This document shows positions 1 to 37,565 of a stretch of DNA of 37,565 nt, in pieces. The notes under the pieces are model-generated. The model was not told the DNA's origin. It searched no databases and saw only the letters and a program-made list of their open reading frames with translations. Source of the DNA: Candidatus Zixiibacteriota bacterium (GTDB lineage Bacteria; Zixibacteria; MSB-5A5; UBA10806; 4484-95); NCBI GenBank assembly GCA_021159005.1, contig JAGGSN010000049.1, positions 1 to 37,565 of the forward strand, in the 5' to 3' direction. Within the stretch, counting starts at the first letter, position 1. Each line of letters opens with the position of its first letter. The translations under genes and the position numbers were made by a program.

Positions 1-2
1 AA

Positions 3-524
3 GGTTATGTTCAGAAATATCATATTGCCCGGTTAGTTGAGATTCCCGAAGATCTATTTTCTGAAAAGGTGAAGCTTTGCCAAAAGGAGATAGAGTTTGA
101 AAGCCAAGCTGATGGTTGGTTTGTTGTTTCCACAGATAAGAAAACCGAGGCTGGTTTTACATCGGAGAAAGTTATTGCCCAGTATAAGCATCTGCAGATG
201 GTAGAGAACGGTTTTAAAACTTTGAAGTCGACTCTTGATATTCGACCGATGTTTCATTGGACGCCTGAGCGTATCAAGGCGCATGTATTTATATGTTTTA
301 TGGCTTTACAGCTTACCGTGTTTTTCAATCTTCGTTTGAAAAAGACTAAGCATAGTTTTGAGAAGGCTTTTAGCAAACTACGCCGGATAGATGTTGTTGC
401 TTGGAAAAGCGGTCATAGTCATCATCATGCCTTGGTGAGCGCGGATGCAAAGCAGCTTGAGATTTTCGAAGCTTTGAAAGTCCCGAGGCCCTCAATGAAG
501 AGTCTTGTTGTGTCGGATTTCTAA
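3..524 (+). CDS. IS1634-like DDE transposase, C-terminal part (cut by window edge)
   Basis: The reading frame is open from base 3 and runs off the left edge, so only the last ~173 residues are present. The stretch VIAQYKHLQMVENGFKTLKS followed by a conserved RP-FHWTPERIKAH block is typical of the C-terminal catalytic region of IS1634-type (IS4 superfamily) transposases, where the last acidic catalytic residue (the E of VENGFK) lies. Nothing inside the visible part is broken. Whether the element is intact cannot be judged without the upstream sequence. No terminal inverted repeat was recognised with confidence in the 450 bases downstream. Confidence 0.85.
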   Translation, partial: GYVQKYHIARLVEIPEDLFSEKVKLCQKEIEFESQADGWFVVSTDKKTEAGFTSEKVIAQYKHLQMVENGFKTLKSTLDIRPMFHWTPERIKAHVFICFMALQLTVFFNLRLKKTKHSFEKAFSKLRRIDVVAWKSGHSHHHALVSADAKQLEIFEALKVPRPSMKSLVVSDF

Positions 525-835
525 TCGCAATTATGGTTAACATATTACAGCGCTGTGCCTTATCAAAACGCAAGTGTTAAACTCCGGCTGCAAGTGGATT
601 ATTGATTAGTATAATTCACAAAATTGGTTAGCAATTACAAATTGTCTATTATCACTACTGTCCGGACTTTAGCTCTGATTATCAGGCACCGCTTGGTAAC
701 CAAAGAAAACGCTAGTGCATAAGGACATACACCAGCCACATAACTGCAAAATCCAAGTTAATAGCTTTTATAAAATCAAATAATAAACGAAACTCTATAC
801 TGACATTCACGTATGTATATCAGAAAAAATAATAT
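525..835. other. Gene-free stretch beyond the transposase
   Basis: No credible gene is seen. The stretch contains scraps shared with other intergenic regions of the window. At about 656-673 a sequence reading CTGTCCGG then CTTT resembles 37205-37220. A copy of the CGCTTGGTAACC hairpin repeat lies at 683-705. A sequence around 719-747 (GGACATACACCAGCCACA) resembles the repeats near 14925 and 21920. It looks like a landing zone for small repeats. Confidence 0.5.
683..705. repeat. Copy of dispersed GCTTGGTAACC hairpin repeat (partial)
   Basis: The sequence around GGCACCGCTTGGTAACCAAAG matches the arms of the hairpin repeat at 36841-36873 and the partial copy at 36651-36670. Only one arm is clear here. 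Confidence 0.45.
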
Positions 836-949
836 GAGGGCAAAAAGGTTGTTTGAAATGTGGTTGGCCGCCATAAGACTTCAAACAACCAAAACGAATC
901 CTAAAGGAAAAGCCTTATTGCCCTCAATTACTATAATAAAAGGCTTTCC
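836..949 (+). ncRNA. Candidate structured RNA / leader with possible pseudoknot
   Basis: Three sets of complementary segments lie between the transposase and the Spy-like gene. An outer stem pairs GAGGGCAA (836-843) with TTGCCCTC (918-925). Inside it, a perfect 11-bp stem pairs GGTTGTTTGAA (847-857) with TTCAAACAACC (880-890). A third segment inside the outer loop, GGAAAAGCCTT (906-916), is complementary apart from one bulged base to AAGGCTTTCC (940-949) outside it. That gives H-type pseudoknot topology if all stems coexist. The 3' end is 45 bases before the start at 995, so it may be the 5' leader of that gene. It fits no riboswitch class I can name; a mobile-element end is the main alternative. 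Confidence 0.45.
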
Positions 950-994
950 ATAATATGTCAATATAAAACAAAACCTTAAATGTTGGAGGAAAAC

Positions 995-1456
995 ATGCCT
1001 AAAAGATTAACAAGCTGGATTTCAGCGGCAATGATGGCAATTCTATTCTTGACACCCGTTTTAGCGTTTGGCGGTAATAATTTACCCAAGACTCAAATAA
1101 ACAATATCCTGAGTTACAAAAGCGGGCTTCAACTGACTGAATCTCAAATTAAGAAACTGACTATTATCGACAGGACGATTGTTGATAAGATGATTCAGGT
1201 AAAAGCCCAAGCTGAAATACGTAAAAGTGAAATCGATGTGTTCATGTCTAACTGGTCAAACACAAACACCATAAATATTAATCGAACCATCAAGGAATAT
1301 TACAAATCTATTGCCAAACTTAAAGAACTGGAACTGGAGGCATTGATAAAAGCCAGACAGATTTTGACAAACAATCAACTTAAGAAGTATTCCGAATTGG
1401 TTTCGGTTGAGACTATGATGCTTAAACTCGATTCGGAACTGGCGATTAGTCATTAA
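995..1456 (+). CDS. Spy/CpxP-like periplasmic LTxxQ protein
   Basis: The product is a small exported helical protein of 153 aa. It starts MPKRLTSWISAAMMA, a signal peptide (basic start, hydrophobic core, cleavage near VLAFG). The mature part is predicted largely helical and contains two LTxxQ motifs, LTESQ and LTNNQ, the signature of Spy, CpxP and ZraP. Those proteins act as periplasmic chaperones or stress sensors. A frame-open ATG exists at 980, but the SD sequence GGAGGA (985-990) lies inside that extension and points to 995. It is convergent with an HtrA-type protease gene and ends at a strong terminator. A role in envelope protein quality control is inferred from the motif and neighbours. 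The similarity is weak, so another small helical periplasmic family is possible. Confidence 0.7.
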   Translation: MPKRLTSWISAAMMAILFLTPVLAFGGNNLPKTQINNILSYKSGLQLTESQIKKLTIIDRTIVDKMIQVKAQAEIRKSEIDVFMSNWSNTNTININRTIKEYYKSIAKLKELELEALIKARQILTNNQLKKYSELVSVETMMLKLDSELAISH

Positions 1457-1483
1457 TCGAGATGCGAACCCGCCAAAGCCTTT

Positions 1484-1524
1484 ATCCCGATTGCTCGGCG
1501 CTGCCCGGCAATCGGGATTTTTTT
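1484..1524 (+). terminator. Rho-independent terminator after the Spy-like gene
   Basis: A perfect 11-bp stem, ATCCCGATTGC (1484-1494) with GCAATCGGGAT (1508-1518), has a 13-base loop and is followed by a run of seven T. It ends the plus-strand gene and overlaps the last bases of the convergent protease gene. Confidence 0.9.
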
Positions 1525-2872
1525 ATTCGTCCTTATTATTGTCAGAGTCTTTTCCTGAATCCGTAAAATCAAAAAGCGCAAAAGCGTTTTGTTTGCCGCG
1601 TACAACTTTAAGCAATAAGAAATCAGGTTTGCCAATCTGTTTGATAACTTTTTTAAAATCATCGAGAGTTTTAATTTTCTTATCGCCAATCATCGTGATA
1701 ATATCGCCTGCCATCAAACCGCCCTTATCACCCGGCGAACCAACCTCTACAAATCGGACATATACTCCCTCTTTGGTCTCAAGAAGGAAACGGCGATACA
1801 TATGTTCGGTAATCTCCTCGACCGTGAAATCTAATTCTGTTTCGTATTCATCCGGCTTAACTTTTGGTTTCTGGCCAATTTCAACATTGATAGTACGCTT
1901 TTTCCCATCTCTGATAATTTCGACAGCTTTTTTCTCGCCAATTATAGACTGTGAAATATCAAGAGTGAATTTGCTTAAGTCATCGTCATTTTCGGCAGAA
2001 ACGGGATTGCCGTCAAAAGAGATAATAATATCACCCGGCTTCAAGCCGGCTTTATCAGCCGAATGGTCAGCGAAAACATCAACCACAACGACGCCCTGCA
2101 AATCGGGCTGTTTGTAAAATTTTGCATAGCTCCGATTCAATGGCTGGACTACTATTCCGATATAGCCGCGTTCGACAGCGCCAATCTTCAGTTTTTCCAT
2201 CACATCCATAACGATATTTATCGGTATGGTAAACCCCTGCATCCGTCCGACACCGATTGAATTAATACCGACAACCTCGCCGCTAAGATCAACTAACGGA
2301 CCGCCGGATGAACCAGGATCAATTGCCGCGTCAGTTTGGATGAAGTCATTCAACAGCGGAGCATTATCGGTAGGAAAATTCAGAGTGCGACCTTTTCCCG
2401 AAACAATACCAAACGAAACAGTCCTGTCAAAGCCAAAGGGATTGCCCACCGCTAACACCCATTCACCCACTTTCACAGAATCAGAATCGCCGAATTTTGC
2501 CGCTTTCAAGATATCACCATCCGGCGGAGTTATTTTTATCAGGGCAATATCGGTTAATTTATCGACACCGATAACCTCGGCGGGATACTCTAATTTCGAT
2601 TCGAGAGTGACAATTACCGACACATATTTGTCAACAACATGCTCATTTGTGATAATATAACCATCCCGACTAACAATTAAACCGCTGCCAAGCGATTCAT
2701 AGCGGGATGTATTGTATTTTTTTACTACCTCTATATGAACAACTGTCGGTTTAACTGATTCGGAAACAGAAATAATCAATTCCTGCATATCATTGAATAT
2801 TTTCAGTCCTTGCCCGTAACTTGTGAAGTTTAAGGCGGTTATCATAAGGATGCCTGTTAGAAACCTTTTCAT
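1523..2872 (-). CDS. HtrA/DegP-family serine protease with two PDZ domains (exported)
   Basis: This is a 449-aa periplasmic trypsin-like protease/chaperone. It has a signal peptide (residues 1-20), a protease domain at about 25-230 and two PDZ domains at about 235-330 and 340-440. The catalytic triad is visible: His78 in TNEHVVD, Asp108 in KLTDIALIK, and Ser189 in DPGSSGGPL. The usual GNSGGP is GSSGGP here. The start has an AGGAG sequence about 7 bases upstream. The gene is divergent from a second HtrA gene, with 227 bases between them, and convergent with a Spy-like gene, which suggests a local envelope-stress block. The C-terminus is acidic and asparagine-rich (DSDNNKDE). Family assignment is firm; the DegP, DegQ or DegS subtype cannot be settled. 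Confidence 0.95.
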   Translation of the reverse strand: MKRFLTGILMITALNFTSYGQGLKIFNDMQELIISVSESVKPTVVHIEVVKKYNTSRYESLGSGLIVSRDGYIITNEHVVDKYVSVIVTLESKLEYPAEVIGVDKLTDIALIKITPPDGDILKAAKFGDSDSVKVGEWVLAVGNPFGFDRTVSFGIVSGKGRTLNFPTDNAPLLNDFIQTDAAIDPGSSGGPLVDLSGEVVGINSIGVGRMQGFTIPINIVMDVMEKLKIGAVERGYIGIVVQPLNRSYAKFYKQPDLQGVVVVDVFADHSADKAGLKPGDIIISFDGNPVSAENDDDLSKFTLDISQSIIGEKKAVEIIRDGKKRTINVEIGQKPKVKPDEYETELDFTVEEITEHMYRRFLLETKEGVYVRFVEVGSPGDKGGLMAGDIITMIGDKKIKTLDDFKKVIKQIGKPDFLLLKVVRGKQNAFALFDFTDSGKDSDNNKDE

Positions 2873-3037
2873 TGTATCTCCTTGGTATTAATTAGCAGCA
2901 TTTTTCAATAATCCTTTATAATATACTAAACGTTGCAGCAAAGGAAAAATGTAAAATATTTTATTATTGTAAAAAATTATGGAACTTTAATTGCATCATA
3001 ACTATTAATAATTATGGTGATAACAACAAGAAAACGC

Positions 3038-3066
3038 TTGACAATTAAATGATAGTTTATTAATAT
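3038..3066 (+). promoter_or_regulatory. Sigma-70-type promoter for the second HtrA gene
   Basis: A consensus -35 TTGACA (3038-3043) is followed after 17 bases by TAATAT (3061-3066). The start codon at 3100 lies about 27 bases downstream of the predicted transcription start, leaving a very short leader. Confidence 0.75.
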
Positions 3067-3099
3067 AACAGCTTGTGTAAAAATTAGTAGGATTGTGTT

Positions 3100-4614
3100 A
3101 TGAAAACCTTGGGTCAATTTAAGGGGCTTTTCGCTGTAATTATCGTTGGCGGTATCGCCATTCTTATGGGGATGGTTATCGGTTCCAGCTATACCTCCAA
3201 TAATTTAGTGGCTGATGATACTCAAACCTTTGCTGGTTCACAAACTTATCTCAATCCGGCAACCGGTCATTCGCCATTTGTGGCTGTATCCCAAAAAGTT
3301 AAACCGGCAGTAGTAAACATCTCAGCCAAGAGCATCATCGAGGAAAGATACCATGATTTTATGGATGATGATTTCTGGCGCAGATTTTTTGGGATGCCAC
3401 CCAATCAACCAAACCAAAACAATAAACCGCGAAAAAGACGAAGCGAATCATTAGGGTCCGGGTTTTTTATCAGCAGTGATGGTTATATTCTTACTAATAA
3501 TCATGTTGTTCGCGATGCTGATGATATAATTGTTCGACTGTCAGATGCCAAAGAGTATAAAGCTGAAATAATCGGCGCTGATTCGGAAACCGATGTGGCT
3601 CTGATAAAAATTGATGTTGATGAAAAAATGTCTTACTTAGAGCTTGGCAATTCAGATTCTATTTTAGTTGGCGACTGGGTTATTGCTGTCGGTAATCCGT
3701 TTCCGCAATTGGGCCTTGATAGAACTGTAACTGTCGGTGTAGTCTCGGCTTTGGGTAGAAGCGGCTTAGTATTCGGTCAGAATAACCCAATATATCAAAA
3801 TTACATTCAAACTGATGCTTCAATTAATCCGGGTAATTCCGGCGGTCCGCTTGTGAATATTAACGGCCGGGTAATCGGTATAAATTCGGCTATCGTTTCA
3901 CCCACTGGCGGAAATATCGGGATTGGTTTTGCTGTCCCAATAAACCTTGCCAGTAAAATTGCTGAGCAGCTAAAAGATTCCGGCATTATAGCACGTGGCT
4001 GGTTGGGGATTTTGCCCGGGGATATCGACAATAATATGGCTGAGGCATTAGACTTATCCTCTACAAACGGCGTTCTGGTTGAATCGGTTGAATCAGGTTC
4101 ACCAGCTGAGGATGGCGGTTTGAAAGTTGGCGATGTTATTATTGAAGTGGATGGAAAAAAGATTATTGATGCTCAACACTTCCGTTTTATTATCGCAGAC
4201 TCCGGTCCGAATAAAAAAATATCAATGAAAATCATTAGAGACAATAAAAATAAAAGCCTCAAGTTTACATTGGGCGACAGAAGTAAATATCTGAATATGG
4301 CCTCTACGGGCGAAGCAGATAAAACTGACAGTAAGTGGCTGGGGATTTCCGTAACAGCTTTTACTGAGCAAATGGCAAATCGCATGAGTATTGATTTTGA
4401 ACCGGGAGTGATTATTGAAAGCGTTGAAACCGGCAGCCCTGCCGATGATGCACAGGTTTTAGTAAATGATATTATTATTGAAATAGATCACAAGCCCGTT
4501 GAAAGTAAAAGCGATTTTCTTGATATCGCCGAACAATTAAAGAATCGAGAAAAATCCATTTTGTTTCTTATTAAAAGAGGCAACAGGACATTTCATAAAG
4601 CGATTAAACCATGA
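3100..4614 (+). CDS. Membrane-anchored HtrA/DegP-family serine protease, two PDZ domains
   Basis: This is a 504-aa Do-like protease. Hydrophobic residues 9-30 form an uncleaved anchor or signal. The protease domain spans about 60-290, with His135 (NNHVV), Asp165 (ETDVALIK) and Ser247 (NPGNSGGPL). PDZ domains lie at about 295-395 and 412-500. An 18-residue polar Pro/Asn-rich insert (GMPPNQPNQNN...) in the LA-loop region is typical of DegP/DegQ loops. It is divergent from the HtrA gene on the other strand, with a consensus promoter immediately upstream, and is followed by the sigma factor gene. It probably degrades or refolds damaged envelope proteins. The protein is clearly not a recent copy of the other HtrA: the N-termini and linkers differ. 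Confidence 0.95.
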   Translation: MKTLGQFKGLFAVIIVGGIAILMGMVIGSSYTSNNLVADDTQTFAGSQTYLNPATGHSPFVAVSQKVKPAVVNISAKSIIEERYHDFMDDDFWRRFFGMPPNQPNQNNKPRKRRSESLGSGFFISSDGYILTNNHVVRDADDIIVRLSDAKEYKAEIIGADSETDVALIKIDVDEKMSYLELGNSDSILVGDWVIAVGNPFPQLGLDRTVTVGVVSALGRSGLVFGQNNPIYQNYIQTDASINPGNSGGPLVNINGRVIGINSAIVSPTGGNIGIGFAVPINLASKIAEQLKDSGIIARGWLGILPGDIDNNMAEALDLSSTNGVLVESVESGSPAEDGGLKVGDVIIEVDGKKIIDAQHFRFIIADSGPNKKISMKIIRDNKNKSLKFTLGDRSKYLNMASTGEADKTDSKWLGISVTAFTEQMANRMSIDFEPGVIIESVETGSPADDAQVLVNDIIIEIDHKPVESKSDFLDIAEQLKNREKSILFLIKRGNRTFHKAIKP

Positions 4615-4702
4615 GAACAATTGAAATTAATGTAAATATTTGCAACAAAACAATAACTCGGCCAGTAGTAATGCCGATGGTTATTAAGATAAGCAGTAAA
4701 AC

Positions 4703-4716
4703 GGACATGTTTGTCC
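4703..4716 (+). other. Small hairpin just before the sigma factor's SD sequence
   Basis: GGACA (4703-4707) pairs with TGTCC (4712-4716) around a TGTT loop, ending four bases before the GGAG of the sigma factor gene. It is a short stem and might affect translation initiation; it could also be chance. Confidence 0.3.
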
Positions 4717-4732
4717 AAAGGAGTACATTGAT

Positions 4733-5587
4733 TTGATAAAGCAGTCTAAAAGATTTCGCGACGAAGAGCAGTCGTTAGATTTATATCTTCGTGAAATCGG
4801 TGAGACACCTCTTATTACAGCCGCCGAAGAAGTGGCATTGGCGAAAAAAATTAAAGTGGGGGATCAATTAGCCCTTGAAAAATTAACCAAAGCTAATCTA
4901 CGCTTCGTAGTGTCTGTAGCCAAACAGTATCAAAATCAGGGTTTATCACTCGCTGATTTAATTAATGAAGGCAATATAGGCCTTATCAAAGCAGCTAAAA
5001 GGTTTGACGAAACCCGTGGTTTTAAGTTTATTTCCTATGCTGTTTGGTGGATAAGACAGGCTATTCTTCAGTCTCTTGCTGAACAATCTCGTATCGTCAG
5101 GCTGCCATTGAATAGAGTTGGCACTCTGCATAAAATTGGTAAAATTTCATCAAATCTCGAACAAGAATACGGACGTGAACCATCCGCCAATGAAATCGCG
5201 CAGGAATTGGAGCTTACTGAAAAAGAAGTGGCTGACACTTTAAAAATTTCCAATTCGCATTTATCGCTTGATGCGCCCTTCTCTGCCTCTGAGGATAATT
5301 CCTTAATCGATATTTTGGAGGATGAATTCCAACCATCCCCTGATGAGAGTTTGTTGGATGAATCCCTTCGGGTTGAAATCGAAAAGGCGCTTGATACTCT
5401 TACGCCGCGGGAGGCGGAAGTCATCAATCTATATTTCGGCCTAACTCATGAAAAGCCCCTTACTCTCGAAGAGATAGGAGCAAGGTTCTCATTGACCAGA
5501 GAAAGAGTTCGTCAGATAAAAGAAAAAGCAATTAAAAGGCTCAGACATGCCTCAAGATCAAAAGCATTAAGAGCATATTTGAATTAA
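4733..5587 (+). CDS. rpoD: Primary-type RNA polymerase sigma factor (RpoD/SigA-like)
   Basis: The product is a 284-aa sigma-70 protein. Region 1.2 is at about 13-45 ([15 protein letters not shown]). Region 2 at about 50-120 has the core-binding and -10-recognising helices ([12 protein letters not shown]-type sequence and [13 protein letters not shown]). Region 3 lies at about 125-200 and region 4 at about 215-280, with a helix-turn-helix ending [16 protein letters not shown]. Region 1.1 is absent, as in the housekeeping sigma of Bacteroidetes and Chlorobi, which is near-identical over the core motifs. It starts with TTG at 4733, with GGAG nine bases upstream. The consensus-like -35/-10 pairs found in this window fit such a sigma. 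A group 2 sigma is the alternative. Confidence 0.92.
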
Positions 5588-5607
5588 ATTGATATTGGAT
5601 TTTCATA

Positions 5608-5640
5608 AGCGGGTCTCGGTTTCGGGACCCGCTTTTTTTT
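5608..5640 (+). terminator. Rho-independent terminator after the sigma factor gene
   Basis: AGCGGGTC pairs with GACCCGCT (5608-5615 with 5626-5633) around a short T/G-rich loop, followed by a run of eight T, 20 bases past the stop codon. Confidence 0.92.
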
Positions 5641-5703
5641 GTGCAGAGTCGGAAATAACTTCCGACAGCACAAGCCCGCATTATTTATAAAGAATATAGG
5701 AAA

Positions 5704-5832
5704 GTCATTGCGAGTCCGCCTTAGGCGGACGCCTCTGGCGGACGACGCGGCAATCTCGTTGTTGCTGTGCTAAATTATAAGCATTGAGATTGCCGCGCTC
5801 CCTTTGGTCTCCGCCAGTGGCGGAGCAATGAC
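5704..5832. repeat. Palindromic GTCATTGCGAG...GCAATGAC repeat (MITE-like)
   Basis: The ends are inverted: GTCATTGC (5704-5711) and GCAATGAC (5825-5832). A second internal inverted pair is GCGGCAATCTC with GAGATTGCCGC. It also holds short nested palindromes around CCGCCTTAGGCGG. A shorter relative lies at 36705-36799. Elements with these ends are common in many bacterial genomes and carry no gene. Confidence 0.8.
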
Positions 5833-5891
5833 AGATTGGCATACTGTTGCATTGCGCTATAGAGTTTATGAATAATGCGGGTTAATTAAAA

Positions 5892-5918
5892 TGGCTGCCA
5901 AGCAATACTTGACAGCCA
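5892..5918 (-). terminator. Hairpin, probable terminator of the minus-strand pair ending at 5953 (repeat family member)
   Basis: TGGCTGCCAAG (5892-5902) pairs with CTTGACAGCCA (5908-5918) with one mismatch. Read on the minus strand it is followed by ATTTTAATT. It shares the core GTATTGCTTG-CAG with the sequence at 7054-7070, so it is also a copy of a dispersed hairpin repeat. Confidence 0.6.
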
Positions 5919-5952
5919 ATGAGAGTATTAATCAGTTGATATAATAAACCAA

Positions 5953-6165
5953 CTAATCGCTATCTTCTTCGCTCTTGCTGTAATATATCCATAAGTGAAC
6001 AATGTAGGCTATAATAACCGCTGTTATAAGAGTGCCGAACATATCAAGGGTAGTGATATGTCCGTTTACTAAAATGACTCCAACAAGCACGGCTACAGCG
6101 ATAATAATTGCCCATGATGCCGTTTTAATAAAAACAGGAGCTATGAAAATAGGCGATTGATTCAC
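5953..6165 (-). CDS. Small two-helix membrane protein, unknown function
   Basis: The product is 70 aa with two hydrophobic segments at about 12-33 and 40-61 and a charged tail (SKSEEDSD). The start is GTG at 6165, immediately after the stop of the upstream IPTL-CTERM gene (stop 6166-6168). GGAG lies about 13 bases before it, inside the end of that gene. Translation is therefore probably coupled and the two proteins may work together. I recognise no family. Confidence 0.65.
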   Translation of the reverse strand: MNQSPIFIAPVFIKTASWAIIIAVAVLVGVILVNGHITTLDMFGTLITAVIIAYIVHLWIYYSKSEEDSD

Positions 6166-6978
6166 TTACTTTTCTCCTGCTGCAGCCAATTTACGTCTGC
6201 GAATAATGGCAATCGTGCCAGCAGCCAACAGCAACAATGCCAGAATTATCATGCCCCACTCATTCAAAGTCGGGATAGCTTCCGGTGTTGTGGTAATTAC
6301 GAAAGCCAAGTCCATCGATACTTCAAACATTGGCGGCTCACGCAACTCATACCAATCAACAAATGGTTGTTCACCCCAAACAGCATCATCATTAAAATGG
6401 TTGATTGATGATTTCCAGCCCCACTTCGTCATTTCCGGGTCAAAAACATTAGCCGAGATGACTAACCAATAAATTTCACCTGCATTTTGGATGAAGGGTT
6501 CAGGTATGTTAAAAATGTTATATTGCCAGTAGTTGTCGTGATCCGGATATGCATTAAAGCCGGTTGGCGGATCATACCAGCCCTCCCATAATTGCGGGTC
6601 GGGAATAATTTGACGCATCATTACTTCACCAGCCATAAATTCATGCTGCCACAACAGTAATTCCGGATGGCTGTAAAGCGGGCCTTCAGGGCCGTCAGGA
6701 TCAGGGAAATCCGAATAGATGGAGACATTAAAGCTTATTATCTCACCAGGTGTGCCGCCCAGCCATGAACCCCAGAAATGTATATCGCTGACAGGTCCGG
6801 TTTCCGTACATTGCCAATCATCCCCAAGAAAAAGAGGATATGTTGCGTTAACGTTGTAGCCTTCTTCGTTCGGCATCTGCGGGAAATGCATTTTAAAGCC
6901 ATCACCGGGGAACCAGTCGGCTGTCGCTGTTGCGCTTAAAAAAGCAATTGCGGCTAATATAAATAGTATCTTCTTCAT
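6166..6978 (-). CDS. Exported protein with IPTL-CTERM sorting signal
   Basis: The product is 270 aa with a signal peptide (residues 1-20, cleavage after ATATA). The aromatic-rich extracytoplasmic body begins DWFPGDGFKMHFPQ and contains a DIHFWGSW motif. The C-terminus is IPTLNEWG (235-242), then a hydrophobic helix, then IIRRRK. That arrangement is the IPTL-CTERM signal, recognised in known systems by exosortase H, which removes the tail and passes the protein to the surface or matrix. The body resembles beta-rich uncharacterised proteins from Planctomycetes and FCB genomes (possibly DUF7901; from memory). A good AGGAAG SD precedes the start. No exosortase gene is in this window. Confidence 0.85.
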   Translation of the reverse strand: MKKILFILAAIAFLSATATADWFPGDGFKMHFPQMPNEEGYNVNATYPLFLGDDWQCTETGPVSDIHFWGSWLGGTPGEIISFNVSIYSDFPDPDGPEGPLYSHPELLLWQHEFMAGEVMMRQIIPDPQLWEGWYDPPTGFNAYPDHDNYWQYNIFNIPEPFIQNAGEIYWLVISANVFDPEMTKWGWKSSINHFNDDAVWGEQPFVDWYELREPPMFEVSMDLAFVITTTPEAIPTLNEWGMIILALLLLAAGTIAIIRRRKLAAAGEK

Positions 6979-7024
6979 TTTAATCTTCCTTTAATTTTTA
7001 AGTTATTCTAAATAAAAAAACTGT

Positions 7025-7702
7025 TTAATCAGTACAAGGCGGTCCTCTTAATTCTGGCAAGCAATACCAGCTTTCACAAACAACTTTCTGTGTAATATGA
7101 TGATATTGTATTTTTTCTCTAATGAACTTAAATTTATTGATAGTGGCTTTGCGATTGCCGGCATAATTAATTATTATCAGAATCAGCGAGTTTATCAGCA
7201 CGATAACAAAGGAAACCATCAGAAAACCGAACAATGAGGCAAACCTCGCCATAACTCCTGATTGATTGCCGGTAAATACGAAAATATTCCCCGAGATGCT
7301 GTTATTGCTGATAAGATATTCTAAGGGAAGCCATAAAGCGGCAATGATAACCGGATTGAGTCCAAAATATTTATTAACCCTGTTAACTCCTAAACCAAAA
7401 ACCGAAAAGATAAAACTAAGACTAAAAAACCTGAATAAAAATGTTAATGGTGAACTAAAAGCCTCATTGGGAAAAATGATAAAAATATAGCAGCCGCCAA
7501 GAATAACCCCCAAGATTATTGAATCATACATATTTGTTCGGATGACCCGCCATAGAAACGGGACTAAGGCAAACAGCGAGACGAACCAGATGCCTGAATA
7601 AAAGTGCGAGATAGATAAAATAAATGCGGATAAACCGGCACAGATGAAATTAAGCAAAAATCTTTGCAAGTTATCGCTTTGTATTCCCTGTTTCAGATTC
7701 AT
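7025..7702 (-). CDS. Membrane domain of apolipoprotein N-acyltransferase (Lnt), nitrilase domain missing
   Basis: This is about 225 aa with six or so hydrophobic helices. The start resembles Lnt: a helix followed by WFVSLFALVPFLW. The segment ALWLPLEYLISNN then GNQSGVMARFASLFGFLMVSFVI matches the part of Lnt before its CN-hydrolase domain. Intact Lnt (about 500 aa) acylates lipoproteins using that periplasmic domain with a Glu-Lys-Cys triad, which is absent here. The frame ends in sequence matching a dispersed hairpin repeat (7054-7070), suggesting truncation by insertion or deletion. I chose the ATG at 7702, with GAGG nine bases upstream; a GTG at 7717 is also open. It is probably a remnant, although a stable membrane protein cannot be excluded. 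Confidence 0.65.
   Translation of the reverse strand: MNLKQGIQSDNLQRFLLNFICAGLSAFILSISHFYSGIWFVSLFALVPFLWRVIRTNMYDSIILGVILGGCYIFIIFPNEAFSSPLTFLFRFFSLSFIFSVFGLGVNRVNKYFGLNPVIIAALWLPLEYLISNNSISGNIFVFTGNQSGVMARFASLFGFLMVSFVIVLINSLILIIINYAGNRKATINKFKFIREKIQYHHITQKVVCESWYCLPELRGPPCTD
7054..7070. repeat. Copy of dispersed hairpin repeat inside the end of the Lnt-like gene
   Basis: CTGGCAAGCAATACCAG forms a short hairpin and matches CTGCCAAGCAATAC at 5894-5907 in 13 of 14 bases. Read on the minus strand it encodes WYCLPE near the C-terminus of the truncated Lnt. Confidence 0.5.
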
Positions 7703-7936
7703 CGCCAGTTGCCTCACAGGTAAGTCATTGACTGGTTAGAATATTACACCGTTTTTCTCAACTTATAATTTTACAAAACCGGTATAATTATTGATGATAT
7801 TCGTGTAGCACAATATTAAGATGCAACCCAATATCATCAAAAGAAATAATTTACATTACATTCCTTTTTTCTGAGGGCTTGAACTGGTATAAAGCACAAA
7901 ATAACCAGCATAACAAACCTAATGATGCTCATATGA

Positions 7937-7965
7937 AAGTTAATAATTTAACAATGTGTTGTCAA
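7937..7965 (-). promoter_or_regulatory. Probable minus-strand promoter upstream of the Lnt-like gene
   Basis: On the minus strand, TTGACA (7960-7965) is followed after 17 bases by TAACTT (7937-7942). The ten bases around the -35 (ATTTTACTTGACAACAC) are identical to those of the ferredoxin promoter at 16996-17001. The rest of the 7718-8101 gap holds no gene that I can support; the leader would be over 200 bases. Confidence 0.5.
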
Positions 7966-8101
7966 GTAAAATCAACGAGTTATTAAATCTTGCGAATTAC
8001 AGCAGATAATGGGCTTGCGGTTTTCTAAGCAGTTGTTAATACAGCTTTTATTAATGTTTAGCTGACACTCTTGCGCCACTGTTTACTTTTGTTGATAATA
8101 A

Positions 8102-8674
8102 CTAATCTGCTAATCGTCTTCCATACTCAAAAGCCTCAACCAATGCTTTTTTATCTGAGGATGCTTCACCGATATTTAAGCTCTTAGTTCGATATTTCAG
8201 TTCAAATATAATTTCCATACCAGTCCAGATAAAAAATGCCCTCATTACTTTTAGTGAAGCCTCGAATTTGCCGTAATCGCCGGCAACAAGTATTATCCCG
8301 CCTTTTTTCCCCTTAAATAACGGCTCTTTGAATGTTTGTTTATCGGGATTTGTGAAATCGGCGGGACGCAGACAATTACATCTGTCTATAAAAGCTTTTG
8401 TCTGAGCCGACACAGAATCGAAATATACCGGCGAGCCTAAAATCACAGCTTTGCTTTCAGCCATTTTTTCGTATAGAGAATAAGCATCGTCATGGAAAAA
8501 ACAGTAATCCGGTTCTGGAGATTTTCCACAGGCTTGACAGGGCAATATGTTCATCTCATTAAGACGGTAAAACCGCTTCTTGTATCGGCCGGCTGTCGCC
8601 CCTCGCAAAGCCTCTTTAATGAGTATATCGGTTGAACCGGAGGGTGTCGCCGAACCCGAAATGCCGATAATCAT
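8102..8674 (-). CDS. Flavodoxin-fold NAD(P)H-dependent FMN reductase, iron-sulfur flavoprotein-like
   Basis: The product is 190 aa. It begins MIIGISGSATPSGSTD, the FMN phosphate-binding loop of the FMN-reductase/flavodoxin family. GSPVYFDSVSAQTKAFIDR forms the flavin ring-binding region. Cysteines at 46, 49 and 58 resemble the 4Fe-4S motif of iron-sulfur flavoprotein (Isf), but the expected third cysteine of the CxxCxxC core is missing, so cluster binding is doubtful. Its ATG overlaps the TGA of the upstream DUF5683 gene by one base, so the two are translationally coupled in an operon with the lipid kinase. The substrate is unknown; electron transfer or quinone reduction is plausible. Confidence 0.85.
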   Translation of the reverse strand: MIIGISGSATPSGSTDILIKEALRGATAGRYKKRFYRLNEMNILPCQACGKSPEPDYCFFHDDAYSLYEKMAESKAVILGSPVYFDSVSAQTKAFIDRCNCLRPADFTNPDKQTFKEPLFKGKKGGIILVAGDYGKFEASLKVMRAFFIWTGMEIIFELKYRTKSLNIGEASSDKKALVEAFEYGRRLAD

Positions 8675-9378
8675 CAGAAATTATATGTAAGGGTTAATTC
8701 AATCATATCGTTTCGGGGAACAGCATGCACCTCGAATACTTTATCATTCTGGTCGAAACCAGCCATATGAGCGTCAACATAAGCATCGAACATTGATATA
8801 AATAAAGTTAAACCAGTAAGCCATAAATTCAAATTGCGTATATCCCGATTCTTTTCATACAGATAAAATTCTTTCGCTTGGTAGTCGGGGTCAGCCTGAT
8901 AAAACTGATAATCAGTTGGCGAACAGTCCCTAAATCCTCCGATTAAGGAAGTCATCCCAGCGGGATTTTGAAAATTCCGTTGATTGTTATCCATTTTTAT
9001 CCAGTATTTACGCGCCTCATTTACGAAAAATAGTTCTAATCCGCTGTAGATAACGTACTTTATATATTTCCTGTTATATAATTGCCCCCAGCCTGGTATA
9101 ATGGCTGATCTAATAAGAGCGCCAGTTGGCCAGGGTTTGCTAATTATTTCCAATGAGTCGGAATATGTTTTATTCCTAAAAACTGTTTTTGTCGGACTTG
9201 AAACCGAACTGATTAACTTATTATCAGAGATATAGTTTTCCGATGAAAGCGAATCTATTTGAGTCTCGGTTGAATCTTCGGCGTTGGCCGGAGGCGATAG
9301 GAAATGTAATTCTTTGGCAGAAACAGTTGACACAGCGATTAGCAGTAAAATCATTATCAAAAGATAATTCTTAATCAT
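8674..9378 (-). CDS. DUF5683 family exported/membrane protein
   Basis: The product is 234 aa: a signal peptide (cleavage near TVSAKE), then a Ser/Asp-rich linker to about residue 80. The C-terminal half has the DUF5683 pattern: SAIIPGWGQLYNRKYIKYV, an EKNRDIRNLNLW segment and FDAYVDAHMAGFD. The family is common in Bacteroidetes and related phyla; its function is unknown. The longest frame begins with TTG at 9381, but the ATG at 9378 is the better start. It overlaps the end of the lipid kinase gene by eight bases and shares one base with the following flavoprotein gene, so the three form a tight operon. Confidence 0.85.
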   Translation of the reverse strand: MIKNYLLIMILLLIAVSTVSAKELHFLSPPANAEDSTETQIDSLSSENYISDNKLISSVSSPTKTVFRNKTYSDSLEIISKPWPTGALIRSAIIPGWGQLYNRKYIKYVIYSGLELFFVNEARKYWIKMDNNQRNFQNPAGMTSLIGGFRDCSPTDYQFYQADPDYQAKEFYLYEKNRDIRNLNLWLTGLTLFISMFDAYVDAHMAGFDQNDKVFEVHAVPRNDMIELTLTYNF

Positions 9379-10279
9379 CAACTGTTTTTACTCCGGAAGT
9401 TGTTTTTAGTTTGTTGGCGCTCATCTTTATTGATAATCTTCCATTATTATTGATGAACGTCTCCCCCTCATAATGGACCGGTAATGATTGCTCGGAAAAT
9501 ATCTCCAACTGGCGGCAGCGATATACTTTAACTTCCGGCTGCCTGATATGAGTTCCCTTAATAATTTTTGGCAGTATTGAAAATATTCGAAAGCGATTGG
9601 TTTTCTGAACAATACACACATCAAATTTGCCGTCGTTGGGCAAAGCATTGGGCGTAAGAAAGAATCCGCCGCCGGTGCTTCGGCCGATTCCGATGGCAGC
9701 AAGCATCACCTGTTCCTCAATTTCCAAGCTGTCTATTCTTAGCTTTATATCGAAAGTTGGGAATTTTTTCCATATTTTATATACAGCCAAAAGATAAGTA
9801 ATGATGCCGAGGTTAATATTCGCTTTATTGGCCTCAATAGCTACTTCAGCATCGAATCCAATTCCTATCATATTAAAAAATGGCTGATCATTAAGGATGC
9901 CAACATCGAGTTCGATTTGCTTTCCAAAAGCGGCGGCTTGGCAAATACTGTCGATATCGTCTTTAATTTTAAGTTGTTTGAAAAAACCATTGCCTATACC
10001 TGCAGGGATTACCGCTAATATGGAATTTGAGTTTAACAGACCTGCCGCAACCATATTTACGGTGCCATCGCCGCCCATAGCGGCTATTCTTTTGTAACCG
10101 CATTGTGAGGCAAGACGGGCAATCTCGGAAGCCTGCTGAATATTTTCAGTTATCTTTATATCGGTTTTTACTCCCATTCCGCTAAATTTCTTATCGATTA
10201 CAGGCAGTAAATCTATCGATTTCCCTTTCCCGCTGGAGGGGTTCACAATTAGCATTATTTTTTTTGATTCATAGCTCAT
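9371..10279 (-). CDS. Diacylglycerol kinase-like lipid kinase (YegS/DagK/LCB5 family)
   Basis: The product is about 302 aa with the DAGK catalytic domain. NPSSGKGKS near the N-terminus, GGDGTVN in the nucleotide-binding site and IPAGIGNGF are visible. A beta-rich C-terminal domain contains GIGRSTGGGFFLTPNALPNDG, where family members bind lipid. It phosphorylates diacylglycerol or a related lipid with ATP at the inner membrane. The frame is open to an ATG at 10327, adding 16 residues that do not look like the family. Neither start has a clear SD; I prefer 10279 because MSYESKKIMLIVNP matches typical starts. It heads the operon with the DUF5683 and flavoprotein genes. Confidence 0.9.
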   Translation of the reverse strand: MSYESKKIMLIVNPSSGKGKSIDLLPVIDKKFSGMGVKTDIKITENIQQASEIARLASQCGYKRIAAMGGDGTVNMVAAGLLNSNSILAVIPAGIGNGFFKQLKIKDDIDSICQAAAFGKQIELDVGILNDQPFFNMIGIGFDAEVAIEANKANINLGIITYLLAVYKIWKKFPTFDIKLRIDSLEIEEQVMLAAIGIGRSTGGGFFLTPNALPNDGKFDVCIVQKTNRFRIFSILPKIIKGTHIRQPEVKVYRCRQLEIFSEQSLPVHYEGETFINNNGRLSIKMSANKLKTTSGVKTVDD

Positions 10280-10392
10280 ATCTATAACATAATATTTATT
10301 AAAGCTTCTGTAAACAAATATCGACATTTAACGGTTATTGTGAAAGAAAAGTACCGAACAGGGTATTCTAAACAATAAAGAATGATTGACCG

Positions 10393-11271
10393 ATGAATAA
10401 CAATAATATTATATTAATTATTGAGCAGATTATGGAAGAATTAAATACAACAATAGCTGATGAAATTTTAGCAGAAAACCAGCCCGAGTTCACCGGCCAT
10501 ATCTTGGCGATAGAGATAAATGACTTTATCCCGGCAGGTAAAAAACCGCTTGGAAATCGGTCGCGGGTTATCCCGAATATCCTGCATCTGCTCGATTATA
10601 TAGACAAACATCGAGTAGAGGGCAATTTCTATACTACTCCTGAATTAATGAGAGATTTTCCGGAGATTGTTTCTTTGGTTTCATCCAGAGGTCATGAGAT
10701 AGGATTATGCTGTGATTATCGTGATTCTAAAAACCCAGAAGATTTTCACAGATATAAGGATGAGCTGGAATTAATAATCAACCGTAAAACATGCGGTATT
10801 ATGCTTAAAAGCGACTTAGAAAATGTCTGGCAGCGTCTGAAAATGTTGGCATCAGATGGATTTTATTATTCAGTAACTGATTTCCATTCGGGATATCTAA
10901 AGGATATTTCATTTCGGAAAAAGTTAAAATTCGATAATAATTCTTGTATACATATATTCCCTTCAAGCCGTTTTAAATTTTGGGGTATAAATATCGAATT
11001 TGGCCAACCGGGCAGAATAAGGCTTTATCCATACTGGTTTTTACGGAGATGTTTGCGGCATTTTACACAGCATCACATTCCCGCGATAATAAATTTTCCA
11101 TTGTGGGAATTTGATCCTCATCTGCCAAAACAATCTCTAAATCCGCTGAAAAGCCTAAGAAGCTATGGTAATTTAACCTTAGCGGAATTCAAATTAACTC
11201 AATTGCTGCTGGAGTTCGATTTTGTCCGAATAACCAGATATCTTGATCTGGAAAACTCTGATGATAAATAG
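10393..11271 (+). CDS. Polysaccharide deacetylase-like protein lacking catalytic residues (DUF3473-type C-terminus)
   Basis: The product is 292 aa. The C-terminal half (RLYPYWFLRRC..., then PLWEFDPHLPKQ..., then an SYGNLTL block) aligns with the intact deacetylase at 15023-15865 (RLFPNWFLNR..., LHPWEFDPNQPK...). The fold-level landmarks remain: AIEINDF where that enzyme has SFDIEEYF, GNFYTTPEL where it has ATFFVLGW, and GHEIGLCCDYRD where it has GHEIACHGYDH. Every expected catalytic or metal residue is changed: the first Asp, both His of HxxxH, the RAPSFS loop and the His of HPWE. It is therefore probably not a deacetylase. It sits upstream of the WecB-like gene. No SD is obvious, and an internal ATG at 10432 is possible. 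Confidence 0.8.
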   Translation: MNNNNIILIIEQIMEELNTTIADEILAENQPEFTGHILAIEINDFIPAGKKPLGNRSRVIPNILHLLDYIDKHRVEGNFYTTPELMRDFPEIVSLVSSRGHEIGLCCDYRDSKNPEDFHRYKDELELIINRKTCGIMLKSDLENVWQRLKMLASDGFYYSVTDFHSGYLKDISFRKKLKFDNNSCIHIFPSSRFKFWGINIEFGQPGRIRLYPYWFLRRCLRHFTQHHIPAIINFPLWEFDPHLPKQSLNPLKSLRSYGNLTLAEFKLTQLLLEFDFVRITRYLDLENSDDK

Positions 11272-11364
11272 TGTTGATGCATATTTTCGCTTTACGTTAG
11301 AGGGCATTTAATATTATAATAAATTTAAAACTGACCGATAATAACAGTAAAAGGAGACTGATTC

Positions 11365-12525
11365 TTGTACGCCGGTAAATTAAAAAAAATAGTATTTATA
11401 ATCAATTCGCAGAAGAATCTGATAAAAATATCGCCCGTTATCGATAAATTCTCTCGTTTTTATGATTCGCTTGAGCCTATAATAATCTATACGGGGAAAT
11501 CATTCCCCAAGCAAGAGGCCGGTTATCTTTTCGATCAATTAAGCTTGCCCAAACCAAATATCTATCTAAATGTTAAGTCAGGTCCGTATGCCGAATCCAC
11601 TGCCGGTGTAATGTTTGAAACTGAAAAAATTTTCCCGGAGCTTTCTCCCGATATGGTTGTTGTTATCGGCGGCTCTACTGCGGCTTTAGGAGCTTCCATA
11701 ATTGCTGCTCGTATGGGCATACAAATAGCCCATATTGAGGCTGGTTTGAGATGCCCCGGAAGTATCTTAAGCACAGAAGTAAACAGGAAAATGGTTGACA
11801 GCATTACCAAAAATTTCTTTGTTACCGATGGCGCTGCTCATGCTAATATTTTCAATGCCGGCATACCTGAGGATAGAATATTTTTTGTCGGCAATATCAT
11901 GGTTGACGCTTTGCAAAAATACCTGCCATTTGCGCGTGAATCCAAACTGCTGAAACGACTACATCTAACCTCAAAAAGGTATGCTGTAATGTCATTGCAT
12001 CGTAAAATAAACACTTGCAATTATGATATATTGCGCGGCATTTTATCTGCGGCAAAGCAGATTTCTGAAAAAATTCCTGTCGTTTTCGCCTGTTTCAAGC
12101 GTGTTAAAGGTGAAATAGAGGAAAGCAACCTCAGCCATTATTTCGATGATGCCAGGCTATCCATGTATGTAGTATCAAAATACCCGGATTTCCTTGCGCT
12201 TGAAAGCAATGCCCTGTTTTTAATGACCGATTCCGGAACAATGCAGGTTGAATCGAGCATTCTGGGTATTCCCTGTTTGACCTTGCGCAAAAACACGGAG
12301 TGGATTGCCACGGTTAATGAAGGGACTAATAAAATAGTAGGGCCATTCCCGGAGAAAATTATCGCTTGCGCGGATATAATTCTTACCAGCGATTATACTC
12401 CCGCTGGCATGCCTAAATATTGGGATGGACGCTCTGCCGAAAGAATAACTGATGTTATTGCCAAGTCATTTCCCTTTGAAGATTCATCAACCAGAAAAAT
12501 TAAAACCATTTCTATTTCCGAGTAG
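11365..12525 (+). CDS. Divergent UDP-GlcNAc 2-epimerase-like protein (WecB family)
   Basis: The product is 386 aa with the two-domain GT-B-like fold of non-hydrolysing UDP-N-acetylglucosamine 2-epimerases. Matches include HIEAGLRC with Glu125, TEVNRK with Glu138, RIFFVGNIMVDAL, SLHRK with His212, and a C-terminal TDSGTMQVESSILGIPCLTLR sugar-nucleotide-binding block. Two usual motifs are altered: the N-terminal GTRPE is NSQKN, and the GDTxST motif is GGSTAA, so the aspartate equivalent to Asp95 of E. coli WecB is Gly103. Epimerase activity is uncertain. It starts with TTG, with AAGGAG nine bases upstream. The stop codon abuts the ATG of the following SDR gene, so they are co-translated. Confidence 0.85.
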   Translation: MYAGKLKKIVFIINSQKNLIKISPVIDKFSRFYDSLEPIIIYTGKSFPKQEAGYLFDQLSLPKPNIYLNVKSGPYAESTAGVMFETEKIFPELSPDMVVVIGGSTAALGASIIAARMGIQIAHIEAGLRCPGSILSTEVNRKMVDSITKNFFVTDGAAHANIFNAGIPEDRIFFVGNIMVDALQKYLPFARESKLLKRLHLTSKRYAVMSLHRKINTCNYDILRGILSAAKQISEKIPVVFACFKRVKGEIEESNLSHYFDDARLSMYVVSKYPDFLALESNALFLMTDSGTMQVESSILGIPCLTLRKNTEWIATVNEGTNKIVGPFPEKIIACADIILTSDYTPAGMPKYWDGRSAERITDVIAKSFPFEDSSTRKIKTISISE

Positions 12526-13494
12526 ATGACAAAGATAGTAGTAACAGGCGGAGCTGGATTTATCGGGTCTAATCTGGCTGAACGTTTGATTGAAACCGGC
12601 AGAGAAGTTGTTGTTGTCGATGATTTATCATACGGCAGCCTGACCAACCTGAAATCAGTAATCAACAATGATAATTTTACTTTCATCAAAGGCGATATTT
12701 GTCAGCCGGAAGTTTTAGAAAAAGCCGGCGCTGATGCTAATTGCATTATACACTTGGCCGCCTATAAGATTCCTCGCTATGGTAATGCTCTTAAAACATT
12801 AAATGTCAATAACGACGGCGCTAAGGCTGTGTTTAATTACGGTGCAAAATATAATATTAAAACTATTATCGCTTCCACCTCTGATGTTTACGGTAAAAAT
12901 ACTAATATACCATTTAACGAAAATGATGATCTTGTACTTGGAGCACCATCTATCAGACGGTGGGCGTATGCTATTTCGAAGGCTTTCGATGAGCAATTGG
13001 CTTTGGCGTATTATAATGAAAAAGAGCTGCCAGTTGTGATTTTGCGGTTTTTCGGAAGCTTTGGACCTCATAACCATCGCTCGTGGTGGGGCGGTCCGCA
13101 GGCTGTTTTTATCGAACAAGCCCTTAAAGACAAGCCTATTACTGTTCATGGCGATGGTTGTCAAACTCGCAGTTTCTGCTATGTGAGCGATACTGTGAAT
13201 GGAATAATATTGGCAATGGAAACCAAGGAAGCAGTTGGGGAAGTTATTAATGTTGGTTCGGATCATGAGATATGCATCAAGGATTTAGCCCAAAAAATCA
13301 TTGCTTTAACCAACTCTAAAAGCCAGATTGAATATATACCCTATGAAAGATTCGGCGGCCGCTATGAGGATGTTAGACATCGGGTGCCAGATTTATCGAA
13401 AGCCTATAAGCTGTTTGGCTACAAGCCAACAGTATCGCTTGATAACGGTCTTAAAAAAACAATCGATTGGCAAAAGAGTTTTTATTTAAACTAA
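12526..13494 (+). CDS. NAD-dependent sugar-nucleotide epimerase/dehydratase (extended SDR)
   Basis: The product is 322 aa. The Rossmann motif is TGGAGFIGSN (7-16), with Asp32-Asp33 after the second strand selecting NAD. The active site is STS (117-119) with Tyr148 and Lys152 (WAYAISK). HGDGCQTRSFCYVSD is the conserved substrate-binding block also seen in UDP-glucuronate decarboxylase, dTDP-glucose dehydratase and UDP-glucose 4-epimerase. Exact substrate cannot be told; UDP-hexose 4-epimerase or decarboxylase are the best guesses. Its ATG directly follows the stop of the WecB-like gene, so both probably act on the same sugar nucleotide in glycan synthesis. Confidence 0.92.
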   Translation: MTKIVVTGGAGFIGSNLAERLIETGREVVVVDDLSYGSLTNLKSVINNDNFTFIKGDICQPEVLEKAGADANCIIHLAAYKIPRYGNALKTLNVNNDGAKAVFNYGAKYNIKTIIASTSDVYGKNTNIPFNENDDLVLGAPSIRRWAYAISKAFDEQLALAYYNEKELPVVILRFFGSFGPHNHRSWWGGPQAVFIEQALKDKPITVHGDGCQTRSFCYVSDTVNGIILAMETKEAVGEVINVGSDHEICIKDLAQKIIALTNSKSQIEYIPYERFGGRYEDVRHRVPDLSKAYKLFGYKPTVSLDNGLKKTIDWQKSFYLN

Positions 13495-13562
13495 TTTAAT
13501 GGTTATTTTGATAATAATTATAGCAATTTAAACCTAATAAGGTATTGTCGCTTGGAGGGATC

Positions 13563-14888
13563 ATGCCTAAAACCAAAGAAGAGATTTTAAAGCTTATCCA
13601 TGACAAAAAAATAAAATATATACGTCTCTGGTTTACCGATATACTCGGCTGCCTTAAAGGTATGAGTATAACCCATTCGGAGATTGAGACTGTTTTGAAT
13701 CACGGCCAGGGTTTTGATGGTTCCTCGATTGAGGGATTTGCCCGAATTGAGGAATCCGACCTTATGGCGATTCCTGATCTCGACACTTTTACTATTATTC
13801 CATGGGAGATAAACGGCGAAAAAATCGCGACGCTGTTTTGCGATATTCAGACCCCGAACGGCAAACCGTATGAAGGCGACTCGCGGTATATACTCAGGAA
13901 AGTTGTCGACAGGTTAGCCAAGGATGGTTATACCGCTTATCTTGGTCCTGAAATGGAGTATTTTTACTTCAAGGACTCCAAAGCTCCCCAGATTATGGAT
14001 CATGGCGGTTATTTCGATTATGCCACCGTTGATGAGCCGACCAGGATACGAAAGAAAACAACCAGCGCCCTTGATTCGATTGGCGTTCAAGTCGAATGCT
14101 CTCATCACGAGGTTGCTCCTTCTCAACATGAAATTGACCTCAAGTATCAGGAGGCTTTCAAGATGGCTGACTATGCCATGATTTATCGGCTGGTGGTAAA
14201 GGAAATCGCCGCTTCTGAGGGTTTGTATGCCACTTTTATGCCCAAACCGGTATTTGGCATCAATGGTTCGGGAATGCATGTTCATCAATCTCTTTTTAAG
14301 GGCGGCAAGAACGCCTTTTTTGATAAAAACGAACAATATAATCTTTCTGCAGCTGCCAAGTGTTATGTTGCCGGCCTTCTAAAACATGTTAAGGAGTTTT
14401 GTTTAGTAACCAATCAATGGGTAAATTCATATAAGCGGCTTGTGCCGGATTATGAAGCGCCGGTTTATCTCTCTTGGGGACAGCGCAACAGGTCATCCCT
14501 GATAAGAGTGCCCATGTATCGTGTCGGACGGGAAAAATCCATCAGAATCGAGCTTAGAAGCCCCGACCCGGCTTGCAATCCCTATCTTGCTTTCGCTGTT
14601 ATGCTGGCAGCCGGTTATGATGGCGTTAAAAATAACTATTCTTTATGCGAACCGATTGAGGAAAACATCTTCCATATGAGCAAGGAAGAACGCAAGAAAC
14701 TGAATATCAAAACCTTGCCAAATTCTCTTGAAAATGCGAGGAAGGAATTTGAAAAATCTAAATTGATGAGAGAGGTTTTGGGCGACCATTTATTCGAGAA
14801 GCTTATCGATAATAAAAAGATTGAATGGAGTAGATACCATACCGCGGTAACTAAATATGAAATCGATAATTATTTACCGATTTTGTAG
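13563..14888 (+). CDS. glnA: Glutamine synthetase, type I
   Basis: This 441-aa enzyme joins ammonia to glutamate using ATP and is the main route of nitrogen assimilation. Visible motifs are FDGSSIEGFA, GPEMEYFYF (metal ligands), FGINGSGMHVHQS, the nucleotide site, and NPYLAFAVMLAAG near the C-terminus. The length and lack of the ~25-residue insertion and adenylylation site mark it as GSI-alpha, as in Bacillus and Thermotoga. An upstream in-frame TTG at 13545 exists, but GGAGG four bases before the ATG at 13563 decides the start. It lies between glycan genes, probably as its own unit. Control is likely by feedback rather than by adenylylation. Confidence 0.96.
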   Translation: MPKTKEEILKLIHDKKIKYIRLWFTDILGCLKGMSITHSEIETVLNHGQGFDGSSIEGFARIEESDLMAIPDLDTFTIIPWEINGEKIATLFCDIQTPNGKPYEGDSRYILRKVVDRLAKDGYTAYLGPEMEYFYFKDSKAPQIMDHGGYFDYATVDEPTRIRKKTTSALDSIGVQVECSHHEVAPSQHEIDLKYQEAFKMADYAMIYRLVVKEIAASEGLYATFMPKPVFGINGSGMHVHQSLFKGGKNAFFDKNEQYNLSAAAKCYVAGLLKHVKEFCLVTNQWVNSYKRLVPDYEAPVYLSWGQRNRSSLIRVPMYRVGREKSIRIELRSPDPACNPYLAFAVMLAAGYDGVKNNYSLCEPIEENIFHMSKEERKKLNIKTLPNSLENARKEFEKSKLMREVLGDHLFEKLIDNKKIEWSRYHTAVTKYEIDNYLPIL

Positions 14889-14923
14889 TCGATTAATTAA
14901 CGCTGGCGAATCAGGACGTACCC

Positions 14924-14992
14924 CGCAGCCACAATGTACGCTGGCATCCGTAAGGGTGTATGCAATACACTCCTACTCGCTGTTATGAAAGA
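14924..14992. repeat. Dispersed repeat containing GTAC-CC-AGCCACAA
   Basis: GGACGTACCCCGCAGCCACA resembles GGACATACACCAGCCACA (near 727) and the reverse complement of the sequence near 21910-21935. Its right part, GGGTGTATGCAATACACTCC (14954-14973), forms a small hairpin. There is no coding potential. Confidence 0.5.
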
Positions 14993-15022
14993 TGATTCGA
15001 ATATAACGCTGTGTAATTTATA

Positions 15023-15865
15023 ATGAAAAACATTTTAAGTTTCGATATTGAGGAGTATTTTCAAGTTTCCGGGTTGGAGGCTGGCGTTGACCGGGCTGGT
15101 TGGGATAAGTATGAATCGAGGGTAGAAAAAAGTACCCAAATAATCTTACGGATATTACTAACAAAAAACGTAAAAGCTACATTCTTTGTTCTGGGCTGGA
15201 TTGCCGAAAGATATAAAGAGCTGATTAAAGAAATCGCCGAGCAGGGACATGAAATTGCCTGTCATGGCTACGACCATAAGCTGATATATAATATGCCATC
15301 CGACCAGTTTCGTGATGATATCAAGCGAACTATTGATATATTGGAATCTGTTACCGGCAGGAAAATACAGGGTTATCGGGCGCCGAGTTTCTCTATTTCG
15401 GCGGATGATATCGAACGCTTTAAAATCTTATCCAGACTGGGGATTACATACGATTCATCGCTATTCCCTATGAAACATTTTCGCTATGGCAAAGCGCAGT
15501 CTATACCGTTAAAACCGTTTGATATTAAAAACGGGGACAGGGTTATTTTAAAGGAGTTTCCAATAACTGTCGTTGAGTTTCTGGGAAAGCGGATTCCTGC
15601 CGGCGGCGGCGGTTATTTTCGATTATTTCCCAACTGGTTTCTTAACCGTAATTTTAAAAAAGTAAATAATGATAACAGACCGGTTATAATTTATCTTCAC
15701 CCTTGGGAATTTGACCCTAATCAGCCAAAAATATCCGGGGCAGGTTATGGCAACACTTTCAGGCATTATTTGAATATAGACAAGACTAAGTCCAAACTGG
15801 AAATGGTTTTAGACAGGCTTGAGTTTGGTTCGTTTCAAGATTATATACAATCGCTATCAAAATAA
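15023..15865 (+). CDS. Polysaccharide deacetylase, PEP-CTERM/XrtA-locus type (DUF3473)
   Basis: The product is 280 aa with no signal peptide. SFDIEEYFQVSG at the start carries the catalytic Asp8. ATFFVLGW follows, and the metal-binding His81 and His85 lie in GHEIACHGYDH. RAPSFSI (119-125) and YLHPWEFDP with His226 complete the site. The C-terminal DUF3473 block marks the subfamily found in exosortase/EPS loci. It removes N-acetyl (or O-acetyl) groups from an exopolysaccharide precursor or polymer. All expected residues are present, unlike its degenerate relative at 10393-11271. There is no SD before the ATG. The IPTL-CTERM protein at 6166-6978 supports an exosortase system elsewhere in the genome. 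Confidence 0.93.
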   Translation: MKNILSFDIEEYFQVSGLEAGVDRAGWDKYESRVEKSTQIILRILLTKNVKATFFVLGWIAERYKELIKEIAEQGHEIACHGYDHKLIYNMPSDQFRDDIKRTIDILESVTGRKIQGYRAPSFSISADDIERFKILSRLGITYDSSLFPMKHFRYGKAQSIPLKPFDIKNGDRVILKEFPITVVEFLGKRIPAGGGGYFRLFPNWFLNRNFKKVNNDNRPVIIYLHPWEFDPNQPKISGAGYGNTFRHYLNIDKTKSKLEMVLDRLEFGSFQDYIQSLSK

Positions 15866-15866
15866 A

Positions 15867-15885
15867 AGGGAGCATTACGCTCCCT
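15867..15885 (-). terminator. Hairpin between convergent genes
   Basis: A perfect 7-bp stem, AGGGAGC with GCTCCCT, surrounds ATTAC. On the minus strand it is followed by TTTTATTTT, so it best terminates the beta-barrel gene; it starts two bases after the deacetylase stop. Confidence 0.75.
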
Positions 15886-15921
15886 GTGATTATCAACAAC
15901 AGCTTTAGGTCTGAGTTAATC

Positions 15922-16560
15922 TTAATATCGCGGCGGCGCTGTTTCTCCGCCGGTATTAAATGATATTTTCATACAAAGATATATAAAATCGAAATTATGA
16001 TTGCTGTTCAATTCTTCGCCTTCATAGGTTATTCTATTCCAATCAGCATTACCGGTATTATACAGCACTTCAAATTCATATATAGTTTTAGCGTAAGGAT
16101 TAGAACATAAACCTAAACCAGCCGTGAAAAATATATCGGATTCAAAAGATTCATTCTTTATTTGTTCGCGCGACCAGCTATGAGCATTTGGCTTAAAGGC
16201 GCCGCCTCCGCCAACAATATACAATTTCCCATCGTTGACATTATAAACATTAAGTCTGATTAATCCGCCATATTGCACAAAATTATAACTGATGCTGCCC
16301 GATGAACTTTGAGACGATGAGCCAAATCTATAGTATTTAAAAAAAGGACCCAGAGAAAGATTATTAAGCAGCGCATATCTTAGCTCGCCGCCAAAACCAA
16401 ATCCGGATTCGCTTTTCAAGGTTGTATCAGTAGAGAAATCACCGACTGGAGCGGTTAATCCAATATCAATGCTGGCAATAAAACTGCCTGCTTTTTGCGC
16501 GAAAATTTGCCCGGGAACCATGATAATTACAACGAGAATCAAAACTAAGCGCTTACACAT
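15922..16560 (-). CDS. Outer-membrane beta-barrel protein, unknown role
   Basis: The product is 212 aa with a signal peptide MCKRLVLILVVIIMVPGQIFAQ. The mature part has alternating hydrophobic/polar strands, many Gly and aromatic residues, and an aromatic-containing final strand (FDFIYLCMKISF) followed by a short tail. That looks like an 8-stranded OmpA/OmpW-like or 'outer membrane protein beta-barrel domain' protein. The frame is open to 16632, but GGAG eight bases before the ATG at 16560, plus the signal peptide, fixes the start. It is monocistronic between two hairpins and convergent with the deacetylase. Confidence 0.8.
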   Translation of the reverse strand: MCKRLVLILVVIIMVPGQIFAQKAGSFIASIDIGLTAPVGDFSTDTTLKSESGFGFGGELRYALLNNLSLGPFFKYYRFGSSSQSSSGSISYNFVQYGGLIRLNVYNVNDGKLYIVGGGGAFKPNAHSWSREQIKNESFESDIFFTAGLGLCSNPYAKTIYEFEVLYNTGNADWNRITYEGEELNSNHNFDFIYLCMKISFNTGGETAPPRY

Positions 16561-16701
16561 TAAAACTCCTTTGTTGAATATACCAATATCTCTCCCGGCG
16601 CTTAAGTTTAATATAATATTTTTTAATGACAATTCAAGATATATTTTACATTACTATGAAATATTTATTAATTGCTTTCCGGGTCTTTTAAAATTACAAG
16701 G

Positions 16702-16902
<201 letters not shown>

Positions 16903-16973
16903 TTAAAATAAAAACAACCTGTTAGAAGTCCACTTGCCAAAATCATGAATTCTCAACACAGTCATAATTTTTG

Positions 16974-17001
16974 AGTATAAAATTTAAAAACGTGTTGTCA
17001 A
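16974..17001 (-). promoter_or_regulatory. Promoter for the ferredoxin gene
   Basis: On the minus strand, TTGACA (16996-17001) and TATACT (16974-16979) are separated by 16 bases. The predicted transcript starts about 80 bases before the GTG. The sequence around the -35 box is shared with 7960-7965 and, in part, 35221-35226. Confidence 0.7.
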
Positions 17002-17043
17002 GTAAAATTCTAATAATTTAAAAAAATCATAAAAACTTTTTTC

Positions 17044-17073
17044 TTGCCCGCTTGTATATATAAGAAGTATACT
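17044..17073 (+). promoter_or_regulatory. Promoter for secA
   Basis: TTGCCC (17044-17049) and TATACT (17068-17073) are separated by 18 bases, 41 bases before the secA start. It is divergent from the ferredoxin promoter, about 40 bases away. Confidence 0.6.
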
Positions 17074-17114
17074 TTAAACTATAGTTAAAATAGCGCTTTT
17101 AAGAGGATTACATT

Positions 17115-20100
17115 ATGGCATTTAATCTTATATCGAAAGTATTTGGTTCTAAACATGATAGAGATATTAAAAAGATACAACCTATTGTATATGAAATTAA
17201 CGAAATATATGAAACCCTTCACGATAAAAGCGATGATTGGTTTAAAAACAGAACCGAGGAACTTAAAACAGAACTTAAACCGCTTGGCGAAGAATATGTC
17301 GAACGGATAGAAAAAGATACTGACCTCGAAAGAGACAGAAAAAAAGCGGTTTATCAAGAGATAATCGGCGATAAGCTCGATGAAATCCTGCCCGAAGCCT
17401 TTGCTATGGTAAAAGAGGCTTGCCGTCGACTGGTTGGCAAAACCTGGGATATAAGCGGGATAGATACAAAGTGGGAAATGATTCCCTATGATTGCCAGCT
17501 AATTGGAGGTATTGTCCTTCACCAAGGCAAGATTTCCGAGATGGCAACCGGTGAGGGTAAAACCTTAGTGGCAACCTTGCCGATGTATCTTAATGCCCTC
17601 GTTGGTCTGGGTACGCACCTAATAACCGTTAACGATTATTTAGCTCGGCGCGATTCTCAATGGATGGGCAAAATATTCGAGTTTCTGGGATTAACAATCG
17701 GCTGTATCCAAAATGATATGCTTCCCGATGAACGCCGTATTCAGTATAATTGTGATATTACTTACGGTACTAACAACGAATTCGGTTTTGATTATCTGCG
17801 GGACAATATGTCTATCAGAGTTGAGGATATGGTGCAGCGCGGCTTTTTCTATGCCATCATAGACGAGGTCGATTCCGTGCTTGTTGATGAAGCCCGAACC
17901 CCTCTTATCATCTCAGGTCCGGTCGAATCAACAATGGATAAGCGGTTTGTCGAAATGAAACCACTGGTTCAAAACCTGGTTAAACGTCAAAACCAACTTT
18001 GCACAAAATTTATTAACGAGGGGGAAAAGCTTCTCGAAGATAATAATGAATATGAAGCGGCAACTAAATTCTTAATAGCTCAACACGGTGATCCCAAGAA
18101 CAAACGTTTGATGAAACTATACAAAGAGAAAGGCATCAAACAGCAGGTGCAAACTGTCGAACTCGATATTATGCGCGATAAAAAGATGCATGAACTGGAT
18201 GACCTGCTTTACTTCTCAATCAACGAGCGCGAACATACCGTTACTCTTGAGGACCCCGGCCGGGCAATGTTGTCGCCTGATGACCAGAAACTGTTTGAAA
18301 TACCCGACATTACCGAGGGGTTGGTGGCTATTGATAATGACCAAAGCTACAATGATGATGACCGTATCCGCGCCAAGGATGAGCTGTATCGCCATCATGC
18401 CGAGCTTTCCGATAAGAATCACGCGATAAATCAGCTTCTGCGCGCCTTTCAGCTTTATGAAAAAGATGTTGATTATGTTGTTCAGGACGGCAAAGTCATG
18501 ATAGTTGATGAATTCACTGGCCGTCTTATGCAAGGACGGCGATATTCGGATGGGCTTCATCAGGCAATCGAGGCTAAGGAAAACGTAAAAGTTGAGGGCG
18601 AAACTCAGACATTGGCTACTATCACTTTGCAGAATTTTTTCCGCATGTATGATAAACTGGCAGGCATGACCGGCACTGCCGAAACGGAGGCGGGCGAGTT
18701 ATGGGAAATTTATAAGCTTGATGTAGTAGTTATCCCAACTAACAAGCCTGTTAGGCGAATAGATTATAATGATGTTATTTTCCGCACTCGCAAGGAAAAA
18801 TATAAAGCGATAATAGATGAGATAATGCGTCTGCATAAAGCAAATATACCTATACTAGTAGGTACGGTTTCGGTTGAGGTTTCCGAGATTTTATCGCGTC
18901 TGCTGAAACTGCAGAAAATCGGGCATTCGGTGCTCAATGCCAAACACCATCAGCAAGAGGCAGAAATTGTAGCTAATGCCGGCCGGCCGGGAGCGGTTAT
19001 GATTGCTACTAACATGGCGGGACGCGGCACCGATATCAAGCTGGGCGAAGGCGTTGTTAAGTCTCCATACTGCATGCTGGTTTCGCCAGCGGATAAGAAA
19101 AACGAATGTCCTTATTACAAAGAACTTGAATGCGACAACGATGTCCCCTGCGGCTTGCATATAATGGGAACCGAACGGCATGAATCGCGGCGTATCGACC
19201 GTCAGCTGCGAGGCCGCGCCGGCCGTCAGGGCGACCCCGGAAGCTCGCGCTTTTTCCTTTCACTCGAAGATGACCTTATGCGGCTTTTCGGTTCGGAAAG
19301 AATTGCCGCTATTATGGACCGGCTGGGGATAGAAGAGGGCGAGGTTATCGAACATAAAATGGTAACTAAAGCCATCGGGCGAGCACAGAAACGGGTCGAG
19401 GCGCAAAACTTCTCAATCAGAAAACACTTGCTCGATTATGACGATGTTATGAACAACCAGCGCGAAGTAATTTACAGCCGTAGAGCCGCTTGTCTTAAAG
19501 GCAAAGACCTTAAGGAAGAAATCATCGAATTGGTTCATAATATTATCGAAGGAAAAGTCTGGGAATACTGCCCCGAAAAAACTTATCCCGAAAACTGGAA
19601 CCTTCGGGGATTGCGCGAGCAAATGAGAAAAATATTCTTGCTCGACTTCAACTGGCCGGAGGATGATATCCTGAAATTAAAACAGGGTATTGTAATTGAC
19701 AGACTTGCTGACGCCGCTTTGAGAATATACGAGGATAAAGAGCAGTATATCGGCGAGGAAATGATGCGTAACCTCGAGCGTTTCTCATTTTTATCAGTTA
19801 TCGACAATGAGTGGAAAGAACATCTGTATGAAATGGACCAGCTAAAGACCGGCATCGGACTTCGGGCATATGGCCAACGCGACCCGCTTATTGAATATAA
19901 AAAAGAAGGCTACCGGATGTTTATAGAGATGCTTGAAAAAATCGACGAACTGTCCATTACTAATGTCTATCGACTTCAAGTGTCCGGAAAACCTGTCAGA
20001 AAACCTAAACAGCAGATGGTTGCCGCCAAGGAATCAACTGACGGCATGGGAGTTGCCTCTGCCAAGCAGGCACATGCTCAGAAAGCATCCGGCGAAACAG

Positions 20101-20249
20101 GCGGTTATACAGGCCCTATGGAAGAAGGCTCTAAAAGCACTCAAAAACAGCGGCCGGTTAGAGTCGAGAAAAAAGTCGGGCGCAATGAACCTTGCCCCTG
20201 CGGCTCGGGCAAGAAATATAAGCATTGTCATGGTAAAATTGACAGATAA
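17115..20249 (+). CDS. secA: Preprotein translocase ATPase SecA
   Basis: SecA, 1044 aa, drives proteins through SecYEG with ATP. Motifs visible are Walker A MATGEGKT (143-150), the VDEVDSVLVDEARTPL region with a DEVD box, TGRLMQGRRYSDGLHQAIEAKE, MTGTAETE, NMAGRGTDI, and the second motor domain RQLRGRAGRQGDPG. An insertion of some 80 residues (around 265-350, charged, helical) in the preprotein-binding region is typical of Bacteroidetes-like SecA. The C-terminus has the zinc-binding CPCGSGKKYKHCHG. AGAGG precedes the ATG. The large exported proteins encoded in this window would depend on it. Confidence 0.98.
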   Translation: MAFNLISKVFGSKHDRDIKKIQPIVYEINEIYETLHDKSDDWFKNRTEELKTELKPLGEEYVERIEKDTDLERDRKKAVYQEIIGDKLDEILPEAFAMVKEACRRLVGKTWDISGIDTKWEMIPYDCQLIGGIVLHQGKISEMATGEGKTLVATLPMYLNALVGLGTHLITVNDYLARRDSQWMGKIFEFLGLTIGCIQNDMLPDERRIQYNCDITYGTNNEFGFDYLRDNMSIRVEDMVQRGFFYAIIDEVDSVLVDEARTPLIISGPVESTMDKRFVEMKPLVQNLVKRQNQLCTKFINEGEKLLEDNNEYEAATKFLIAQHGDPKNKRLMKLYKEKGIKQQVQTVELDIMRDKKMHELDDLLYFSINEREHTVTLEDPGRAMLSPDDQKLFEIPDITEGLVAIDNDQSYNDDDRIRAKDELYRHHAELSDKNHAINQLLRAFQLYEKDVDYVVQDGKVMIVDEFTGRLMQGRRYSDGLHQAIEAKENVKVEGETQTLATITLQNFFRMYDKLAGMTGTAETEAGELWEIYKLDVVVIPTNKPVRRIDYNDVIFRTRKEKYKAIIDEIMRLHKANIPILVGTVSVEVSEILSRLLKLQKIGHSVLNAKHHQQEAEIVANAGRPGAVMIATNMAGRGTDIKLGEGVVKSPYCMLVSPADKKNECPYYKELECDNDVPCGLHIMGTERHESRRIDRQLRGRAGRQGDPGSSRFFLSLEDDLMRLFGSERIAAIMDRLGIEEGEVIEHKMVTKAIGRAQKRVEAQNFSIRKHLLDYDDVMNNQREVIYSRRAACLKGKDLKEEIIELVHNIIEGKVWEYCPEKTYPENWNLRGLREQMRKIFLLDFNWPEDDILKLKQGIVIDRLADAALRIYEDKEQYIGEEMMRNLERFSFLSVIDNEWKEHLYEMDQLKTGIGLRAYGQRDPLIEYKKEGYRMFIEMLEKIDELSITNVYRLQVSGKPVRKPKQQMVAAKESTDGMGVASAKQAHAQKASGETGGYTGPMEEGSKSTQKQRPVRVEKKVGRNEPCPCGSGKKYKHCHGKIDR

Positions 20250-20291
20250 AGATTTCAATCGTTTTAAGCTTTATGACGTACGTGAGAATAA

Positions 20292-20322
20292 ATAAGAATC
20301 AACATAAATAGTTGATTCTTAT
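20292..20322 (+). other. Perfect 12-bp hairpin between secA and the 5'-nucleotidase gene
   Basis: TAAGAATCAAC and GTTGATTCTTA, extended by one pair, form a 12-bp perfect stem with a seven-base loop (ATAAATA). It has no T-run, so it is not a standard terminator. It sits about 10 bases before the SD of the next gene and could process or stabilise the mRNA, or control translation. Confidence 0.6.
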
Positions 20323-20341
20323 AAATGCTCCGGGGAAAATA

Positions 20342-21880
20342 ATGAACAAGCTGCGCAGAATAAAAACCATCCCCAATCGTATTACATCAATAATCTCAAT
20401 CAGCCTGTTGTTAATCATACTCTTTTCAGCTTGCGACCGCGGAAGAATAAGACATATTACAATCCTTCACACAAATGACATACATGGTCAATTCATACCG
20501 GAAACAGTTTTTACCACAGAGGGGGAGCCATCAATCGGCGGATTCGCAGCTTTGAGTTATTATATTGAGCAGATTCGCAGCGAAACACCGAATGTCATCC
20601 TTGTTGATGCCGGTGATTTTATGACAGGCAATATCGTCTGCGATATAGGATATAAAAATGCGGAGGGCGGTGCTTTAATCGAGATGATGAATATGCTCGG
20701 TTATGATGCCGGCGTGTGCGGCAACCATGAATTCGATAAGCCGATTAACAATATAAAAAATCTCATGGAAATTGCCGACTTCCCGATTCTGTGCGCAAAT
20801 CTTTCTGATGATGCAGGCAATGATTTTGTAAAAGAACGATACCATATCCTTGAGGAAGACGGTTTAAAAATCGGGATTATCGGCGTAACCCTCCATCCTT
20901 TGGAAAAAAGCGTCAGTTCGGAAAATCTTGAACAATATCATTCATCCAATCCGGCGGAGACCATTAATGACATAGCCTCTGAAATTGATTCCCTAACTGA
21001 TATAATTATCGCCCTGACTCACCTGGGAGTTAAAGCAGACAGAAAGCTGGCGATGAAATTGAGGCGCGTTGATGTTATAATCGGCGGACACAGCCATACT
21101 GTCTTAGAACAACCCGAACGAGTCAACGGCATTCTAATTGTACAGGCAGGGTCTCATGGCAGGTACCTTGGCCGCCTTGATATAACAGCGGCGGGCGATA
21201 CAATTAAGGAATATGCCGGACAGTTGATTCCGGTTATCAATGATGAAATCGAAACCGGCCGGGAGCTTGGCAGTTTTATCGATAGCTTCACGCATATTAT
21301 CGATAATGAATACGGTAAGGTGATTGGCGTATTGAAAACCGACTGGGTCATCTCATCGATGGCAGAATCCAATCTTGGCAACTGGCTTACTGATGCGATT
21401 CGCATTAAAACCGGCGCAGATGTTAGCTTCATTAATTCGGGCGGGATTAGAAAAAACCTTAAAGCCGGACCTATTAAGCTGAAAGATATCATGGAGATTA
21501 GCCCGTTTTTCGATTATGTCGAGGTGTATGAATGCACCGGCGATCAGTTGATGACCACTATTATGAAAAATGCCGAAGCCCAAGCTGAACAAAACCGCGA
21601 AATTCTTCAGGTTTCAGGCTTGAGATATTCATGGAAGCTTGACGATGGCTGGGTGCAGCTATCAAGCTCATCGATCGGGGGAAAAGCTATCGATTTTCAG
21701 AAGGTTTACAAGGTGGCGGCTTTAGATTATGTGATTGGTAATCACGATAAATATCTCGGCTTTAAACCGGATAAGGTAGTCAATACGAATATATTAATAT
21801 CTGACATGCTGATTGAGGCAGTAAAAGAGGCAGGCGAAATAGATTCAAAAATCGAGGGACGAATCAGAAGAGCAAGGTAA
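20342..21880 (+). CDS. Lipoprotein 5'-nucleotidase / UshA-type metallophosphatase
   Basis: The product is about 512 aa. A positively charged start and hydrophobic helix end in the lipobox LFSAC, so it is a lipoprotein anchored at the cysteine. The metallophosphatase domain has the metal ligands HTNDIHG, DAGDFMTG, GNHEFD and GGHSH. The C-terminal 5'-nucleotidase domain has ESNLGNWLTDAI, INSGGIRKNL and a substrate-stacking region. It hydrolyses nucleotides or related phosphoesters (possibly UDP-sugars or cyclic nucleotides) in the periplasm or at the surface to scavenge phosphate and nucleosides. A frame-open TTG at 20312 lies inside the hairpin; GGGGA before the ATG at 20342 selects that start. 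Confidence 0.92.
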   Translation: MNKLRRIKTIPNRITSIISISLLLIILFSACDRGRIRHITILHTNDIHGQFIPETVFTTEGEPSIGGFAALSYYIEQIRSETPNVILVDAGDFMTGNIVCDIGYKNAEGGALIEMMNMLGYDAGVCGNHEFDKPINNIKNLMEIADFPILCANLSDDAGNDFVKERYHILEEDGLKIGIIGVTLHPLEKSVSSENLEQYHSSNPAETINDIASEIDSLTDIIIALTHLGVKADRKLAMKLRRVDVIIGGHSHTVLEQPERVNGILIVQAGSHGRYLGRLDITAAGDTIKEYAGQLIPVINDEIETGRELGSFIDSFTHIIDNEYGKVIGVLKTDWVISSMAESNLGNWLTDAIRIKTGADVSFINSGGIRKNLKAGPIKLKDIMEISPFFDYVEVYECTGDQLMTTIMKNAEAQAEQNREILQVSGLRYSWKLDDGWVQLSSSSIGGKAIDFQKVYKVAALDYVIGNHDKYLGFKPDKVVNTNILISDMLIEAVKEAGEIDSKIEGRIRRAR

Positions 21881-21889
21881 ATTTCGCGG

Positions 21890-21965
21890 GTGTCTCGTCT
21901 GCGGCTTTGTGGCTGGTGTACATCCTCGCGCACCAGCATTGCTGCAAATAAGGATGTCCGCCAAT
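21890..21965. repeat. Dispersed repeat (GTGGCTGGTGTACATCC)
   Basis: Its reverse complement, GGATGTACACCAGCCACA, matches GGACATACACCAGCCACA near 727 in 16 of 18 bases and resembles the copy near 14925. Internal copies of GCACCAGC/GCTGGTG give some palindromic structure. No gene is present. Confidence 0.5.
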
Positions 21966-22016
21966 TACAAATCAGATTGTTTCAATAATATCGATTTTAT
22001 ATAACGTGAACTATAA

Positions 22017-22042
22017 GGGCGTCCGACCTAAGACAGACGCCC
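22017..22042 (-). terminator. Hairpin downstream of the C25 protease gene
   Basis: GGGCGTC (22017-22023) pairs with GACGCCC (22036-22042). On the minus strand it is followed by TTATAGTT, a weak T-tract, 35 bases beyond the stop codon. Confidence 0.55.
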
Positions 22043-22076
22043 CTGAGTACTAACGAAATATATTATTGAATAGCTT

Positions 22077-25000
22077 CTATTCTCTGCTGTTCTTCAAATC
22101 CTGGCTATTCAAAGGCACTGGTTCCTCGATAACATCATTGTCTTTGATTAAAACCGGTGCGGCAACTGTCGCGGGCACAATCGGCGGAAGCCTCGGACAA
22201 TAGAAAATCTCGGAATTGATACCGCCAAAATAACCAACTAAGTATATCAAGTCTGAACCTATAAACATGCAGTCGCCATTAGCATCCGCAGCAACATATA
22301 ACCAGCTGGAGGTGAGATCATCCCAGCATGAATCCGGCGGCGCCATGCCTGTGCCTCTGAAATATCTTACACCATATGTAACATCACTGCCAATCGTACT
22401 GCCATCGCCATTAATATCACCCGGCATGTATTCACAGCCGATTAGCTCCTCAACAACCAGAGTAACAAGCAGGTCAATGGAGCCATTCACCGGGTCGTTC
22501 GAGTTTATTGTAACAGTTCCCGTATAGATTGCCGCTGATAGGCTGGACGCATCTAAGGTAACAGCGGCAGTATCGGATTCTAAGGGAACAACAATTCCGC
22601 TATCAGGATTTGCGCTAATCCATGAACGGTCATCGCTGATAGCATAATCAAGATTGGCATTTCCAAGGTTGCCTATTATCAGCTCGATATCGGTTGAGCC
22701 GCCTTCCGTGACAGTATCTATGATTTCAGCAATATTTAATTCGATAACTGGCGCTTCCGCTTCCTCGACAACTAACATAACCGGAATGCTAATAGGATTA
22801 TTAGTATCATCATTTGAAGTAACAGTTACATTGCCGGAGTAGCTTCCCTCTGATAGACTCGATGCATCTAATATAATTACAGATGTATCAGATGCCGACA
22901 GCGCAACAACGCCGGTATCTGGCGATTCGGTAATCCATGAGGCATTATCGCTGATGCCATAAATGAGATTAGCCGCGCCCTGATTGCTTATGATGAGGTC
23001 AATGTCTGCAGATTCGCCTATTTCCAGCGTATCTGCAATAGAAGAAATATTAAGATTTATTATCGGGTCGCCCTGCTGACCTACAGTCAAAGTAACCGGG
23101 ATATTGATTGACGGCGATACCGGGTCATTTGATGATACGGTTAGCTGACCGGTATATAAGCCATCCTGAAGATCGGCGGCATCGAAAAGAACGCCGATTG
23201 TATCATTAGCGCCCGGTTCTATCATTCCGGCATCCTGATCTAAGGCAAGCCAGCCAAGCGGAGATTTAAACCGGACAGCCATATTGTTATGAACATAAGC
23301 TGCGTTGTAAACAACCTGAAGAGCAGTCGAACCATCATGGTTTTGAATTCCGATAGTAGCCGAATTGTCGGGGCTGTTAATAGTTTGATATTGATAGGTA
23401 ATGTTGCCATTGCTTTGAAGGATAATCTGAAAAGTGTACGGGCCACCTGAAGAATAATGCGGAACATCAATCCAGGAAATTACAAGGCTATCAGTATTGT
23501 TCGAATAATAATATGCAGTCCCGCTGCTGCTGAATGTCATATCATCCCAGAAAGGCGACAAGAGATTAAAAGGATTATCAGAAGTTGGCAGCGATTCATT
23601 GTAATAGCTTGTATTGGTGGCGGTAAACGAAGCCCAGCCGTTAGTGCAAAATCTAAATGAAGAAAATGTATTATCATAAAAGTCAAAATTGAAGCCGATT
23701 GGGAAAGAACCGGCATTGGCATCATCGCCAAGACCGGTAATCGCAGTTCCAACCGAGATAATATCTACCCATGAGTAAGTTGGGCCTCCCAACTCATCCG
23801 AATCAATCCAGGTATAGCCGAAAGCATCAGGACCGCCCTGGCTAAGAGTCATCGGCGGATAAAATGGTTCAGGTTTGGCGGATTTTTCAGATGCCGGATG
23901 ATAACCAAGAGGTTCCTGCTCAATTTTATTTTCGTCCTTGCTGAGAAGCGATATTGGATTTTCGTTATTAATTGTCGAAAGAACCAGGCTCTCGAATATT
24001 TCGGTGTCTACAGAATAATACAATCTGCCTGAACCATTATTAGTAATGACAAGCGGAATCGATGATTGCTCATCAGTCTCAAGATTTTCGTCAATCGAAC
24101 TCTGGCCGATATAAATATCCGGCGGATAAACATACAAATCAACCGGAATACTGCCGGATAACATATATAGATCGTTGGATGTAAAATCCAGCGAACCGCT
24201 ATAACTGCCATGCGGCAAACCGGCGGCGTTTACAGTAACCTCAAAATCAAGGCTGTCATTAGGGGCTACGTTGAATTGACTCGGATCAAATTCGAGCCAA
24301 CTATCACTTGATGAGAATCTTACACGCAGATTCCCCAAACCTGAATTATATACCTTAATATGATGCAAAGCGGATTGTCCCTCAACAAGGCTGTCGGCCA
24401 AGCTTGAAGGATTATATGACATATCCGGCGGCTCGGCGCTGCCTTGATAATATCCCTTAATCTCTATATCATCGATATTCCAGCCGCAGTACGTTACCGA
24501 ACCATCAGTAGAACCTAAACCAAATCTTATTCTGAAACTAGAATTTTCATCGGCATACGATGACAAATCGTAATATTCTTCATTCCATGATGTTTCGCTA
24601 AACGATGTTGAGCCGTTTTCGTAAAGAGTTACCCATGAACTGCCATTATAGACCTGGAAATAAGCATGATCGTAGCTGCTGCTTTCCATTCCCAACCAAT
24701 GGTAATAAGTCATAATTACACTGGTATAATCGGCGCAGTCAATCACGCTGGAGGTTGCCCAATACGTTTCGCCTAAGCTTGATTCATAATCACCGTCACC
24801 GGAAGTGAGGTCGTTGCCCAAAACTCTATTATCACCGGTAGGCGAATGGTCCTGGCTGGGGTCATCGCCGCCGCCGACTGCGGGTCCCATAGTCCATTCG
24901 GCCGAACCGCCTAAGCCAGTCCAGCCCTGGTCATAGGAAAAATCATCATAATAGACAACCGAACGGTCGCCGATGGCAACATCAAAATCTACGTTTGATG

Positions 25001-27749
25001 TGTAGCCAAGAGCGCCGCTGAGGTTAATTGTGAATGTCATACCATGTCCCATCGGACAGGAGGAAAGAGCCGAGGCTATAAAAACATCCGTGGAATCATC
25101 GGCAGTTCCGCCATTTTCCAGTATGTCGCCGAAAGAACCATTGGCGTCATCAACCGAAACATAACTATCGCTTTCCGATAGTATTCCAACAACCGAACCG
25201 GCTAAACCGGAACCGCTATTCTCCAACGCAACTATTATGTCAACTGTTTCGCCGGGGTCGAAAATACCATTGCTGTTGCCGGAAGCATCATTAATGGAAA
25301 CAGAAATAATAGATACTTCAGGCGCATGAACCGGAATTGAGAAATTGCTTATCCATGTATCAGCAGCTGTGCCGGAAACAGATAATTCAAAGGCAATGCT
25401 ATGACCGTCCGGAACATCAGACAAAACGCTGAATGCGAAAGCATCTGCTTGATAGGCTGTACCGCTATTGCCGTTTATCGTACCGTATGATTCGATTGCA
25501 TCGGCAATTATAACGTATGAATCAGTACTGCTAAGCGTTGCCGTTACACTATATGCATTATCAGGACCAACATTTTCCAACTGCACTCCCAAAAAAACGC
25601 TCTCGCCGGCATCAAGCTCGCTGTTATTATTGCCGGAGGCATCGTTGATATCATAACTGTCAAAAATAACATAAGGACCATCCGGAGCAAAAATGGATAT
25701 TGTGGAGATATATGGTTCGCGATTCTGGCAGGTAACAACGATATCCGCATCCCCAACTGTACCAAACGGCGTGAGGGGAACATCGACCGAACCGGAGACA
25801 CCGACATAGGCCGCTCCATGTAAAACACCGTTAAACGATATACCAACATAAGAACCGGGGTCTGCCTGAACAGTTAAGGATGTGGCTGTCATAAGAACAG
25901 CCCCACTGTGCACAACATTGTTTACCGATGGCACACCCATGTAATTCATCACCGAGGGGTCGCCCATAAGATGATATATCTCCCAGTAATACTGAGTGAT
26001 GGAACTGCCGCCTTCCACAACACCCAGATTGCCGCAGAAAACAACAGCATCATTGGTAATATAATGCTGAGTTACAGGTTCGCCATGATCGTGAAATACG
26101 CCATCATAAGCGCCTAAACCGGTTTGTTCATAGGTTGGACCGGAACCTACAATTGGACCAGCGCCTACTCCCCACCAGTAATCCTCATCCCAATAGGTGG
26201 AATTAGAACCTCCGATATAGCCAACGCCGCCTTTATTTTCCGCCCGAAGCCAAGCTTCGCCAAAACATGGCGTGGATTCATCAAATGTATTTGACAAACA
26301 GCAGTTGCCAATTGCTAAAAGGTATTTATGGGCATTTGTTAAATTTCCTATATCGGTTGTAGTAAAAGATGGATTGCCGAAACCTGAATGACCACAATGA
26401 GCAGTATAATTCATAAAACCAACACCATCATCAACAGTTTGAATTATAGCCGAGGAAGCTCCGGGGGTATCCGAATCGGGATAAAGCCAGGTATGATCAG
26501 TTATGCCATGTGCGGTGTTAAAATAAAGATTAGTGCCGTAATTAATCTGTCCATTGCCGTGAGTTATTGCATAAGTGCCGTCTACTCCGGAAATCATTGT
26601 AACTTCGGCCAAATAACTTGGGTCTGGCATTGTGTATTGTTCATATTCGAGTGTTTTATCAATTTGCGGCTGAAGCTCGCCAGTATTTTGAGCAGAAAAT
26701 CTGCCGTAGTAAATTTCCGGCAAGTCATCACCCGTGAACTCGCAATAGCGCAAGTCGGTAACATGCCCGCCAGCATCGCCATTAAAAGAAGGTATCTGCG
26801 GCGTATCGCCAACCAGCAATACAAACGAGGGTTTTGGAGTACTGGTATTATAAATATTCTGAATATAATTCTTTATAGCCGTAGTTGAGAAACCTATCGA
26901 GCTGGTATAGCCAACAACTACCTCAAAACCCTTCTTCGTTTTCCATTCGATAAAGGGTTGAAGCTGCGAGGCAAACATCGTATCCGAGATAATTATATAT
27001 TTTACCGGATACTTTACCAAATCATCAAGGGCTATTTGAGTAAAAGGCTCGTAATTGAATATCCGGTTATAAACAGGTTCGAAAACCGGCGAATAACAGT
27101 CCCGATACATCTCTTCGGTTTTAGCCCAATTCGGATGCAGATATTTTACTTCAATAATAATATGTTTATATACTTTAATAGTATTCTCTATCGGATTATA
27201 TTCAACCGGCGCAATCGAAATCATTCCCAGATAAAGCGAGCGCATCGTTCCAATCAATGATGATTCCATAATCGGCAAACCGTAATACCCGGATTGCTGA
27301 TATATTTCGTGATGGTACTCGAAAGGTACATCCTCCGGATCCTGACTTTTTGACAGCGATGGCTGAACGGGAATTAACGGGTCGGTAAGGTTCAATTCAG
27401 ATAATGATATTTCTTCCACCTCATATTCTAAAACCTCCGCTTGAAGTTCACAGCCAAAAGGAATAGAGATAATGCGATTTATCAATGGCAAGTTAGGTTC
27501 GCCTATTTTCTGTGAGTGAGAAAAACCATCAACTGTTAGTAAAATAAACGACCCCTCTTTTGATGAAATCGGCGTAAAATCTAAAGAGCCAATTTCGACT
27601 TCAAAAGTCAATCCATCCCTGTCTTGGTTCAAAAGCGCTGCCCCGGATGGAGAATCGCTTATCGTTACGTTTTGATTGGAATATGCTATTCCAAAAAAAC
27701 CAACACAGAAAACCATAATCAGGAATAAATTGATTAAATACCTGCTCAA
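22077..27749 (-). CDS. Very large secreted C25 (gingipain-type) cysteine protease with dockerin-like C-terminus
   Basis: The product is 1890 aa with a signal peptide (1-24). An N-terminal pro-domain runs to about 235. A peptidase C25 domain lies at about 245-605, with the His in NYTAHCGH (His451) and the Cys in LAIGNCCLSNTF (probably Cys484). Two CARDB-like domains lie at about 690-900 (both with ND-SGN-N), then a jelly-roll/MAM-like domain at about 925-1090. Ig/BACON-like repeats and a nidogen-like domain at about 1290-1480 are followed by three ~95-residue repeats ending in a valine-rich strand. The dockerin-like pair GDINGDG...GSDVTYGVRYF and ADANGDC...GSDLIYLVGYF lies near 1775-1850. It starts with TTG after GGAGG. 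It probably degrades extracellular protein. No type IX secretion C-terminal domain was recognised. Confidence 0.9.
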   Translation of the reverse strand: MSRYLINLFLIMVFCVGFFGIAYSNQNVTISDSPSGAALLNQDRDGLTFEVEIGSLDFTPISSKEGSFILLTVDGFSHSQKIGEPNLPLINRIISIPFGCELQAEVLEYEVEEISLSELNLTDPLIPVQPSLSKSQDPEDVPFEYHHEIYQQSGYYGLPIMESSLIGTMRSLYLGMISIAPVEYNPIENTIKVYKHIIIEVKYLHPNWAKTEEMYRDCYSPVFEPVYNRIFNYEPFTQIALDDLVKYPVKYIIISDTMFASQLQPFIEWKTKKGFEVVVGYTSSIGFSTTAIKNYIQNIYNTSTPKPSFVLLVGDTPQIPSFNGDAGGHVTDLRYCEFTGDDLPEIYYGRFSAQNTGELQPQIDKTLEYEQYTMPDPSYLAEVTMISGVDGTYAITHGNGQINYGTNLYFNTAHGITDHTWLYPDSDTPGASSAIIQTVDDGVGFMNYTAHCGHSGFGNPSFTTTDIGNLTNAHKYLLAIGNCCLSNTFDESTPCFGEAWLRAENKGGVGYIGGSNSTYWDEDYWWGVGAGPIVGSGPTYEQTGLGAYDGVFHDHGEPVTQHYITNDAVVFCGNLGVVEGGSSITQYYWEIYHLMGDPSVMNYMGVPSVNNVVHSGAVLMTATSLTVQADPGSYVGISFNGVLHGAAYVGVSGSVDVPLTPFGTVGDADIVVTCQNREPYISTISIFAPDGPYVIFDSYDINDASGNNNSELDAGESVFLGVQLENVGPDNAYSVTATLSSTDSYVIIADAIESYGTINGNSGTAYQADAFAFSVLSDVPDGHSIAFELSVSGTAADTWISNFSIPVHAPEVSIISVSINDASGNSNGIFDPGETVDIIVALENSGSGLAGSVVGILSESDSYVSVDDANGSFGDILENGGTADDSTDVFIASALSSCPMGHGMTFTINLSGALGYTSNVDFDVAIGDRSVVYYDDFSYDQGWTGLGGSAEWTMGPAVGGGDDPSQDHSPTGDNRVLGNDLTSGDGDYESSLGETYWATSSVIDCADYTSVIMTYYHWLGMESSSYDHAYFQVYNGSSWVTLYENGSTSFSETSWNEEYYDLSSYADENSSFRIRFGLGSTDGSVTYCGWNIDDIEIKGYYQGSAEPPDMSYNPSSLADSLVEGQSALHHIKVYNSGLGNLRVRFSSSDSWLEFDPSQFNVAPNDSLDFEVTVNAAGLPHGSYSGSLDFTSNDLYMLSGSIPVDLYVYPPDIYIGQSSIDENLETDEQSSIPLVITNNGSGRLYYSVDTEIFESLVLSTINNENPISLLSKDENKIEQEPLGYHPASEKSAKPEPFYPPMTLSQGGPDAFGYTWIDSDELGGPTYSWVDIISVGTAITGLGDDANAGSFPIGFNFDFYDNTFSSFRFCTNGWASFTATNTSYYNESLPTSDNPFNLLSPFWDDMTFSSSGTAYYYSNNTDSLVISWIDVPHYSSGGPYTFQIILQSNGNITYQYQTINSPDNSATIGIQNHDGSTALQVVYNAAYVHNNMAVRFKSPLGWLALDQDAGMIEPGANDTIGVLFDAADLQDGLYTGQLTVSSNDPVSPSINIPVTLTVGQQGDPIINLNISSIADTLEIGESADIDLIISNQGAANLIYGISDNASWITESPDTGVVALSASDTSVIILDASSLSEGSYSGNVTVTSNDDTNNPISIPVMLVVEEAEAPVIELNIAEIIDTVTEGGSTDIELIIGNLGNANLDYAISDDRSWISANPDSGIVVPLESDTAAVTLDASSLSAAIYTGTVTINSNDPVNGSIDLLVTLVVEELIGCEYMPGDINGDGSTIGSDVTYGVRYFRGTGMAPPDSCWDDLTSSWLYVAADANGDCMFIGSDLIYLVGYFGGINSEIFYCPRLPPIVPATVAAPVLIKDNDVIEEPVPLNSQDLKNSRE

Positions 27750-27900
27750 ACTAACCTCCGCAATATTTAAACGTTAAATTCTACTGCTAATTCTATACCC
27801 CCTTAATCCTTCGCTGAAGTATTTCAATAAAGATATCTTTGTTATTAAGATATAGCAGGTAATGAGTAAAACAAAGGGGAAAATTAGCGTTTGGTAAAAA

Positions 27901-28107
27901 ATGAAAGTAAAACATTACAACAATTTCCCTGCCAAATATTGGGACACTACTGAAAATGCTTATATATTTACATCAAGCATTTTAATTTCTTATAAGGCAT
28001 TGCAAGTCCTTTTTACGATTTTAATAGCAAAATATGGGTTTATAACTTTAAAAATAAATATTTTGCCGATAATAGATATTAAAGAAAAAATTAAAGGAAA
28101 TCGGTGA
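27901..28107 (+). CDS. Doubtful small ORF, possible membrane peptide
   Basis: This frame has 68 codons, no SD sequence, and a hydrophobic middle (SILISYKALQVLFTILIAKYG). A 9-bp hairpin AAAATGCTT/AAGCATTTT (27953-27961 with 27975-27983) lies inside it. Family unknown; it may be chance reading in AT-rich DNA before the next small frame. Confidence 0.25.
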   Translation: MKVKHYNNFPAKYWDTTENAYIFTSSILISYKALQVLFTILIAKYGFITLKINILPIIDIKEKIKGNR

Positions 28108-28113
28108 ATAATC

Positions 28114-28341
28114 ATGAAATTACCTCAACTTTTAATAACCTCATTTATGGGCTTTATAGGAATAATAATAATAAAACATTGCTGGGAAGATTTGGGATTA
28201 TATAACATTGTTTCATTAGGCATTGGTATAGTACTTGTTTCTATTAGCTTTGTTAGCCTATTTATTTTTATGCGAAAAATACCTGCAAAAAAATTCTACA
28301 ATAACAAAACTGATTTAAAAGCTGATAATTTCAAACGCTGA
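28114..28341 (+). CDS. Small membrane protein, unknown function
   Basis: The product is 75 aa with two hydrophobic helices (about 5-22 and 32-52) and a basic tail (RKIPAKKFYNNK...). AGGA lies about 14 bases before the ATG. The composition is more protein-like than the frame before it, but I recognise no family and the coding status is not certain. Confidence 0.45.
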   Translation: MKLPQLLITSFMGFIGIIIIKHCWEDLGLYNIVSLGIGIVLVSISFVSLFIFMRKIPAKKFYNNKTDLKADNFKR

Positions 28342-28505
28342 TTCTTTATAGTAATTTTATTGTTGCTTGTAATAAGAAATCATAGTAATTTTGGCAAGTT
28401 AATAAACATATTTAGGTTGTGGCATTAGCTGTCAGTTATAATTGATCGTTGTTATCGAATGAATCATTTTAACATTGCAATTTTTCAGCATGGAGCTTCT
28501 ACCGA

Positions 28506-29849
28506 ATGATTGAAATAGATAAAAAAGTTAAAAAAGTAAGAAGAGATATCTTAAAAGTTATTTGGCAGTCGATACTATTAAGTCATCCGGATAATACAAT
28601 TAAAAATCACCTGAAGCTGCATTATAATAGCTTAACTATTGATAATAATAAAATCAACCTTGACGCTTATGATAATATCTATGTTATCGGCGCCGGTAAG
28701 GCATCCGCTCATATGGCTAAGGCTATAGAAAATATATTTATGAGACGAATAACAGGCGGTCTTATATGTGTCAAATATGGACATGGCATAAAGTTGCATA
28801 ATATTCTCTTGGCGGAAGCCGGTCATCCTGTGCCTGATGAGAACAGCTACTCAGCCGCAAAAAAAACGTTGGAAATAGTTCAAAAATGCACTCATAAAGA
28901 TTTAATTATTTGTTTAATGTCAGGAGGCGCTTCATCAATTTGGGCTTTGCCGTATGCTAAGATACCATTTACAGACAAGCAAAGATGTTATGAAGTCCTT
29001 CTGGGAAGCGGCGCAGATATTCATGAGATTAATACTGTCCGTAAGCATATTTCCCGAATTAAAGGCGGCCGTTTGGCGCAGGCGGCGCATTCAGCCAGGC
29101 TTATCACGTTGGCAATTTCTGATGTTATTGGCGATGATTTTTCCTCTATCGGATCCGGACCCAGTACAGGCGATCCGACAACTTTTAAAGATGCAATGGA
29201 TGTATTCACAAAGTATAATTTAACTCAGAAAATTCCGAAGTCAATATTTGAGCATACTATTGCCGGCTTAAAAGGAGAAATTAAAGAAACGCCCAAACCA
29301 AATGACCGTATATTCAGAGGCAATATTGAATGTATAATCGCCTCTAACAAACAGTTCCTTGAGATAGCCAAGCAAACCGGAGAAAACCTGGGTTATAATG
29401 CTAAAATTGTATCCAACGAATTATCAGGGGAAGCAAGCGAGGTTGGCAAACAAATAATTGAAAATGCCCGCAAAATTAGAATAGCTAAAAAATCCGGCTA
29501 TAAACCCACAATGCTGCTTTTTGGCGGCGAAACGACCGTTACTCTCAAAGGCGATGGCAAAGGTGGGCGAAATCAGGAATTGACATTATCAGCAGCTCTG
29601 GAGATGACCGACCTTAAGGATGTGGTGATTGCCTCAATGGGCACAGACGGCACTGATGGACCAACTGACGCTGCCGGCGCTTTTGCTGATACAACAACCA
29701 TTGCAAGAGGCAATGATATACGGCTTAATGCTAAGGAATTTTTAGACCGTAATAATAGCTATGGATACTTTGACCGCTTGGGAGATCTTATTAAAACAGG
29801 TCCTACCGGAACAAATGTCATGGATATTCAAGCAGTTATAATATATTAA
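28506..29849 (+). CDS. Glycerate 2-kinase (MOFRL / DUF4147 family)
   Basis: The product is 447 aa. The N-terminal DUF4147 domain has VIGAGKASAHMAKAIE (60-75), EAGHPVPDENS and LMSGGASSIWALP (138-149). The C-terminal MOFRL domain has FGGETTVTLKG, GKGGRNQELTLSAAL and GTDGTDGPTDAAGA. Enzymes of this class phosphorylate D-glycerate with ATP, usually at O2. GGAG precedes the ATG by 10 bases. It is the first gene of an operon: a glucosyl-3-phosphoglycerate synthase follows 14 bases later. It may return glycerate released from glycosylglycerates to central metabolism, or supply phosphoglycerate. Confidence 0.92.
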   Translation: MIEIDKKVKKVRRDILKVIWQSILLSHPDNTIKNHLKLHYNSLTIDNNKINLDAYDNIYVIGAGKASAHMAKAIENIFMRRITGGLICVKYGHGIKLHNILLAEAGHPVPDENSYSAAKKTLEIVQKCTHKDLIICLMSGGASSIWALPYAKIPFTDKQRCYEVLLGSGADIHEINTVRKHISRIKGGRLAQAAHSARLITLAISDVIGDDFSSIGSGPSTGDPTTFKDAMDVFTKYNLTQKIPKSIFEHTIAGLKGEIKETPKPNDRIFRGNIECIIASNKQFLEIAKQTGENLGYNAKIVSNELSGEASEVGKQIIENARKIRIAKKSGYKPTMLLFGGETTVTLKGDGKGGRNQELTLSAALEMTDLKDVVIASMGTDGTDGPTDAAGAFADTTTIARGNDIRLNAKEFLDRNNSYGYFDRLGDLIKTGPTGTNVMDIQAVIIY

Positions 29850-29863
29850 AAAGGACAAATATT

Positions 29864-31072
29864 ATGAGTGATTTTTTCCAGAGCGGCGTCATCGCAACTT
29901 TTCACAGGTTAAAAGAGCAGAACCCGGAAACGTTGGAAGCTGATATTATTGAGTTCTCTCAAAACAAGGGAATCACCTTAGTTTTGCCGTCCCTTTTCTC
30001 CGAATTATATGGTCCCGGATTAAAAACCATTACAGAGGAATTAAAAAAAGTAAAATATCTGCAGGAAATTGTTGTAACGTTAGGACCTACAACCAATGAG
30101 CAATTTCCTGTAATAAAAGAACATTTTGCTCAGCTGCCCCAAAAAGTTAGCATGATATGGAATAGCGGTTCGAGAATTGAAGCCCTTTATGATGAGTTGA
30201 CTAAACATAATTTGAACCCCGGACCGGATGGCAAAGGGCGCAGCGCCTGGTTAGCATATGGATACATACTTGCCAAACGAGACAGCCGAGTTATCGCCCT
30301 TCACGATTGTGATATTATAACTTATACGAGAAGCATGCTGGATTGGCTTGTTTATCCGGTGGTTTCCGATAAATCCAACTACGAATTCTGTAAAGGATAT
30401 TACCCCCGAATAACCGATAAGATGCATGGCCGGGCTACCAGGCTTTTTGTAACGCCTTTAATACGGGCGCTGATGAAAGTAGTGGGATACAAAGACATCC
30501 TGCGTTATTTCAACAGCTTCAGATATATCCTGGCAGGCGAATTTTCAATGACCACCGAACTGGCAAGCATCAACCGAATTCCTGCCGACTGGGGACTTGA
30601 GGTTGGAGTATTAGCAGAGATTTACCGCAACAGCTCGCTTCAAAGAATATGTCAGTCGGAATTATGCGACAATTACGAGCATAAACATCAAGATTTATCT
30701 GCCGATGATAAAAATAAAGGCTTGAATAAAATGGCTATAGATATCGCTAAATCATTTTTCAGAACCTTAGCCGCCGAAGGTGTAGTATACAATACCGGAT
30801 TTTTTAAATCGCTTCAGACAGCTTACCAAAAAGAGGCTGAGGATTTTATTACACGGTATCGGGGCGATGCAATGATAAATGGTCTTCAATATGATCAACA
30901 TGAGGAAGAGTTCGCTGTTGAGGTTTTTACAAATGCCATAAAAACTGCCGCTGAAATTATCATCAAAGACCCGCTTGGCCCGCCGCTGATTCCAAATTGG
31001 ACCAGAGTATTTTCAGCAATACCCGACTTCGATCAAAAACTATTGGATGCGGTAGGATTAGATAACCAATAA
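29864..31072 (+). CDS. gpgS: Glucosyl-3-phosphoglycerate synthase-like glycosyltransferase (GT81)
   Basis: The product is 402 aa. The start DFFQSGVIATFHRL and TLVLPSLFSELYGPGL match non-actinobacterial GpgS proteins. GKGRSAWLAYGYILA and the metal-binding HDCDI (Asp148, Asp150) follow. FCKGYYPRI, GRATRLFVTPLIRALMK, LAGEFSMT and DWGLEVGVLAE are characteristic of GT81. In known cases the enzyme transfers glucose from a nucleotide sugar to 3-phosphoglycerate, the first step to glucosylglycerate, a compatible solute. AAGGA lies before the ATG. The matching phosphatase is not in the window. Mannosyl- versus glucosyl-transfer cannot be decided from motifs alone. Confidence 0.85.
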   Translation: MSDFFQSGVIATFHRLKEQNPETLEADIIEFSQNKGITLVLPSLFSELYGPGLKTITEELKKVKYLQEIVVTLGPTTNEQFPVIKEHFAQLPQKVSMIWNSGSRIEALYDELTKHNLNPGPDGKGRSAWLAYGYILAKRDSRVIALHDCDIITYTRSMLDWLVYPVVSDKSNYEFCKGYYPRITDKMHGRATRLFVTPLIRALMKVVGYKDILRYFNSFRYILAGEFSMTTELASINRIPADWGLEVGVLAEIYRNSSLQRICQSELCDNYEHKHQDLSADDKNKGLNKMAIDIAKSFFRTLAAEGVVYNTGFFKSLQTAYQKEAEDFITRYRGDAMINGLQYDQHEEEFAVEVFTNAIKTAAEIIIKDPLGPPLIPNWTRVFSAIPDFDQKLLDAVGLDNQ

Positions 31073-31084
31073 TAGGGGGTTGAT

Positions 31085-32362
31085 ATGAAATATTTTACAT
31101 CGCTGCGGCCTTATATATTCAAAAGAATTGAATTAATTGAAAAAGCTGATATACTGGTTGGCATACCAGCCTATAACAATGAGAGCACCATTGCTCATGT
31201 TATTGAAATGGTTTCAGAGGGACTTCGCAAACACTACAGGGATTACAAAGCCGTAATAATGATTTCCGACGGCGGTTCGACTGATGATACGCGCGATGTT
31301 GCGGATGCTGCTCTTATTAATCCCTGGCAGGAAAAATTAATTAATATTTACCGCGGGCCGGCTGGTAAGGGAACCGCCTTACGAGCGATATTCGAATCTG
31401 CCAGCAGATTATCTGTTAAAGCCTGTATGGTTGTCGATTCAGACCTAAAAAGCATAACCCACGATTGGGTAAAATATTTACTCGAACCGGTTATTAACTA
31501 TAATTTCGATTTTGTTGCGCCTATCTACTGCCGTTACAAATATGACGGCACTATCACAAATAACGTGGTTTATTCTCTTACCCGCGCCTTGTATGGCAAA
31601 AGAATTCGCCAACCCATCGGCGGCGATTTCGCTTTTTCGAAAAAGAGCGCCGATTTCTATATGAAACAGGATGTCTGGGAAACCGATATCGCTAAATTTG
31701 GCATCGACATCTGGATGACTACCAGCGCCTTAGTAAATGGTTTTAAAACCTGCCAATCGCACCTCGGGGTCAAGATACATGACGCTAAAGATCCGGCAGT
31801 GCATCTTGCTCCGATGTATCGTCAGGTTGTAACAACGCTGTTTGTCCTTATGGATCAGTACCAGGATTATTGGAAAAATATCAAAGGTTCTGAGGCGACA
31901 ATGATTTTTGGCGATGATCCGGGTATCGAACCCGACCCGATAGATGTTGATTTGAAACAGTTGATTCGCAAGTTCAAGTTCGGTTATCGATATTTTGGAG
32001 TTCTCTGGGAAAAAATATTTTCTGAGGAAATTTATGGCGAAATCCAAAAAGCCTCGAAGCTTTCCACGGCTGATTTCTCCTTTAGTATTGAAATATGGGC
32101 TAAAATACTATATGAAGTTGCAGCTACATTTCACAAATGGCAGCACAACAGATATAAATTAGTTGAATTGACGACTCCGTTATATTATGCAAGAGTCGCC
32201 TCGTTTATCAACAAGACTAAGGATTTGAGTTCATCCGAAGCTGAACATATAGTTGAAGAAGACGCTTTGATATGTGAAAAATTAAAGCCTGTGCTGCTCA
32301 ATATATGGGATAAGCCATTAGCTAACAATTACGATATGGACCCCGAGCTTGATGAAATCTAA
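31085..32362 (+). CDS. GT2-type glycosyltransferase, possibly extending glucosylglycerate
   Basis: The product is 425 aa with a GT-A fold. VGIPAYNNESTI (25-36) and SDGGSTDDT (61-69) open the nucleotide-sugar site, GKGTALR follows, and VVDSDLKS holds the metal-binding D118xD120. QPIGGDFAFS and WETDIAKFGIDIWMT resemble acceptor-site blocks of GpgS and mannosylglycerate synthases. The last 150 residues are helical. It lies 12 bases after the GpgS-like gene, with AGGGGG upstream. By position it may add a second sugar (for example mannose) to glucosylglycerate or its phosphate. That is an inference; the exact donor and acceptor are not visible. Confidence 0.8.
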   Translation: MKYFTSLRPYIFKRIELIEKADILVGIPAYNNESTIAHVIEMVSEGLRKHYRDYKAVIMISDGGSTDDTRDVADAALINPWQEKLINIYRGPAGKGTALRAIFESASRLSVKACMVVDSDLKSITHDWVKYLLEPVINYNFDFVAPIYCRYKYDGTITNNVVYSLTRALYGKRIRQPIGGDFAFSKKSADFYMKQDVWETDIAKFGIDIWMTTSALVNGFKTCQSHLGVKIHDAKDPAVHLAPMYRQVVTTLFVLMDQYQDYWKNIKGSEATMIFGDDPGIEPDPIDVDLKQLIRKFKFGYRYFGVLWEKIFSEEIYGEIQKASKLSTADFSFSIEIWAKILYEVAATFHKWQHNRYKLVELTTPLYYARVASFINKTKDLSSSEAEHIVEEDALICEKLKPVLLNIWDKPLANNYDMDPELDEI

Positions 32363-32427
32363 CAACAGGTCAGTCCGCCTCAGGCGAATTACTCCTGCCT
32401 TTTTACTGCTTCACATGATTCTATATT

Positions 32428-32895
32428 TTACTCTGGAATCTCATAGGGACTACAGCGAATATCTACATAGCAAAATCCGGTTTTTGCTCTTTCCTTTTGC
32501 TCGTCAATCCAGTCATCCAAGCCAATTTCTTTTAATCGTTTTCCATCCGCGATAAGGTTGACATATCCTTTGGCAAGCCCATCGATTTTTTTACAGGGAA
32601 ATTCATCACAGAAAGCGCAAACCTCAATATTTTTCTCTTTAGCGCATTTTCTTATTCCGCAAAAAGGCGGTCCGCCTCCCTGACGGCATCCCGGACATAT
32701 ATTATCAGAATTATTAAGTTTTTCCAGAACGCTCATGAATTCCTTAGCTTTAGGATCGATAAATTCCCCCCAGTATTCAAAGCCCTCGTTTTTTAGCGTT
32801 TCATATAATGCTTTCGCCTGTTTAGGAATTCGGCCGCGGGATGAGCATAACCCGCAGTATAGTCCGCAATAAGTAGCATATTTTAAATCCGGCAC
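32428..32895 (-). CDS. Cysteine-rich DUF3795 protein
   Basis: The product is about 155 aa with cysteine clusters typical of DUF3795: CGLYCGLCSSRG, CPGCRQGGGPPFCGIRKCA and CAFCDEFPCKK. Two clusters probably bind zinc or iron. No biochemical function is known. The frame is open to an ATG at 32940 without an SD, but AAGGAGG sits five bases before a GTG at 32895, which I take as the start. It is convergent with the glycosyltransferase operon. Confidence 0.88.
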   Translation of the reverse strand: MPDLKYATYCGLYCGLCSSRGRIPKQAKALYETLKNEGFEYWGEFIDPKAKEFMSVLEKLNNSDNICPGCRQGGGPPFCGIRKCAKEKNIEVCAFCDEFPCKKIDGLAKGYVNLIADGKRLKEIGLDDWIDEQKERAKTGFCYVDIRCSPYEIPE

Positions 32896-33022
32896 AATAT
32901 CCTCCTTGACATGCTTATAATTAATCTTATTGCGACTCATTATTTTATTTTCGATAAATGGTCAAGGGAAAAATCATTGCATAAATAATAATATATTAGC
33001 TATATTTGATGAAGCCATATCA

Positions 33023-33058
33023 GTAGGTCGAGTTCCGAACGGAGCGAGAAACCCGACA
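33023..33058. repeat. Short repeat-like sequence GTAGGTCGAGTTCCGAACGG...
   Basis: GTAGGTCGAGTTCCG followed by GAGCGAGAAACCCGACA resembles short GC-richer intergenic repeats seen in related genomes (from memory; no second copy found in this window). Its base composition stands out from the AT-rich surroundings. Confidence 0.35.
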
Positions 33059-33082
33059 TCTTAACTTTGACAATCAGTATAT

Positions 33083-33113
33083 AAAAAAAAGGGGCGCCCA
33101 ATCGGACACCCCT
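33083..33113 (-). terminator. Rho-independent terminator of the pyrophosphatase gene
   Basis: On the minus strand, AGGGGTGTCCGATTGGGCGCCCCT forms a GC-rich stem-loop followed by eight T, 28 bases past the stop codon at 33141. Confidence 0.9.
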
Positions 33114-33140
33114 ACACAAACTTAATCTTTTACTAATTTC

Positions 33141-35123
33141 CTACACAAACAATGGCGCAAGCACCAATGATACAATCGCCATCAGCTTGATAAGGATGTT
33201 CATCGACGGGCCGGAGGTGTCTTTGAACGGGTCGCCGACTGTATCGCCGACTACCGCAGCTTTGTGAGCATCACTGCCCTTGCCGCCATACGCGCCAGCC
33301 TCGATGAGTTTTTTGGCATTATCCCAAGCGCCGCCGCCGTTTGACATCATAAGAGCCATTAACACGCCGGTAAGAGTAGCGCCGCCGAGAAGACCGCCTA
33401 AAGCTTCCTTGCCAAGAATAAAGCCAACAAGAATCGGAACAACAATCACTAAAAGCCCGGGCGCAACCATTTGCCGAAGAGCGCCTACGGTAGCAATATC
33501 AACACAACGTTTGCTGTCAGGTTTGGCTTTCCCTTCCATCAAACCGGGGATTTCTTTAAACTGACGGCGAACTTCCTGTACCATTTTAAATGCCGCTTTG
33601 CCGACAGCGCCCATAGTAAGCGAAGCAACCAAGAACGGCAATATACCGCCTATAAACATGCCAACAATAACAGTAACATTCATTAAATCAATAGCTTTAA
33701 GATGAACGGCGGAACTGTAGGCAGAGAACAACGCCAAAGCTGTTAAAGCGGCAGAACCGATTGCGAAACCTTTACCAATAGCGGCAGTTGTATTTCCCAA
33801 AGAGTCAAGATGATCAGTGATTTTTCTGACATCTTTTCCTAATCCGGCCATCTCGGTAATACCGCCGGCATTATCAGCAACCGGACCATAAGCATCGACT
33901 GCCATAGTAACACCGATTGTACCAAGCATGCCAACTGCGGCAATACCAATACCATATAACCCGGCGAAATAATAAGCAAAATAGACTGCCATAGAAATTA
34001 CAAGCACCGGCAAAGCAACGGATTGCATGCCAACCTCTAAACCGGCAATAATAGTAGTAGCCGGTCCAGTTTTGGCGGATTCGGCAATTTTGCGAACCGG
34101 AGCCGCGGCTGTGTAATATTCTGTCAGTAGTCCTAAAATTATTCCGGCGACATTTCCTATAAGAACCGCCCAAAAGACGCTTATCACAACTTCTGAATTG
34201 GCAATCAAGAAATATGTAGCCACAAGCATAACTACAGAGCCAACATAAGTTACAATCCTTAATACCGCCGCTGGATTCAATTTTGAAAATATGTTCACAG
34301 AAAGTATTCCAAGCATCGAGGCAACAATTCCAACTGTAACAATTAGCAGCGGCAAGCTCATATAGTCCATTCTATAATCCGGTATATTTCCCCACATTGA
34401 TGTAGCCGCTATGGTTATCGCCGCAATAATTGAACCAACATAAGATTCAAATAAGTCGGCTCCCATTCCGGCTGTGTCGCCAACATTATCGCCAACATTA
34501 TCAGCAATAACAGCTGGGTTGCGAGGGTCATCTTCAGGAATACCAGCCTCAACTTTGCCTACCAAATCAGCGCCAACATCAGCAGCTTTTGTGAAAATAC
34601 CGCCGCCGACACGAGCAAATAAAGCTATCGATGATGCGCCCATAGCAAACCCGGTTACATTTACAAAAGCATCGGGTGAATTAAAAAAGTAAAAATATAT
34701 GCCTACTCCAACCAATCCTAAGCTGGCAACAGACATGCCCATTACAGCGCCGCCCGAGAAAGCGATTTTTAAAGCAGCTGGTTCGCCTGAATCTTTGGCA
34801 GCTGCGGCAGTTCTAACATTCGCCCGAGTAGCGGCTTGCATTCCAAATACGCCGGCTATCATTGAACAGAAAGCGCCGCTAATAAAACAAATAGCGGTAA
34901 GAATTCCAATTTTCCAGGCTAACAACGCAAAAACCACCACTATAAAGATAGCCAGAATAGAGTATTCCCGCTTGAGAAATACCATAGCGCCGTCATGAAT
35001 AACATCCGCTAACTCTACCATCTGTTTTGTTCCTGGCGATTTCCGTTTAATTGACAGAAACAGAAAAAAAGCAAACAGAAGACCAATTGCACCCAGCAAA
35101 ACAGCAAGAAGACCGGTGTCCAT
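33141..35123 (-). CDS. hppA: Membrane-bound ion-pumping pyrophosphatase (K+-dependent type)
   Basis: The product is 660 aa with about 16 membrane helices. It hydrolyses pyrophosphate and pumps H+ and/or Na+ out of the cytoplasm. Substrate-binding motifs include [23 protein letters not shown]-type sequence, [33 protein letters not shown] and [27 protein letters not shown] has Ala where K+-independent enzymes have Lys, which marks K+ dependence. With the FESY glutamate, this makes a Na+ or Na+/H+ pump more likely than a plain H+ pump (inference). GGAG precedes the ATG. It is monocistronic with its own terminator. Confidence 0.96.
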
Positions 35124-35198
35124 TAAAACTCCTCTCTTAAAAGATTCAACAACTCATTAGTTATTTTTTTCACATTCTCACAATCAAATCATTTCGCA

Positions 35199-35226
35199 AA
35201 TTTAGGATTATAATAAAAATAGTCAA
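35199..35226 (-). promoter_or_regulatory. Possible promoter for the pyrophosphatase gene
   Basis: On the minus strand, TTGACT (35221-35226) is followed after 16 bases by TAAATT (35199-35204). ATTTTACTTGAC is shared with the ferredoxin and Lnt-region promoters, but the -10 is weak. Confidence 0.4.
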
Positions 35227-35417
35227 GTAAAATATCATCGGGAATTCCCAGAAATTATGATGATAAATTTAATATTGCTGAGCAAAGTATAATAATTTAA
35301 GTATAACAACAAAAAAATGAACCGATTAATACACTTTAAACATAAAAAAATAGAAATATTGCCTTATAGTTATTGGTTGCGTAATCGATTTAAACTCTAT
35401 TATATGCTGTAAAATAG

Positions 35418-36617
35418 ATGTATAATCTACTCATGAATGCAGCTGTTTTCAAATATAAAAGAGAAATATCATCGCCGGTTAAGGCTGTGCTTTACAGCAG
35501 CTTCAATATCGACAATAACCGCTTAGCCGTGATTCTCAATTCCCGTCAGTCGAAAACCCCAGCCGGTAATGATACCTGGATTGTGAATTCTATTAAAGCG
35601 GTACAGAATGCTATTGAAAACAATCTTATTCTCATTACCGGCTATGGCATGAATACATGGGAGCTAATCTGCAGCGCCGGCGGCGATTATAACGGTTACC
35701 AGATTATTATCTGTCCGATTAACTCGAAAAATGATATCGACTTAATCATAAATAATACTCTCGTTGATTTTGACCTCAATCGGGATAAAACCGGCTGGCT
35801 GTTTTTTAAAGCTGTTTCACCTTCCAAATCTCCCAAAGCAAGCTGGCCAATCAGGGATAAACTGGCTTTAAGCCTTGCCAATGTTATCATACCTGTTAGT
35901 ATCAGACCGAGCGGCAATTTGCTAAATCTTATAAATCAATACAGCAAAGATAATACTAAGACCATCATGGAGAATTACAGGATTCCCTATTTAAAAAGCA
36001 AAAGAATCCCAAATATTATGCCTATGGATGTCGGCGATAATCTTAAAAATATACTCTGGAACTACATCACCCACTGGACCAGAACCTGTAATGGTCCCTG
36101 GCCATTTGAATCCAGAAAAGAATATTATCAAAGGCTTATTTGTTCCAATGAGTGCTATCCTAACACAGCCTTCAATACATTAAAAAGTATCCTGCTTGAG
36201 AAAAAAATATATGCTTCATCAACACATCACAGGAAAGGAATTAATGCGGCGGCTTTTACCAGTCTTCCCCCCAAGGACGTACTATCATTTATGCACTGGC
36301 GACGACGGTATGTTCGCTGGAATTTCGAACCGTATGGCATTGCTATTGCGCGAGAAACCGCTATTCGAACAGGAATAAAACCGGTTATTTACGGAAAACC
36401 GGCATTATTTGACAGATTAACTGAAAATGATAAACCATATTTCCAAAGCGAGGGCGTTGATGGCGGCAATTGGCGCGAGGAGGGCGAGTGGCGATATATC
36501 GGTGATTTTACTCTGGCTGATATTAAGCCTGATGATATGATAATCATAGTAAAAAAACCGGCAGAAATTGAATTATTACAGGAGATTACCGAATCAAAGG
36601 TTGTTTCGTTTATATAA
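35418..36617 (+). CDS. Unrecognised two-part protein: Rossmann/SLOG-like N-terminus, AbiGi-like C-terminus
   Basis: The product is 399 aa with no signal peptide or membrane helix. Residues 30-175 read as alternating strands and helices: RLAVILNSR, ILITGYGMNTWELICSAGG, QIIICPIN, then NVIIPVSIRPSGNLLNLI. This resembles the order of motifs in DprA/LOG (SLOG) nucleotide-binding domains. Residues 250-380 (LKSILLEKKIYASS..., AAAFTSLPP, WNFEPYGIAIARETAIRTGI, KPVIYG, EWRYIGD) resemble the AbiGi/DUF2971-like pattern in phage-resistance proteins. Both assignments are by eye and uncertain. It starts at 35418 or an ATG at 35433, with no SD. It is alone, next to repeats. A plain metabolic role remains possible. 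Confidence 0.7.
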   Translation: MYNLLMNAAVFKYKREISSPVKAVLYSSFNIDNNRLAVILNSRQSKTPAGNDTWIVNSIKAVQNAIENNLILITGYGMNTWELICSAGGDYNGYQIIICPINSKNDIDLIINNTLVDFDLNRDKTGWLFFKAVSPSKSPKASWPIRDKLALSLANVIIPVSIRPSGNLLNLINQYSKDNTKTIMENYRIPYLKSKRIPNIMPMDVGDNLKNILWNYITHWTRTCNGPWPFESRKEYYQRLICSNECYPNTAFNTLKSILLEKKIYASSTHHRKGINAAAFTSLPPKDVLSFMHWRRRYVRWNFEPYGIAIARETAIRTGIKPVIYGKPALFDRLTENDKPYFQSEGVDGGNWREEGEWRYIGDFTLADIKPDDMIIIVKKPAEIELLQEITESKVVSFI

Positions 36618-36620
36618 TTC

Positions 36621-36825
36621 GGGCTTGCTGAATAATAAGGAACTGATTGCTAAACGCCGCTTGGTAACTGTATTTATCTTAGCTGATGGTTTTTTGTTGG
36701 AAAAGTCATTGCGAGGAGTCCGCCAATGGCGGGCGACGCGGCAATCTGCAGCTTGTTTAGTACCATATAAACAGATTGCTTCACTTCGTTCGCAATGACT
36801 GCTATTAGAGTTTTTCAACAAGCCC
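36621..36825. repeat. Nested repeat element with GGGCTTG-TGAA inverted ends
   Basis: The 205-base element is bounded by GGGCTTGCTGAA (36621-36632) and TTCAACAAGCCC (36814-36825), 12 bases with one mismatch. It contains a partial GCCGCTTGGTAAC copy (36651-36670) and a complete GTCATTGCGAG...GCAATGAC element (36705-36799) related to 5704-5832. It encodes no transposase and looks like a MITE carrying another repeat. It begins four bases after the stop of the preceding gene. Confidence 0.75.
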
Positions 36826-36837
36826 TAATGGGAATGT

Positions 36838-37167
36838 TTACTCTGGCTGCCAAACGGCGCTTGGTAGCCAGAGAAAAATATTACCATACGGTATGTGCAA
36901 TCTTTTTTGCTTATTTATTAGAAAATCCGGATATTCTTCCTGAATCATTTCGTTAATGTTTTTCCCATATATTTCTGATGAAGCGCCCAAGTCTTTCAGG
37001 TTTTCCCGCATATATTGATTTAGCATTTTCTGTTGTTCTTTGGTTTTTTGCCTTTGCGCCTCGATTTTAAGTATAACCTTATCATAACCCTTATCAGCAA
37101 TATAACTCATGACCCCAAGAAGTATGACAAAGGTAACCATCGAAGCAACAACGATTCGAATATTCAT
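36838..37167 (-). CDS. Small single-helix membrane protein, unknown function
   Basis: The product is 109 aa: one N-terminal membrane helix (MNIRIVVASMVTFVILLGVMS), then a charged helical, coiled-coil-like segment rich in Lys/Glu/Gln (KIEAQRQKTKEQQ...). The frame is open to 37203, but GGAGG eight bases before the ATG at 37167 sets the start. The last 11 residues (LWLPSAVWQPE) are encoded by the hairpin repeat at 36841-36873, so the original C-terminus has probably been replaced. No family recognised. Confidence 0.65.
   Translation of the reverse strand: MNIRIVVASMVTFVILLGVMSYIADKGYDKVILKIEAQRQKTKEQQKMLNQYMRENLKDLGASSEIYGKNINEMIQEEYPDFLINKQKRLHIPYGNIFLWLPSAVWQPE
36841..36873. repeat. Best-formed copy of the dispersed hairpin repeat, overlapping a gene end
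   Basis: CTCTGGCT (36841-36848) pairs with AGCCAGAG (36866-36873), with a further CCAA/TTGG pair inside, around a loop ACGGCGC. Related sequences are at 683-705, 5892-5918, 7054-7070 and 36651-36670. Confidence 0.7.
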
Positions 37168-37247
37168 TATATCATCCTCCCTGAATTTTATATTAAATAT
37201 CACTGCTGTCCGGCCTTTTATCCGCCTTAGGCAGATGCTATAGTGAT

Positions 37248-37467
37248 GTCATTCCCACACTGCCCGCGTCATTCCCAATACTGCCTACGTCATTCCCAAC
37301 TTGATTGGGAATCCAGAGATTGGTCATGCCGATACCTCCTGCCTGCCGGCGCCCGCCTGTCTGCGGACACGGGGCACGGTATTTTTGTTATCCACTATTG
37401 GTTTAAAAAACAGCCCCGTTCGCCACCGGCGGATTTCTGGATTCCCCCGCCGCGGCGGGGGAATGAC
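37248..37467. repeat. GTCATTCCC repeat cluster: short tandem repeats and an inverted element
   Basis: GTCATTCCCA recurs at 37248, 37268 and 37289, a 20-21-base period with diverged spacers. The third copy forms ATTCCCAA-TTGA-TTGGGAAT and opens an inverted element that closes with GGGGGAATGAC (37457-37467). Inside, CCAGAG/TTTCTGG and a GC-rich CCCCCGCCGCGGCGGGGG palindrome are visible. It is far more GC-rich than its surroundings and holds no gene; the rest of 37168-37565 is also non-coding. Confidence 0.7.
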
Positions 37468-37565
37468 GTAAATGGATAATCATCGAACCAAAATCGATTT
37501 CTGAAATTTTATTCCTCCTGTCGGCGGACAGGCATGAAATATTATGCAAAGCAAAAAGTAGAATG

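What the first reader, a model, noticed from the sequence alone, without database searches (positions are those of the whole stretch)
35418..36617. Possible sensor-effector protein joining a SLOG-like and an AbiGi-like domain
Seen: a soluble 399-aa protein with a Rossmann-like N-terminal half (GYGMNTW...SAGG, then IIPVSIRPSGNLL) and a C-terminal half with YGIAIARE, KPVIYG and EWRYIGD. Known: SLOG domains bind nucleotide signals in several defence systems, and AbiGi-like sequences occur in abortive phage resistance. Inference: the fusion could sense a nucleotide and act on a cell target, as a single-gene defence or stress system. The flanking repeats fit an accessory spot, but no other defence gene is nearby.
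Basis: inference. Interest (0 to 1): 0.55.

Follow-up and report, generated by a model that had tools for sequence, protein, structure and literature searches.

The report
Core SLOG–ADP-ribosyltransferase-like fusion protein
A protein that looked like a one-gene phage defence joins a DNA- or nucleotide-binding domain to an enzyme fold that normally attaches ADP-ribose, and it is an inherited core gene of most families of one bacterial phylum, so it more likely does everyday cell work than phage defence.

Summary
The 399-aa ORF is real, and the domain guess was largely right. A confident AlphaFold2 model (pLDDT 92) has an N-terminal DprA-type SLOG domain (ShosA Z 13.2, DprA Z 11.6). Its C-terminal domain has an ADP-ribosyltransferase (ART) fold nearest DarT: all seven best entries are DarT, Z 8.0-8.7. 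That domain is homologous to AbiGi by profile comparison (99.0%, E 3e-18). ART-type residues are kept in 50 relatives: H219 50/50, T221 49/50, E355 49/50, E357 50/50. Links to DarT and DprA are structural only; sequence profiles do not find them.

The defence reading is not supported. The gene is found in 107 of 132 genomes of the phylum (Candidatus Zixiibacteriota) and in 67 of 70 good genomes of the 12 families that have it. Its tree keeps all 12 families whole. It was not found in phages or plasmids and has no constant partner. In three families metal importers lie upstream (18 of 57 loci). The nearby repeat is dispersed. Best reading: a housekeeping ART, probably acting on nucleic acid. 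Catalysis and target are untested.

The parts
35418..36617 (+). Whole gene, 399 aa, SLOG-ART (AbiGi/DarT-like) fusion; monocistronic in this genome (divergent upstream gene, convergent downstream ORF)
35451..35978 (+). N-terminal DprA-type SLOG (Rossmann-like) domain, residues about 12-187; loops NSRQ..P.G.D.W (41-54), S.GM.TWE (75-82), RD (146-147), PVS.RPGGNL (159-168)
   Evidence: model; ShosA Z 13.2 over residues 11-187, DprA Z 11.6, YpsA/Moco carrier/LOG Z 8-10, ThsA SLOG Z 6-8; conservation
36033..36614 (+). C-terminal AbiGi-like domain with ADP-ribosyltransferase fold, residues 206-399
   Evidence: model; DarT Z 8.0-8.7; hhalign to AbiGi proteins 99.0%
36072..36080 (+). H219-W-T221, candidate ART H-x-T/S motif on the first strand (DarT H13-I14-T15)
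   Evidence: H 50/50, T 49/50; DarT NAD contacts from PMC9967889; correspondence inferred from order of strands, not from superposed coordinates
36480..36488 (+). E355-x-E357, candidate catalytic ExE on the late strand (DarT QAE160)
   Evidence: E355 49/50, E357 50/50; correspondence inferred
36700..36830 (.). Dispersed repeat downstream, not part of the gene
   Evidence: 11 places in the own genome

Best explanation
It is a chromosomal, housekeeping-type NAD+-dependent ADP-ribosyltransferase. The DprA-like SLOG domain binds single-stranded DNA or another nucleic-acid or nucleotide ligand and brings or switches the AbiGi/DarT-like ART domain, which uses H219 and E357 to move ADP-ribose from NAD+ onto a nucleic-acid target, as a regulated and reversible mark. 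Shown here: the two predicted folds, homology of the C-domain to AbiGi, residue conservation, vertical core inheritance, lack of a constant partner. Inferred: NAD+ use, the nucleic-acid target, the direction of control, and reversal by the chromosomal macrodomain protein found in 119 of 129 genomes.
For: Full model pLDDT 92.1, pTM 0.89; N-domain ShosA Z 13.2 and DprA Z 10.6-11.6, Foldseek's first 11 hits (E under 0.001) DprA and ShosA. C-domain alone pLDDT 90.8: the seven best entries are all DarT (Z 8.0-8.7, 131-142 residues aligned), and the next rows are Tpt1/KptA and ADP-ribosylating toxins (that some of these titles are ARTs is recalled). H219 50/50, T221 49/50, E355 49/50, E357 50/50 fit the H-x-T and [EQ]xE positions of DarT (PMC9967889 passages, and the DarT alignment). 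Core and vertical. A DarT acting as a chromosomal regulator is known: M. tuberculosis DarT marks oriC and promoters (PMC12170906, abstract and passages). Macrodomain genes in 119 of 129 genomes.
Against: Profile comparison does not link the C-domain to DarT (hhalign 1.7%) nor the N-domain to 24 DprA of the same phylum (0.7%), so both links rest on predicted folds. Z 8-9 is only just above the level that the tool calls common. No DarT or DprA Pfam match among the 50 members at E up to 0.1. No sure equivalent of DarT's catalytic R51. Macrodomain genes are also present in families that lack this gene (e.g. f4, f5, f6, f14, f15), so they are no specific partner. Nothing shows that DNA is the target.
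Confidence: 0.42

Rival explanations
1. Sensor-effector with an NADase-like output: the SLOG domain senses a small nucleotide signal (as in ThsA, which binds cyclic ADP-ribose isomers) and switches on the ART-like domain, which degrades or cyclises NAD+ or modifies a protein in a stress response.
For: SLOG domains of ThsA match the N-domain (Z 5.8-7.7); SLOG domains are proposed as sensors of ADP-ribose derivatives (PMC9503650 passages).
Against: The best matches are DprA/ShosA, well above ThsA (Z 11-13 against 6-8); no gene for a signal-making partner (TIR or similar) was seen to recur beside it.
Confidence: 0.22
2. Metal-homeostasis enzyme: the protein acts with Mn/Zn import, for instance by modifying a regulator or transporter or a target sensitive to metal or oxidative stress.
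For: Metal-import or DtxR-type genes lie upstream on the same strand within six genes in 18 of 57 loci, in 13 of 57 within one operon-like run; importers of three unrelated families (Nramp, ABC-3 with ZnuA, ZIP) plus DtxR-type regulators. Only one member of these clusters lies elsewhere in the 57 loci, in a cluster of ABC ATPases.
Against: Confined to three families (f7 13 of 22, f9 2 of 2, f19 3 of 5); 0 of 28 loci in the other nine families, which have other upstream genes (LPG synthase-like, ECF transporter, SpoIID-like). Related loci are not independent.
Confidence: 0.13
3. Anti-phage defence gene.
For: C-domain homologous to AbiGi; ShosA, from a defence system, is the best fold match of the N-domain (its role is recalled); plasmid AbiGi genes lie beside zeta toxin and Shedu, helicase/ATPase genes or IS elements.
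Against: Core single-copy gene with a family-true tree, unlike the true DarT in the same phylum (9 of 129 genomes); none in phages or plasmids; housekeeping neighbours. Fast sequence change (27-53% identity) would fit an arms race but is not proof of it.
Confidence: 0.12
4. Inactive ART fold used as a binding or antitoxin-like module, as the Pfam name of AbiGi ('antitoxin') suggests.
For: Pfam calls AbiGi an antitoxin; lactococcal AbiGi was not toxic in E. coli (PMC3985639 passages).
Against: The residues expected for catalysis are the most conserved of the domain; there is no constant partner to be neutralised.
Confidence: 0.1

Closest known systems
AbiGi family (PF10899; PADLOC AbiGi; one relative annotated DUF2971 in NCBI)
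   Same: C-domain homologous over about 150 columns, with H-x-T-R, FTE/FS.L.P, EPYG, G..PV.Y and W..E.EWR in the same order
   Different: AbiGi are stand-alone proteins of about 200-250 aa, here seen on plasmids; this one is fused to SLOG and is a core gene; below the Pfam cut-off
DarT (PF14487)
   Same: Predicted fold; H-x-T and [EQ]xE positions
   Different: No sequence-profile match; no DarG beside it; DarT in this phylum is patchy (9 of 129) and in the two loci listed sits with a macrodomain gene
DprA / ShosA (SLOG superfamily)
   Same: N-domain fold, Z 10.6-13.2; similar order of Gly-rich loops by eye
   Different: No profile match to 24 DprA of this phylum; true DprA is present as well in 128 of 129 genomes, so this is no replacement
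ThsA of Thoeris (SIR2-SLOG)
   Same: An SLOG domain joined to an NAD+-using (here: presumed) domain
   Different: Order reversed, ART-like instead of SIR2, nearer DprA than ThsA in fold, no ThsB-like partner seen

Membership tests
SLOG superfamily | Rossmann-like SLOG core | tested here: met
   Z up to 13.2 to ShosA, 10.6-11.6 to DprA, 8-10 to YpsA, LOG and Moco carrier; predicted model
SLOG superfamily | Match to a SLOG-type sequence model in Pfam | tested here: not met
   None in 50 members at E up to 0.1
LOG enzymes | PGGxGTxxE catalytic motif (recalled) | tested here: not met
   Consensus there is PVSIRPGGNLxxLI
DprA (PF02481) | Pfam model or profile similarity | tested here: not met
   No Pfam match; hhalign 0.7%
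ART superfamily | ART fold | tested here: met
   First 25 rows are DarT, Tpt1/KptA and ADP-ribosylating toxins (some titles assigned from recall); the match is to a predicted model
ART superfamily | Conserved H-x-[TS] and [EQ]xE | tested here: met
   H219 50/50, T221 49/50, E355 49/50, E357 50/50; structural correspondence inferred
ART superfamily | NAD+-dependent transfer of ADP-ribose | not testable with these tools
   needs enzyme assay
DarT (PF14487) | Pfam model match | tested here: not met
   0 of 50 at E up to 0.1; hhalign to 7 DarT-family proteins 1.7%
DarT (PF14487) | Catalytic R51 equivalent | tested here: inconclusive
   R295 (47/50) and R297 (48/50) are conserved, but no coordinates were at hand to superpose
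DarT (PF14487) | Adjacent DarG/NADAR antitoxin | tested here: not met
   The window genes scanned near it are H+-PPase, DUF3795, glycosyltransferase and a small ORF without a match; no constant partner in 57 loci
AbiGi (PF10899) | Pfam gathering score | tested here: not met
   16.1 bits against 22.4; 6 of 50 members match at E up to 0.1, best 0.0009
AbiGi (PF10899) | Homologous domain by profile comparison | tested here: met
   hhalign 99.0%, E 3.1e-18 to six AbiGi, all PF10899 matches; N-domain control 0.6%
Anti-phage defence system | Patchy, mobile distribution | tested here: not met
   107 of 132 genomes, all 12 families one side of a branch
Anti-phage defence system | Protects against phage | not testable with these tools
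   needs phage challenge

The most novel reading that the evidence does not exclude
A phylum-wide, vertically inherited ADP-ribosylation system outside toxin-antitoxin and defence modules: one enzyme that couples a DprA-like DNA or nucleotide reader to a DarT/AbiGi-like writer, in part of the phylum under the control of metal-import operons. By homology, the whole AbiGi-type 'antitoxin' family would be ADP-ribosyltransferases.
Probability: 0.27. Interest if true: 0.8.

Novelty: new variant of a known kind. Interest (0 to 1): 0.52.

Why it matters
DarT-type enzymes are mostly known as patchy toxins and defence genes. A fast-changing but strictly vertical, single-copy ART fusion in most families of a phylum would mean that ADP-ribosylation serves a standing physiological role there. 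It also offers a testable activity for AbiGi, a family known since the 1990s only as part of abortive infection and labelled an antitoxin.

Tried and rejected

DprA replacement: rejected, DprA itself is in 128 of 129 genomes.

LOG-like phosphoribohydrolase: rejected, the motif is absent. Metabolic enzyme across both halves: no such match in Pfam, NCBIfam, PDB sequences or folds.

Macrodomain as specific partner: not supported, macrodomain genes (119 of 129) are also in families that lack the gene.

Sequence-profile links to DarT and DprA: sought, not found. The DarT alignment was small (7 rows).

Led nowhere: Foldseek against viral models beyond DprA-like proteins; Rfam; promoter and terminator scans (14 promoter-like sites against 6.4 in shuffles, no terminator); literature on AbiGi, DUF2971, SLOG, ShosTA (matched unrelated words), Zixibacteria, and on AbiG, DprA or SLOG with ART.

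Rows dropped: of 60 stretches fetched for neighbourhoods, 57 were used; L050 and L083 dropped because the crude gene caller missed the target, L018 not entered. In the DprA tree row G099 appears to be a wrong reading frame (very long branch) and is disregarded. Titles such as 'Calditrichota' (L156) may be mislabelled: that locus has the neighbourhood typical of family f7.

Full report
Observation. Upstream, divergent, lies an H+-pyrophosphatase gene (33141-35123, Pfam H_PPase E 2.6e-268); other genes near it are DUF3795, glycosyltransferase and DUF4147/MOFRL genes. Downstream is a small ORF on the other strand without a Pfam match. The repeat downstream (36700-36830) has 11 places in the own genome, so it is a dispersed repeat and no sign of an island.

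Sequence families. Alone, the protein matches nothing well: AbiGi in Pfam E 0.012, below the cut-off, PADLOC AbiGi E 0.0027, nothing in NCBIfam or PDB sequences. Among 50 relatives, AbiGi is matched by 6 in Pfam (best E 0.0009) and by 11 in PADLOC (best E 0.0002).

Distribution. In the phylum, 106 of 132 genomes have a homologue with one protein as query, 67 of 78 of the good ones. A profile search of the 26 negatives found the gene, split over two contigs, in one more (G057), and in G102 only a weak match to a separate AbiGi-like protein: 107 of 132. Seven families (f4, f5, f6, f13-f16; 17 genomes) lack it throughout. In the other twelve it is in 107 of 115 genomes, and in 67 of 70 good ones. 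In 102 of the 106 genomes there is one match; four (G022, G029, G048, G078) have two partial matches to different parts. A tree of 66 sequences keeps all 12 families as single groups, with 11 label changes, the least possible; shuffled mean 40. This is vertical inheritance. On a DprA tree used as a rough species proxy, the lacking families f6, f14, f15 and f16 group together (support 97), f4 and f5 stand apart; three changes of the label in all. The phylum is Candidatus Zixiibacteriota, judged from the titles of matching contigs of the same family (with lengths as). Outside it, relatives were found with titles of Glassbacteria, Latescibacterota, LCP-89, Fibrobacter/Chitinispirillum, Desulfomonile and Spirochaetes among the 80 kept of 121, and in the phylum of one Latescibacterota locus only 4 of 64 genomes have a full-length copy. 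None was found in viral contigs, plasmids or phages. For contrast, true DarT is in 9 of 129 genomes of the phylum.

Structure. AlphaFold2 with the 50-row alignment gives pLDDT 92.1, pTM 0.89. Foldseek's 11 PDB matches with E under 0.001 are all DprA or ShosA. VIA-align gives ShosA Z 13.2 (163 residues, 3.6 A), DprA 10.6-11.6, then Moco carrier, YpsA and LOG 8-10, ThsA SLOG 6-8, all on the N-terminal half; the C-terminal half gave DarT 7omx Z 7.7. The C-domain predicted alone (pLDDT 90.8) matches DarT first in Foldseek, weakly (7omx E 0.02, prob 0.93). By VIA-align the seven best entries are all DarT (7omw, 7yk3, 7omv, 7omy, 7omx, 7omu, 8baq; Z 8.7-8.0), followed by Tpt1 Z 7.3 and a long run of ART toxins, KptA and pierisin at Z 4-5.4. 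The tool warns that Z near 8 can be a common arrangement; the weight comes from the list being filled with one superfamily.

Residues. Invariant in 50: D147, P159, H219, E304, P305, Y325, G346, W352, E357, R359; T221 and E355 49/50, Y306 45/50 with F in 5. DarT holds NAD+ with H13, I14 and T15 on its first strand and needs E160 (PMC9967889, passages read; that they lie on the first strand is recalled). H219-W-T221 and E355-x-E357 fit these positions by order of strands. I could not superpose coordinates, so this mapping is inference. DarT's R51 has no sure counterpart.

AbiGi. Small stand-alone relatives of the C-domain turned up in other genomes (L170, L185, L186). tblastn with one of them reached plasmid proteins annotated as AbiGi and DUF2971. 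Against six annotated AbiGi proteins, all six PF10899 matches, the C-domain profile scores 99.0%, E 3.1e-18, with H-x-T and ExE aligned; against a mixed set 99.6%. The N-domain as control gives 0.6%. So the C-domain is an AbiGi relative, and by the fold above AbiGi may itself be an ART family. AbiGi genes on plasmids sit by zeta toxin and Shedu, helicase/ATPase genes, Fic or IS elements. Profile comparison finds no link from either AbiGi or the C-domain to DarT, nor from the N-domain to DprA.

Neighbourhoods. In 57 loci no neighbour is constant; the commonest, a subtilase gene, is in 20 of 57 within three genes. The gene has a close co-directional upstream gene in 26 of 56 loci, and a close downstream one in 1 of 56, so it is often the last gene of a unit. 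In family f7 (13 of 22), f9 (2 of 2) and f19 (3 of 5), metal-import or DtxR-type genes lie upstream on the same strand: Nramp, ABC-3 with ZnuA, ZIP, and iron-dependent-repressor-type regulators; 0 of 28 in the other nine families. The clusters were named from one to four scanned members each. Related loci are not independent, yet three unrelated importer families in one place are hard to ascribe to shared descent alone. Neighbours of relatives outside the phylum look like housekeeping genes by eye; of ten scanned with PADLOC, one weak match (E 2.5e-4).

Literature. AbiGi was not toxic in E. coli (PMC3985639, passages). SLOG fusions in viruses are with macro, NADAR, HTH, HNH, exonuclease, helicase and guanylate kinase domains (PMC9503650, passages); the passages I saw name no SLOG-ART fusion. 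Searches for AbiGi, DUF2971, 'AbiG' with ADP-ribosyltransferase, DprA with ADP-ribosyltransferase, and SLOG with ADP-ribosyltransferase listed no paper whose title or abstract start shows this protein or calls AbiGi an ART; that library lacks most subscription journals.

Verdict. Domain reading right and sharpened, defence reading unsupported. The best model is a housekeeping ADP-ribosyltransferase with a DprA-type SLOG reader; activity, target and ligand remain to be tested.

Noticed in passing
L044-L048, L052-L057, L061, L062, L075, L076, L078, L084, L041 (upstream of the homologue): Importers of divalent metals of three unrelated families (Nramp, ABC-3/ZnuA, ZIP) and DtxR-type regulators precede the gene in 18 of 57 loci; in f9 the Nramp scanned (L061) carries a C-terminal universal stress protein domain.
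   Followed up: partly
L176 (own genome C191): The own genome also holds a DarT-family gene (PF14487 E 2e-22) beside a macrodomain gene, that is a separate DarTG-like pair.
   Followed up: no
L170, L185, L186; L243, L245 (viral contigs): Five stand-alone 198-247 aa proteins with the AbiGi motif series, all below the Pfam AbiGi cut-off or without a match; AbiGi is wider than its Pfam model.
   Followed up: partly
window 36643-36666 and 36843-36866; 37254-37295: Short direct repeats around the dispersed repeat downstream of the gene.
   Followed up: no
L178 (G011 C289): A DarT-family gene next to an open frame that looks like an ADP-ribosylglycohydrolase by eye instead of a macrodomain antitoxin; not scanned.
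   Followed up: no
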